This document shows, piece by piece, positions 1 through 45,415 of a DNA stretch of 45,415 nt (positions within the stretch are counted from its first letter, which is position 1; each line of letters starts with the position of its first letter). The notes below the pieces were generated by a model. That model had not been told where the DNA came from. It saw only the letters and a list, made by a program, of their open reading frames with translations, and made no database searches. Source of the stretch: a virus; the IMG/VR virus record IMGVR_UViG_3300044972_001652, positions 1-45,415 of that record; one strand, given 5' to 3'. A program made the translations under genes and the position numbers.

Positions 1-278
1 ACTAGGGGACGCCGGTCATGTGGTTTATGCGCTTTCGAGTTATGTCCGTGGTCGGTTTGCACAGCTTGCTACTTATTACAAACACGGGTGGAGTGAACAT
101 TTCAAGGGTGAAGAAGCAAGCTTGACTCCAAAGCAGAGGCAAGATGCAAAGGCTGCGTTTAAGAATATGATTCTTGCTCAGGTCGGTGCGGCTGGGATTC
201 TGGGACTGCCGTTTGTTGGTGCAGGGATTGCACTGATGGAGGAGATGCTGGATGAGGATTTGAAGGGGAAGATGCTGA
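1..278 (+). repeat. Terminal overlap, left copy (assembly closure)
   Basis: Pairs with 45138-45415 without any indel. Positions 152-278 (127 bp) are identical to the right end. Positions 1-151 differ at 28, 43, 52, 70, 85, 88, 112, 136, 142 and 151. An exact 127-bp match equals a k-mer length commonly used by short-read assemblers, so circular assembly with a strain-variant tip is more likely than a biological terminal repeat. Confidence 0.9.
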
Positions 279-1123
279 AGGGGCTGGAAGATGCACTTGG
301 TGATCCAGTTTTGACCAGGGTGGCTTCCCACGGAGCGGCCGCTGCGTTTGCGGAAAGTGCAGGGATTCCTGCGGATCTCCACAGCCGGTTTGCACTTTCT
401 TCTTTCATGGGGGTTAATTCCTATGATGGTGTGAGTGCAAAGAGCTTCCTCGGTCCTATGGCTTCGATGGCTAACTCGCTGTTTAACATGGGAGGGAGCC
501 TTGCGAGGGGCGAGGGGCCGATTAATGCGCTGGCGAAGGGAGGCCCAGGTGGGGTGAGAAGATTTGCGGAGGCCTTGACGGATCAGTTCCGACAAGAGAA
601 CCCGGAGATGAATATGACCGCCAGTGCTTTGGGGTTCAGATCTGCGGATATGGTGAAGCGGAAGGAGTGGGAAAGCATTGTTCGGAACCAGGAAGCTGAG
701 GCCAACGCTCGGAAGAAGCTCGCGGCGGAGGAGATCAAGAAGGCTATGAAAATGGGGCCTGTGTTTGCGAGGAAGGCTTTGATGGAACAAGCCGTGAAGC
801 TTCTACCGGAAACGAAAAATCCCCTTGAAAGACAAAATGCTCTCAAGGGGATCATTCAGGGTTTAACCTCGCGGGTTCAAGCGCTTGCAGCGGATGAAGT
901 TGCACCGAGGGATTATCAAGGGACGTTTTCGCAGGCAGTTAGACCTCAGGCTATGGAGGTTGCTAGGGCTATGGGGATGCCGCAGAGTCAACCGATGGAA
1001 CTTGCGCGGGCGCTGGCGGGGCAGCAGGCGAGGGGGATACTGGGACGGGGGTTCTCGATGCCAGCTGTGCGGAATGCTGCGGAGAGGCAGCAACAATGGG
1101 ACCCGTTTAATGTGGGGTATTAA
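1..1123 (+). CDS. Giant virion/polyvalent protein, C-terminal part (5' end lies at the other end of the window)
   Basis: This is the 3' end of the gene that starts at 39268; the reading frame is open from base 2 and continues the frame that runs off the right edge. Joined across the overlap, the protein is 2330 residues and this part covers about residues 1958-2330. A hydrophobic Gly/Ala-rich segment (about residues 2013-2039) follows a helical region with the look of the C-terminal helical domains of large polyvalent phage proteins (LPD38-like; recognised by pattern only). The tail of the protein is Lys/Glu/Ala-rich and then Gln/Pro-rich. The first 151 bases differ from the right-end copy at ten third-codon positions without changing any residue. 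The stop codon overlaps the stop of the convergent gene. Confidence 0.88.
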   Translation, partial: LGDAGHVVYALSSYVRGRFAQLATYYKHGWSEHFKGEEASLTPKQRQDAKAAFKNMILAQVGAAGILGLPFVGAGIALMEEMLDEDLKGKMLKGLEDALGDPVLTRVASHGAAAAFAESAGIPADLHSRFALSSFMGVNSYDGVSAKSFLGPMASMANSLFNMGGSLARGEGPINALAKGGPGGVRRFAEALTDQFRQENPEMNMTASALGFRSADMVKRKEWESIVRNQEAEANARKKLAAEEIKKAMKMGPVFARKALMEQAVKLLPETKNPLERQNALKGIIQGLTSRVQALAADEVAPRDYQGTFSQAVRPQAMEVARAMGMPQSQPMELARALAGQQARGILGRGFSMPAVRNAAERQQQWDPFNVGY

Positions 1124-2382
1124 CCCAGTGGCGGTGCTTTTGGTTTAGCTTGAATCTTTTCAGCATACTCGAAACTTGTCACCACTGGGATTCGTTGCCC
1201 GTTTGGATGATCGATATGGCCTAGGCGGAGAATATCCACCTGGGCCATTTGCGTTAGGAGTGAGTCGATGTCGCGGGTGGATGCTTGGCCGAGATAGGCT
1301 GCGTAGATTTTTTTGGTTGTGATGTAGAACGGTGGGCGGGAGCACTGAGTCCGGACGAGGGCGGCGATTCCAGCCTGTGTCGAAGCGTGAGGGTTGCGGC
1401 CAACGCCTGAAAAGATTGTGTCAATGTGCTGCTGGGCTGAGGAGACCATGGCAACGGCGAGTTCAATATCTTCTCTGTCGATGAGTAGCTCTTTGGACCA
1501 AGATAATCTGGAGAGCATGGCCACCTTGGTGACGATGACTGCCTTGCTTTGAAGAAAATTGACAACCGCCGCAGACGTTGCTTGTTCCAACTCTGCGTAG
1601 TTCCGATAATACCATTCATCATATGCTTTGATTCCTTCTGGGGTGAATTCGAACTTGCCTTGGAGGGTCTGAATCTCACGACAATGTTGGATTAGATATT
1701 TCTTAGCTTCGACTTGCTCCGGAGTGGTGATTGGACGTGGAACTGGTGGGCCGTTCTTGCTGCCGTAGATATAGAGAACACGACGAGAGAAACCACCAGA
1801 GAGCGCATTCTCGTTGATGAGGGAACGCGTTAGCTCTGGAGTCATGCAACCGAGGAGAGTGAGGTATGGGTATGGGATTTCCTTCGCACCTCGAGAAATG
1901 GTTGATACGTCATAGTTCGGCTGTGGGTCATAGATGTCGGTGAGTACTTGAATCCATGCGAGGGGATCACCGCCTACTTGAACTAGGTTGACGAACTCGT
2001 TCGCGAAGATTGAGCACTTTGTGTAAGCTCTTGGCTTGTCCTTCCATTTGTAAACCATCTGGCATGGGCTTTTTGGGTTTGCCATGTAGTCAACGAAAGC
2101 TTCCTTGGAGGTGGAGGAAGGCGCCATGGGAATGGGATGTTCCTTGGTGGCCACGTCGCGGATAAGATTCCTAGCGAAGTCCTTTGCGGTGGACTTCTTG
2201 ATTCCCGGTGGTCCGACATAGAGGATGAATAGATTCGGTTGGATGTTGCCAACCCCACCCATATCCGTCCAGAGGTATGGACCACAGCAGGCACTCAGGG
2301 CGGCATAGGCTCCCCACTGGTGGAACTCTTCTGGGGCTTCGTTGCCTGAGGAATAGATTTGATATGCTTGGAGGAAGTTCAC
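1120..2382 (-). CDS. DUF3987-type P-loop ATPase, candidate replicative helicase/primase-helicase
   Basis: The 420-residue protein has a Walker A loop at residues 57-65 (GPPGIKKST), followed by an acidic Walker B-like stretch (SIFANEF) near residues 128-134. This arrangement fits the DUF3987 group of RecA/DnaB-like ATPases found in phage and plasmid replication modules. The C-terminal part is helical and may be winged-helix, since DUF3987 proteins often end in a DNA-binding region (inference). It is the last gene of the early operon and overlaps the upstream 77-aa gene by 4 nt. Its TAA stop shares the palindrome TTAA with the stop of the giant virion gene on the other strand. It probably drives fork unwinding for the phage polymerase. 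No separate primase is visible. Confidence 0.75.
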   Translation of the reverse strand: MNFLQAYQIYSSGNEAPEEFHQWGAYAALSACCGPYLWTDMGGVGNIQPNLFILYVGPPGIKKSTAKDFARNLIRDVATKEHPIPMAPSSTSKEAFVDYMANPKSPCQMVYKWKDKPRAYTKCSIFANEFVNLVQVGGDPLAWIQVLTDIYDPQPNYDVSTISRGAKEIPYPYLTLLGCMTPELTRSLINENALSGGFSRRVLYIYGSKNGPPVPRPITTPEQVEAKKYLIQHCREIQTLQGKFEFTPEGIKAYDEWYYRNYAELEQATSAAVVNFLQSKAVIVTKVAMLSRLSWSKELLIDREDIELAVAMVSSAQQHIDTIFSGVGRNPHASTQAGIAALVRTQCSRPPFYITTKKIYAAYLGQASTRDIDSLLTQMAQVDILRLGHIDHPNGQRIPVVTSFEYAEKIQAKPKAPPLG

Positions 2383-2612
2383 AGGGCAAGGACTTCGTGG
2401 TGGTGTTTAAGAATATAACGATACATGACGTTTAAATCTTGATTTGGGAAGTTATCTATATAGTCTCGTTGATCACGTTTGCTTATAAGATTGTTGTAAA
2501 GATTTAATAAGCGCTCATTTAGATTAATAGCAGCGCAGCGTTTTACTTTAGCAATCCTTTCATCTTGTCTATCTCTCGCGACGTCAAGTAGGGCATGTTC
2601 AAAAGCGTTCAT
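2379..2612 (-). CDS. Hypothetical protein, 77 aa
   Basis: A small charged helical protein with no recognised family. It is linked by ATGA overlaps to the ligase gene upstream and the ATPase gene downstream, so it is translated as part of the replication cluster. Its bases are visibly more AT-rich than those of the two flanking genes, which hints at more recent acquisition. It has Arg/Lys/Asp-rich N-terminal helices and a His-rich end (HHH near the C-terminus). Confidence 0.7.
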   Translation of the reverse strand: MNAFEHALLDVARDRQDERIAKVKRCAAINLNERLLNLYNNLISKRDQRDYIDNFPNQDLNVMYRYILKHHHEVLAL

Positions 2613-3451
2613 TCAAGTATAGCTTCAATCGTGGGTTTAAGTGGAATGCCTCCATCGGAGAGACATTCATAACGGATGCGGGCAATCAGGCCGTTGGGTG
2701 GGTTGGCGAGATAGTGATCGAGCTCTGGGATGGATAGACCAGAGCCGACCGAGAAGGCTGCTCCAGAGTCGGTGCTGCAGTGCAGCTGGAAGCCTCGGAA
2801 GCCTTTATTTCCAACGGTTTCTTCGAGCCTGACAACTTCGAACTCCTCCGCTTCCCACTCTTTCCTCTTGATAAGCCACCCCCACCTGTTGTCTTGATTT
2901 CCACACTCTTCGAGAAATCCGTAAGGAGAACTGGAATTACGATACATTGTTCCCTCAAACCCTTGGCGTCGATACTCCGCGAAGAGTAATTCATCAATTC
3001 CTGGCTCCAAGACTTCAGTTGTCGGAACAACTTTAATCTTCTCTGCACCAACCGAGACCAACCGATCTCGGAAAGAATAGAGGATTTCAAGACGCTTGCT
3101 GAAAGGGAGATGAAGATCGTGGGCGGAGATGCAGTCGAAGACATGGTATTCTATCTCGGGGGTCAAGGCTGATGGGGCAAGTCGGTTGACCGATATTGCA
3201 CCGTTGATTTGCTGGAGGGACTTGCCGTGGAGATAGAGTTCTCCGTCGAGGATGAGGAATGGAGGACAGGTGGCTTTAAGTTCGGTGAGGAGATGCTCAA
3301 CGACTGGTCGTTTCCAAACATGGTTATCGTTAGATTGGAAGACTCCAGTGGAGTAGAGTGCACGGACGCCGTTGAGTTTAGGTTGGACATGACAGGGGAA
3401 AGGGAAGCGGTGTTTGTAATCGGCCCATTTGAAGCCTCGCATTGGTTTCAC
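2609..3451 (-). CDS. ATP-dependent DNA ligase
   Basis: The protein has 280 residues, about the size of compact viral ligases. Nucleotidyltransferase motif I is PKLNGVR with the adenylated Lys at residue 25; Asn replaces the usual Asp of KxDG. Motif III (LDGELY), motif IV (EGTMYR) and motif V (WLIKRK) follow in order, and the C-terminal region matches an OB-fold. It would seal nicks during phage DNA replication and recombination in the host cytoplasm. It overlaps the upstream 93-aa gene by 4 nt and the downstream 77-aa gene by 4 nt. There is no NAD-binding or BRCT region, so this is not a LigA-type enzyme. Confidence 0.92.
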   Translation of the reverse strand: MKPMRGFKWADYKHRFPFPCHVQPKLNGVRALYSTGVFQSNDNHVWKRPVVEHLLTELKATCPPFLILDGELYLHGKSLQQINGAISVNRLAPSALTPEIEYHVFDCISAHDLHLPFSKRLEILYSFRDRLVSVGAEKIKVVPTTEVLEPGIDELLFAEYRRQGFEGTMYRNSSSPYGFLEECGNQDNRWGWLIKRKEWEAEEFEVVRLEETVGNKGFRGFQLHCSTDSGAAFSVGSGLSIPELDHYLANPPNGLIARIRYECLSDGGIPLKPTIEAILE

Positions 3452-3729
3452 AGGTTTTTGTCCTCGATGATAAAGATTGCTTTCTGCTCGTCAGTGGGTT
3501 TCTTGAATCCAATCCAGGTGATCGGAACCCCAGCGGAGTCGTTCATTCCTCGGCGGGTGTAGGATTCGCACTCGATGTTCCAGCTTTTACACCATTGGAG
3601 GAGTTCTTGCATTCCGCCGAAGATTGGCTTGATGAAGCGCTGGTCGAACTCAAGGTTGGTTTCTCCCCGTTCAAGGTCGGTGAGGAGTGTGAGGCGTAGG
3701 GCCTGGGCTTGTTTGGAGGTGAGGGTCAT
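3448..3729 (-). CDS. Hypothetical protein, 93 aa
   Basis: Not recognised. The start overlaps the end of the preceding 62-aa gene by 4 nt, and its stop overlaps the ligase start in the same way. The sequence looks like a small alpha/beta fold, with two Cys (WCKSWNIEC) and a hydrophobic strand near the C-terminus. Its tight position between polymerase and ligase suggests a replication accessory role, by context only. Confidence 0.7.
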   Translation of the reverse strand: MTLTSKQAQALRLTLLTDLERGETNLEFDQRFIKPIFGGMQELLQWCKSWNIECESYTRRGMNDSAGVPITWIGFKKPTDEQKAIFIIEDKNL

Positions 3730-3914
3730 TGGGCGCGACGGGAGCGGAGACGTGTTAAGAATTGTTGGTTTTGCTCAGGAGTGAGCCGAAAGGTGGTTGG
3801 TTTGTCAAAACCAGTTTCCTCTTTGTAGAGCTGCGGAGCTGTGTGAGTCTTACGGTCTTTACGCCGATAGGTTGTTGGTTGAGGCATTGTGATAGTGAGT
3901 CTGGGGGTTTTCAT
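3726..3914 (-). CDS. Small basic hypothetical protein, 62 aa
   Basis: The ATG at 3914 was chosen because it forms an ATGA overlap with the polymerase stop. A second in-frame ATG lies nine codons downstream. The protein is rich in Arg, Lys, Thr and Gln; the segment TTFRLTPEQNQQFL resembles the start of small ribbon-helix-helix or antitoxin-like DNA-binding proteins, but this is weak. No further assignment can be made. Confidence 0.62.
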   Translation of the reverse strand: MKTPRLTITMPQPTTYRRKDRKTHTAPQLYKEETGFDKPTTFRLTPEQNQQFLTRLRSRRAQ

Positions 3915-6361
3915 ATTTCTCCAATTCTGTAATGTTCGTCTGTGTCTAACCAAGTTGGTCCATAACCACCTTCGAAAGGGATCAGGATTTGTTCGTTGCC
4001 GATGCGGATGGGATTGTTAAACCACTCGCGAATTTTACCAACAGCCCACTCAGTCCGGTCGATGGGGAACTGGCCGCAAAGGGCGTCGTGCACTGAGTGC
4101 AACGGCTGAATGATGAGCGCCCCGGTTTCAGTTCTGTTTTCTGGGTCGAGCCACAGTTTTTGCATAGCCAGATTCGTAGCATACGTGGTGTTGGCCTGAG
4201 GTTCATGGGCGAGGGCGGCTTTTAGGGTTTGCTGGTCTCCACTTCTTCCGAAGAAAGTTCGAATGTGTCCAGAGGCTGAACCCAAGGTTCGACCTCGGAG
4301 GAGCTGCTGTTCCACCCAACGCTGCCATGCCAATACACCGGGATAACGCTTGAAGAAAAGCGCTTGTATGCGTTTGCAATCTGCTGGAGGAACGGAGAGA
4401 ATTGACGAATCAGCACTCTTCTTGAACGACTTTTCGAGTAGATTTTCAGACATGCGGTTGGCTCCCATGCCATAGGAACTACCGTGTTGCACGACTTTAC
4501 ATATAGCGTAAATGTGATCCGGTATTTCGGTTTGTTTGAGGAGGACTTTGAGTTCCGCCCTGGAGAGATCGTTGACATGCGGCCCAACAACGTGCATGAG
4601 GGCGATGACTTTGGCTGGTTTGAGTTTGGCATAATAATCTTCTATCATTGTTGGATCACCGAGGGAAGCTGCGTGGGCGGCCACTGTCCAGCCATCTGCA
4701 CCTTCAAGGTCACATTGGAAGAAGTGATAGCCTGGGTCCGCGCAGTAGAACTGGCGGTTTTCTTTCATGATGGTTTGAAGGTTGGTGCCACTGCCGGTGA
4801 CTGAACCGGAGCAACTGAGTCGTCCTGTTTCCGCTCCAACGAGATTGTAGGAACAGCGAACACGGCCATCGTGATCAGTGGTGATTTCGAGTTGCTTGCG
4901 GACACCCTCGAGTTTCTTCCACGCAAGAGCGCAAGAAAGGAATGGGTGGACAGCAGTCTTGGCTTTGACGACAAGCTTAAGCATTGCATCGGAGTCCGCT
5001 GTGAGTTTGTTAGTTTTCCGACCTTTCTCGATTTTGTATTGAGGCTCCATACCGAACTTGCGGTAGAGGAGTTCGGTCATCTGCTTGGGGGAGTTGATGT
5101 TGATGGGACCACCCGCGTGGGTCTCACAAGCCATTTGCAACGCAGCCATCTTTGCGTGGACTTCACTTTTCTTCAGATCATTTGCTGCTTGGTCGTAGCG
5201 AATGCCGCGCAGAGACATGAACTGAAGTGAGGGAATGAGGGACATGTTGAACTCATAGTGAGAGCGTTGAGCCGGGGACATGGCCGCCATGTGGGCGTTG
5301 TGGATTTCAAGAGTTACTGCTGCGTCTTTACAACAATATTCATAATGGATTGTTTTTGCAGTTCTGCCGTCTCCAGTATCGTCCGCAGTGCGCTCGAACT
5401 TATAGTAAGGTTCACGGGTCCAGATTGAAGCTTGAGTACCGAGTCCTTTGGGCAACTCAGGGTATATCTCCCATCCTGAAAGCATAGTGTCGTATCGAAC
5501 GTTGGCAGTGGGCAGTCTCCAGAGCCAAGCGAGGACAGTGTAGTCATAGAGGGAGTTTTGTAGAACCTTAGGGATTTTGGGATTTGCCATCAGCTTGCAG
5601 AACTCCTTCATGACGATCAACTTAGTGGTGTCGTCGAAGTCTTGAAGCGGGATGATGAATGCATCGAGCGGATCGGTGGAAATGCCAATGCAGGTGACAC
5701 CTTCGAGGTGCTTGTAAGTGGTTGCGGTGGGATCAGGGACGCCACCTTCGATATCGACGGAAGTGAGGGTTCCCTCGGGAATGTTGGCAAGGCGGTTGAG
5801 AACTTCACTCGCAGTCATGTTGCCGGAGAGCTTTCTCTGGGGCAAGTTTAACTCCCGAGTAGAGGCTTCTGTTACTGCACGGGCGATGTCGAATTGGAAC
5901 AGGGGGGACTCGTCCCAGCATTTGATGATGTAGGAGGGGGAGTAGGTGGAAAGGGCTTTTCTGCCATGGGTGTCAAGGAAAAGTGAGCCTCGATAGGTGT
6001 GGACCTTGTGGAACGAGCCCGCAGCCCAAAGTGCAGTTGCGCCCAGGTAGAGTGTGCAATTCGGCTGGAACTTGTTGAGGTCTTCGCGGAGTTGCCGGAG
6101 TCCGTTTGTGATTTCATAGGAGGATTTGTCGAGGTGTTCGATGTCACCGTTTGGTGGAGTTGATTGGCAGACGTAACCGAGGAAGCAGGAGGAGGGCATG
6201 ACGCCCACGGCGTTGAGGGCTCCGGTTAGGAGATTGCCACCGGAACCGGAGAAGGGCTTTCCGGCGGCAAAGTCATGCAGGTTGGGGCACTCGCCTACTA
6301 TGGCGAGGCGGAAGTCTGGGGAGTGGGTAAGGGGGAAACGGTTGGGGAGGTTGGTGGGCAT
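3911..6361 (-). CDS. polA: DNA polymerase, family A, with 3'-5' exonuclease and N-terminal uracil-DNA-glycosylase-like domain
   Basis: The protein has 816 residues. Residues 20-165 resemble the family 4/5 uracil-DNA glycosylase fold (VGECPN, then GKPFSGSGGNLL, LGATAL and TYSPSY), but the usual His of the final motif (THPS) is Ser142, so glycosylase activity is doubtful. The exonuclease follows with motif I DIE (203-205), motif II N269/D273 and motif III Y342-D346. Polymerase motifs are RLS (514-516), motif A D551, motif B K622...H626-G...Y630-G and motif C HDA (758-760). Motif B has His where E. coli Pol I has Phe762, and motif C has Ala after the catalytic Asp where Glu is usual. This is the phage replicase, in one cluster with ligase and helicase. 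Confidence 0.93.
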   Translation of the reverse strand: MPTNLPNRFPLTHSPDFRLAIVGECPNLHDFAAGKPFSGSGGNLLTGALNAVGVMPSSCFLGYVCQSTPPNGDIEHLDKSSYEITNGLRQLREDLNKFQPNCTLYLGATALWAAGSFHKVHTYRGSLFLDTHGRKALSTYSPSYIIKCWDESPLFQFDIARAVTEASTRELNLPQRKLSGNMTASEVLNRLANIPEGTLTSVDIEGGVPDPTATTYKHLEGVTCIGISTDPLDAFIIPLQDFDDTTKLIVMKEFCKLMANPKIPKVLQNSLYDYTVLAWLWRLPTANVRYDTMLSGWEIYPELPKGLGTQASIWTREPYYKFERTADDTGDGRTAKTIHYEYCCKDAAVTLEIHNAHMAAMSPAQRSHYEFNMSLIPSLQFMSLRGIRYDQAANDLKKSEVHAKMAALQMACETHAGGPININSPKQMTELLYRKFGMEPQYKIEKGRKTNKLTADSDAMLKLVVKAKTAVHPFLSCALAWKKLEGVRKQLEITTDHDGRVRCSYNLVGAETGRLSCSGSVTGSGTNLQTIMKENRQFYCADPGYHFFQCDLEGADGWTVAAHAASLGDPTMIEDYYAKLKPAKVIALMHVVGPHVNDLSRAELKVLLKQTEIPDHIYAICKVVQHGSSYGMGANRMSENLLEKSFKKSADSSILSVPPADCKRIQALFFKRYPGVLAWQRWVEQQLLRGRTLGSASGHIRTFFGRSGDQQTLKAALAHEPQANTTYATNLAMQKLWLDPENRTETGALIIQPLHSVHDALCGQFPIDRTEWAVGKIREWFNNPIRIGNEQILIPFEGGYGPTWLDTDEHYRIGEI

Positions 6362-6498
6362 GGGAAAGTGTGTTCTTCTTCGATTTTGTTGAGTAGTTCG
6401 GACATTTTAGCAATGTCTCCATGGCATGATGTGCCCCACGCTAGTACGCTGACGGTTTTAACGAGCAATCCAAGGAGTTTATTGGTATCTGATCTCAT
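6298..6498 (-). CDS. Hypothetical protein, 66 aa, overlapping the polymerase start
   Basis: The ATG overlaps the methyltransferase stop (ATGA), and the gene runs 64 nt into the polymerase gene in another frame. The N-terminal 45 residues look protein-like, with a helix, two Cys and an acidic patch. The C-terminal Pro/Ser/Thr-rich tail is encoded by the overlap. It may serve mainly to carry ribosomes into the polymerase gene. No family was recognised. Confidence 0.5.
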   Translation of the reverse strand: MRSDTNKLLGLLVKTVSVLAWGTSCHGDIAKMSELLNKIEEEHTFPCPPTSPTVSPLPTPQTSASP

Positions 6499-7979
6499 GA
6501 AAACTGCACATTCCCTCCGAGCATGTTTTTGTAGACTCCCTTGACTTGATCCACCAGGCGGGGGAATCTGTCAGTGTCAATCTCAAGTCCAATAGGTCTA
6601 CAGCCCATGAGAATTGAAGCCCGGAGGATACTCCCTTCCCCTGCAAACGGATCAAGGATCGTCATCCCTGGGAAGAAGATCGGCTCAAGCATCATGGTCT
6701 TGATGAACTCAAGTGGCTTGGCAAATGGGTTGGATTGAAGGCGCTTGTCCGGCATGCCGTCAACTTCCAAGTGGCACTTGGTCATTGGTTTGGCAAGATG
6801 TGGGGAACCTTTCTTCATCACCATCACGGGCTCGTAGGACTTGGTGGGGTTCTGATGTGGCGCGTTGTTCTTGCAACTGTGTGGTTTGAGCCAGAGCATG
6901 TTCCAATCCAGGACGCTGAAGCCCACTTCCCGTCCCCACTGGGAGAGCTTCTCCTGATGCTGCTGAGCGTAGAAGAACATCAGGAACGTGTTGTCTTTCA
7001 GCACGCGGAACGCACCTTCAAGGAAGGGTTTCATCTGCTCGATGTTCTGTTCCACATCGTGGGTTGAACGCATTGAGTCCACCCCGTGGATGTCTTCGAG
7101 GAGGTCCATATCGATGCCGTATGGGATATCGGTGAGGATGGCATCGACGCACTTTTCAGGCATCTCGTTCATCATAAACTGCGTGCAGTCGACGTTGAAG
7201 AGTTTGTCACTCAACGAAACTTGCTGCATTTGTTTGATCGCTTCTGGGGAAAGCGACTTGACCGACTCCGCGAGGGGGATATCACCGGGGGTGCCGAGCT
7301 GGATGTTGATGATGCCAGAGGGTTTGATTGTCGGCTTGCGGCCGAGGGCAATGGCTCCGCCAGCGATGCGAGCTTTGGCTTCCATGATGGCTCCTTCTTT
7401 CCGCTCGAGAAGGATTTGCTGGGCCTGCTGGAGGGTCTTGGCGGCCATGATTTCAGGGTCGCGTTTGATGAGGAAGTCAGCCACGCGGAGGCAGTCGGCC
7501 ACGTGGGTGTGAGACTGGCCGACGAGCTGGCCGGAAGCGCGGGTGGACCACTGTTCTTTTTTCTTCGCGGAGGCTTTGGTGTTGGTGTGGTGGACTTCGG
7601 AGATGGCGAGGGCCACGTCCTGCCAGGTCATTTTAAGGCGGCAGTTGTTTTCGTCAAGTTCCACCATGCGCTGCTGGGCGGCGTCGAGCTTGGAGCGGAT
7701 GACGTAGGGGACTTCAGTTTGGTTGAGGAGCTTGTAGGCTTCCAGGCGGCACTCACCTGCGATCAGGTTGTTTTCGTCGTCGAGGCAGAGGGGGGTGATG
7801 GGGCCGACGAGAATGAGGGATGCTGCGATGACGTTGGCATTGGCGAGGACTTGCTTGAAGTCTGTGCGGGCTCGGGAAGCGCGGTGGACTTTGATCTCGG
7901 AGATGGAGATGTATTCAACACCTTCGAGGCGCTTGAGTTTGTGTGTTGTGGTGGGGGTGGAGGGGGAGTCGGTGGACAT
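6495..7979 (-). CDS. ParB-like nuclease domain fused to a DNA methyltransferase (beta-class motif order)
   Basis: The protein has 494 residues. The first third is a ParB/Srx-like domain (ISEIKVHRASR, then GECRLEAYK in place of the canonical GERR motif) with a following helical region. The C-terminal half is an N6-adenine or N4-cytosine methyltransferase: catalytic motif IV is DIPYG, and the AdoMet motif I LDPFAGEGS comes after it, giving beta-class order. Such fusions are common in phages and usually protect DNA from host restriction or mark it for replication or packaging. No partner endonuclease is visible. The gene follows the MazG-like gene by 11 nt and is coupled to the next by ATGA. Confidence 0.88.
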   Translation of the reverse strand: MSTDSPSTPTTTHKLKRLEGVEYISISEIKVHRASRARTDFKQVLANANVIAASLILVGPITPLCLDDENNLIAGECRLEAYKLLNQTEVPYVIRSKLDAAQQRMVELDENNCRLKMTWQDVALAISEVHHTNTKASAKKKEQWSTRASGQLVGQSHTHVADCLRVADFLIKRDPEIMAAKTLQQAQQILLERKEGAIMEAKARIAGGAIALGRKPTIKPSGIINIQLGTPGDIPLAESVKSLSPEAIKQMQQVSLSDKLFNVDCTQFMMNEMPEKCVDAILTDIPYGIDMDLLEDIHGVDSMRSTHDVEQNIEQMKPFLEGAFRVLKDNTFLMFFYAQQHQEKLSQWGREVGFSVLDWNMLWLKPHSCKNNAPHQNPTKSYEPVMVMKKGSPHLAKPMTKCHLEVDGMPDKRLQSNPFAKPLEFIKTMMLEPIFFPGMTILDPFAGEGSILRASILMGCRPIGLEIDTDRFPRLVDQVKGVYKNMLGGNVQFS

Positions 7980-7990
7980 AAGAAAAAAAG

Positions 7991-8338
7991 TTATTGTTTG
8001 TCAGCGCGGGTTTGAGCGGCGTCGTTGGAATACGAGAGCTTTTCATAGCGCTTAGAGAGTTTGTTGATATTGGCAAGAAGAGTTTCTTCACGAGAAATGT
8101 GAAGTTGTTGGCGAAGCCCTTCAAGATAGAACTCTATGTCGCCAAGTTCTTCAATGATGTTTTCTCTGTCTAAAGGTTTGCGATAAATCACTCCTTTTTT
8201 AATGGCGTCGAGAAGTTCTCCAGCTTCGCCGGAAATTCCCATTGTCATGTGAATAAGGTTGCAGTCTTCGGAAGTGATTTCTCCGTGGAGCTGGACAGGT
8301 GATTTAACTAAAGCGCGGACGAGTTCAGAGTGTTGCAT
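7991..8338 (-). CDS. MazG-like nucleotide pyrophosphohydrolase
   Basis: The 115-residue all-alpha protein carries the family's helix pair: GEAGELLDAIKKG followed by EELGDIEFYLE, which supplies the acidic metal ligands. Members hydrolyse (d)NTPs or (p)ppGpp-like nucleotides. In phages they are proposed to clean the nucleotide pool or blunt stringent signalling. The start follows a perfect 8-bp hairpin by 8 nt. It sits next to the methyltransferase, so a nucleotide/DNA-modification role is likely. The exact substrate cannot be read from sequence. Confidence 0.8.
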   Translation of the reverse strand: MQHSELVRALVKSPVQLHGEITSEDCNLIHMTMGISGEAGELLDAIKKGVIYRKPLDRENIIEELGDIEFYLEGLRQQLHISREETLLANINKLSKRYEKLSYSNDAAQTRADKQ

Positions 8339-8346
8339 GGTGGGGT

Positions 8347-8371
8347 GGCACGAGAATGAAGCCCTCGTGCC
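8347..8371 (-). promoter_or_regulatory. Perfect 8-bp hairpin just upstream of the MazG-like start codon
   Basis: GGCACGAG and CTCGTGCC form an 8-bp stem with a 9-nt loop. It lies between the stop of the 102-aa gene and the start at 8338, leaving 8 nt (ACCCCACC) before the ATG. It could be a weak terminator or attenuator, an RNA-processing site, or a translational control hairpin. Similar hairpins precede other uncoupled starts in this genome. Confidence 0.6.
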
Positions 8372-8386
8372 AGAGGCGGGTTGGGG

Positions 8387-8695
8387 TTATCGAAGGGAGT
8401 CGAGCTGGAGTTCAGCGCTGATGGCTTGGTTCAATTCGTTGAGGGCCTTTTGGGTGGAAAGGATTCGGAGGTTGAACTCACGGCAGGCGTCAGTGTGGTA
8501 GTCACGTTGGCCTTCCATGTCATCGAGCTTGGCGAGAAGTTCGAGGCGTTGGTCGTAGAGGGTGGGTTCTTTGGTGAGGCGTTGGGCCTGGCGATCGAGC
8601 ATTTCGTCAACTTCGGCCACGGGGATGGAGCGGCGGGGTTTGGTTTCGCCGTCACAGATTTGGTTCTTTGATTGGAACTTGGATTTGGTTTTCAT
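8387..8695 (-). CDS. Hypothetical coiled-coil protein, 102 aa
   Basis: The ATG at 8695 lies 11 nt after a perfect hairpin; a longer upstream reading frame exists but would run through that hairpin. The protein has a basic N-terminus (KTKSKFQSKN), then two long amphipathic helices rich in Glu, Arg, Leu and Gln that are likely to form a coiled coil. No family was recognised. It sits between the ssDNA-binding candidate and the MazG-like gene. Confidence 0.65.
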   Translation of the reverse strand: MKTKSKFQSKNQICDGETKPRRSIPVAEVDEMLDRQAQRLTKEPTLYDQRLELLAKLDDMEGQRDYHTDACREFNLRILSTQKALNELNQAISAELQLDSLR

Positions 8696-8706
8696 AGGAG
8701 AAAGAA

Positions 8707-8730
8707 GGCATACGTTAAACGCGGTATGCC
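8707..8730 (-). promoter_or_regulatory. Perfect 7-bp hairpin upstream of the 102-aa gene
   Basis: GGCATAC pairs with GTATGCC around a 10-nt loop. On the minus strand it is followed by the pyrimidine tract TTCTTTCTCCT and then ATG. The C/U tract makes a weak intrinsic terminator possible, but the position directly before a start codon also fits translational or processing control. Confidence 0.6.
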
Positions 8731-8746
8731 AGCGCGTGGGTTTCAC

Positions 8747-9223
8747 TTAGCCAATCGGGAAGAAGCTGGAGATCTCAGACCTGGGTCCGAACTCGTCGCC
8801 TTCCTTGGATTTGCTGGTGCGGATGTTGCCCATCACGGTCTTCCCTGGGAGGTCAGCGATGTAGCTGTCGTCGAAGGGAGGAAGCAGTGGGCGGTTGGAG
8901 GGGATGTCTCGGAGGTTGGCGATGGCCAACTGGAACTTCACGAGGGACTGCAAGTAGGAGTCCTTCCATTCACCGTCACCGAACTCCGTGCCGGGTGCTG
9001 GCCACATGAAGCGATGGGTGATGGGGAATCCGGGGTGGACATCGTTGCCGTTGGTGTCCTTGGCGGGGTCGACGGTCTTGAAGACAACCACGAGCATGTA
9101 GCCTTTGCCGGATTTGCTTTCGGCAATCTCGGCTTTGGCGATGTTCAGGGGTTGCTTGCCTTCAACGAGGAGAGGCATGGAGGTGTCGACATCGTTGAGG
9201 ACGAGGCTGAGGGGTGGGATCAT
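8747..9223 (-). CDS. OB-fold-like single-stranded DNA-binding protein candidate (DUF669-like)
   Basis: The 158-residue protein has a beta-rich N-terminus (AEIAESKSGKGYMLVVVFKTVDP), a middle helical part and a late strand pair (LPGKTVMGNIRTSKSKEGDEFGPRSEI). This layout is typical of phage DUF669/SSB-like proteins next to Sak4-type recombinases. It would coat ssDNA at the replication fork and help the neighbouring RecA-like ATPase. The 38-nt leader before its ATG is almost pure A and C with CAAACA repeats and has no Shine-Dalgarno sequence, which marks it as the first gene of a translational block. The family call is by pattern and context. Confidence 0.68.
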   Translation of the reverse strand: MIPPLSLVLNDVDTSMPLLVEGKQPLNIAKAEIAESKSGKGYMLVVVFKTVDPAKDTNGNDVHPGFPITHRFMWPAPGTEFGDGEWKDSYLQSLVKFQLAIANLRDIPSNRPLLPPFDDSYIADLPGKTVMGNIRTSKSKEGDEFGPRSEISSFFPIG

Positions 9224-9261
9224 AGTGTTTGTGTTTTCTTGTGTTTGTTTGTTTTGTGTTT
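9224..9261 (-). promoter_or_regulatory. A/C-rich (CAAACA) translational leader
   Basis: The whole gap between two genes is made of A and C with repeated ACAAACAAACACAA motifs on the minus strand and just one G and one T. It is unstructured and lacks a Shine-Dalgarno sequence. Near-identical leaders precede 15766 (minus), 14729 (minus) and the capsid gene at 34721 (plus). Confidence 0.6.
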
Positions 9262-9447
9262 TCAGGCCCCAAGGGTGGGGAGAGAAAGTGGATCGAGTTC
9301 GGTGGAACTGGAAAGTGGTGAGGACCAGGGCGCGACAGAGGTGACAGGCAAGCCGTCGGTTTCTAGGGATTCTTGAATATCTGCGGAGGTGGCTTCAAGA
9401 GATTCACTCGGATCGAGTTCAAGGGCGACGAGGAAGGTGCGGGTCAT
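9262..9447 (-). CDS. Small acidic hypothetical protein, 61 aa
   Basis: The ATG at 9447 lies 2 nt after the stop of the 40-aa membrane protein. The N-terminus (MTRTFLVALELDPSESL) looks like a short strand-helix fold, and the C-terminal half is Ser/Pro/Leu-rich and probably flexible. Not recognised. Its place in the Sak4/SSB cluster is the only functional hint. Confidence 0.58.
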   Translation of the reverse strand: MTRTFLVALELDPSESLEATSADIQESLETDGLPVTSVAPWSSPLSSSTELDPLSLPTLGA

Positions 9448-9449
9448 GG

Positions 9450-9572
9450 TTAGTGGTCCTTCTTGATGTAGTCCATAAATGTAAAATAACCCCAGGTGAT
9501 GCCGCAGACAGCTAAGACGAAGACACCGAAGGCATCGCCAATGGTCCAGATGAATAAAGCAAGAGGGTTCAT
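9450..9572 (-). CDS. Single-span membrane microprotein, 40 aa
   Basis: The ATG overlaps the stop of the Sak4-like gene (ATGA). Residues about 5-33 are strongly hydrophobic and aromatic (LFIWTIGDAFGVFVLAVCG), and the C-terminus is charged (DYIKKDH), which suggests one membrane span with the tail in the cytoplasm. No family was recognised. It is one of several tiny membrane proteins in this early region. Confidence 0.6.
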   Translation of the reverse strand: MNPLALFIWTIGDAFGVFVLAVCGITWGYFTFMDYIKKDH

Positions 9573-10348
9573 TTCGTTTTGGAGATGAGTTTGCTGATGT
9601 CGTCTGGATTGAAGGAAGTGCCCAGCCCGGAGGAAGTCTTGAGCCCAAGATTCGCTGAGCGGGAGTCCGGGACGGTGAGGACTTTGCGGGTTTCCTTGAA
9701 AGTGGCGGTGCCTGGAACGCCGGTGGTTTCGACCGTCACCTGCCAAGCTTCTTCAAACCACCCGGAGAGGAAGTCTCGGATTTGACCGGGGACGTTGATG
9801 AAGTTGAGGAGGGTTCCTTTCATGTCATCCTTGTCGGTCTTGATGTGAGCACAGATGACGATGCGTTTGCCACAGCCTTTGAGCCAGAAGATGGTGCGTT
9901 GCATGAGGCCGAAGAACACACCCCAGTCACGTTGCTCGAAAGCGGAATCGGAGATGGTGACGTTGAAGCCTTCGGATGGTGGGCGCTTCTGATTGACGAG
10001 GACTTGGATGAAGACGAACTGGACGAAGGAGGTGAGGGAGTCGATGACGATGGTTTCGACGTTGGGATCGTTGGCGGCTTCGGAGAGGAGTTCCGTGCAG
10101 CGTTCGAGGAGTTTCACTCGCGGAGTGGGTTTGCCCTTGGCGTCGGTGAAAGGTGTGTCGTAGAACCACGGTTGGGTAAGGCGTTTGCCAGCATTGAGGA
10201 ACTTCACTGGGCCGTTGAGGTTCCCGTCACAGTCGAGGATGAAGGGTTTTGGGAGCTGCAAGGCAATGGTGGTTTTGCCTGTGCCGGGGGCTCCGATGAG
10301 AAGGAAAGATTGAGGAAGCGAGGGGAGAAAGTCGGTGGAGGATTTCAT
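9569..10348 (-). CDS. Sak4/RecA-like phage recombination ATPase (AAA_24 type)
   Basis: The protein has 259 residues. Walker A is GAPGTGKTT (residues 19-27) and Walker B is ETIVIDSLTSF with Asp103. The rest follows the phage AAA_24/Sak4 pattern of a RecA core without the DNA-binding extensions of bacterial RecA. Sak4 proteins promote single-strand annealing with the help of a phage SSB, and an SSB-like gene lies two genes downstream. This fits recombination-dependent replication together with the Cas4-like nuclease at 10940. It starts directly after the stop of the 91-aa gene. Confidence 0.83.
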   Translation of the reverse strand: MKSSTDFLPSLPQSFLLIGAPGTGKTTIALQLPKPFILDCDGNLNGPVKFLNAGKRLTQPWFYDTPFTDAKGKPTPRVKLLERCTELLSEAANDPNVETIVIDSLTSFVQFVFIQVLVNQKRPPSEGFNVTISDSAFEQRDWGVFFGLMQRTIFWLKGCGKRIVICAHIKTDKDDMKGTLLNFINVPGQIRDFLSGWFEEAWQVTVETTGVPGTATFKETRKVLTVPDSRSANLGLKTSSGLGTSFNPDDISKLISKTK

Positions 10349-10624
10349 TTAGTGAAGTTGATTGTGGAGTTTGGAGAGCAGGAGATCGAAGCGGCGAAGT
10401 GCCTGAGTTGGGTCGAGGGAGAAGAGAGGGCGGATCTCGGAGAGTTCGTTCTCAAGAGGGAGGTAGAGTTCTCGAAGGATTTGCTTCTCTTGGCTGGTGG
10501 TGTTGTGGAAGATGGATGCGGTGGTCTCTTCGGAGGTAATGCAAAGGATGGCCCGGTGAAGGAACATCTTGTTGTTGTGAATAGCGAGCGGGGTTACGTG
10601 GTGGGTGATGGTGGGTGGGGTCAT
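10349..10624 (-). CDS. Hypothetical helical protein, 91 aa
   Basis: The start at 10624 was chosen for its ATGA overlap with the upstream membrane protein gene. The protein is mostly helical with many Leu and Glu/Gln residues in the second half (SQEKQILRELYLPLENELSEI). It is not recognised and lies between the recombinase gene and the small membrane-protein genes. Confidence 0.6.
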   Translation of the reverse strand: MTPPTITHHVTPLAIHNNKMFLHRAILCITSEETTASIFHNTTSQEKQILRELYLPLENELSEIRPLFSLDPTQALRRFDLLLSKLHNQLH

Positions 10625-10815
10625 TTGTTCCGACAGAGGAAGAGGAGATAAGAGACGAAGGCAACCACCAGAAGGAGTTGAACCCACTGGGAGGTGGTGA
10701 TGGGATGAGCGGCTAGACTGGTCTCAAAAGCTTGAATGGAGATAAGCCCTTTATTTTCAAGTGGTGTGTCGTAGCTATGCATAAGATTAGACTGGTTTCC
10801 ATTTTTTAAGTCCAC
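10621..10815 (-). CDS. Small membrane protein with C-terminal span (53-64 aa)
   Basis: The C-terminal span is clear (VQLLLVVAFVSYLLFLC, then RNK). The start is uncertain: GTG at 10815 overlaps the end of the 45-aa gene, while ATG at 10782 would give 53 residues. The stop overlaps the next start (ATGA), so the frame is well supported. A soluble N-terminus with a C-terminal anchor suggests action at the inner membrane. The target is unknown. Confidence 0.6.
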   Translation of the reverse strand: MDLKNGNQSNLMHSYDTPLENKGLISIQAFETSLAAHPITTSQWVQLLLVVAFVSYLLFLCRNK

Positions 10816-10943
10816 TCCTTAGGATTATTGTCTTCAATACTGGCAAGCCAAATGTTGCTAAGCGGATTGATAATGGCAATTTCAAGTCTCCAGTCTTTGT
10901 CAGACTCGAAGTACCGAGGGCTGCGATGTGAGTGTATGTTCAT
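10806..10943 (-). CDS. Hypothetical protein, 45 aa
   Basis: This short gene has an ATG that overlaps the stop of the Cas4-like nuclease gene (ATGA), and it fills an otherwise empty gap. The product is polar with several Trp and Ile residues (KDWRLEIAIINPLSNIWLA). Not recognised. Confidence 0.55.
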   Translation of the reverse strand: MNIHSHRSPRYFESDKDWRLEIAIINPLSNIWLASIEDNNPKEWT

Positions 10944-12094
10944 ACTGGTTTCCATGTGTTCTCCTGGTAAGATCCACTTTCAAGCATCATCATCCTCTGC
11001 TCGGGTGGGAGTGAGCAGACCTCGAAGAAGGCGCATTTGCCATACTTGCCGATGCACCACTGGGTCTTCCGAGGGAAGTAGCTGTTGGTGAGGTTGGCGA
11101 TGAACTCTTCGATGAGGGCAAGAGCGTCTGTGCGGAACTCGGTTTCTTTCCAAGTGTCATAGCGATAAAACCGACGATGTGGCTCGAAGGCTTTGGCGGT
11201 GGACTTCTTTCCACTTGCTGTCACTGCGGAGACAGGCTTGCGACAAGCGAGGACGTTCACCATGAAGCCTTGGATGTCAAGTTCAGGGAACGCGGCTCGG
11301 GCAGCGGCGACATAGCCAACTGGTTGCATGGCGATCTCGAAACCATCAAAGAAATCACCGGAGAGAATGGATGTGGTTTTGTGGTCAACCAGCCAGTGCT
11401 CACCAGAGAGGGAGGCGATCATGTCCACAATGCCGGTCCATTCAATGGAGCAGTCGATCAAACCATCAGTGCCAAGTTGAACTCGACCTTCATCTTCCGC
11501 GAAGAACTCCTCGGCGGCAGCGTCATTGGAGAGTTTACCATAGCCCCAGTCTTTAAAGACTGACGTCGGGAGTTGGATCTTACCGAGGGGGTAAGAGAAG
11601 GAGAACTCAACGAGAGGTTTGGATTGATGTGTGACCGGGACGACGACTTCGCTTTGGTAGTGGGTGAGGTATTCCGCGAAGGAGTTGATGCAGTACTCGG
11701 GAGTGCGGTAATCGTTGATGAAGCCGATGGGGTATTCAGCGAAGGTGGATTCGATGGCGAGGTAGCAACGCTGGAGGAGGGCCTCGCGAGTCAAGGTGCA
11801 GTTTGTGTCCAAGTCAAATTGCATTCCAATCTTCTCCTTGTTCCGATACCAAATCTCCAACGCTGCGTGCATGGCGGCTCCAAAGACGAGGGCGGACTTG
11901 GGGCCGGGGGATTTGGAGTGGACGAGTTTGTATTCCGCCAAGCGGTTGCAGCCTAGGAAGGATTCAATTGAAGACCAGTCAATGCGGAGCTGGAGGGTGC
12001 CGTCAGGAAGCCAGTGGAAGAGTTTGCGAGTTTGCCCTTGGGAGGGGGCGGGATGGTGCAACTGGACGGACGGGAGCGGGGATGGTATTAGCAT
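10940..12094 (-). CDS. PD-(D/E)XK nuclease with predicted Fe-S cluster (Cas4/RecB-like)
   Basis: The protein has 384 residues. It has the RecB/Cas4 nuclease signature in order: Glu163, Asp224, D-H-K at 237-239 and the QxxxY motif Q257-Y261. One Cys near the N-terminus (C49) and three near the C-terminus (C347, C354, C360) match the four-Cys iron-sulfur cluster of Cas4/AddB-type nucleases. It probably resects DNA ends to give ssDNA for the Sak4-like ATPase. The product could also degrade host DNA or act against host defences. A putative 86-aa gene overlaps its first 92 nt. Confidence 0.85.
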   Translation of the reverse strand: MLIPSPLPSVQLHHPAPSQGQTRKLFHWLPDGTLQLRIDWSSIESFLGCNRLAEYKLVHSKSPGPKSALVFGAAMHAALEIWYRNKEKIGMQFDLDTNCTLTREALLQRCYLAIESTFAEYPIGFINDYRTPEYCINSFAEYLTHYQSEVVVPVTHQSKPLVEFSFSYPLGKIQLPTSVFKDWGYGKLSNDAAAEEFFAEDEGRVQLGTDGLIDCSIEWTGIVDMIASLSGEHWLVDHKTTSILSGDFFDGFEIAMQPVGYVAAARAAFPELDIQGFMVNVLACRKPVSAVTASGKKSTAKAFEPHRRFYRYDTWKETEFRTDALALIEEFIANLTNSYFPRKTQWCIGKYGKCAFFEVCSLPPEQRMMMLESGSYQENTWKPV

Positions 12095-12263
12095 ATGTTT
12101 TTGTGGTGGTGATCAGGCAGGGGGAAGTGAAGAGGGAGTCACGTGGAATCGGCACTGTGAGGGAGTAGTCAAAGGGGCCGGAGATGACGGCTACCGTGCG
12201 TCCTGTTGGCATGTGGTGGATTACACAGGAGCAGCAGGTGAGGTGGAATAGGGTGGTACACAT
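12003..12263 (-). CDS. Possible small protein, 86 aa, overlapping the nuclease start
   Basis: It starts 6 nt after the stop of the 84-aa gene and fills the 175-nt gap before the nuclease gene, but its last 92 nt overlap that gene in another frame. The first half (Cys-rich, then TVAVISGPFDYSLTVPIPRDSL) looks protein-like, while the second half is Pro/Arg-rich as expected from an overlap frame. If it is not translated, 12095-12269 is a leader of the nuclease gene. Confidence 0.4.
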   Translation of the reverse strand: MCTTLFHLTCCSCVIHHMPTGRTVAVISGPFDYSLTVPIPRDSLFTSPCLITTTKTYANTIPAPVRPVAPSRPLPRANSQTLPLAS

Positions 12264-12269
12264 GGTGGG

Positions 12270-12524
12270 TTAGAGGAGGTGAGAGAGGTCTTCGGACGCA
12301 GAGAGGTCTTTCTTGACTCCGGTGATCTTCTTCGCTGCGGAGGTTTTGAGTTTCTTTCGCACGGAGGGGGAGACACGAGCTGCTCGGGTGGATTTGAGGA
12401 GGGCTTCGAGTTCGAGCTCATTCATCTTGTCGAGGGATTTGTCGAAGAGCTGGTGGAAGGGAACGTCCTCGAAAAGATGGCGGGAGTGTTCGTCGGAACG
12501 GAAGGCGGGTGGCGTGGGGGTCAT
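12270..12524 (-). CDS. Hypothetical protein, 84 aa
   Basis: Linked to the upstream gene by ATGA. The product is charged and helical with a Lys-rich C-terminal part (VRKKLKTSAAKKITGVKKDL). Its last residues (LSHLL) are the same as those of the 74-aa protein encoded at 13296-13520, another small basic protein in this cluster. Possible nucleic-acid contact; otherwise unrecognised. Confidence 0.62.
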   Translation of the reverse strand: MTPTPPAFRSDEHSRHLFEDVPFHQLFDKSLDKMNELELEALLKSTRAARVSPSVRKKLKTSAAKKITGVKKDLSASEDLSHLL

Positions 12525-12784
12525 AGAGGTGCGGAGAAGGAGATTCGAGAAAGCAGAAGTGCAAGCTGCTGTTCGTTAGGGGAGAACTCAGCGGCTTCCG
12601 TTGGAAGGGGGATTGATCGTGTGACTTCGGCGGTGAGGGAGCGGAAGAGATTAGAGAGAATGGCATCCATGACTCCACGGCGTGGAGCGCAGGCGAAGAG
12701 ACGCGCGAAGTCTTCCTCTCCGACGTCGAAGCGAACCTCTCGGAGGGGAACGTGTTGAAGCTTGTAAGGGTTTGAGAGATTCAT
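12521..12784 (-). CDS. Hypothetical protein, 87 aa
   Basis: The start at 12784 gives an ATGA overlap with the upstream gene; an ATG five codons earlier is less likely. The sequence is helical (VGEEDFARLFACAPRRGVMDAILSNLF) and ends in a Leu-rich helix. No family was recognised. Confidence 0.62.
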   Translation of the reverse strand: MNLSNPYKLQHVPLREVRFDVGEEDFARLFACAPRRGVMDAILSNLFRSLTAEVTRSIPLPTEAAEFSPNEQQLALLLSRISFSAPL

Positions 12785-13296
12785 AGGAGGGTGTAACAAC
12801 CGGGCTGTGGGCCTGGCACGAGTTCGATGTTAGGGAAGAGGGAGAGGAGTTGGGTCTCGGCTTCCGGTGTGAGGTGGGTGATGTTGACAGGGAATGGAAT
12901 GATGTCAAAGTTCTTCAAAGTGAGGAGGGCGTTTCGGATGGTCGGGTCAGAGACGTTAACAGGTGGGATGGAAGGAGTGGAATCGAGGGCGAGGGCCTCA
13001 GGAGAGGAAACGGCGAGGTGCTTCTGCTTGGTGGTCGTCCGGCGGGGGCCGATGTAAACGTGGCCTTCGGGAGTTTCGGAGAAAACGAACTGGGAGAAGA
13101 GGAGGCCAGCCGTGTTGCGGTCAATCGTGGAGGTGATTGAGGTCTGGGTGATGTAGGTGAGGAGGGCTTTGCGCAGGTGCTGGCGGATGGTCGAGGCCGC
13201 GGAAAGGGTCTGGACAGTGGATGGGCTGGGATAGTTGCGGACGATCTTGAGAAGGTCTTCTTCGTAAGCGCGGAAGTGGATTTCAGAGGGGGACAT
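12781..13296 (-). CDS. Hypothetical protein, 171 aa
   Basis: The N-terminal half is helical and includes a likely helix-turn-helix-sized segment; the second half is Pro/Thr/Leu-rich and mixed alpha/beta. Its ATG overlaps the previous stop by one base (TGATG). Not recognised. Its place in a chain of small genes upstream of the nuclease suggests an early host-directed or replication role. Confidence 0.62.
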   Translation of the reverse strand: MSPSEIHFRAYEEDLLKIVRNYPSPSTVQTLSAASTIRQHLRKALLTYITQTSITSTIDRNTAGLLFSQFVFSETPEGHVYIGPRRTTTKQKHLAVSSPEALALDSTPSIPPVNVSDPTIRNALLTLKNFDIIPFPVNITHLTPEAETQLLSLFPNIELVPGPQPGCYTLL

Positions 13297-13520
13297 CAGA
13301 GGAGATGGGAGAGGTTGGTAAGGGCCATGGAGTTTTTATGGAGTTTGAGGGGAGCGGCTTTGCGAGGCTTCTTGGCTTTCTTCTTTTGCTTGGCGAGTTC
13401 CTTGAGGCGCATGGCTTCTCCATACTTACCCGCTAGGATATAAGCGGTGATCTTTTTGTCGGTAAGTGGGGTTGACGGAGGGGAGAAGGGACGGGATTTG
13501 AGAGAGCCGGAGGTGGTCAT
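13296..13520 (-). CDS. Small basic hypothetical protein, 74 aa
   Basis: It has a conserved-looking core (DKKITAYILAGKYGEAMRLKELA) followed by a long Lys run (KQKKKAKKPRKAA). Such a basic tail suggests RNA or DNA binding. It starts 5 nt after the stop of the 58-aa gene and ends with the LSHLL residues also seen in the product of 12270-12524. Confidence 0.58.
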   Translation of the reverse strand: MTTSGSLKSRPFSPPSTPLTDKKITAYILAGKYGEAMRLKELAKQKKKAKKPRKAAPLKLHKNSMALTNLSHLL

Positions 13521-13525
13521 GGTGG

Positions 13526-13702
13526 TTAGTCTTCGAGAAAACGAAGGTTGTTTAAGGTAGCTTTATCACTTCCTTTAAGGTTTTGTCTCACTCGTCGTAA
13601 AGCACCTATACGGGTTGGGGCATTAAGATGCACGCCTGATTTACCTTTGACGCCCTTGCGCGTTAGGGCAGCGTCGAGAAGTTTGTTAAGGGAAGGCTTC
13701 AT
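13526..13702 (-). CDS. Small basic hypothetical protein, 58 aa
   Basis: The open frame runs from ATG at 13702 to TAA at 13526-13528. The product is Lys/Arg/Leu-rich (MKPSLNKLLDAALTRKG, then RRVRQNLKGSDKATLNNL) and predicted helical. The spacing of 5 nt to the next gene supports translation. Not recognised. Confidence 0.52.
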   Translation of the reverse strand: MKPSLNKLLDAALTRKGVKGKSGVHLNAPTRIGALRRVRQNLKGSDKATLNNLRFLED

Positions 13703-13709
13703 TGGTAGG

Positions 13710-13796
13710 TCAAAGGGGATCTTTGGTTTTGAAGTCTGCGATCACTAAGACTGTGATGGTTAACAGGGTGAGTAGAGTTAGGATTAGTGGGTGCAT
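13710..13796 (-). CDS. Possible membrane microprotein, 28 aa
   Basis: A single hydrophobic span (LILTLLTLLTITVLVIA) is followed by a short charged tail (DFKTKDPL). It lies 7 nt before the 58-aa gene and directly after the 435-bp noncoding stretch. Its size alone makes the call tentative, but it matches the pattern of other tiny membrane proteins in this region. Confidence 0.42.
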   Translation of the reverse strand: MHPLILTLLTLLTITVLVIADFKTKDPL

Positions 13797-14231
13797 GGGG
13801 AATTGGATGAGGCCACAGTTATGAGCTGTTCGTTTGGAGTTAACCTTATCGCTGGGACGACCTCTGGGTTTCTGCTTAGTATGAGGGAATCGTTACAGAT
13901 TCTGGATGTGGTAGCAACCACCTGTGCTAGTTGTGCTGTCTGATACTAAACGAAATGGCGAGCCACCACATTGTCAGCAGGTTGCTCAGTCTCTGGGTTA
14001 TGTGTCTTGCACGTCTGCTGGATTCACTCGGGGACCAGTCCCTGCCATGTTTTGTTTTAACGAGCCTCACTTGGCTTCGTGCTCGGAGGGTTCCAAAACT
14101 TACTACCCACAAATAGCAACTTTACAGCTTGCAACTGGCAGTCCCTTTGTCCAGTGGGATCAGCAAATCTCTGTTTGGAGGGTGGGTCGAGACAGTGAGG
14201 AAGACCCACTGAAAGGCATGACCCTCAAATT
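13797..14231 (-). ncRNA. 435-bp gene-free stretch, candidate structured RNA (region A)
   Basis: No credible gene is present on either strand. Several strong hairpins are visible: GTGGGTC/GACCCAC (14182-14188 with 14203-14209), CGAG/CTCG near 14059-14085, GTGGT-4nt-ACCAC (13908-13921) and the nearly palindromic GGGACCAGTCCC. A longer CAGCAG/CTGCTG pairing spans about 13976-14022. Its 5' end on the minus strand carries an element (14203-14229) related to one in region B (14814-14838). Minus-strand transcription is assumed from the operon. No tRNA-type T-arm was found. Confidence 0.4.
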
Positions 14232-14498
14232 TTACCACTTCTCTTTGTTAGCCCAGTAAGCGGCGGACATCTTGCCTTTGTCGATGTTCTTAGCGTGACG
14301 AGCTTTGAAAGCTTCGTTGCGTTTGCTGCCGTCAGGGGATCCGGTGACTCCTTGCTGGCCGAAGCGAATGGTTTTGACTTGATCGCCTTCTTTAGCGACG
14401 ACCACGTGAGATTTGGTTGGGTGGGAAGGTGTGCGCTTTGGGGAGTTGACACCGGAGACGCCAACTCGGGCGAGGAGTGAGGATAGTTTTGAGCTCAT
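14232..14498 (-). CDS. DUF6321-like phage protein, 88 aa
   Basis: The C-terminal half (FGQQGVTGSPDGSKRNEAFKARHAKN, ending SAAYWANKEKW) is a pattern I recognise from many phages (DUF6321-like). The function is unknown; the strongly basic tail suggests nucleic-acid contact. The gene stands alone between two gene-free, structured regions, with a 21-nt gap to the gene downstream of it on the plus-strand map. Confidence 0.72.
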   Translation of the reverse strand: MSSKLSSLLARVGVSGVNSPKRTPSHPTKSHVVVAKEGDQVKTIRFGQQGVTGSPDGSKRNEAFKARHAKNIDKGKMSAAYWANKEKW

Positions 14499-14519
14499 GG
14501 CTGTGCTTGGGGAGTTGGT

Positions 14520-14729
14520 TTATTCCCCGTCAGAGACGGGTTCGTGCTCTGGTTCGACTTCCTTTTCTTCCTCAGGCTCGGAGAACTCAGTCAAAGGGCC
14601 GCAGCCACTTGGACCGGAGAGTATCTGCTTGTTCTCAAGGTCGATGATGTCGAAGTCTTCTTTGTTTGAAGGGAGAACGTTGGAGAAGAAGTATTGATCT
14701 TTGTTGGTATCGAAGAGGAGATATTTCAT
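14520..14729 (-). CDS. Small acidic protein, 69 aa (92 aa from an alternative start)
   Basis: ATG 14729 was chosen because it follows CAAACAACAAT, the same leader that precedes the capsid gene start. An in-frame ATG at 14798 would add 23 Asn/Pro/Gln-rich residues. The first part (MKYLLFDTNKDQYFFSNVLPS) looks like a small beta-rich fold, and the C-terminus is strongly acidic (EEEKEVEPEHEP). Acidic early phage proteins often act as DNA mimics or inhibitors; here that is only a possibility. Confidence 0.6.
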   Translation of the reverse strand: MKYLLFDTNKDQYFFSNVLPSNKEDFDIIDLENKQILSGPSGCGPLTEFSEPEEEKEVEPEHEPVSDGE

Positions 14730-14830
14730 ATTGTTGTTTGGATTTGGTTGAGGGTTGACACTGAAGTATTGCAACTTCTCTTGTTGGTTATCCGACATTC
14801 TCGGAAAGGCTCTGACCCTGAGTGGCAACC

Positions 14831-15044
14831 CTCAAATCAGCACACCACTTTCGCTCTAGACCTGGCCGAGGTCGGTGTTGAGGATTGCGAGTCCTACAAC
14901 AAGTTTTCGAACTTTATCTTGCCGGAACCCATCTGCTAGTTTCGTTCGGGATTATGCCAAACAATATGTCGCTTAAGGTTAGCTTCGGTTCACTGACCCT
15001 TTCGGGCGGGTGTGCTGATTTGAGAGTGGAGGCTTTGCACCTCC
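14831..15044 (-). ncRNA. Candidate structured RNA with a 16-bp closing stem (region B)
   Basis: It lies in a 368-bp gene-free gap (14730-15097). Positions 15009-15024 and 14831-14846 are perfect 16-bp reverse complements that enclose 162 nt. On the minus strand the enclosed part holds, in order, CCC-GAAA-GGG (a GNRA tetraloop), GGTCAG/CTAACC, AAGTT-CGAA-AACTT, AGGA/TCCT and GACCT/AGGTC. Just 5' is a GGAGG/CCTCC hairpin (15028-15044) that contains AAGGAGGTG. The layout suggests a multi-branched folded RNA read with the early operon. It matches no RNA family I can name. Confidence 0.45.
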
Positions 15045-15097
15045 TTGAGTGTCACAATTGATTTGTGAGTATGCGCACACTTACTTTACTCAATTGG

Positions 15098-15766
15098 TTA
15101 GATCAGGTCACTGCTGATCTGAGCGATGCGACGCTTCTCGTCGATCTCCAGAGCACGGGCGATGCCGTCTTCCGTGAAGCCACCGAGGTTGTCGAAGTTG
15201 TGGCCTGGGTTGTTGGTTGTCCACTTCGTGATGAAGGTGTCTTCCGTGACCGGGTTGCCGTCGGAGCCAGTGGAAACAGCCTCCACCATGGCAAGGATCT
15301 TGCGAGCCATGGCGGTGAATCTTGGATCAGGCTCGGACTCTTCTTCGGCCAGGGCGAGGACAAACGGAGTGGCGTCAGCAGCTTGCTGGGCCAGCACGAG
15401 GTAGTCAGCTTCGGAGACGGTGGTTTCCGTGGTGTGAGTGGTGCCGGAGACGACCACTGAGCCGTTGAGAACGAGCTTCAGGTATTCGGCTTCGGTGATC
15501 TTGATGTCGACTTCTTCACCCGCGCGATTCTTCTTCGTCTTGCCCGTGGACGGGACTGCGACGCCGGTGTGAGCGACGAGGGCGGCAACCACTGCCTTGC
15601 GGAAAGCGGGATTCCACTTCTGATGCAGGGTGTGTTTGATCGCGCCGAAGAAGACGTTTTCAGGGGAGGAGGAGGCGACGAGATTTTCCAGGCCAGCGGG
15701 GACTTGGATGTAGATTTTCGCGCCGAGGCTGGTGTTCTCGAATGCTTGAGTTGGGATGTTGGACAT
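15098..15766 (-). CDS. Hypothetical early protein, 222 aa
   Basis: The protein is soluble and Ala/Val/Thr-rich with no recognised domain; a Lys/Arg patch (GKTKKNRAGEEVD) interrupts an otherwise acidic sequence. It has its own candidate promoter (TTGCAT-16-TATCTT at 15837-15864) and an A/C-rich CAAACA leader. These mark it as the first and possibly most strongly expressed gene of its unit. The structured RNA candidate lies directly downstream. A high-level DNA-binding or structural role is possible but not shown. Confidence 0.68.
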   Translation of the reverse strand: MSNIPTQAFENTSLGAKIYIQVPAGLENLVASSSPENVFFGAIKHTLHQKWNPAFRKAVVAALVAHTGVAVPSTGKTKKNRAGEEVDIKITEAEYLKLVLNGSVVVSGTTHTTETTVSEADYLVLAQQAADATPFVLALAEEESEPDPRFTAMARKILAMVEAVSTGSDGNPVTEDTFITKWTTNNPGHNFDNLGGFTEDGIARALEIDEKRRIAQISSDLI

Positions 15767-15836
15767 GTTACTTGTGTTTGTTTGGTTTTGTGTTTCCCCG
15801 TAGGTGGAGATTTGTCTGCCGGAGTGGCAAGGTGGT

Positions 15837-15864
15837 AAGATAGCAGTTTTAGTGAAGGATGCAA
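15837..15864 (-). promoter_or_regulatory. Candidate sigma70 promoter for the 222-aa gene
   Basis: On the minus strand TTGCAT (-35, 15864-15859) is followed after 16 nt by TATCTT (-10, 15842-15837). The predicted start of transcription leaves a leader of roughly 60 nt. The same -35 hexamer and spacing recur in the divergent control region at 24021-24048. Confidence 0.5.
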
Positions 15865-15944
15865 GGGCTTTTTCGGATTTTCGCTTTTTCTCAGAAATGC
15901 GAATCGAGTAGCCAGTGCAGTTGAGTATGATCGGGAGTTAGGGT

Positions 15945-16223
15945 TTACCCACCAGAAGTGAGTATGGTTGACTCCAAACCTTCACGCCAGAAGCCAACGT
16001 TAAGGAGGTGGTTGGCAACGTTGCTGAGTTTCTTCGGGTCGAAGATTTCGGACTTGGGGAATTGGATTTTGCGCTCGTTGATGGAACAGTGGGCTTGGTC
16101 GCCTTCGTAAGAGTCAAGGGTCCAGACATATTTGTCGGATTTACAGGCGACAAGACTTCCGATTGGGAGTTCGCGGCCCTTGATGAGTTCGATGGCTTGG
16201 GAGATGGCTTCAGGTTTGGTCAT
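15945..16223 (-). CDS. Hypothetical protein, 92 aa
   Basis: A small alpha/beta protein. The middle (GSLVACKSDKYVWTLDSYEG) reads like a short SH3-like beta barrel, as in several small phage early proteins. The start overlaps the previous stop by ATGA. The downstream gap to 15767 holds the promoter of the next unit. Confidence 0.62.
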   Translation of the reverse strand: MTKPEAISQAIELIKGRELPIGSLVACKSDKYVWTLDSYEGDQAHCSINERKIQFPKSEIFDPKKLSNVANHLLNVGFWREGLESTILTSGG

Positions 16224-16648
16224 GGCGGTGTTGGGTTAGTGGTGGATGGTTTTGAACAAGGCTCCCAGGCGGTTGGGTCCCACTTGCCGAGGAGTGGGAT
16301 GGAACGGTTGATTTGCCAGTTGTCGTCGTGGAGTTCGGTGAAGGTTATGGTGTTTGCTCTTCCTGGTCCTATATACTGGATCTGGTTAAGTCCCAGCCAG
16401 ACGATAGAAAACCAACAGTTGGTTGGATTTCTTGAAATGACGCTTCCGGGTGGGATGCCGGAGGGGTCAAGTGGGATAAGGGTGACGGTGGGTTTGATGC
16501 GGATGGGGTTTTCCCAGGCGAGGACGGTGAAGAGTGAGGTCTCTGGGTTGCGCCAGTGGCCTGCATTATCTCTCCATTCCCAAGGAAGGTCTTGTTGGAT
16601 AATGCTGGTGACGGTAGCGAGTTGTTCGAGGCGTTGTTGTTCAGTCAT
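16220..16648 (-). CDS. Hypothetical protein, 142 aa
   Basis: A Trp- and Pro-rich protein (DLPWEWRDNAGHWRNPE, then WLGLNQIQYIGPG), probably beta-rich. Not recognised. It starts 4 nt after the helicase stop with an A-rich leader (GAAGAATAACAAC) and is coupled to the next gene by ATGA. Confidence 0.65.
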   Translation of the reverse strand: MTEQQRLEQLATVTSIIQQDLPWEWRDNAGHWRNPETSLFTVLAWENPIRIKPTVTLIPLDPSGIPPGSVISRNPTNCWFSIVWLGLNQIQYIGPGRANTITFTELHDDNWQINRSIPLLGKWDPTAWEPCSKPSTTNPTPP

Positions 16649-16652
16649 GTTG

Positions 16653-18311
16653 TTATTCTTCCTTAACGGTTACTTCAATGAGGTTGACCTTTGCGCGGGT
16701 GATGGCCACGTAGGTGAGGTTGTTTTCTTGAGCGAGCATCCAGGGTTGGGATGCAAAGGGGGATGGCTGCCAGAGGTTGCGGCCTAGGAGGTAGACGGTG
16801 GGGAACTCGAGGCCTTTGGATTTGTGGATGGAGGAGAGGGTGAGGCGAGGGGGGAGGTTAGGGTCGTAGTCGCTGAAGAGCAACTCAATTTTCTTGTAGA
16901 AGTCCTCGACGGAAAGGATCTCGGGCATTGCCAGGACGGAGGTAATGCAGGAGACTTTGTCTTCGAGGATGGAGAATTTGTATGGGGAGAGCTTGAGGGC
17001 TTCGTAGGTTAGGTGTTTGTTGAGGGAGTGGGTGAGGTCCTGCTTGGAGGTGGGTTTGAATTTCTTGCAGAGGTGGGTGAGTTGCTGGCCGATGTCGCGA
17101 CCTTCGATGCGGCAGGGGATGTTTGCGCGGAGAAGGCGAAAGGCGAGGGAGGTGAGTGGGGCGTTCTTGCGGCAGAGGATTGCATGGGTTTGGATGTCTG
17201 CGGAGGTGCCGCAGGTGAAGAGGTGCTGCTCGAAGATGGCTTCGGCTTCGGAGCGGACGGTGCCGGTGAGGGCATTGGGTTTGGCGTGGATGTGGGAGAC
17301 GAGCTTTCGAGCGTGGGTGATGACCGCCTGGGAGCAGCGGAAACAGACGGAGAGTGGGAGCTCGGTCATTTTGAATTCACGCTTGAGAATGTCAAGGGCA
17401 TCGTTGTCCGCGCCGGTGAATCCGTAGATGGCTTGGTGGCGGTCACCGACGACAATGAGGCGGCCACTGGTGGCTTTGATGACTGAGCCATTGCAGCATT
17501 CACCACAGCCATGACCGTCGCAAACGGGGCAGGTTGTCATTTCGCATTTATCTGGATCTGTATTGGACTTTTTCAACATCCTCCTCGCCACTTCCCGCCT
17601 GGTGGCGTTGGTGTCCTGAGCTTCGTCGATGAAGACGAAGTCATACTCGGGGAATGGGAGGTTGTCCAAGAGTGGGAAGTAGATCATGTCGGAGAAGTCA
17701 ATCTTCGAGCGGTCTAGATTGGAGGCCGCGAAGCCTTGAGAGGCAAGGGTGATGAGCATGTCGATGGGACATTTCTCTTCATCCCAGGAGAGGTCATGCT
17801 TGTCGATCAGAGCTTTCCAGGCTTCCGGGGTGGAGGGGGTGAAGATCCCTAGGCCGGTGTCTTTGGCTAGTCCGACCAGAGTGCAGAGGGTCTTGTTGAG
17901 CTTCCAGTCGAGGTTAAGCTTTTTGAGCAGGGGCTCGAAGATGTCTTGGAGTTTGTAGGAGTTGGGTTTGCGGGAGCCATATTTCTCTTTGAAAGCTGCG
18001 AAGCCGAAGCCGTGGACGGTGTTGACGTCACAGTTCTGGATTCGGCGATGCTTCACGCGGAGCTTGAGTTCATCGCGGACTTTGGAGTTGAAGCTCATGA
18101 GAGCTATCCGAGCGCCTGGAAAGCGGAGGTTGATCTCCACGATCATTTCGCTGATGGTGAAGGTCTTTCCGCTTCCGGCGACAGCTTCGATGAGGAGGTT
18201 GCCGGTCTGGAGGTGGGTCCAATCGACGCCGGCGGTTTGCTCCTGGGTAAGTCCCGCTGACCGAGTGGGAGGCGGGAGGGGCTGGTGGAGGGAGATGGAG
18301 GGGAGGTTCAT
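16653..18311 (-). CDS. UvrD/Rep-like superfamily 1 DNA helicase
   Basis: The 552-residue protein has SF1A motifs in order: Walker A AVAGSGKTFT (Lys49), motif II VFIDEAQDTN, motif III VGDRHQAIYGFTGAD, motif V SSIHKSKGLEFPTVYLLG and motif VI YVAITRAKV. Between motifs II and III a Cys-rich insert (CEMTTCPVCDGHGCGECC) looks like a zinc knuckle of the DnaJ kind, which is not part of the standard UvrD fold. It would unwind DNA 3'-5' in replication, recombination or repair. The gene is coupled to the 68-aa gene upstream by ATGA. Confidence 0.9.
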   Translation of the reverse strand: MNLPSISLHQPLPPPTRSAGLTQEQTAGVDWTHLQTGNLLIEAVAGSGKTFTISEMIVEINLRFPGARIALMSFNSKVRDELKLRVKHRRIQNCDVNTVHGFGFAAFKEKYGSRKPNSYKLQDIFEPLLKKLNLDWKLNKTLCTLVGLAKDTGLGIFTPSTPEAWKALIDKHDLSWDEEKCPIDMLITLASQGFAASNLDRSKIDFSDMIYFPLLDNLPFPEYDFVFIDEAQDTNATRREVARRMLKKSNTDPDKCEMTTCPVCDGHGCGECCNGSVIKATSGRLIVVGDRHQAIYGFTGADNDALDILKREFKMTELPLSVCFRCSQAVITHARKLVSHIHAKPNALTGTVRSEAEAIFEQHLFTCGTSADIQTHAILCRKNAPLTSLAFRLLRANIPCRIEGRDIGQQLTHLCKKFKPTSKQDLTHSLNKHLTYEALKLSPYKFSILEDKVSCITSVLAMPEILSVEDFYKKIELLFSDYDPNLPPRLTLSSIHKSKGLEFPTVYLLGRNLWQPSPFASQPWMLAQENNLTYVAITRAKVNLIEVTVKEE

Positions 18312-18514
18312 GGGTGTTCGATTGGATTGTTTTCGTATTTAGATTCGATGATTTTGAGGGTGGTTAAGTCGACGATGTGTGACCAGCCTTGCGGTTTATG
18401 GGCTTTAGCTCGTGCTATTTGCGCGTCTTCGAGTGTAGTATGGCTTGAGATGAAGTCTTTAAAGCCTCCACATGGGTAGTAAGTTTCGCCTGCGAAAACT
18501 AGGTATTGGTTCAT
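18308..18514 (-). CDS. Conserved small phage protein, 68 aa
   Basis: The pattern YLVFAGETYYPCGGFKDF, then a WSHIVDLTTLKII strand, is one I recognise from many phage early regions; the function is unknown. It is coupled by ATGA on both sides, between a 26-aa membrane peptide and the helicase. Confidence 0.68.
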   Translation of the reverse strand: MNQYLVFAGETYYPCGGFKDFISSHTTLEDAQIARAKAHKPQGWSHIVDLTTLKIIESKYENNPIEHP

Positions 18515-18591
18515 AGGGAGAGGAAGTAACGGGTGGAGAAGTAGGAGACGATGATGACGATGGCTAGTTCGAGGGCAAGTTCTGGGTTCAT
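18511..18591 (-). CDS. Membrane microprotein, 26 aa
   Basis: The frame is tied at both ends by ATGA overlaps (with the 138-aa gene upstream and the 68-aa gene downstream), which is strong support for translation despite its size. The product is one hydrophobic span (LAIVIIVSYF) with an acidic start and an aromatic end. The role is unknown. Confidence 0.55.
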   Translation of the reverse strand: MNPELALELAIVIIVSYFSTRYFLSL

Positions 18592-19004
18592 AGTACTTCG
18601 TGGGTGTTGAGTTTGACGTCTTGGGGGAGACCGTTGGAGAGGAAGTCTTCGAGGCGGGCGATGGCGTGTGGGAGGGAGTTCAGGTGGTCTTCGGAGAAGA
18701 GGTATTCGACGATGTCGTTGTCGGAGGTGAAGATTCTGTCGAGGTATACGTACCACCATTCACCTTCTAGGAAGGGGATCCCCGCGAAGAGGGCCATTCC
18801 GGCGAGACAGCAGGTGGTGCCACATGGGTGGTCGTTGGTGACGAGGTCGAACCAGCTTGACCCACATGTTCCAGGTTCCTTGATATACCGGGAGATATCG
18901 AATGGGGTTTCCGAATGGGCTTTCGCATAGGCGAGGAGCTTGTGGAGATTGTCGAATTGGAACTGGGAGAGGCCCAGGTCGGAGGGAGTGAGGGAGGATT
19001 TCAT
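18588..19004 (-). CDS. Hypothetical protein with Cys-rich motif, 138 aa
   Basis: The centre contains CGTTCCLAGMALFAG, close to a C-G-T-x-x-C-x-A-G motif seen in a widespread family of uncharacterised phage and bacterial proteins. Helical segments flank it. It overlaps the previous and next genes by 4 nt. The Cys pair may bind metal (inference). Confidence 0.65.
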   Translation of the reverse strand: MKSSLTPSDLGLSQFQFDNLHKLLAYAKAHSETPFDISRYIKEPGTCGSSWFDLVTNDHPCGTTCCLAGMALFAGIPFLEGEWWYVYLDRIFTSDNDIVEYLFSEDHLNSLPHAIARLEDFLSNGLPQDVKLNTHEVL

Positions 19005-19312
19005 GCTGATTGGATTTCTGAGAGCGTTGGAAGGGAGTCTGTGCGGGCGAGTTCTGCCATGAAGAGGAGGGCGAGGATGCGGTTTTCTTGGCAGGTTTCG
19101 TAGCCGAGCTCATCGCGGAGCCAATAGAATTGAGCGCATGGGCTAGGTTTGTAGAGGAATTGGAATAACTCTTTGGCGTGATCGCCTTCGTCTTCAACTT
19201 GCAGATGAGTTGCCGCTCTGCAAATTGTGGGGCAGCAATAATCCCAAGGTTCTGCAATTTTTTCTGCCGCGAGGAGATAAATCTCGCGGAGTTGTCTGTT
19301 CTGTTTTGTCAT
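19001..19312 (-). CDS. Hypothetical protein, 103 aa
   Basis: The ATG at 19312 follows an A-rich leader (CAACAAAGCTAAACAT); an in-frame ATG 12 codons earlier is less likely. The protein is helical with several Cys (YCCPTIC, CAQF, TCQ) and the segment RILALLFMAELA. Not recognised. Coupled to the next gene by ATGA. Confidence 0.62.
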   Translation of the reverse strand: MTKQNRQLREIYLLAAEKIAEPWDYCCPTICRAATHLQVEDEGDHAKELFQFLYKPSPCAQFYWLRDELGYETCQENRILALLFMAELARTDSLPTLSEIQSA

Positions 19313-19374
19313 ATGTTTAGCTTTGTTGGTTTCGGTGGAGCTTCTCATCAGGCAGGGTTGCTCAAGCCGTTGCG

Positions 19375-19390
19375 ACCACCCGGAGGTGGT
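19375..19390 (-). promoter_or_regulatory. Intergenic 6-bp GC-rich hairpin
   Basis: ACCACC-4nt-GGTGGT forms a compact hairpin about 10 nt after the stop of the 148-aa gene on the minus strand. There is no following T-run, so an RNA-stability or processing role is as likely as termination. Confidence 0.45.
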
Positions 19391-19399
19391 TTCGATTTG

Positions 19400-19846
19400 T
19401 TAGGCGGGAACGGCGACGTTGAGATCAACAGGTGTCCAGTAAGTCTGGAACTTGTCGAGGAAGAACTTCTGACGATCTTCGAGTTCTTTGATTTCCGCTT
19501 GCTTGGCGGTAATCTTGCGGTCGATAATGCGGAGGAATTCCTCTTTGTCGAGGGCCGCTTTGTCGTCATCTAGTGCGACAACCATTTGGTAGTCTTCTGT
19601 TTTCTCGTTGATGTAGACGAATTCGACAGTGGCCTCGGAGTAGCTGAGGTTGACAGCGGCAACGATGATGGTGGGGAGTTCTTTGAACGGCTCGAAGCCG
19701 ATGATGATCCCGTGAAGGATTTTGTGGGAGGAGTATTCTTTCTTCAGGAGTTTCACACGGGAGCCGACTTTGATGACGTCTGCGCGGACTGCCACGCGGG
19801 TGTCGAGTTCAAGTTTCTGGCCACGGATTTCGATTTGGTTTGTCAT
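19400..19846 (-). CDS. Hypothetical protein, 148 aa
   Basis: The N-terminal two thirds are beta-rich (VAVRADVIKVGSRVKLLKKEY). The last third is a long charged helix (KEEFLRIIDRKITAKQAEIKEL) that may form a coiled coil. Not recognised. The ATG follows an A/C-rich leader with AAACAACAAGC, typical of first genes in a block. Confidence 0.65.
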   Translation of the reverse strand: MTNQIEIRGQKLELDTRVAVRADVIKVGSRVKLLKKEYSSHKILHGIIIGFEPFKELPTIIVAAVNLSYSEATVEFVYINEKTEDYQMVVALDDDKAALDKEEFLRIIDRKITAKQAEIKELEDRQKFFLDKFQTYWTPVDLNVAVPA

Positions 19847-19879
19847 ATATTTTTGTGCTTGTTGTTTATTTGAGGGAGA

Positions 19880-20146
19880 TTATTCGCTATCGGGGGAGTC
19901 TGAATCGTCGGTGGGCTCACTCGCAGTGGTGATGACCTTGAGCTGGACTTCAATGGCGAGCTTGAGGACGACTTGAGTTCCCTGGAAGAAATAAACAATC
20001 CCTTGGGAGAGGTTGATGTCCGCGCGGGTGTAGAGTTGCCGGCGGAAGGAGATTGACTGGACGCGGATAACGTCATCGCTCCAGGTGATGTTGTCGTCTT
20101 CTGGTGGGTGGTCGAAGATTTGGGAGAGGATGTCGTGGGGGATCAT
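19880..20146 (-). CDS. Hypothetical protein, 88 aa
   Basis: The start at 20146 forms ATGA with the upstream stop. A beta-rich core (VIRVQSISFRRQLYTRADINL) is followed by an acidic Ser/Asp/Glu tail. Not recognised. Confidence 0.6.
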   Translation of the reverse strand: MIPHDILSQIFDHPPEDDNITWSDDVIRVQSISFRRQLYTRADINLSQGIVYFFQGTQVVLKLAIEVQLKVITTASEPTDDSDSPDSE

Positions 20147-20409
20147 TTTGTTGTTTTTGTTGGGAGGTTGAGGAATGGTGGAAGAATGTCGATGATGTCC
20201 CACTTGGGGAGTTCTGTGAGGGCGCACTTGCCGTCAGGATAATGCCAGCAGGTGATTTCTCCGTCGGGGGAGTATGAAGTTCCGTAAGGATATTTGGTGT
20301 CTGGGTTGTTGGAGCTGGAGACGAGGTAGGCGGTTTCTCCGTTGCGGAGTTGGAGTTTCTGCCTTGGATGACAGGCAGAGAGTAGCGGGGTTAGGTCGAT
20401 TTCGTTCAT
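20143..20409 (-). CDS. Small protein of a paralogous pair, 88 aa
   Basis: It shares its plan with the 71-aa protein at 20753-20968: an MNxIDLT-like start, a short loop of charged residues, a Gly/Pro segment, then an aromatic strand ending in a Y-P-D/N-G turn (CWHYPDGKCAL here, HWYYPNGFSCL there). Such small beta proteins are common in phage early regions and have no known function. Coupled by ATGA on both sides. Confidence 0.65.
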   Translation of the reverse strand: MNEIDLTPLLSACHPRQKLQLRNGETAYLVSSSNNPDTKYPYGTSYSPDGEITCWHYPDGKCALTELPKWDIIDILPPFLNLPTKTTK

Positions 20410-20597
20410 TTGATGTGGTGTGTTGGCGGTCGTTTGTCAAAAAGCTCACCGACTTTCCTGCGAGATCCGGCAAGGTGCTTTACACACCATTTACGGTGGG
20501 CAATGCGTGCTTGGTGGCGATCGAAGAGAAGGCGGAGAGCGAGGATGAAGAAGGGGAGGAGGCTAGTTAGGAGAAGGAACTTTCCGCTTGGGTGCAT
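20406..20597 (-). CDS. Small membrane protein, 63 aa
   Basis: Residues about 7-24 form a hydrophobic span (FLLLTSLLPFFILALRLLF). The rest is strongly basic (RHQARIAHRKW, SRRKVGELFDKR), predicting a cytoplasmic tail. Its stop overlaps the start of the next gene (ATGA), and its 5' end overlaps the upstream gene by 35 nt. Unknown function; it is one of the membrane microproteins. Confidence 0.55.
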   Translation of the reverse strand: MHPSGKFLLLTSLLPFFILALRLLFDRHQARIAHRKWCVKHLAGSRRKVGELFDKRPPTHHIK

Positions 20598-20751
20598 GCT
20601 TGAGGGTGTAGAGGTGGAGGGCTTGTTCTTGGTTGACTGCGGCGAGGTCCATGTCTGGGTAGCCCTTGGCACGGGCGACGGCGAGTGGGCGGATGGCCCA
20701 GGTTGGAGGGGAGGTGGAGTCCCCGTGGGTTAGTTGGGTTATGTGGAACAT
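20563..20751 (-). CDS. Hypothetical protein, 62 aa
   Basis: The ATG at 20751 lies 1 nt after the stop of the 71-aa paralogue gene. The sequence (MFHITQLTHGDSTSPPTWAIRPLAVARAKGYPDMDL) looks like a small compact domain. Not recognised. Confidence 0.55.
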   Translation of the reverse strand: MFHITQLTHGDSTSPPTWAIRPLAVARAKGYPDMDLAAVNQEQALHLYTLKHAPKRKVPSPN

Positions 20752-20752
20752 G

Positions 20753-20968
20753 TCAGGAGAGTTGTTGAAGGGTGTAGTCGTCTTGTTTGTTGGTGAGGCA
20801 GGAGAAACCATTGGGATAATACCAGTGGCGGAAGGGGTTTAAAGGGTTGTCGTTGAAAGCGTATCCATGTTTGGATTCTGGATCAATCTCCACAAGTTCG
20901 ACGATGGGACCGGAAGGCCCTTGGCGGAACTTGTCTCCGAGCTTGGCGGTGGTGAGGTCGATGTTCAT
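20753..20968 (-). CDS. Small protein of a paralogous pair, 71 aa
   Basis: Related by pattern to the 88-aa product of 20143-20409 (GDKFRQGPSGPIVELVEID, then HWYYPNGFSCL). The two copies lie about 340 bp apart with two small genes between them, which suggests an old tandem duplication. ATGA overlap with the upstream gene. Confidence 0.65.
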   Translation of the reverse strand: MNIDLTTAKLGDKFRQGPSGPIVELVEIDPESKHGYAFNDNPLNPFRHWYYPNGFSCLTNKQDDYTLQQLS

Positions 20969-21270
20969 GGGTGGCGAGTGGTTAGCATTGCATCGGCGAG
21001 GGCGTAGGCTTTATGCGCGATGTTTTGTTCGGCAGTGCGTAGGATGAGATTTGGCTGCGGAGTTCCGTTGCTGACTCCTGTGTCGGGGTCTTTTGGATGG
21101 CAGATGGCTTTTGTGGTTTCATCGCCGGTAACGCCGTCGATGTAGGTGGGATACATAAAGCTGTGGTCTCGGGTTTCGGAGGCGAGGATTCCGTTAAGTG
21201 CCTTGGCTGCGAAGTAGTCTCGAAGGGACATGCCCGGCTGCGTGGTGAGGTCGATTGGGTTTTGGTTCAT
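20965..21270 (-). CDS. Conserved phage protein (MSLRDYFAAKAL...ADAML type), 101 aa
   Basis: The start region MSLRDYFAAKALNGIL and the end AYALADAML match a widespread uncharacterised phage/prophage protein pattern. The middle is a variable linker. The function is unknown, but the family is usually found among early genes. The gene is coupled by ATGA at both ends. Confidence 0.72.
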   Translation of the reverse strand: MNQNPIDLTTQPGMSLRDYFAAKALNGILASETRDHSFMYPTYIDGVTGDETTKAICHPKDPDTGVSNGTPQPNLILRTAEQNIAHKAYALADAMLTTRHP

Positions 21271-21644
21271 GGAAGTGGGAAGTCAAGGGTTTCGAGCAAG
21301 CGGGTGGCTTGGTTGATGGTCTTCTGGGAGACGGCGTTGGCAGAGTCGAGGAACTCGTGCCAAAGGAGCGAGGCGGCTTCGCGGGATTCGGAGGTTTGAA
21401 TCTGGTCGAGGATGCCGGACTTGCGACGTTTCGCAACGAAGATTTGGATCAACTCACCGAACTTTGGATTTCCTGTCATTCCGAAGCGATTGGTGAAGTG
21501 ATAGCTGCGCCCTGGGAGGCGATTTGGAAGCTCAATGTTAGAATTCCAAGGTCGATGGTGTGTGAACGTTGAACGGCTTTCGCTGTGCTGTTTTGCGGAC
21601 TGACGTGGAGAGCTGCGCTCTGCTGATTCTCGAATGTTATTCAT
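21267..21644 (-). CDS. Hypothetical protein, 125 aa
   Basis: ATG 21644 was chosen because it follows an A-rich leader (TTTAAACCAAACATCC) and leaves the strong hairpin at 21684-21725 outside the gene. The protein is basic at the N-terminus (Ser/Arg/His-rich) and helical after that (FGELIQIFVAKRRKSGILDQI). No domain was recognised. Confidence 0.6.
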   Translation of the reverse strand: MNNIRESAERSSPRQSAKQHSESRSTFTHHRPWNSNIELPNRLPGRSYHFTNRFGMTGNPKFGELIQIFVAKRRKSGILDQIQTSESREAASLLWHEFLDSANAVSQKTINQATRLLETLDFPLP

Positions 21645-21683
21645 TGTCGTGGATGTTTGGTTTAAATTGCAAGCTTTGTAGCT

Positions 21684-21725
21684 CACACTTCTGGCTTCTC
21701 TTTTGAGGGAGAAGCCAGTGGTGTG
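21684..21725 (-). promoter_or_regulatory. Strong intergenic hairpin (10 + 5 bp)
   Basis: CTGGCTTCTC (21691-21700) pairs perfectly with GAGAAGCCAG (21709-21718). After a 2x2 internal mismatch, CACAC (21684-21688) pairs with GTGTG (21721-21725). There is no T-run on either side, so intrinsic termination is unlikely; an RNA-processing or stability element between two early genes is the better guess. Confidence 0.6.
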
Positions 21726-21766
21726 GGTTATGGGAGGAAGTGAGAGGGCTAACGCTCTGCCTAGAT

Positions 21767-22282
21767 TCAAAACACCTCCTTTGTCTTTTTCTCGATCACC
21801 TCCAAAATCTTCCCCGCGCTGGCGAGCCTAGCCTCGCTCGGGATCTGGAGAAACACTCCGCAGTTGAAGAAGTTCAACGCTTGCAACAGCGTCCTCCCCG
21901 CCCCTGCCAGCTTCAAAGCCAACACCCTCGGCAGCGGGATGCCAAAGTTCCTCGTCCACTGATCCGTCATCCGCTGGAGCGCCTTGGCGTCTTTCTCGTT
22001 GAGCTTGGAGAAGAACCAATGATCCTCCTGCTTAAATCCGGGATTCTCCCTGGCATTCCTCAACCCGCAGGGGATTGAAACTTGGTTGGTAAAGCGACTT
22101 GCCCGATAGGATGAATCCGCTGAGAGGGAGAAGGAGACGCGCTCGGCGTTTTCTTGGGCCACCAATAACCGGAGACGTTCGATGAGCAAGCCCCGGATGA
22201 GTGGATCGGTTTCAGTTTCCAAGCGGGAGCGGAGGGGACGCTGACGCTCGGCGTGATTGGAGGGGAGGGTGGGTGGGTTCAT
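21767..22282 (-). CDS. Hypothetical protein, 171 aa
   Basis: The N-terminal third is Arg/Glu/Leu-rich and helical; the C-terminal half (FFSKLNEKDAKALQRMTDQW, then LKLAGAGRTLLQALNFFNCG) looks like a compact domain. Not recognised. The stretch encoding VSIPCGLRN (22055-22081) coincides with a CRISPR-repeat-like DNA sequence. The start is preceded by a GGGC/GCCC hairpin leader. Confidence 0.65.
   Translation of the reverse strand: MNPPTLPSNHAERQRPLRSRLETETDPLIRGLLIERLRLLVAQENAERVSFSLSADSSYRASRFTNQVSIPCGLRNARENPGFKQEDHWFFSKLNEKDAKALQRMTDQWTRNFGIPLPRVLALKLAGAGRTLLQALNFFNCGVFLQIPSEARLASAGKILEVIEKKTKEVF
22061..22081 (+). repeat. Solitary CRISPR-repeat-like sequence inside a gene
   Basis: The plus strand reads CAACCCGCA then GGGGATTGAAAC. 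The ending GATTGAAAC and the short CCC-GCA-GGG dyad are typical of type I CRISPR repeats. Only one copy is seen and there is no spacer array or cas gene. It lies within the gene at 21767-22282 on the opposite strand, so coincidence is possible. Confidence 0.35.
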
Positions 22283-22310
22283 GGGAGGAGGAGGGTTTGA
22301 GGGGAGGGTG

Positions 22311-22322
22311 GGGCTAGCGCCC
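22311..22322 (-). promoter_or_regulatory. Leader hairpin GGGCGCTAGCCC before the 171-aa gene
   Basis: GGGC-GCTA-GCCC on the minus strand is followed by a C/T-rich tract (CACCCTCCCCTC) leading to the ATG at 22282. The same 12-mer recurs at 22701-22712 before another gene, and a decayed copy lies at 21746-21757. Confidence 0.45.
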
Positions 22323-22324
22323 GG

Positions 22325-22459
22325 TTAATGAATGGCCATCACGTGGAAGCCCACGAACGCCAGAATCCCGATGGAGATGGCGATGGAAAGGCCTTTGAGA
22401 GCCAGGAGACCAGCGGCTTTGAAGCTGGCGAGGAGGATTGCTTTGTCGTTTCGTGTCAT
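22325..22459 (-). CDS. Membrane microprotein, 44 aa
   Basis: The open frame runs from ATG 22459, with leader CCCACCAAA, to TAA. It has a charged start (MTRNDK) and then a long hydrophobic/Gly-Ala stretch (LSIAISIGILAFVGFHVMAI), predicting one or two membrane passes. It lies between two other early genes. Function unknown. Confidence 0.55.
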   Translation of the reverse strand: MTRNDKAILLASFKAAGLLALKGLSIAISIGILAFVGFHVMAIH

Positions 22460-22486
22460 TTTGGTGGGTTTGAAAGTCTGGGTGGC

Positions 22487-22693
22487 TTAATGAGTGCACT
22501 CGAAGCAGCTACACGGCTCAATGGCAATGGCCCAAGCTTGCTTCTTTGTGTCCTCGTGAATGGTGTGGAGCGGATTTCTCATATCTTGAGAATTTCTAAA
22601 TCCCTCCCGCAAGTGGATCCAATAACCATCTCCGCCCTCGTCTGGGCGGCCTTCGTCATACTCTTCTCGGATATGTCTTTTATTCAGTTTCAT
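22487..22693 (-). CDS. Conserved small phage protein, 68 aa
   Basis: The pattern KRHIREEYDEGRPDEGGDGYW, followed by HEDTKKQAW and a C-terminal PCSCFEC cluster, is one I recognise from many phages. The Cys cluster could bind metal. Function unknown. The start follows the AGGGC-GCTA-GCCCT hairpin and CTTCCC. Confidence 0.7.
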   Translation of the reverse strand: MKLNKRHIREEYDEGRPDEGGDGYWIHLREGFRNSQDMRNPLHTIHEDTKKQAWAIAIEPCSCFECTH

Positions 22694-22700
22694 GGGAAGA

Positions 22701-22712
22701 GGGCTAGCGCCC
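22701..22712 (-). promoter_or_regulatory. Leader hairpin GGGCGCTAGCCC before the 68-aa gene
   Basis: Identical in its 12 bases to 22311-22322, and extended here to a 5-bp stem (AGGGC/GCCCT). On the minus strand it is followed by CTTCCC and then ATG at 22693. Confidence 0.48.
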
Positions 22713-22753
22713 TGGGTTAGTGTGAGTTGCGGTGGGTAAAGGCGGTTGACGGA

Positions 22754-23026
22754 TTAGACTAGGTGAGCTGGTGGGGAGTCGTCGGCTGGCGGAGAAGCTT
22801 CGAGAAAGGATTCGAGGGGGAAAGCTTTCCAGGATTTCCTGAGGAGGATTTGATTTAAGGTGTGCTCTGAGATTTCCCAGGCTGTGCAGAGCACCTTGAA
22901 GTAGGCGGGAGTTAAGCGGCCAGCTTTGAACATGCGGAATGCACGGATGGCTTGTTTCTCCGTTGGCATGTTCCAGAGGCCATTGGTGTGTGAGCGGGTG
23001 CGGTGTTTGTGGAAGGGGGTGGTCAT
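22754..23026 (-). CDS. Hypothetical helical protein, 90 aa (possible DNA-binding)
   Basis: The core (TEKQAIRAFRMFKAGRLTPAY, then VLCTAWEISEHTLNQILLRKSW) resembles a helix-turn-helix of the phage regulatory type, with a flexible acidic tail. It is the second gene of the minus-strand arm, where early regulators often lie. The family was not identified. Confidence 0.6.
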   Translation of the reverse strand: MTTPFHKHRTRSHTNGLWNMPTEKQAIRAFRMFKAGRLTPAYFKVLCTAWEISEHTLNQILLRKSWKAFPLESFLEASPPADDSPPAHLV

Positions 23027-23131
23027 GGATGGAAGGTAGCGTGTTTGGGAAGGGCGTCAAATTTTGCGGAGAGTTTGCGGAGGGAGGCGAGAGATTTCCG
23101 GTTTGCGGGGTTCGGGCGGCGCAGCGGAATA

Positions 23132-23143
23132 ACTACTGCAAAA
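23132..23143 (+). repeat. ACTACTGCAAAA element, copy 1
   Basis: Perfect 12-bp inverted partner of 23233-23244. Together they flank 89 bp with direct repeats and a hairpin, in the 379-bp gene-free gap 23027-23405. Candidate binding site of a replication or packaging protein. Confidence 0.55.
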
Positions 23144-23157
23144 GTGAAAAGGAAGCC

Positions 23158-23192
23158 AGTCTCAAGAGGGGGGTGAGATTGAGTCTCAAGAG
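23158..23192 (+). repeat. Direct repeat AGTCTCAAGAG x2 (24-nt period) with hairpin
   Basis: AGTCTCAAGAG occurs at 23158-23168 and 23182-23192. The second copy also starts a short hairpin (AGTCTC with GAGACT, ending at 23199). It lies between the two inverted ACTACTGCAAAA copies. Two helical turns plus a little separate the copies, which suits repeated protein binding. Confidence 0.45.
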
Positions 23193-23232
23193 AGAGACTA
23201 TCTGTTACCTATTTCATACCCATTTTCGACAT

Positions 23233-23251
23233 TTTTGCAGTAGTGGCGCGC
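23233..23251 (-). repeat. GCGCGCCA-CTACTGCAAAA element, copy 2 (inverted)
   Basis: On the minus strand this 19-mer matches the element after the small terminase gene (24747-24767) except for a GCG insertion there and the final base. Its CTACTGCAAAA part is also an exact inverted copy of 23132-23143. Confidence 0.55.
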
Positions 23252-23359
23252 TCGGGGAAGGGGGCGAGGGCGCGCAAATTCGATTCAAGAGGCGGGGTTG
23301 GGAAAGGTGTCATCATAGGGGAAAGGGTTTCGGACGCGTAAACCAGGCAAAGCGAGAGC

Positions 23360-23406
23360 GGCAAAGCGGCCCCTTTCGGAAAACCGCCCGCCGCCCGCCC
23401 TTTGCC
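23360..23406 (-). terminator. Possible terminator or processing hairpin after the first early gene
   Basis: GGCAAAG (23360-23366) and CTTTGCC (23400-23406) pair around a GC-rich loop that begins at the stop codon of the 143-aa gene. There is no clear U-tract, so termination is uncertain. A further GGCAAAGCG copy lies at 23346-23354. Confidence 0.35.
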
Positions 23407-23837
23407 TACTTCGTCGGCCTGACCTTCGGACTGAGGAAATCCGCCGGATTCAGCCCAGCCGCGATCAACGCCCCCGCCTTCGCGTCCCATTCCTTCTGCC
23501 GTTCCTCCAATGGCTTTTGCTCCCGCTTAGCCTTGAAGTTCATCGCTTCCATCCACGCCTCGGTATTTCGATCATTCCAGAGCGCGCCCTCGTCAGGGAA
23601 AACCGCCTCCCCATACTTCTCCAACCGATCTGCCGTCACGCCATATGCATGGAGCATTTGACTGACGTGACCGCCCGACTTTTTATTATCCTCCCCTGCG
23701 TTCTTAACGCAAAGGTCGAACACCTCGCCGCAAAGCGCGGTGAATGTTTCCTTGTCGATACGGTAGTTAAACAGCTGACCGCTGCCTGCTTGACCCCTGA
23801 CTCCGCCTGATGTTGCCTTGATGTTCAATGTGCTCAT
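23406..23837 (-). CDS. First early gene, hypothetical protein, 143 aa
   Basis: The ATG at 23837 follows an A-rich leader (AAACTAATAAAACAT). The protein is soluble and helical with charged surfaces (SGQLFNYRIDKETFTALCGEV, then RKEWDAK-like C-terminal helices). No family was recognised. It is the first gene read from the minus-strand promoter at 23941-23968, so it is probably an immediate-early product, where host-takeover proteins are commonly encoded (inference). Confidence 0.7.
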   Translation of the reverse strand: MSTLNIKATSGGVRGQAGSGQLFNYRIDKETFTALCGEVFDLCVKNAGEDNKKSGGHVSQMLHAYGVTADRLEKYGEAVFPDEGALWNDRNTEAWMEAMNFKAKREQKPLEERQKEWDAKAGALIAAGLNPADFLSPKVRPTK

Positions 23838-23940
23838 ATGTTTTATTAGTTTAGCGTTAGTTCCTGCTGGCCCGCGATCACCGCGCGCCTTCACTATACA
23901 CACCGAGGATACCTTTGCCCTAGGGGGTCGAGGGGTTCAT

Positions 23941-23968
23941 ATTATATCCCCCACGCACGCGCGGCAAA
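23941..23968 (-). promoter_or_regulatory. Candidate sigma70 promoter for the early (minus) arm
   Basis: On the minus strand TTTGCC (23968-23963) is followed after 16 nt by a perfect TATAAT (23946-23941). It lies about 100 bp upstream of the first early gene. The leader in between has no gene. The perfect -10 makes it the strongest promoter candidate in the window. Confidence 0.55.
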
Positions 23969-24020
23969 TCAACCGTCCTGCCCTTAAGGCGCTAGGGCTC
24001 CGGGATTTAAGCAAACCCGC

Positions 24021-24048
24021 TTGCATTCCCGCCCGCTTGGCTTACACT
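24021..24048 (+). promoter_or_regulatory. Candidate sigma70 promoter for the structural (plus) arm
   Basis: TTGCAT (24021-24026), 16 nt, then TACACT (24043-24048). It has the same -35 hexamer and spacer length as the promoter at 15837-15864. It would start transcription near the 28-aa gene and the small terminase gene. Confidence 0.48.
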
Positions 24049-24053
24049 CTCGG

Positions 24054-24140
24054 ATGAAAACTCCTGCCACCCGCTCCAAGGCCACCCTGGCACCTGCCAC
24101 TCCCACCATCTTCTTCGTCCGCGATTCCTCGAAGAAATGA
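24054..24140 (+). CDS. Possible leader peptide or microprotein, 28 aa
   Basis: The open frame runs from ATG 24054 to TGA 24140, encoding a basic Thr/Pro/Ala-rich peptide that ends in RDSSKK. Its stop overlaps another ATG (24137) of a 21-codon frame that runs into the terminase start at 24192, so a chain of coupled short frames could carry ribosomes to the terminase gene. Very short; translation is uncertain. Confidence 0.4.
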   Translation: MKTPATRSKATLAPATPTIFFVRDSSKK

Positions 24141-24191
24141 TCGGGAGTCTCCGCTTACCGACACAGGCTTCAACAAACCCTCGAAACTCAG

Positions 24192-24734
24192 ATGCTCCTT
24201 AACATCCGCACATTGGACAGCGCGCCAGCGCTTCAGGAGGACGAATCTGCCCTTCCTGTCCAAGATATCCTGCCTCCACGAAGTGCGCCGCCCAGGAACA
24301 CCTACGCGAACGCCACTGAGCCCTCTGTTGAGATCCAGAAAGAGAAGGCCTGGCACCGAACTGCGGCTTACATGCTAGCTTCTGGAGCCAAAATCAAGAC
24401 TGTGGCCTTTGAGACCGGTTACTCCGAGCAGCAGATTGGCCTCCTGAATCGCCAGCCCTGGTTCCAGCAGCTGGTCACCACCATCATCCACAACGAGTTC
24501 AACGATGACATCTCCAAGATGCTCAAAGGTGCCGCCACTGAGGCCATTATGACCATCCGGGATCTGGCCACCAATGGTGTGAACGAAACCACCAAGCTTA
24601 AGGCCTCTCAAGACCTCCTCGATCGCTACCGTGGGAAGGCCACTAACTTCGTCCATCACACAAACGGCGCCCTTTCCGAGAAACCGGAAGAAGAGCTCAA
24701 GCGGTTGGAGGAAGAACTTCTCACAAACGGCTAG
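24192..24734 (+). CDS. terS: Terminase small subunit candidate
   Basis: The 180-residue protein has a helix-turn-helix in the middle (ASGAKIKTVAFETGYSEQQIGLL), then helices for oligomerisation (TRDLATNGVNE-like, LKASQDLLDRYRG) and a charged tail. This pattern is common in phage small terminases and related DNA-binding packaging proteins. It is the first substantial gene of the structural arm. Unusually, the large subunit lies about 5.2 kb downstream. A GCGCGCCAGCGCT repeat lies near its start (24220-24232) and again just after its stop (24747-24759), which may mark a packaging site. A transcription regulator is the main alternative. Confidence 0.62.
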   Translation: MLLNIRTLDSAPALQEDESALPVQDILPPRSAPPRNTYANATEPSVEIQKEKAWHRTAAYMLASGAKIKTVAFETGYSEQQIGLLNRQPWFQQLVTTIIHNEFNDDISKMLKGAATEAIMTIRDLATNGVNETTKLKASQDLLDRYRGKATNFVHHTNGALSEKPEEELKRLEEELLTNG

Positions 24735-24746
24735 TCAATCTCCACC

Positions 24747-24767
24747 GCGCGCCAGCGCTACTGCAAA
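24747..24767 (+). repeat. GCGCGCCAGCG-CTACTGCAAA element, copy 3
   Basis: It follows the small terminase stop by 12 nt. The first 13 bases repeat 24220-24232; the CTACTGCAAA part repeats the elements at 23132 and (inverted) 23233. Together the copies frame the divergent control region and the small terminase gene. Confidence 0.55.
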
Positions 24768-24805
24768 CACATCCGATCCACAAAACCCTCTAACTCCTCG
24801 CCACC

Positions 24806-25252
24806 ATGCCCCTCGATTATCAAGTCTCTCAGCCTGTCCCCGTCGCCGCTCTCACTCCCATCACCGATGCCTCCGCCCGCTCGAATCTTCTGCCCGGCAC
24901 CAATGGCCTGGGCTACGTAACCGGCACCGGCGGCACCGTCACCCAGCTCACTAACCGCACAACTGGCGTGACCCTCTCCAAGTGGAACGGCGCGATCACC
25001 ACCCACACCGCTTCCCTGGCCGCTGAAGCCTCCGCTGAGTTCACCGTCACGAACACCCTCGTGGTTGCCACCGACGTGATCATCCTTTCCATCCGCTCCG
25101 GTTCCAACGGAGGCAACACGCGCGTCTCCGTCTCCGGTGTGGCTGCAGGTTCCTTCAACATTCGTGTCCACAACGACAACGCAGCCGCCGGCACTGCAGA
25201 AACCGGTGCAATCATCATCAACTTCATGGTGCTGAACGCAGTCGCCGCCTAA
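24806..25252 (+). CDS. Beta-sandwich virion surface protein (decoration or receptor-binding type), 148 aa
   Basis: From about residue 35 on, the sequence (GGTVTQLTNRTTGVTL, then ITTHTASLAAEASAEFTVTN and SFNIRVHNDNAA) follows a domain I recognise from the C-termini of phage tail fibres and small surface proteins: a Gly/Thr-rich beta sandwich. It lies directly upstream of a very strong hairpin, which would separate its expression from the genes behind. It is probably a virion surface or adhesion protein. Confidence 0.65.
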   Translation: MPLDYQVSQPVPVAALTPITDASARSNLLPGTNGLGYVTGTGGTVTQLTNRTTGVTLSKWNGAITTHTASLAAEASAEFTVTNTLVVATDVIILSIRSGSNGGNTRVSVSGVAAGSFNIRVHNDNAAAGTAETGAIIINFMVLNAVAA

Positions 25253-25262
25253 CTCCACCCCT

Positions 25263-25295
25263 AGGCTCGGTCGGGAAACCAACCTGACCGAGCCT
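25263..25295 (+). terminator. Strong intergenic hairpin, possible terminator or attenuator
   Basis: AGGCTCGGTC (25263-25272) pairs perfectly with GACCGAGCCT (25286-25295), and inner G/C bases extend the stem to about 13 bp. It is followed by CTCCTCTTCC rather than a U-run. It lies between the surface-protein gene and the next start at 25309 and could limit read-through to raise expression of the first genes. Confidence 0.6.
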
Positions 25296-25308
25296 CTCCT
25301 CTTCCAAT

Positions 25309-25551
25309 ATGACACGAGAACATTCTGACGTTGGCGGTATTTGCGTGAGCAACACGAGTGCGGTTGCCAGTGGAGATTATTATGGCATCCAGGTGCTCTC
25401 GGAAGCTGTGATTTCTGCCATCACGTTCGCTGCTGATTACAGCTTGACGAATCTGACCACCCAGACGCTGCCTGCTGGACTTTATCTGCCGATGCGTTTT
25501 TCCACACTGACGCTGACGAGTGGTGTGGTGGTCTGCCTGCGGGCTTCTTAA
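25309..25551 (+). CDS. Small virion-type protein, 80 aa
   Basis: Thr/Ser/Leu-rich and beta-predicted (SLTNLTTQTLPAGLYLPMRF), like small structural or decoration proteins. Not recognised. It starts 13 nt after the strong hairpin. Confidence 0.6.
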   Translation: MTREHSDVGGICVSNTSAVASGDYYGIQVLSEAVISAITFAADYSLTNLTTQTLPAGLYLPMRFSTLTLTSGVVVCLRAS

Positions 25552-25560
25552 CTTCCTGGA

Positions 25561-26403
25561 ATGAAGCTTGCCCTTGCATTGTCACTATCGAACTTTACAT
25601 CCGGCACTCCGCCGTTCGTGGGGCCGTTGGACGGCTTTTCGGCGAATGCAATAGGTCTGTGGTCGATCTCCAAACGACTGCTCACTAGCTACACAGGGGC
25701 ACTGATTCGAGTTAGAAGAAGCTCCGACAATGCGGAATCGGACATCGGAGCAGATGCTGCGGGCAATCTTGACAGCGCGGCGTTGACTTCGTTTGTGGGT
25801 GGGGGTTCGTGGTTTCTGCGGTGGGTGTATGATGAGACGGGGAATGGTCACCACATCGGCAACTCGACGGCGGCGGCGCAGCCGCAGGGGGCGATTGATG
25901 GGAACGGGCTGGCTTATGCGTATGCGCCGGGGGCGGGGTTTACGACGACGAATTTAGCTCGCAGCGGGCTTTCCATTGCGACCACTGACACAACACACTG
26001 GACGGTGCATAGTTCGGCAGGCTTCCAAACTGATACCATTTCAACTCGAACCGCAGTCCCAACCGAAAGACGCTGCGGAAATGTGAGTAATGCTATTATT
26101 GCAAGCGTGGCAACCACAGGCACCCAAGCAACACTTGCTGGGACTAACACAGGTCTTTACACGCTGACGTTTCAAGTGGGTGGAGGTGGCCATAGAATTA
26201 GCAATGGCCTAGCCTCTGCGACGGGAACGCAGGCGAGTAACAGTATTACCATTGCACAAATCGGCATGGGTAATGGCGGTGGTGGCGCGTCTTGGGCTCA
26301 AAACTCTAAATTTTATGCGGGAGGGTTGTGGTCGGCGGATCTGGGGAACACGAGATCTGATGCGCTGAACGTGATCGGGAAATCTTTATTTGTGACGCAA
26401 TGA
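25561..26403 (+). CDS. Tail fibre/spike-type protein with arabinofuranosidase-B-like (concanavalin-fold) module
   Basis: The 280-residue protein carries a pattern (LLTSYTGALIRVRRSSDNAESDIG, then FLRWVYDETGNGHHI) matching the N-terminal part of the alpha-L-arabinofuranosidase B catalytic domain as used in many phage adhesion proteins. The usual WYDQSGNG motif is WVYDETGNG. In phages the module serves glycan binding or degradation at the host surface. A Gly-rich C-terminal half follows. The short N-terminus with no long collar suggests it joins another virion part. The next gene overlaps its stop by ATGA. Confidence 0.75.
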   Translation: MKLALALSLSNFTSGTPPFVGPLDGFSANAIGLWSISKRLLTSYTGALIRVRRSSDNAESDIGADAAGNLDSAALTSFVGGGSWFLRWVYDETGNGHHIGNSTAAAQPQGAIDGNGLAYAYAPGAGFTTTNLARSGLSIATTDTTHWTVHSSAGFQTDTISTRTAVPTERRCGNVSNAIIASVATTGTQATLAGTNTGLYTLTFQVGGGGHRISNGLASATGTQASNSITIAQIGMGNGGGGASWAQNSKFYAGGLWSADLGNTRSDALNVIGKSLFVTQ

Positions 26404-26804
26404 TTCGATACATTCCAGCACCAGCCGCTGAGCCTTTGAGCCTTGCTTTGTGGGGGCTGGCGCGCCCTCCTGAGGTTCGCGGCGACAATGACACGCAGTA
26501 TTTATTCCCCTGGATCACGGCGCTGGATGGCAGCTTGTGGCTAGCAGTGGAAACGGAGTATTCGATCTTGGTGCATGAGGATGCTGTGCTGGATGGGATT
26601 GCGGATATTTTGCAGCCGTTCATTGACGCCGATCCGCCAATTTTACCGGCGGATACTAACGACAATCTGGCGGCCTACATTGAATCAAACCGTGGACAGG
26701 TTATCACAGTTTACAGTGCGTTTCCGCCATTTTTCAAAGATCAATCTTTAGACTTTGCGGGCATGGTAGCAGCGGGCAAGCTCAACAATCCAGACACCCC
26801 ATAA
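26400..26804 (+). CDS. Hypothetical virion-associated protein, 134 aa
   Basis: Translation is coupled to the spike-type gene (ATGA). The product is mostly alpha/beta with many Asp/Pro and Trp residues (LWGLARPPEVRGDND, then DADPPILPAD). It could be a chaperone or assembly partner of the upstream fibre, which is a common arrangement, but no family was recognised. Confidence 0.6.
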   Translation: MIRYIPAPAAEPLSLALWGLARPPEVRGDNDTQYLFPWITALDGSLWLAVETEYSILVHEDAVLDGIADILQPFIDADPPILPADTNDNLAAYIESNRGQVITVYSAFPPFFKDQSLDFAGMVAAGKLNNPDTP

Positions 26805-26812
26805 CTTCCCTC

Positions 26813-27253
26813 ATGCCCTCCCACGCCCTCCTCTTCGCCATGGCGCAAGCCCACCCCAGCCAGGCTTGCGACACCTCCTTCGACCAGGTTCAGCAATTCT
26901 TCGACTTAAAAATCGCCATGGCATCTTCAATTGGATTCTTCGCTTTGGTTGCAGAAGCTGCCACTGAACTCCACGGGTGGGAAGATGTCGGCTTGAAGGG
27001 TTTGCTCATCGGTGCGGTGGTTTACCTAATCCGCGCCCAGGCCCAAGACCGCAAAGACCACCGGGTGGAACTCGCCGCCGCATGGGCTGAGCACAAAAAA
27101 GAAAGCGAGGGCCGAGAAGCACGAGCAACCGCCGCTATCACCGCCAACACCAACGCCCTGAGCGAACTCACCAAACTTGCAGAAGAGCAAATCGACTACT
27201 TCAAAGGAATCACGAAAGCAGTAGTTGACGAGAAATTCAAACCCAAAAGCTGA
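26813..27253 (+). CDS. Holin candidate (membrane protein, 146 aa)
   Basis: Two hydrophobic segments near residues 35-50 (AMASSIGFFALVAEAA) and 63-77 (GLLIGAVVYLIRA) are followed by a long charged helix rich in Glu, Lys and Ala. This suits class II holins or holin/spanin-like lysis proteins. It lies directly before DUF1353 and the endolysin, which supports a lysis role. A start at an internal Met (near residue 36) is possible. Exact class unknown. Confidence 0.62.
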   Translation: MPSHALLFAMAQAHPSQACDTSFDQVQQFFDLKIAMASSIGFFALVAEAATELHGWEDVGLKGLLIGAVVYLIRAQAQDRKDHRVELAAAWAEHKKESEGREARATAAITANTNALSELTKLAEEQIDYFKGITKAVVDEKFKPKS

Positions 27254-27254
27254 A

Positions 27255-27740
27255 ATGACCACACAGCCTTACTACCCCAAGATCATTCCCATCCGAGATG
27301 CGAGCTTCTGGTTCGGCATCTTGCCATGGGCAAAATCCTCCCTCTTCGAACTCCAGGAAGACTACACTTTCACCGTCGACCACGCAGGCGTAGTCCACTC
27401 ATACACCATTCCCAGCGGCTATCAATACGACCGTGCCAGCGTTCCAAAATTCCTTTGGAGTTTCGGCTTCACCCCCGACGGACTTTGCGAAATCCCAGCC
27501 CTCCACCACGATTATCTCTGTGACTGGTTCAACGGCGGCTCCGCTTGGCTCCGCTCCAAAGTCACTCCACCAGCTCCACTTCCTGCCCAGGCAATCCATC
27601 GCCACTTCTACGACGAGCTTCTCCGCTGGAACATGCGCCCAGCCAAAGCCTTAACCATGTGGAAAGCCGTTCGCAACTTCGGTCCAGGTGGTTATCTCCG
27701 CCCTTCTTCCTGGTTCAACCGCAAACCCACCAACCCATGA
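27255..27740 (+). CDS. DUF1353 family protein, 161 aa
   Basis: The conserved family pattern is visible: GYQYDRASVPKFLWSFG, then ALHHDYLCDW and a late helix with HRHFYDELL. DUF1353 proteins are small phage proteins often found beside lysis genes; their reaction is not established. ATG 27255 follows the upstream stop by 1 nt, and the stop overlaps the endolysin start by ATGA. This fits a three-gene lysis cassette. Confidence 0.82.
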   Translation: MTTQPYYPKIIPIRDASFWFGILPWAKSSLFELQEDYTFTVDHAGVVHSYTIPSGYQYDRASVPKFLWSFGFTPDGLCEIPALHHDYLCDWFNGGSAWLRSKVTPPAPLPAQAIHRHFYDELLRWNMRPAKALTMWKAVRNFGPGGYLRPSSWFNRKPTNP

Positions 27741-28234
27741 GTGCCTTCACCGAACGCCTAGTCCTCACCGCCCTTGCAGAAGTCGGCACAAAAGAGACCG
27801 GCACCAGCAACCGTGGCCCTCGCGTTGATGAATACCAGCGCGCCACTTGGCTGGAACCTAAAGACTACGGTCCCTGGTGTGCAGCCTTCATCTGTTGGTG
27901 CGTCCGTGCAGCGATGAACTTAGAAAAACTCCGTGAGACCGACGGATTCAAACGCCCCCGCACAGCTGGTGCCTTTGACTTCGAGCGCTGGTCCCTCGAA
28001 CAAGACGCCACCACGCAGACTGCAAAGCCCGCCGGAAACTCCATCGCCCGTGGTGACCTCGTCATCTTCTCCTTCTCCCACATCGGCATCGCCACTTCCT
28101 CCCCAGACACCGATGGCAACTTCCACACCGTCGAAGGCAATTCCAACGCTGCAGGCTCACGCACTGGTGGCATGGTTTGCACCAACATCCGCTCCACTAA
28201 GCTCGTCCGCTCCCGAATCCGCTTCACCATCTGA
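27737..28234 (+). CDS. CHAP-domain endolysin (peptidoglycan hydrolase), 165 aa
   Basis: The catalytic Cys is in GPWCAAFICWC (C48), the His in FSFSHIGIA (H115) and the third residue in TVEGNSN (E133/N135). This is the order of CHAP/NlpC-P60 amidases that cut peptide bonds in peptidoglycan. There is no signal peptide, so export needs the holin encoded two genes upstream. The size is that of a single-domain lysin. The alternative, a virion-associated lysin, is less likely given the lysis cassette. Confidence 0.85.
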   Translation: MSAFTERLVLTALAEVGTKETGTSNRGPRVDEYQRATWLEPKDYGPWCAAFICWCVRAAMNLEKLRETDGFKRPRTAGAFDFERWSLEQDATTQTAKPAGNSIARGDLVIFSFSHIGIATSSPDTDGNFHTVEGNSNAAGSRTGGMVCTNIRSTKLVRSRIRFTI

Positions 28235-28258
28235 GGTCGGTAAGCTCTAACTCCCGAT

Positions 28259-28972
28259 ATGGCTAAACGTTTCCAGACTCTTGGCACTGCTGATTTAACT
28301 CAGCGGATCTTCCGCGTGGAGGTTCAGGATAGTCTCCTTAAGCCGTCGAACTTCCCCGCGTTCTTGACGACTTATGACAACTGGGCGTTTGATGCGAAGG
28401 AGCGCTTGGATGATGGTTTTGGCGCTTATGTTTACATTGGCCCGGATGAAGCTCCTGCTGGCTCCTCTGCGTTTCTCTTTGGGCCACCAACGGCTGGGAC
28501 TGCGAGGACAAAGTATGATGTCATTGAATCCTATCCGTGGGTTCCTGTCCTGACTTCTCTTTCCGCCACGGCCAAGCTGCATGTTGACGGCTATGTGGCT
28601 GATTATTTCTGGTCATACAACCTCAAGTCCTATCGAGGTCCGACAAAAGTCAAAACCACCGAGCAGTGGTCCGCACAGCGGTTTACAATTTCTGTTCCTG
28701 GAAGCATTATGCAAGGCCAAGCGTTTGCACATTCTTATTATCAAAACACCTTTAGCCTCCCTGAAACCCTCCACGCAGCTGTGAGCACGATCACACTTGC
28801 GACTAAGGGCACCGCTAACCATCCTTCGTGGGGAGACGTTTCCACCTCTTTCTCCCTCTCTGCCACCACTCTGACGGATTGGCCTTCCACTCACATCATC
28901 TCTGATCGTCAAGAACCCGCCCAAGGTGGCTGGCTTCGCAAAACGGTTGAAGCTTACGCTCCTGGAACATGA
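28259..28972 (+). CDS. Hypothetical virion protein, 237 aa
   Basis: Beta-rich and aromatic (FPAFLTTYDNWAFDAKERL, then AYVYIGPDEAPAG) with a Thr/Ser/Leu-rich second half. It lies between the lysis cassette and the large terminase, among small surface-type genes, so a tail or head surface role is likely. Not recognised. Confidence 0.62.
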   Translation: MAKRFQTLGTADLTQRIFRVEVQDSLLKPSNFPAFLTTYDNWAFDAKERLDDGFGAYVYIGPDEAPAGSSAFLFGPPTAGTARTKYDVIESYPWVPVLTSLSATAKLHVDGYVADYFWSYNLKSYRGPTKVKTTEQWSAQRFTISVPGSIMQGQAFAHSYYQNTFSLPETLHAAVSTITLATKGTANHPSWGDVSTSFSLSATTLTDWPSTHIISDRQEPAQGGWLRKTVEAYAPGT

Positions 28973-29529
28973 CACAGTTGACCTTATGGACTAACCCGAT
29001 TGATCGGGAGCAGGACTGGCAGCGTCTTCGGAACGTTGATCTTCCTGCGATTGATGTCGCGGAGTTCCAAGGCCTCGCGCCCTTTGAGTTCCCACAAGCT
29101 GTTGCTGAAACAGAAGCCGTTGCCTCCACCCACCCATTCAAATGCCCCGGTGCCACTGATGGCACCACAGCGAGCACCATTCCCGGTGGCACAGTTAACG
29201 GCACGACAGTGACCAACTCCGGCGGCACGTCCCTCCCAGGTGGAACGCTAGTGATTTCCAACAGTGGCACAAAATACGTTTACCTCGAAGTCACCATCAC
29301 CAAAACTGTGACTGCAGGTGGCTACGTCGTTGGCATTGCTTCCATTACAACCGCAAAGCTGAAGACTGGCAGCAGCGTTCCCGCCGACACAACCACAGTG
29401 CTCTGCCGCCAAGTGGCTTCTTACTCCAGCGGCACTCGCACAACTCAAGACATCACCTCCAGTATGTCTGTTGCGATTCGTGGAACAAACGCCAGTGGTG
29501 ACTTCCTAACCTTCTGGGGGCAATCCTAA
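28969..29529 (+). CDS. Gly/Thr-rich virion surface protein, 186 aa
   Basis: The central repeats of Gly, Thr and Ser (GTTASTIPGGTVNGTTVTNSG) and alternating beta strands suggest a surface or fibre-type protein. The first 30 residues are a charged, helical attachment segment. The ATGA overlap with the upstream gene implies linked production. Not assigned to a family. Confidence 0.62.
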   Translation: MTQLTLWTNPIDREQDWQRLRNVDLPAIDVAEFQGLAPFEFPQAVAETEAVASTHPFKCPGATDGTTASTIPGGTVNGTTVTNSGGTSLPGGTLVISNSGTKYVYLEVTITKTVTAGGYVVGIASITTAKLKTGSSVPADTTTVLCRQVASYSSGTRTTQDITSSMSVAIRGTNASGDFLTFWGQS

Positions 29530-29948
29530 TGTTCATCGAAGAGCAATCCCGAGCAAATATTGCCATAGAGAACTCCTACGTATATTACGACGTAGGCTCT
29601 CCACTCCCCGCAGCGGTCACCATCTACTCCTCCGAAGGCCTAAGCGGTCAGTTCTACGACCCGACCTCCAACCCCGTCTATCCCATCGGTGGCTTCGCTC
29701 AAAAGATCGACGACGGCAGCGGCACCATTTACGAAGATTGGACTGAGCAAACTCTCACACATCTCTGTGACATTGTCCCAATAACCTGGACACTCACCAT
29801 CAACATCACCGATCTCAACACCTACACCACCACAACTCGCACAGACGTCGTCACTCTCTCCAGCACTCCAGTCACCTACACTCTCCGCTGCACTGCCGTC
29901 AACCAACTTTGCGAAGTCGCCTCCATTTCCACTTCCATCCCCGTTTAA
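29529..29948 (+). CDS. Hypothetical virion protein, 139 aa, immunoglobulin-like pattern
   Basis: Alternating beta strands with Thr-rich ends (LTINITDLNTYTTTTRTD, then TPVTYTLRCTA) resemble an Ig-like or fibronectin-like surface fold. Its start overlaps the stop of the previous gene by one base (TAATG). It probably decorates the head or tail (inference). Confidence 0.6.
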   Translation: MFIEEQSRANIAIENSYVYYDVGSPLPAAVTIYSSEGLSGQFYDPTSNPVYPIGGFAQKIDDGSGTIYEDWTEQTLTHLCDIVPITWTLTINITDLNTYTTTTRTDVVTLSSTPVTYTLRCTAVNQLCEVASISTSIPV

Positions 29949-29960
29949 CTCCATTTCCCT

Positions 29961-31484
29961 ATGGACATTCAACCACCCGTCAACCCCGAAGTCCAAGAGC
30001 GACTCACCAAGCTCCGCCGCTTGCAAACCCTTCGCCGCGACTTTGGCATCTACGCCTACCGCCCGCATGCGAAACAAGCCAAGTTCCACGCCGCCGCCAA
30101 CCACAAGCGCCGCTATCTCCGCACAGGAAACCGCTTTGGCAAATCCACCTGTGGCGCGGCTGAGGATGTAGCCTTTGCCCTCGGCGCACGACTCTGGCTC
30201 CCGGAAGGAGACCCACTCCGTAAAGTTGGAATACCGAGTCGTGCGACAAAGGGAGTGATTCTCGTCGCTGACTGGGATAAAGCCAGGGAAATCTTCACGA
30301 GTCCGGAAACTGGGAAGTTGATGAAGTTGATTCCGAAGGATCGTATTGTTGACACGGTGAAGAACCAGGCTGGGGAAGTTTCTGTTATCTTGGTGAAGAA
30401 TATCTTCGGCACGGTCTCCACGATTGAATTGGACACCATTCGCTCTTACATGGCAAATCCGATGGGTCAGGAGTCCAGCCAGTGGGATTGGATCCACGTG
30501 GATGAACCGATTCCGAAGAAGATGTGGGAGGCAAATGCTCGTGGGCTTTCGGACACAAATGGAAGTGCCTGGTTCACCTGCACACCGATTTCTGAACAGT
30601 GGATTAACGAGGAGTTCCTCCCAGTGAAGCTGATGAAATCCAGTTTTGACGAGGGCTGGACGAGGACGGATGATCAGAACTTCTGGATCATGACTGGTTC
30701 CAGCTATGATAATGTTAATATTCCCAAGGAAGGCCTGGACATCTACGCGAAGAGCCTTGACGAGGCCACGAGGATGAGTCGTATTTATGGCCTTCCGAAG
30801 TCCAGTCAGGGACTTGTTTACGGTGAGTTTGATCAAGACACTCACGTCTACTCTGATCTCCCGAAAGGGTGGAAGGATTTTGATGAACCACCTGACAATT
30901 ACACCATTCGTGTGTTCATTGACACGCATCCACGCACGCCGCATGCTGCACATTTCTGGGCAACGAGCCCTACCGGTGAGGCCTTCTGCTATCAGGAGAT
31001 CTGGTCGACTTGTGGCGGATTGATTTCCGGGCTTTGTGAGGTTATCATTGAAGCTCTGAAGGGCCGGGTTCCACACGAGATTCTCATCGAGCCTGCAGCT
31101 TTCATCCCCAATCCCACTGACGGGCGCTGCTTTGCGGATGTTTTCACGGAGTTTGGCCTGGATGTCGAACCTGCTCCGAAAGAGCTTGCCACCGGAATTA
31201 AGAAAGCCAAGCAAGCCCTCAACCAGCCCAATTTCATTCACTTTAATTCTTGTTGCACTCGCACACTCAAGGAGTTCTACACCTACGTGTGGGATAAAGA
31301 AAAAGAAAAACCAGTTGACAAAGACGACCACATGATGGAATGTTTCTACCGGGCCTGCGTGGTTGGGCTTGAATGGAAAGATCCCACAACGGCCGCTTAT
31401 GACCAGCGGGATTTGAGATTTAACAGGGAACGCCTTGACTTGAGCCCGTTTAGTGAGGGATCTTTGAAACCAATTGCAGCTTAA
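29961..31484 (+). CDS. terL: Terminase large subunit
   Basis: The 507-residue protein has an ATPase domain with Walker A GNRFGKST (residues 56-63), Walker B IHVDE (Asp181-Glu182) and coupling motif TCTP (206-209). The nuclease domain has Asp321 (VFIDTHP) and a late DDHMMECF acidic site, the RNase H-like metal ligands of terminases. It is the DNA packaging motor and cutter, docking at the portal encoded two genes downstream. The small-subunit candidate lies far upstream at 24192 with fibre and lysis genes in between. Confidence 0.93.
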   Translation: MDIQPPVNPEVQERLTKLRRLQTLRRDFGIYAYRPHAKQAKFHAAANHKRRYLRTGNRFGKSTCGAAEDVAFALGARLWLPEGDPLRKVGIPSRATKGVILVADWDKAREIFTSPETGKLMKLIPKDRIVDTVKNQAGEVSVILVKNIFGTVSTIELDTIRSYMANPMGQESSQWDWIHVDEPIPKKMWEANARGLSDTNGSAWFTCTPISEQWINEEFLPVKLMKSSFDEGWTRTDDQNFWIMTGSSYDNVNIPKEGLDIYAKSLDEATRMSRIYGLPKSSQGLVYGEFDQDTHVYSDLPKGWKDFDEPPDNYTIRVFIDTHPRTPHAAHFWATSPTGEAFCYQEIWSTCGGLISGLCEVIIEALKGRVPHEILIEPAAFIPNPTDGRCFADVFTEFGLDVEPAPKELATGIKKAKQALNQPNFIHFNSCCTRTLKEFYTYVWDKEKEKPVDKDDHMMECFYRACVVGLEWKDPTTAAYDQRDLRFNRERLDLSPFSEGSLKPIAA

Positions 31485-31488
31485 TATT

Positions 31489-31854
31489 ATGGATCAGAAC
31501 GCACAAATCCTCGCCCAGCTCGCCTCCACCCCAGGATTGCAGCAGCACTTACAGCAAATGTTTGCAAACAATGCTGGAATGGGTGTGATTAATCGTGACA
31601 ACAGGGCGCAGCCACAGTTCTCCATGGGTGCTAACACACCAGAGCTTGCTGCCCTTAGACATCAGCACGAAATGATGCAGCCAAATCCAAACGGGTGGGC
31701 AAGCCACGAGCAAGGTTATCAATTTCAGCCAGTTGACCCCGCTCTGCTCCAGCATATGCAGAAACTCTATGGTCAGACACCAAACGGACAAATGTTACAA
31801 GCTCAACAGTTGATGTCACAGATGAATCCACGCCCATCACAGCAACTGCAATGA
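31489..31854 (+). CDS. Gln/Met-rich small protein, 121 aa
   Basis: ATG 31489 was chosen as the first Met after the terminase stop (gap 4 nt). The protein is low-complexity and Gln/Met/Asn-rich (LQQHLQQMFANNAGMGV, then LQHMQKLYGQTPNGQML). It overlaps the portal start by ATGA. Gln-rich proteins recur later in this arm, and a role inside the capsid or at the portal is possible. No family was recognised. Confidence 0.62.
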   Translation: MDQNAQILAQLASTPGLQQHLQQMFANNAGMGVINRDNRAQPQFSMGANTPELAALRHQHEMMQPNPNGWASHEQGYQFQPVDPALLQHMQKLYGQTPNGQMLQAQQLMSQMNPRPSQQLQ

Positions 31855-33761
31855 CCCCCGAAATCGAAAAGCGCCTCAAAGCTGAGATTCCAGATGAAGA
31901 ACTGGAAAACCTGCGCCGTTTCCTCGTTCAGAACGTCAACTCCGCTCGTAATGGGATGGGCAAGTTCTATCCGGATTGGGACAGCGCCCTCGCTTCCTAC
32001 AAATCCCAGCGGCCAATTGACACCGATGACCTTCGTGCTCGTCAAAAGCGTGAGCCCGAGAAGCTCACCGTCCCAATGTCCTATGCCCAGGTCAACACCC
32101 TGGTCACGTTCCTCTTCCTTGCTTACACGCAGAAAGATTCCATCTTCGAGCTAACTCCCACTGGCTCTGAAGACTACGGCAAGATCCGCGACGCCTGTCA
32201 AGCAGTAATCGACCGCGAACTTCGCCAGACTGGTTACCACTCCAAGCTCGTCTCCGCTCTCCTCGACATGGCCAGGTTTAACCTTGGCGTAATGAAAACC
32301 TCTTGGAAGTACGAAAGCTTCGAGGTCGAGCGCGAAGAAGACCCAGTAGCTATGCTTTCCTCCCTGCTCACCGGTATTCAGCTCGGTGAAGAAGCTGGGG
32401 AAGCTGAGCTTACCGAGGAAGTGATCTCCTACGAGGGTAATTTTGTTGAAGTTATCTCCCCATTTAACTTCTTTTATGACATCCGGTGGCCGCTTGCTCG
32501 CTGGAAAGAAGGCCGTTTTGCTGCTGATGAGACTGCTTTTCACATCCAGGATCTTAAGTCCATGGAAGAGGAGGGCAAAGTGGCTGGAACGGAGCATATT
32601 CAAATCTTCGCTGCTGGTGATTGGAAGAAACGAGCCAACACCACTCGGCTCTCGAATGTCGAACCTCAGGTTCAGCGCAAAGGCTATGAGAAGGATGACT
32701 TCATGGTGGTCGTCACTACTGTTCAGGCCAAGATTATTCCCTCAAAATACAAACTTTCCGATTCCAAACAGCAGGAACTGTGGGTTTTTGGCGTGGCGAA
32801 TGACGGTCGGATCATTTCCGCTGAGCCTCTCAATGCACCTCATCGGGAGTTCACCTACGACCTCTTGACGATGTCCCCGGATCAGCACACCGAGCTGTCT
32901 GATTCGCTCTCCTCGATGATTGCTCCCATGCAGGAGGTCGTCACTTGGCTTTTTAACGCTCGAATTGCCTCTGTTCGACAGAACATCGAGGGCCGCCTAG
33001 TCATCGACCCTTCCTTTGTTGATGTGGCTACTCTGACGAGCGGTCAGAAATATATCATGATGAAGAAGAACACGCCCCGTCTGGGCGTGGACAAGTTCAT
33101 CCAGCAGCTTCGCACGACGGACGTCACTGCCACCCACCTTCAAGACGCGGAAACCATTCAGCGCCTCTCCCAGGTCACCACTGGCGTCAATGAAAATGCC
33201 ATGGGTCAGACTGCAAGCGGTCGCCGCTCCGCAACTGAAAACCGTGCAGCGAACGCCGGTGCTGCAAGTCGAATGAAGCTCATCGCGGCCACCATCTGGG
33301 TGGATGGCCTCGCCCCACAGGGTAGGAAGATGCTTCTGAACTGCCGTCAAGACCTTTCCTTTGAGACGTTTGAGAAGATCCTCGGCCCCGAGACTGCCCT
33401 TCCCGTCTGGGAGCTCTTCCACCCACAGGACTCCCGCCTTCTCGTCGGTAATGAAGACTACTTCATGTATGACGGGACGCTCTCCAGTGAGAAGAATTAC
33501 ATCGCTCAGTCTCTCCAGGAACTAGTCGGCATCCTCGCTTCCAACCCCGAAGTGCTCGCATCCACTGGCCTTGACCTTGTCGCGATGATTAAGGAAATTC
33601 AAGCCCTGCGCGGGCTGAAAAACCTCGACAGATTCCAACTCCCACCACCACCACCACAAAATGTCCCTACTCTCCCAACAGGAGCGCCAGTCGCTTCAAG
33701 CCCAGCTGGACAGCCTCCAATTGTTCCAGTCGCAGCCCCTGTTCCAGGAATTTCTGGCTAA
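31851..33761 (+). CDS. Portal protein
   Basis: The 636-residue protein lies between terminase and scaffold and has the long mixed alpha/beta body of podovirus portals, with a conserved late helix region (AETIQRLSQVTTGVNENAMGQ, then ASRMKLIAATIWVDG). The C-terminus is Pro-rich and flexible. The portal forms the dodecameric DNA channel at one capsid vertex. The last 101 nt also encode the start of the next gene in a second frame. Confidence 0.82.
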   Translation: MTPEIEKRLKAEIPDEELENLRRFLVQNVNSARNGMGKFYPDWDSALASYKSQRPIDTDDLRARQKREPEKLTVPMSYAQVNTLVTFLFLAYTQKDSIFELTPTGSEDYGKIRDACQAVIDRELRQTGYHSKLVSALLDMARFNLGVMKTSWKYESFEVEREEDPVAMLSSLLTGIQLGEEAGEAELTEEVISYEGNFVEVISPFNFFYDIRWPLARWKEGRFAADETAFHIQDLKSMEEEGKVAGTEHIQIFAAGDWKKRANTTRLSNVEPQVQRKGYEKDDFMVVVTTVQAKIIPSKYKLSDSKQQELWVFGVANDGRIISAEPLNAPHREFTYDLLTMSPDQHTELSDSLSSMIAPMQEVVTWLFNARIASVRQNIEGRLVIDPSFVDVATLTSGQKYIMMKKNTPRLGVDKFIQQLRTTDVTATHLQDAETIQRLSQVTTGVNENAMGQTASGRRSATENRAANAGAASRMKLIAATIWVDGLAPQGRKMLLNCRQDLSFETFEKILGPETALPVWELFHPQDSRLLVGNEDYFMYDGTLSSEKNYIAQSLQELVGILASNPEVLASTGLDLVAMIKEIQALRGLKNLDRFQLPPPPPQNVPTLPTGAPVASSPAGQPPIVPVAAPVPGISG

Positions 33762-33945
33762 AATCCACGAGTCACTTCAGAACACCGTGGCAACTCTTCT
33801 CGAAATCACTCCAAGTGGCCTCGAATCTTTTATCACCCGCGAAAGGATGCTTGGCTCCGCGAGTGAATTGAAGCAAATTTCTGTCTATTTCTCCTCAATG
33901 GAGGAAGACTTGAAAGCCCAATTAAAACCAACAACAACTGAATAA
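33661..33945 (+). CDS. Small protein, 94 aa, overlapping the portal 3' end
   Basis: It starts inside the portal gene (33661) after an A/C-rich ACCACCACAAA leader and continues 184 nt beyond it. The helical, Gln/Leu-rich sequence (QERQSLQAQLDSLQLFQ, then FLAKIHESLQNTVATLLE) looks like a real small helical protein. It lies directly before the scaffold gene. The overlap-encoded portal tail is Pro/Val-rich, as expected where a second frame constrains it. Head assembly helper by context. Confidence 0.65.
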   Translation: MSLLSQQERQSLQAQLDSLQLFQSQPLFQEFLAKIHESLQNTVATLLEITPSGLESFITRERMLGSASELKQISVYFSSMEEDLKAQLKPTTTE

Positions 33946-33946
33946 T

Positions 33947-34702
33947 ATGATTCTCCCAGACGAGAACGAAGAAGTCGACGAGCTCGACGAAGAAATGGAA
34001 CTCGAACAAAACCCAAGTGGTGATGACGATTCCGATGATGAGGATGATCTTGATGATCCTCATAACCCCTCGGGAAACCAGCTTTCCCAACAGCAGATCG
34101 TTGATCTTGCTACCCGCGCAGCCTTGGCTCAACAGCCTCGCCAGCCGGAACATCAAATGACCCCAGAGGAACTCGATGCCAAGTTGCAGCGGTTCAAGGT
34201 GACGGAGGATCACATCGCGAAGGTCTTTGATCCAGAGACCCCCCCAGCGGTGAAGATGAAACTCCTGCAGGACATGCTTGACGGGGCAGCTCGCCACGCG
34301 GTGACATCCAGTCAGGTTCTGATGAACGGAGCCTTGAGTCCGATTCAAGCGGAGCAGCAACAATACGCGGCTTATGTAAGGGAGCAGAAACTCTCGAAGC
34401 TCACAAAGCACGTTGAAACGAAGTTCCCCGCTCTGGCCGGGAAGAAACAGGTCATCAAGGATTCCATCAACGCGCTGATTGCGAGTGGATATTCCCCACC
34501 TGGAGGCTCCAAGAGTGCCTTGCAAAAGGAAGTGGCCAAGGTGGCCCAACAGCGCATCCGCCAGGTTGATCCGACGTTTTCTCTGAAAGCCTCGAACACT
34601 CAACGCCAGGCATCAAGTTTCGGAAGCAGACGCGGGAGTGGTCAACCCGCGAACAACTCAGCCTCTCCGGCGGCTAAGTCGTTTCTCGACCATCTCACCT
34701 AA
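33947..34702 (+). CDS. Scaffolding protein
   Basis: The 251-residue protein lies directly before the capsid gene. Residues 1-40 are extremely acidic (EVDELDEEMELEQ, DDDSDDEDDLDD). The middle is helical with Gln/Lys/Glu, and the C-terminus is basic and Ser/Asn-rich, the usual polarity of scaffold proteins that bind coat through a basic end. It would direct procapsid assembly and leave before packaging. Confidence 0.78.
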   Translation: MILPDENEEVDELDEEMELEQNPSGDDDSDDEDDLDDPHNPSGNQLSQQQIVDLATRAALAQQPRQPEHQMTPEELDAKLQRFKVTEDHIAKVFDPETPPAVKMKLLQDMLDGAARHAVTSSQVLMNGALSPIQAEQQQYAAYVREQKLSKLTKHVETKFPALAGKKQVIKDSINALIASGYSPPGGSKSALQKEVAKVAQQRIRQVDPTFSLKASNTQRQASSFGSRRGSGQPANNSASPAAKSFLDHLT

Positions 34703-34720
34703 ACAAACACAAACAACAAT
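34703..34720 (+). promoter_or_regulatory. A/C-rich (CAAACA) translational leader of the capsid gene
   Basis: All 18 bases between the scaffold stop and the capsid ATG are A or C except the last T. There is no Shine-Dalgarno sequence. The core CAAACAACAAT also precedes the start at 14729. Confidence 0.6.
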
Positions 34721-36115
34721 ATGCTCGGTCTCATGTCATCTACTGACCTGGAAGCAACAGCTTCTGAACGGTCAATTCGGTCTATCTTCTGGAAATACCC
34801 CCAGGGGAAGGCCATCCTCACGTACCTTCTCTCGCTGCTCGACAACGATGAGACGGATAAAACCACCTTCGGTTGGTGGGAACAAGCTCATCAGCATGCG
34901 GAAAGCACGACGGTCACGTCTGGCTCTCTGAACGGTGGTGGCGCCGGTCCATTCACTGATTCCGCCCTCACTACTTCTGCCGCTGCTGCTGCTGGCTGGA
35001 CGTTCACCGCAGGCACCTCTTATGGTGTCTTCGTCACGGATGCCAGCAAGTTCCGCGTGGACGATGTGATCTGGTTCCGCCGAGTTCCGAATGCCGCTGA
35101 CACCGCCAAGCTGGAGCTCAAAGGCACCATCACTGCCTTGGACACAACCGCCAACACGCTTGTCTTCCGCTCGCTGGCCACCGTCGCCTCCGTCTCCAAC
35201 GACACTGACGCCAACGCGATCAACGTCATGGTCATCGGCAAGGCTTCCGCTGAAGGTGATCGTTCCCGCGTTGGTGGCTACACCCTCCCGGATGAAATCA
35301 CCAATCAGACACAGATCTTCCGTGAGACTGTCGGTCCGTTCACTCGCAATGCTCTGAAAATGGGCCAGCGTTTCGACAAGACTGGCATCTATGCAAGTGC
35401 TGTGAAACAGGCTGCTCTTCGAGTGACCGAAGCCATGGAAATGGCCACATTCTTCTCAACGAAAGCCACTGCCACGGTGACGAACCAAAACGGCGCGCTT
35501 ACTCCAAACCGGACAATGGGCGGTATTCTCTACTTCATCGACCAGTTTGAGAAAGGCAACACCACTAACGGCGGCGCTTACAACTACCGCACGGGCGGCA
35601 GTGACATTTCAGCTTCCGCCTGGCAGACCGAAGACCTCAAGCGCTCGATCAAAGTCAACGGCGCCCTCACCGCTGATCAGCTTGAGATGCTTGTGGAACG
35701 CGCCTTCTTCAACACTTCCGACGCGGGCTTTGAAAAGCTCGTCCTCGGTGGCCCGATGCTCTTCAGCGCGTTCCAGAAATACTTTGCGCTGAAGTCGATC
35801 AAAACCACCACGCTGAAAACAAAAGAAGAGTCCTACGGCATGACGATCACCATGTGGGAAAGCCCCTGGGGAACGCTTTACCTGAAGACCCATCCTCTCT
35901 TCCAGCGTTCGGCTCTCCGCTCCAGCGGTTTCATCCTGGACACCGGCTGCCTTAACTGGACAGACGCCCTGGATGCCGAACTTGAGCTCCTGAAGAACCG
36001 CCAGAACAACGATGACGACGGCCGCAAGGACGAATTCCTCGGTGAGGGTGGCCTCGTCTGCAAGGCTCCTGAGAACCACATGTACCTGGAGGGCGTGACC
36101 GGTCTTACCGTCTAA
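34721..36115 (+). CDS. Major capsid protein (SU10/DUF5309-like)
   Basis: The 464-residue protein follows the scaffold and has the pattern of the SU10-like HK97-fold coat proteins (NQTQIFRETVGPFTRNA, then AVKQAALRVTEAMEMATFF and GGPMLFSAFQKYF). The N-terminal 100 residues include a Gly/Ala/Thr-rich insert. It is preceded by the best copy of the A/C-rich leader (ACAAACACAAACAACAAT), consistent with very high translation. No protease gene is evident, so the N-terminus may not be processed. Confidence 0.83.
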   Translation: MLGLMSSTDLEATASERSIRSIFWKYPQGKAILTYLLSLLDNDETDKTTFGWWEQAHQHAESTTVTSGSLNGGGAGPFTDSALTTSAAAAAGWTFTAGTSYGVFVTDASKFRVDDVIWFRRVPNAADTAKLELKGTITALDTTANTLVFRSLATVASVSNDTDANAINVMVIGKASAEGDRSRVGGYTLPDEITNQTQIFRETVGPFTRNALKMGQRFDKTGIYASAVKQAALRVTEAMEMATFFSTKATATVTNQNGALTPNRTMGGILYFIDQFEKGNTTNGGAYNYRTGGSDISASAWQTEDLKRSIKVNGALTADQLEMLVERAFFNTSDAGFEKLVLGGPMLFSAFQKYFALKSIKTTTLKTKEESYGMTITMWESPWGTLYLKTHPLFQRSALRSSGFILDTGCLNWTDALDAELELLKNRQNNDDDGRKDEFLGEGGLVCKAPENHMYLEGVTGLTV

Positions 36116-36120
36116 TCACT

Positions 36121-36453
36121 ATGGCCGATCTCGCCTCCAGCGCCGTGACTGTTGAACTCGGCTGGGAAGTGGTTGCCACTCCTATCAAGGTCAAATACAA
36201 ACAACTCACAGTTGTTCTGTCTGGCCAGGGAGATGCAACCGATACCATCGACGCATCCACGTTGGGGTTGACGAAAATCCTGGGAAGCACAACCGCACAG
36301 ACTAGCGACAACGCTACGATCCGTCTGGCTGTTCCTTCCTACGATGGAAGTCTTCTCCTTCTCTACTCCATGGCGGTCACCACTGATGCTGACCGGCCGA
36401 AACCCATTGCTGTCTCGAGCCTCACGGTTCGCCTGACGATCTGGGGAGTCTAA
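36121..36453 (+). CDS. Small virion protein, 110 aa (head decoration candidate)
   Basis: A beta-rich protein of Val, Thr, Leu and Asp (VKYKQLTVVLSGQGDATDTID) directly behind the capsid gene, where head decoration or head-tail proteins usually lie. Not recognised. Confidence 0.6.
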   Translation: MADLASSAVTVELGWEVVATPIKVKYKQLTVVLSGQGDATDTIDASTLGLTKILGSTTAQTSDNATIRLAVPSYDGSLLLLYSMAVTTDADRPKPIAVSSLTVRLTIWGV

Positions 36454-36479
36454 CTTGACCCACTAAAACACAAAAGAAA

Positions 36480-36671
36480 ATGAAAGCACCAATGACGAGT
36501 TATGACGGCACTCCACCAGCCGCCAAAGATGTGAGAGACACCAAGATGCTGGACACTGGCGCGCGTGAGAGTGCAAGCCGGACGACTGGCACTCCGAACT
36601 ACGACCGCTCCAAGACGAAGCACAAGCCGTTCGGAATGCTGGGTAGCAAGGGCTTCGCGGATGGTAAGTAA
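36480..36671 (+). CDS. Small polar protein, 63 aa
   Basis: The start follows an A-rich leader (AAAACACAAAAGAAA). The product is Lys/Arg/Thr/Asp-rich with no hydrophobic core, so it is probably disordered until bound. It lies between decoration and adaptor candidates. An alternative ATG four codons later is possible. Confidence 0.58.
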   Translation: MKAPMTSYDGTPPAAKDVRDTKMLDTGARESASRTTGTPNYDRSKTKHKPFGMLGSKGFADGK

Positions 36672-36695
36672 ACACTGATTGGAGGTAGCCTTTTT

Positions 36696-37463
36696 ATGAC
36701 TATTGGACAACTCAAAGCTGTTGTTGCTGGATATCTGGGGAAGAAGTCCATCACGGACTTCGTCGTTGGAACCGGCGTTACGGAAACTGATCTGCTCCTC
36801 TTAGCGTTAAACAACGCGAGGAAGGTGGCAGAAAAGTTTTATGATTTTTCCAGTTGTCGGAAGAGAGGCTACCTCTCACTTACCACCAGTGCAAACTGGA
36901 CAGCACCCACTGCGTTTGGTGGGGCGTCTTTTGATATGCGGAAGGTGAGGAACTGGTTCCTGAGGACGAGTGGGACCGCTGCAGATGGTGAGTTTGCTGG
37001 GACTGATCGAGTTCTTCGTGCAATTACCAAGGATCAGGAAGTGCAGCTTTATGCGAGGAGGGATTATTTGAACTATCCCACGAGCCCGCAAGCACGCTAT
37101 CCGAATGATAGTCAATTCCCCGCCAGCGAGCAGCCTTTGCTGGGGCAGACTTATATTATTGTTGACGGCAAGCGGTGCCAGATGAACCCCACACCGACGT
37201 CCGCACAGACGATCATTGTGGACGGATTTCGTTGGTGGCCGAGCTGGACGGCAAACTCAGACACCGATTGGTGGACCGAATATGGCGAGGAGTTTTTGAT
37301 GTATCGGGCCATGGTTGAGGCTAACCGGCTTTCTCAGATGTTTGTAGGTAACATGGAGGGGAATCTTCCACCTCCCACGAAAGAGGCTGACCGAGCACTT
37401 GCTGAGCTGGTTGAGCTGGATCGTGATTCAACGGAAGGCTCAATTCAAATTCAAGATTTATGA
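36696..37463 (+). CDS. Head-tail adaptor/tail-tube-A-like protein
   Basis: The 255-residue alpha/beta protein has a helical start (MTIGQLKAVVAGYLGK), a beta core and a C-terminal WTEYGEEFLMYRAMVEANRL region, as in podovirus adaptor proteins (gp11-like). This is one of the few genes with a real Shine-Dalgarno sequence (GGAGG, 36681-36685). It would connect the portal to the short tail. The exact family is uncertain. Confidence 0.62.
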   Translation: MTIGQLKAVVAGYLGKKSITDFVVGTGVTETDLLLLALNNARKVAEKFYDFSSCRKRGYLSLTTSANWTAPTAFGGASFDMRKVRNWFLRTSGTAADGEFAGTDRVLRAITKDQEVQLYARRDYLNYPTSPQARYPNDSQFPASEQPLLGQTYIIVDGKRCQMNPTPTSAQTIIVDGFRWWPSWTANSDTDWWTEYGEEFLMYRAMVEANRLSQMFVGNMEGNLPPPTKEADRALAELVELDRDSTEGSIQIQDL

Positions 37464-38104
37464 GTGACCAATATGATCCAATGGGCCAGGCTATGCAAAT
37501 GCTGCAAGTGTTGGGACAACGCCGCGCACAGCAACAAGGTAATGAAATCAGCCAGCAGGAGCTTGCTTTGCGGGCTCAGCAGATGGCTCAACAAGGCGAT
37601 CAATTTGACCGAGGCTTTGGTTTAGATCAACGTCGACTGGATATGCAAGGGAGCCAGTTCGACCGAGGGCAAGGCTTTGCGGAAGCCACTCAGCGATACA
37701 CGCAGGATCGCAACACGAAAATGGACCCACTGGCTATGGCGCAGCAGTTGGCTCAAACGGAGGGAATGCAGATTAACAATCGGCAAGCCCCGGAAATGTT
37801 GCGGATTCAGCAGTTGAATGCTGCGTTGAACGCCAGCCAGTTGCCTATGCGTCAGCAACAGTTTGATTTGCAGAATCAAGCTCAAGAACAGCAGCTGAAG
37901 AACTTCAACCGCGAGGCGGAGCTCCGTGAACTAGGCGCATTGATGGAAGCGTTCCCTTCTATGCCACAGGTAAATGGAACTTACCAAACTGATCCACGGG
38001 TTCTCGCCGCGCTGAACAAACTGTTCCCGATGCCCGCTGGTGCGCAAGCTCCTGCACAAGACCTTAAACGTTTCGGAACCCCAGCTGAACAAGCTCAACG
38101 TTAA
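37460..38104 (+). CDS. Gln-rich internal virion (ejection) protein candidate, 214 aa
   Basis: Almost entirely helical and Gln/Met-rich, with a repeated QFDRGxGxxx unit near residues 50-75 (QFDRGFGLDQ and QFDRGQGFAE). Proteins of this type in podoviruses are often internal proteins ejected with the DNA. ATGA overlap with the adaptor gene. The function is inferred from composition and position. Confidence 0.6.
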   Translation: MSDQYDPMGQAMQMLQVLGQRRAQQQGNEISQQELALRAQQMAQQGDQFDRGFGLDQRRLDMQGSQFDRGQGFAEATQRYTQDRNTKMDPLAMAQQLAQTEGMQINNRQAPEMLRIQQLNAALNASQLPMRQQQFDLQNQAQEQQLKNFNREAELRELGALMEAFPSMPQVNGTYQTDPRVLAALNKLFPMPAGAQAPAQDLKRFGTPAEQAQR

Positions 38105-38115
38105 TCCTCACTATC

Positions 38116-39255
38116 ATGGCCACTAAAGCAACTAAGAAACCAGGTTCACTTGTCGACATGAATAAGAACTTCATGTCGAATTTCTCCTACGACAGGATGA
38201 ACCCACCAACGCCATCCCGCTCCGGTTCGCTTGCCTCTCGTCCAGCAGTCCCTACCGCGCAGCCGAACACTGACGTTGTCGACACCTTCAACGGGCTCCG
38301 CCAGCAGGCCACACCTCAAGGCTACCGTCGCCCGGTTACGCGCCGCGGTATGTCCGGCCAAGAGCTGGATGCAAGTGGCAATGATCCAGGCTCTGGCATG
38401 GCTTGGTTTGACAAGAACAATTCACCCGCGCAGGTTGATGCGCGAAACGCTCGCCAGGGTGAACTCGACATGCGTCGCGCAAACCAAATGCAAGCTGCCG
38501 GTGCCAGTGCTGTGGCTGAACGCAAAGCCCTCCAAGAAATGGGCCAAGCACCGTTCCAACTCGCTGAGGCCAACCGAGCTGCAAACTCGGTAAAGGGTAA
38601 TGACGGATACATGACTTTGTTTGACGGCAAGGGCAATGCGGTGGGAACGAACCGCCCTTCGACGACGAAGTCGTTTGATCCAGGGACGAGTTCGACTAAT
38701 CCGATGAATCCGAATCTGCAGAGTCAGATTCAGGAAGGGTTTAATCGGGATGCAAGGCAAGCGAGGCCGAAGCCTGCCGCTCAGCCAGCTGCTGGGAATT
38801 TTCTTGATTCTTACGCCACCCCCGGTGGGAATGCTGCGCCTGTGGTTGGTGCGCCTAGCGTTCCAGGGACACCGGGTGGTGGCACCCAAGAAGCGTTGAG
38901 CTTTAACATGCCAACCATGCAAAGACCTCCGTCGAGTTTCTTAGATGAGCCTTTGCCAGTTCGACGGTCTCAACTTCCGCCAGATGCTGGCCCACAGACT
39001 CAACCGAACCCAGCGATGATGGGGCCAAGAAGCCAGCCAAATCCAGGTGTGGTGGGGCCAGCCCCACAATTCACCGCAGGCCAGCAAGCGGCTTTGGAAA
39101 AACTGCAGGGTATGAATAATTTTAGTGCTCGCGTGGGAGATCTGTATCCTGGAAATGACTGGGAATATCTTAAGAATTTGTTCCCGCAAGTTGACACACG
39201 TCGCTATCGCACACCTAACGACTTGCTTGACGCTTATCGCAGCCTGCTTCGCTAA
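38116..39255 (+). CDS. Pro/Asn/Gln-rich virion protein, 379 aa
   Basis: Most of the protein is low-complexity and disordered-looking (Pro, Gln, Gly, Ser, Asn). Only the last 60 residues look folded (QQAALEKLQGMNNFSARVG, then NDLLDAYRSLL). It lies between the Gln-rich protein and the giant gene, so it is probably an ejection or internal protein. It starts 11 nt after the previous stop. Confidence 0.65.
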   Translation: MATKATKKPGSLVDMNKNFMSNFSYDRMNPPTPSRSGSLASRPAVPTAQPNTDVVDTFNGLRQQATPQGYRRPVTRRGMSGQELDASGNDPGSGMAWFDKNNSPAQVDARNARQGELDMRRANQMQAAGASAVAERKALQEMGQAPFQLAEANRAANSVKGNDGYMTLFDGKGNAVGTNRPSTTKSFDPGTSSTNPMNPNLQSQIQEGFNRDARQARPKPAAQPAAGNFLDSYATPGGNAAPVVGAPSVPGTPGGGTQEALSFNMPTMQRPPSSFLDEPLPVRRSQLPPDAGPQTQPNPAMMGPRSQPNPGVVGPAPQFTAGQQAALEKLQGMNNFSARVGDLYPGNDWEYLKNLFPQVDTRRYRTPNDLLDAYRSLLR

Positions 39256-39267
39256 CCCAACCACCTC

Positions 39268-42200
39268 ATGCCCTCTTATCAAGACATCTTTAATCGCCAC
39301 TCGGCGGCTGTCGCCAATGGTCACATTGATCCAACCACTCCGTTGGAGGAATATGCACGTCAAGGTGCGCAAGCCACTGGTGATCCTAGCTGGATGGATG
39401 TTGCTGAGGGTGGGCCAGTTAAGAACTGGATTCGGACAAAGAATGCCCAGCTTAACAATGCGATTGAAGCGGGGCCGGTTGATGACTGGTCTGCGGCTAC
39501 GGTTGGCCAAGTGGGTGATTTGTTCGGGATTGATCCGCAGGTTTCACGAGAGGTTGGTCGGAAGTTCCCGCGTGGAGTTGTCGACTTTATTCCAATGGCC
39601 GCTGGCAGTGCTGTCGGCGGGGCAATTGGGTTGCTTGGTGGCCCTGGTGGAGCTGCTGCTGGAGCTACGATTGGTGGGGATATCGGGCTTGGTCTGACCT
39701 CAGGACTTTCTGCATTGAATGCTTACGGCGAGACTGGCAAGGTTCTTGACGCCGGGATTGGTGCTATTGCGCCCACTGTGGGGACTAAGCTCAGCTCCAT
39801 GGGGACAAAGGCAATCCTTGCGAATGCTGCAAAGCCTGGGAGTTATCTCGGGCGTCTTGGATTCACGGGTGGGACTAAGATTGCTGGACAGGCTCTGACT
39901 GCGGAAGAGCAGCTTGCACTCGCTGCCAGCAAGCAGTTTGGAACACTATCTGCCGAAGCGCTTGCGAAGACAACGGTAGACAAGACTGTTGTTGACCTTG
40001 CAAGAGATAAATTTCTTGGCTATGTCGGCGGTGAAGCTGCTGCCAACGCTGGGTTCACTGGGCTTGACATTGTGACTCAAGGCAGCGATGCAGTGTTTAA
40101 TAAGAACTATCTCTTTGCGAACTTGATCTCCAACGTGCCGTTTATGGCTGCGGAGATTCCAGGAGCGTTTAGAAATCAAGAACTCAACGTTCAATACAAT
40201 CTTCCCACTGCGGAGAAGGCTTACTCTTCTGCGGCTGAACAACGTGCACATGAAACCGCTTTGATGTTCCAAGGTCTGGATTCTGCAGCGGTGTTGAAGA
40301 AGTACCGTGAAGAAGGACTGGATGTGGCAGACTATGTGAAGGGCTTCCAGGAACTGTCTGTGGCGCTGAATGAAAGAGAGAATGTTAAAGCAACCGCTGG
40401 GCCTGAGTTTGTCAAGAATTGGAATGACTTGGTGGCTCAATTCCCTGAAGCAGTTGTTCCACCCATCACCGGCGAGACAAACATCGCGAGCTTGATCCGC
40501 ACAGCGGCGTCTAAAGACTCCAATCTTCCCGCGCAGTTTGTTGACTTGGCAAGCGCGCATAAGAATCTGCTTGCCGCTGCGGACTCTACGTTCCGCGCGC
40601 AGGTCAACAAGCTCTCCAAAATTCAGGACATCTCCGTTAAGAAGCTCCAGGAAAACTATCAACTTCTCTCTGACAAGGTCAATCTTGGTCCGTTGATGGA
40701 AAAGCCTGTCACTGAGCGCAGCTTTGACGACTACAAGGCTGCACTTGCCGGACAGCTTTCTGACAAGGGCATTGACTTCATTCGTGACTACCACCGAGTG
40801 CTTGCGGGGGAGGCTCCAGAATCCACTGCGTGGGCTGAATATCAGCAAATGCGCACAGATGCAGGGAAGGTCGCGTATTCCCCAGATCAACAATTCGAAC
40901 TTACCGTTGCTCACGCCATTGCCACTGGAAATGTTCCAGACTTCAACGTGGTGGCGAAGAAAGCTAAGGAAGCTCAGGAGAGTGGAGCTACTCCAGTAGA
41001 AGTCGCCAGAGCCGCTCAAGCTGCTTTAGAACCGAAAAGGACTAAACCCGCTGGCTTGGAGAAACTTTCTTACGCTCAAATCGAAGACCTCACCAGTTTC
41101 CGCCAAGAGCTTGACCAACTTCCTCCTGTAGGCGGAGAACCCAACCTTCCTCAAGACACCATGCGCTACATCAAAGCGATGGCACAGTCTCTTGAAGGTT
41201 CCCTTGCCCCGCGCGGAATTAGCAACTTCCTCTTAGCTGCAAAACGGGAAGTCAACGCCACTGGCAAACCACTTCAGGAACGTGTTATCTCAATTGACAA
41301 ACTCGTCAAAAATGCTGAACGCGGTCCAAAACTTGGCTCCACTCGGGAAAGTTCAACTCCCCAGATTGGAGATAAGTTGAATGAAGGCTTGGTTGAGCCT
41401 GTTGAAGTCAAGGGCGGTGAGGCAAATAAGGATGAAGTGGATGCCCGTGCTGTGGAAGATGGTGACCCACTTGGCGAAGTCGTTGCTGAGCAGGATGAGA
41501 TCACCAGTGCGGATGATGTCATCGAGGAAAGCGAGGCTAGAGCTGTTGCTGCGCTTGCTGAAGGCAGAGATTGGAATGGTTTCTGGTCGGAGCTGTCAAA
41601 GACAAGATTTAAAGCAAAAGCAGGGAACAAACTCTATGCGGAGTTTGTGGAGTCCTATGTGGAATCGCTTTCCCGCACAACGACCAATCCGTTGTTTGAC
41701 TGGAAGAAGACTGCGAAGAAGTTCATGGAGGCCACTGAGGCGGATCAGGTTAAACTTGCTAGGCTGCAGAAGGAGAAAGATGCTAGCCTGAAACTTGCCG
41801 CTACTGGCGATCCGCGCGTTCCCACTCCCGACGCCCCTGTGATGCAGGTCCGCGCGTTTGCGGATGCCATTGCTGGGAATATGGAATGGATTGATCCAAT
41901 TTCCCGCTCTCGCTTTGTGGAAGACCTTCCAAAGATCGCTCGGCTTTTCAATAATCCTGAGGTGGTTTATGGAGAGCTTGGGATCGCCCCTAAAAAACGT
42001 TTAACATATTCCACAGAGCCAGATGGGGAACATACTTTTATCCACGACAACGGAATTAAAATTGAAGGGAAGACAACCACGAATCTTTCACAGTTTCCTA
42101 CGGGAAAAGAATCCCAGATGGAGGGGCCTGCTTTCTTTAATAGCAGAGAAGCTCCAGGAGATCGAAAAAATGTAGAAAGACTGATTGAAGCTACTGTTGA

Positions 42201-45200
42201 AAATGTTAGACGCATAGGGCGGGTTACAATTCCTGATTCACTTAAAGGACAGGGTGTAGGGAAAGAGCTAATTCTAAAGCATTTGGAAGCGCATCCAGAT
42301 TCTTATTTCTATAATTCACAGGCCTCACCTGAATTAACAAGAGCTTTCAATTCATTGCAGCGTGATGGTTTGATTAATCTTAAAGGTGAGATGTCTCCTG
42401 GAGGTGAGCCCAAATTGATGTCCCATGTGATCTCTTTAACTCCTGAAGGTAAAGTTTTCGCAGAAAATATTGGCAAATCAAAACCTTTGCTTGGGGAACC
42501 TCAGGGAACCATCTTCGGCGCAGCCTCCCAGCAAGCCAAGCAAATCTTCCTCAACTCACCGGCATTCCGCTCCCTTTCCACTCCCGATCAAATTTCCTTC
42601 ATCTTCGCTCACGAGCACGCCCATGTCTCCTTTTCCAAAGCCAAGGCAGGTGAGTATGGCGTTGAAGCCCAAGCTCTGATCTCCCGCGCGGAAGAATGGG
42701 TAAAGGCTGCTTCCCCAGAGGCAAAAGCTAACGTCGAGGCCGCGATTCGGGATATGGCTATTCCAAAAGGGATGAGCTTGAAGGATATTGAAGGCGTCCT
42801 GAAGAATCCTAACAATGAGGAATGGCTGGCTAACTCACATGCGATGTTGGCAATTGGCGCGTTGCATTCGGCTAATCCAAAGGAGATGTTTGCTTTCCTG
42901 CCTAGGCCGATTCGGGATTTGCTTGACTGGACGGTGGCTACTATGCAGAGGCTGGTGAAGGGTGTGACCACCTGGGCGAAGCTTGGATTCTCCTTGGATC
43001 AGTATCAGCAGGTTAAGACAATGGAGAGCTATTTCGACGCTGTCCGGAGGAGCTTCCGCGAAGCGGAGTTTGATGCTGCAGAGGCGGCGAGGTTCTTGGA
43101 GCTTGGCAATCCTGGAATGCGTCAAGGACAGGCGGAGAACTTTTTGCTCGCACAGGATACCACTGGGCGGCCTAAGTTCATGACGGAACCTAGGCAGTTC
43201 CTCGGAACCACCTGGCAGAAGTTTGTGATGGGGATGGGGAATCTGGGGAGGATGTATCCAGTGCTTCAGCCTGCTGTGGATGCTGTGCGGAAAGCCAATG
43301 ATGTCAAGATGGACGTTAATGCACATATCATGAAGATCATGTATGGCACGATGTCTGGGACGGGGAAGGTCTTGATGGACTCACCGTCGCTTGAACGTGT
43401 GGTGGGGAGTCCTGCGTTGAAGAAACTCTGGAATGACATGTCCACCAACGCAGAGAAGGAAGGACTAAATCCGCTGGAGATGCGTGAGCAAGCGGATGGG
43501 ACGGTGGAGATGGTCTTCAATGACAAAGGCATGTCACCGGAGCTGCGTGGGAGGTTGAAGCAGTTTAAGCCGGAGGCGCAGAAGGCATTGCTTGAAACGA
43601 TGGCTAACCACCAGCGGGCTAACATGTCTTTGCAGAAGTTCCTCGTTGAGTTTGAGAAACATGGAGCCACTGCGTTGATTGCGAACGCGGTGTTCTCGCT
43701 ACCTAGTCAAAAGAACAAAGCTGGCTTTGAGGGAGCTTACGACCGGGCTGCTGGTTTGTTTGACGGCGTGTTGAATGGTGATCAAGTGAAAATTCAGGAA
43801 GCTGTTAAAGGACTAAGTGAGGAAGAGGCAACCACTGCGGTTGAGATGGCTAAGGTCTATGCGGAGTCTAATGCGGAGTTGAAAGCGTTTTATGATTCTA
43901 GGCCGAGCTATATGTCGCTGAGAAGGTTTAAAGAGTTTCGCCAACGCATTGTCGACAAGCAAGGCAATCGAGATGTTATCGACGCAGCTTCTACAACCGA
44001 GCTGAACAAAGTCTTGAAGAAGTATCTTGACGCCGGGTGGGTTCTGGAGGGTGTTCCACTTCGCTCAAGTGACAAGGCCGCCAAGGAAGCCTTCCATGTG
44101 AATGATGCTGTCCGAGACATTCTTGAGCGGAAAGAGAAACGCGTCAGAGACTTCGTTGAGCTCTCCAACATCCCGGACGACATCAAAGCGGATTTGATGA
44201 AACAGTTTAACTTTGTTGGTGAACTTGAGCATCAGGTCAACGCACAGAGCATGTATAAGCCAGGAACTGGAAGAAACTTCACTGGGGATCTTTCCCGCTT
44301 TGATGTGCTTGAGCAGTTCATGCACTCCGTTCCTGCTTCCATCTCCGCCGCGTCGAACGCTTCGCTGAACGCACGGGTGAATTTTGAGCTACGCCATCCG
44401 GAGTTGCAAATGCAGCGCACGCAGAAAGACCAGTTCCTGGCTTTGTTTGAACAGAGTAAGAAAACTGACGGAGCGTTCTGGAAGGAGATGAACCGCGCGA
44501 ATGCAGCATTCCACATTGGCTTGAACTTCCCTGGACACCTTGCTGAAGGCTTTCAGCCATTCCTTTCCCACATCCCTGAACTCCGCGCGCAAGGCGCCAC
44601 CCAGTGGCAAGCGATGAAGATGATCGGCAGGGCTCAGAACGAAGTCTTCAGGATGTATGGGAAGATTGCAAAGGAGAAGATCTGGAAACCAGCTGATGTG
44701 CAGGTCAAAGCTAACGGCAAGGACTATGACGGCATTCCCGCCATGTGGTATCGTGCTAACGAGGGCAAAGCTGCTGACGCTAAGGACATCATGGACATGC
44801 TCGCGGATAACATCTCCCGAGTTCAGAGAGCCCCACTTGCGGATTTGTTTGAAGCCACTGGGAGAGAGCAACGCAAGCTCCTCGATCTCATGGAAGGCAA
44901 TCGTTTTCAGACAACCGCTGAGGCTTTGGCTGCTCCCGTTCACAAGTATGAACAGAGCGTCATGGGGCTTTACTCAAACTTCACCCAGCACAACGGCCTT
45001 CTCGCACTGATCCCCGCTTATCGACAGGGTCGGGCAAACGGGCTTACCCATGAGCAGGCGAAGTTGGAGGCTGCGAGGTTTGACCTGGCGACTAACAACT
45101 CTGGTGGGAGGCTTGAGAGGCCTGAGATGTTTGGGAAACTAGGGGACGCCGGTCATGTGGTTTACGCGCTTTCGAGTTACGTCCGTGGGCGGTTTGCACA

Positions 45201-45415
45201 GCTTGCAACTTATTACAAACATGGATGGAGTGAACATTTCAAGGGTGAGGAAGCAAGCTTGACTCCAAAGCAAAGGCAGGATGCAAAAGCTGCGTTTAAG
45301 AATATGATTCTTGCTCAGGTCGGTGCGGCTGGGATTCTGGGACTGCCGTTTGTTGGTGCAGGGATTGCACTGATGGAGGAGATGCTGGATGAGGATTTGA
45401 AGGGGAAGATGCTGA
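39268..45415 (+). CDS. Giant virion/polyvalent protein with zinc-metallopeptidase motif (continues at 1-1123 after circular closure)
   Basis: The open frame runs off the right edge and continues at 279-1123 after closure: 2330 residues in total. A Gly/Ala-rich hydrophobic segment lies at about 112-145. The HEHAH motif at 1115-1119 with a later Glu pair (1184-1185) matches the HExxH-plus-Glu zincin metallopeptidases. A GNAT-like acetyltransferase motif (GQGVGKELILKHL, around 994-1006) sits in an AT-rich island (about 41992-42490). Later parts are helical and match the large polyvalent protein-associated domains. It is likely ejected into the host with the DNA. There is no sign of RNA polymerase motifs. 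Confidence 0.88.
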   Translation, partial: MPSYQDIFNRHSAAVANGHIDPTTPLEEYARQGAQATGDPSWMDVAEGGPVKNWIRTKNAQLNNAIEAGPVDDWSAATVGQVGDLFGIDPQVSREVGRKFPRGVVDFIPMAAGSAVGGAIGLLGGPGGAAAGATIGGDIGLGLTSGLSALNAYGETGKVLDAGIGAIAPTVGTKLSSMGTKAILANAAKPGSYLGRLGFTGGTKIAGQALTAEEQLALAASKQFGTLSAEALAKTTVDKTVVDLARDKFLGYVGGEAAANAGFTGLDIVTQGSDAVFNKNYLFANLISNVPFMAAEIPGAFRNQELNVQYNLPTAEKAYSSAAEQRAHETALMFQGLDSAAVLKKYREEGLDVADYVKGFQELSVALNERENVKATAGPEFVKNWNDLVAQFPEAVVPPITGETNIASLIRTAASKDSNLPAQFVDLASAHKNLLAAADSTFRAQVNKLSKIQDISVKKLQENYQLLSDKVNLGPLMEKPVTERSFDDYKAALAGQLSDKGIDFIRDYHRVLAGEAPESTAWAEYQQMRTDAGKVAYSPDQQFELTVAHAIATGNVPDFNVVAKKAKEAQESGATPVEVARAAQAALEPKRTKPAGLEKLSYAQIEDLTSFRQELDQLPPVGGEPNLPQDTMRYIKAMAQSLEGSLAPRGISNFLLAAKREVNATGKPLQERVISIDKLVKNAERGPKLGSTRESSTPQIGDKLNEGLVEPVEVKGGEANKDEVDARAVEDGDPLGEVVAEQDEITSADDVIEESEARAVAALAEGRDWNGFWSELSKTRFKAKAGNKLYAEFVESYVESLSRTTTNPLFDWKKTAKKFMEATEADQVKLARLQKEKDASLKLAATGDPRVPTPDAPVMQVRAFADAIAGNMEWIDPISRSRFVEDLPKIARLFNNPEVVYGELGIAPKKRLTYSTEPDGEHTFIHDNGIKIEGKTTTNLSQFPTGKESQMEGPAFFNSREAPGDRKNVERLIEATVENVRRIGRVTIPDSLKGQGVGKELILKHLEAHPDSYFYNSQASPELTRAFNSLQRDGLINLKGEMSPGGEPKLMSHVISLTPEGKVFAENIGKSKPLLGEPQGTIFGAASQQAKQIFLNSPAFRSLSTPDQISFIFAHEHAHVSFSKAKAGEYGVEAQALISRAEEWVKAASPEAKANVEAAIRDMAIPKGMSLKDIEGVLKNPNNEEWLANSHAMLAIGALHSANPKEMFAFLPRPIRDLLDWTVATMQRLVKGVTTWAKLGFSLDQYQQVKTMESYFDAVRRSFREAEFDAAEAARFLELGNPGMRQGQAENFLLAQDTTGRPKFMTEPRQFLGTTWQKFVMGMGNLGRMYPVLQPAVDAVRKANDVKMDVNAHIMKIMYGTMSGTGKVLMDSPSLERVVGSPALKKLWNDMSTNAEKEGLNPLEMREQADGTVEMVFNDKGMSPELRGRLKQFKPEAQKALLETMANHQRANMSLQKFLVEFEKHGATALIANAVFSLPSQKNKAGFEGAYDRAAGLFDGVLNGDQVKIQEAVKGLSEEEATTAVEMAKVYAESNAELKAFYDSRPSYMSLRRFKEFRQRIVDKQGNRDVIDAASTTELNKVLKKYLDAGWVLEGVPLRSSDKAAKEAFHVNDAVRDILERKEKRVRDFVELSNIPDDIKADLMKQFNFVGELEHQVNAQSMYKPGTGRNFTGDLSRFDVLEQFMHSVPASISAASNASLNARVNFELRHPELQMQRTQKDQFLALFEQSKKTDGAFWKEMNRANAAFHIGLNFPGHLAEGFQPFLSHIPELRAQGATQWQAMKMIGRAQNEVFRMYGKIAKEKIWKPADVQVKANGKDYDGIPAMWYRANEGKAADAKDIMDMLADNISRVQRAPLADLFEATGREQRKLLDLMEGNRFQTTAEALAAPVHKYEQSVMGLYSNFTQHNGLLALIPAYRQGRANGLTHEQAKLEAARFDLATNNSGGRLERPEMFGKLGDAGHVVYALSSYVRGRFAQLATYYKHGWSEHFKGEEASLTPKQRQDAKAAFKNMILAQVGAAGILGLPFVGAGIALMEEMLDEDLKGKML
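45138..45415 (+). repeat. Terminal overlap, right copy (assembly closure)
   Basis: Pairs with 1-278. The last 127 bp are identical and the first 151 bp show ten synonymous differences. Merging the copies gives a 45,137-bp circle. Confidence 0.9.

Follow-up and report, generated by a model that had tools for sequence, protein, structure and literature searches.

A long-stemmed element among phage replication genes is a divergent copy from a conserved family of phage RNAs

Does the long inverted repeat between two genes of this phage encode an RNA, and how might such an RNA act? The window, the whole stretch of DNA that was analysed, comprises the 45,415 bases of a phage record from IMG/VR; its replication genes lie on the minus strand and its head genes on the plus strand. 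The first-pass annotation of the sequence had proposed a new RNA here. The element belongs, as a divergent copy, to a conserved family of phage RNAs encoded among early (replication) genes, and at least ten uncultured relatives of this phage carry a homologous structure.

The long stem and its strand

The pairing that the first-pass annotation described is present: a perfect 16-bp inverted repeat, with outer ends at positions 14831 and 15024, encloses 162 nt. Among the perfect inverted repeats within 300 nt, none elsewhere in the window reaches this length, and the longest repeat in 30 block shuffles of the window had 13 bp. On the minus strand, the stem, called P2, extends to 19 bp with one G-U wobble, and its 5' arm ACTCTCAAATCAGCACACC (15027-15009) pairs with its 3' arm GGTGTGCTGATTTGAGGGT (14846-14828). 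Both arms are supported by covariation and by a covariance model match, as described below.

Folding of the 298-nt region on the minus strand gave a z-score of -3.61, and none of 200 shuffles folded as well. The interior of P2 (14847-15008, minus strand), folded alone, reached -37.3 versus a shuffled mean of -37.7 (z 0.12). The stem carries the fold signal, and the inner stems do not. Of the original observation, the long stem, a stem capped by GAAA, and a hairpin with Shine-Dalgarno (SD)-like letters are present, but the "at least five inner stems" offered as evidence are not, as significant structures, because the 162 nt fold like shuffled sequence. The insignificant structure of the interior and the single copy of the repeat in the window would fit a chance inverted repeat. 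That explanation is refuted by the length of the repeat relative to the shuffles and by its conservation with covariation in relatives.

The wobble pairs indicate which strand is used. The G-U wobble in P2 of the window and the further wobbles in relatives are compatible with pairing on the minus strand but not on the plus strand. This bears on the possibility that the element is a replication origin or a recombination site that is an inverted repeat incidentally. Inverted repeats are frequent at replication origins, the element is located among replication genes, and conserved blocks of the family have changed places. However, G-U pairs correspond to A-C on the other strand, P2 contains single-sided G-U changes, and the element always has the same orientation with respect to transcription; these features point to RNA and make a DNA element very improbable.

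No promoter-like site was found near the window element; phage promoters are often not sigma-70-like. A 14-bp repeat at 44257-44443 of the window lies inside an open reading frame, and on either strand its fold resembles that of shuffled sequence. Another inverted repeat of 12 bp, spanning 113 nt (23132-23244), is located between the leftward and rightward gene blocks.

Relatives, covariation and covariance models

The relatives were obtained through alignments of other proteins: G007 via the portal, and L205-L246 via DNA polymerase. Direct searches with the RNA or with the upstream gene p222 (15098-15766, minus strand) yielded no relatives of the element, and p222 alone, the helicase alone, and a two-sequence p222 alignment used as queries added nothing new. 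Searches of phage and plasmid records found no relative of the RNA, and a literature search by sequence returned only unrelated papers, mainly on microRNAs. Exact matches to a P2 arm in viral contigs (29) were discarded as chance, since none was accompanied by the second arm. Scanning the window and the family members against Rfam with cmscan, in both gathering and E-value modes, gave no family match; this check had been suggested by the first-pass annotation, and its outcome is the same even at loose thresholds.

Homologues of p222 directly precede the RNA in most members. In L206, L207, L208, L209, L220, and G021, a hairpin, P1, and a 20-bp P2 that is nearly identical in sequence to the P2 of the window follow directly after p222 on the same strand. 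In G007, the corresponding place holds a P2 of 17 bp that is partly different in sequence, and one additional small open reading frame (75 aa) lies between it and p222. The length of P2 ranges from 17 to 21 bp across the family. Inside P2, most relatives contain a near-invariant core, GCAGUGAGGGCAC / GUGAGCGACCUGACC, which is present in eight other genomes and partial in L223. The core is absent from the window, even with one mismatch allowed, and G007 likewise lacks it. Therefore, the grouping of the window copy and G007 with the family rests on P1-P2 and on position. In L222 and L224, P2 differs at many pairs, and the core is identical except for one base in L224. The RNA is not adjacent to p222 in L222, L223, and L224, so it is more than a tail of p222.

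The distant relatives L210 (1708-1820) and L221 (2095-2235) contain a hairpin and then a closing stem of 13-16 bp after p222. These elements share the layout, have no sequence similarity to the family, and were missed by the covariance model.

Compensatory changes in the long stem, named by the first-pass annotation as a test, were found in the relatives in both alignments that we analysed. In stem columns aligned by hand for seven distinct sequences, 97.4% of cells were paired, and eight P1/P2 pairs had changed on both sides. None of 500 shuffles reached the observed pairing or covariation, and sliding the partner by 1-3 columns reduced the pairing to below 48%. The model-fitted alignment of eight sequences, which is biased towards the structure, contained 98.8% paired cells and 12 pairs changed on both sides, and again none of 500 shuffles matched it.

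The covariance model R1 was built from six relatives, with the window left out. Outside its training set, it matched L222 (1.4e-10), L224 (1.2e-8), and G007 (3.5e-6). The window element was matched at 0.0079 in 843 kb and at 7.4e-6 in a local search, a match that is weak in bits (22-23). The model R2 added L223 (2.7e-8). At an E-value of 0.01, R1 had no match in 100 further phage records that were linked to the window only through the portal, the polymerase, or p88, a set that comprised many fragments and included L223, which was detected only by R2. Opposite-strand R1 matches in the same genomes scored below the sense strand and were rejected as a product of the palindromic stem. In the window, as in the relatives, a P1 hairpin directly precedes a long P2 with compensatory changes. 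We consider it very likely that the RNA family is real, and the compensatory stem changes and the lack of an Rfam match support the original proposal of a candidate new RNA.

The hairpin P1 (GGAGG-UGCAAAG-CCUCC, 15028-15044, minus strand) contains AAGGAGGTG; the hairpin with these letters covers 15028-15046. A homologous covarying hairpin lies directly 5' of P2 in other members. The first-pass annotation had described the window hairpin, with no start codon behind it, and both details are correct. It had speculated further that the RNA competes for the tail of 16S rRNA. The presence of AAGGAGGTG in P1 of the window suggested that idea, but these SD-like letters make up the 5' arm of P1, in which GGAGG is paired. 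They occur in no other member: the same arm reads UGAGC, UGGG, or GCUGG in other genomes, with matching 3' arms, and comparison of P1 across the family revealed no conserved accessible SD-like sequence. The SD-like letters are best read as one solution for a hairpin, since the pairing of P1 is kept and the letters are not. Any SD-like sequence upstream is present in only 1-3 of 24 window genes, which gives no sign of a host that depends on SD sequences. A 16S rRNA decoy in a phage that hardly uses them is scarcely credible.

The leaders of the 24 window genes are often rich in C and A, for example ACAAAACCAAACAAACACAAG, with SD sequences almost absent. Leaders before p222 in the relatives are likewise C/A-rich and nearly free of SD sequences.

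Blocks, neighbouring genes and tRNA-like elements

In the relatives, the stretch from P2 to the next gene contains three blocks, E, D, and C, of about 32-39 nt, separated by variable linkers. Blocks of 30-39 nt are mostly 90-100% identical between phages, whereas their p222 proteins are only 37-67% identical. This conservation exceeds the needs of a plain stem. In the window, the pseudoknot-like block E, CAGAGATTTGCTGATCCCACTGGACAAAGGGACTGCC (14137-14173, minus strand), is identical to that of L207 at 37 of 37 positions and sits in a 102-nt stretch (about 14084-14185) that is 94% identical to L209. Block D, CCAGAGACTGAGCAACCTGCTGACAATGTGGTGGCTC (13960-13996, minus strand), is identical at 37 of 37 positions to L209 and G021. 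A hairpin GAAUC-UGUAAC-GAUUC (13887-13902, minus strand), picked out by eye, is a possible remnant of block C, which reads CCGUC-ACUGUAAC-GACGG in relatives. Four matches to the block C motif in bacterial genomes were dismissed as chance.

Blocks E and D of the window are located 0.7-1 kb downstream of P1-P2, with two small genes between. The window locus is thus rearranged, and its P1-P2 part is without the core. Because of the intervening genes and the absent core, P1-P2 of the window may represent what is left of the RNA, or else a variant that acts with a different partner.

One small downstream gene (14520-14729, minus strand) would encode 69 aa from a methionine at 14729. This start is suggested by a homologue recognized by eye in G021, where the gene follows the RNA, and it would leave positions 15097-14730 free for RNA. 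Directly 3' of P2 is a further structure, P3 (14748-14835, minus strand), which the first-pass annotation had missed, as it had blocks D and E. P3 consists of a stem, UUGAGGGUUG.CACU / AGUG.CAACCCUCAA, and three hairpins (z -4.16), and about 7 nt of it coincide with the 3' arm of P2. Because the two share UUGAGGG, the outer part of P2 and P3 are mutually exclusive. The window copy could accordingly be modelled as a two-state leader controlling the 69-aa gene, the likely start codon of which is 18 nt after the highly stable P3. However, the overlap of P2 and P3 is demonstrated in the window and in no relative, and the homologue of the gene in G021 comes after block C instead. We consider such a leader switch improbable.

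Between P3 and block E lies p88 (phrog_7595; 14232-14498, minus strand), a small gene that is widespread in phages and apparently mobile. It has hundreds of relatives, and the RNA was found in none of the 50 of their records that were searched. Copies with 75-90% identity occur in many otherwise different phages.

Several relatives contain tRNA or tRNA-like elements next to the RNA. ARAGORN identified a tRNA-Ala in L209. Patterns of an acceptor stem and a T-arm are present in L206, L208, and L209, with about 0 expected, and L208 contains three T-arms, one of them with a distant 5' arm. No such neighbours were found in the window, L207, or G021, and neither ARAGORN nor Rfam detected a tRNA or tmRNA in the window. 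The stretches 2680-3000 of L209 and 3290-3370 of L208 resemble tRNAs, with acceptor, D-like, and T arms and very long or odd middles, and are not called by ARAGORN.

A separate observation concerns positions 5244-5267 of L222, where TGACAGCCGGGAAAGACCGGCAC is identical over 22-24 nt to sequences in unannotated gaps of many cultured phages, among them Stenotrophomonas phage Pokken, Cronobacter phage ESP2949-1, mEp390, and Acinetobacter phage Alexa. In Pokken, it is located some 350 nt before a tRNA cluster. The stretch has no Rfam match and is perhaps a separate widespread phage RNA motif.

Possible action of the RNA

Based on the conserved elements and their arrangement, a mechanism can be proposed. 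The element would be transcribed within the early message downstream of p222 and cut out of it as one or more stable RNAs. The RNA would then act in trans, as a structured RNA comparable to GOLLD and ROOL, and would either bind a partner through the invariant core or self-assemble. We give roughly even credence to action in trans as a stable RNA. Such action is favoured by the unpaired letters that are kept, by the other location of the RNA in L222-L224, and by the differing positions of the blocks. Recombination of a cis-acting element could also explain the conservation and rearrangement.

In a cis-acting role, P1 and P2 would stand at the 3' end of the p222 message as a barrier or as a site of processing, for instance by RNase III, and would protect the message and separate it from the genes behind. 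At 17-21 bp, P2 has the size of RNase III sites. In eight genomes, the structure comes directly after p222 and on its strand (with one small open reading frame between in G007), and the distant relatives L222 and L227 contain short hairpins, some of them terminator-like, at this place. As with the RNase III processing stems known from early phage messages, a long stem lies between early genes on the transcribed strand. Such stems do not, however, require an invariant core and further conserved blocks, and in this family conservation extends to unpaired letters, both in the core and in blocks C, D, and E. The RNA is located away from p222 in three genomes, and a terminator-type T-run was sought behind P2 and not found. 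On these grounds, a cis-acting mRNA element is possible but rather unlikely.

The trans-acting reading can be compared with known large phage RNAs. GOLLD is phage-borne, consists of conserved regions with less conserved joints, and is found near tRNAs, sometimes with tRNAs in a linker (PMC12286853). ROOL is an RNA of phages and prophages that occurs near tRNA islands and has no known function (PMC12286853). The family described here resembles GOLLD in being phage-borne and in its conserved blocks with variable linkers. The tRNA or tRNA-like neighbours, present in several relatives and not found in the window, L207, or G021, may be a further likeness to GOLLD and, together with the occurrence in phages, to ROOL. 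The family differs from GOLLD in being shorter and in having no Rfam match. The difference from ROOL is again the lack of an Rfam match, together with blocks that are short and interspersed with variable stretches. A homo-oligomeric RNA cage further characterizes GOLLD and ROOL. Since no Rfam family was matched, we do not claim membership in GOLLD or ROOL.

We tentatively speculate, at well below even confidence, that the family may be a hitherto unrecognized class of large, modular phage RNAs. It would have an invariant internal-loop core and exchangeable blocks (core, E, D, and C), would be coupled to aberrant tRNA-like RNAs, and would act in trans at an early stage of infection, for instance through the binding of a host factor or through RNA-only assembly. 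No function is known for large structured phage RNAs such as GOLLD and ROOL. In this family, a 28-nt core is kept nearly letter-perfect in phages with polymerases that share only about 40-65% identity. As a separate family with such a core, with compact genomes of about 45 kb and with natural variants without the core, it would offer a small, testable case for the role of such RNAs.
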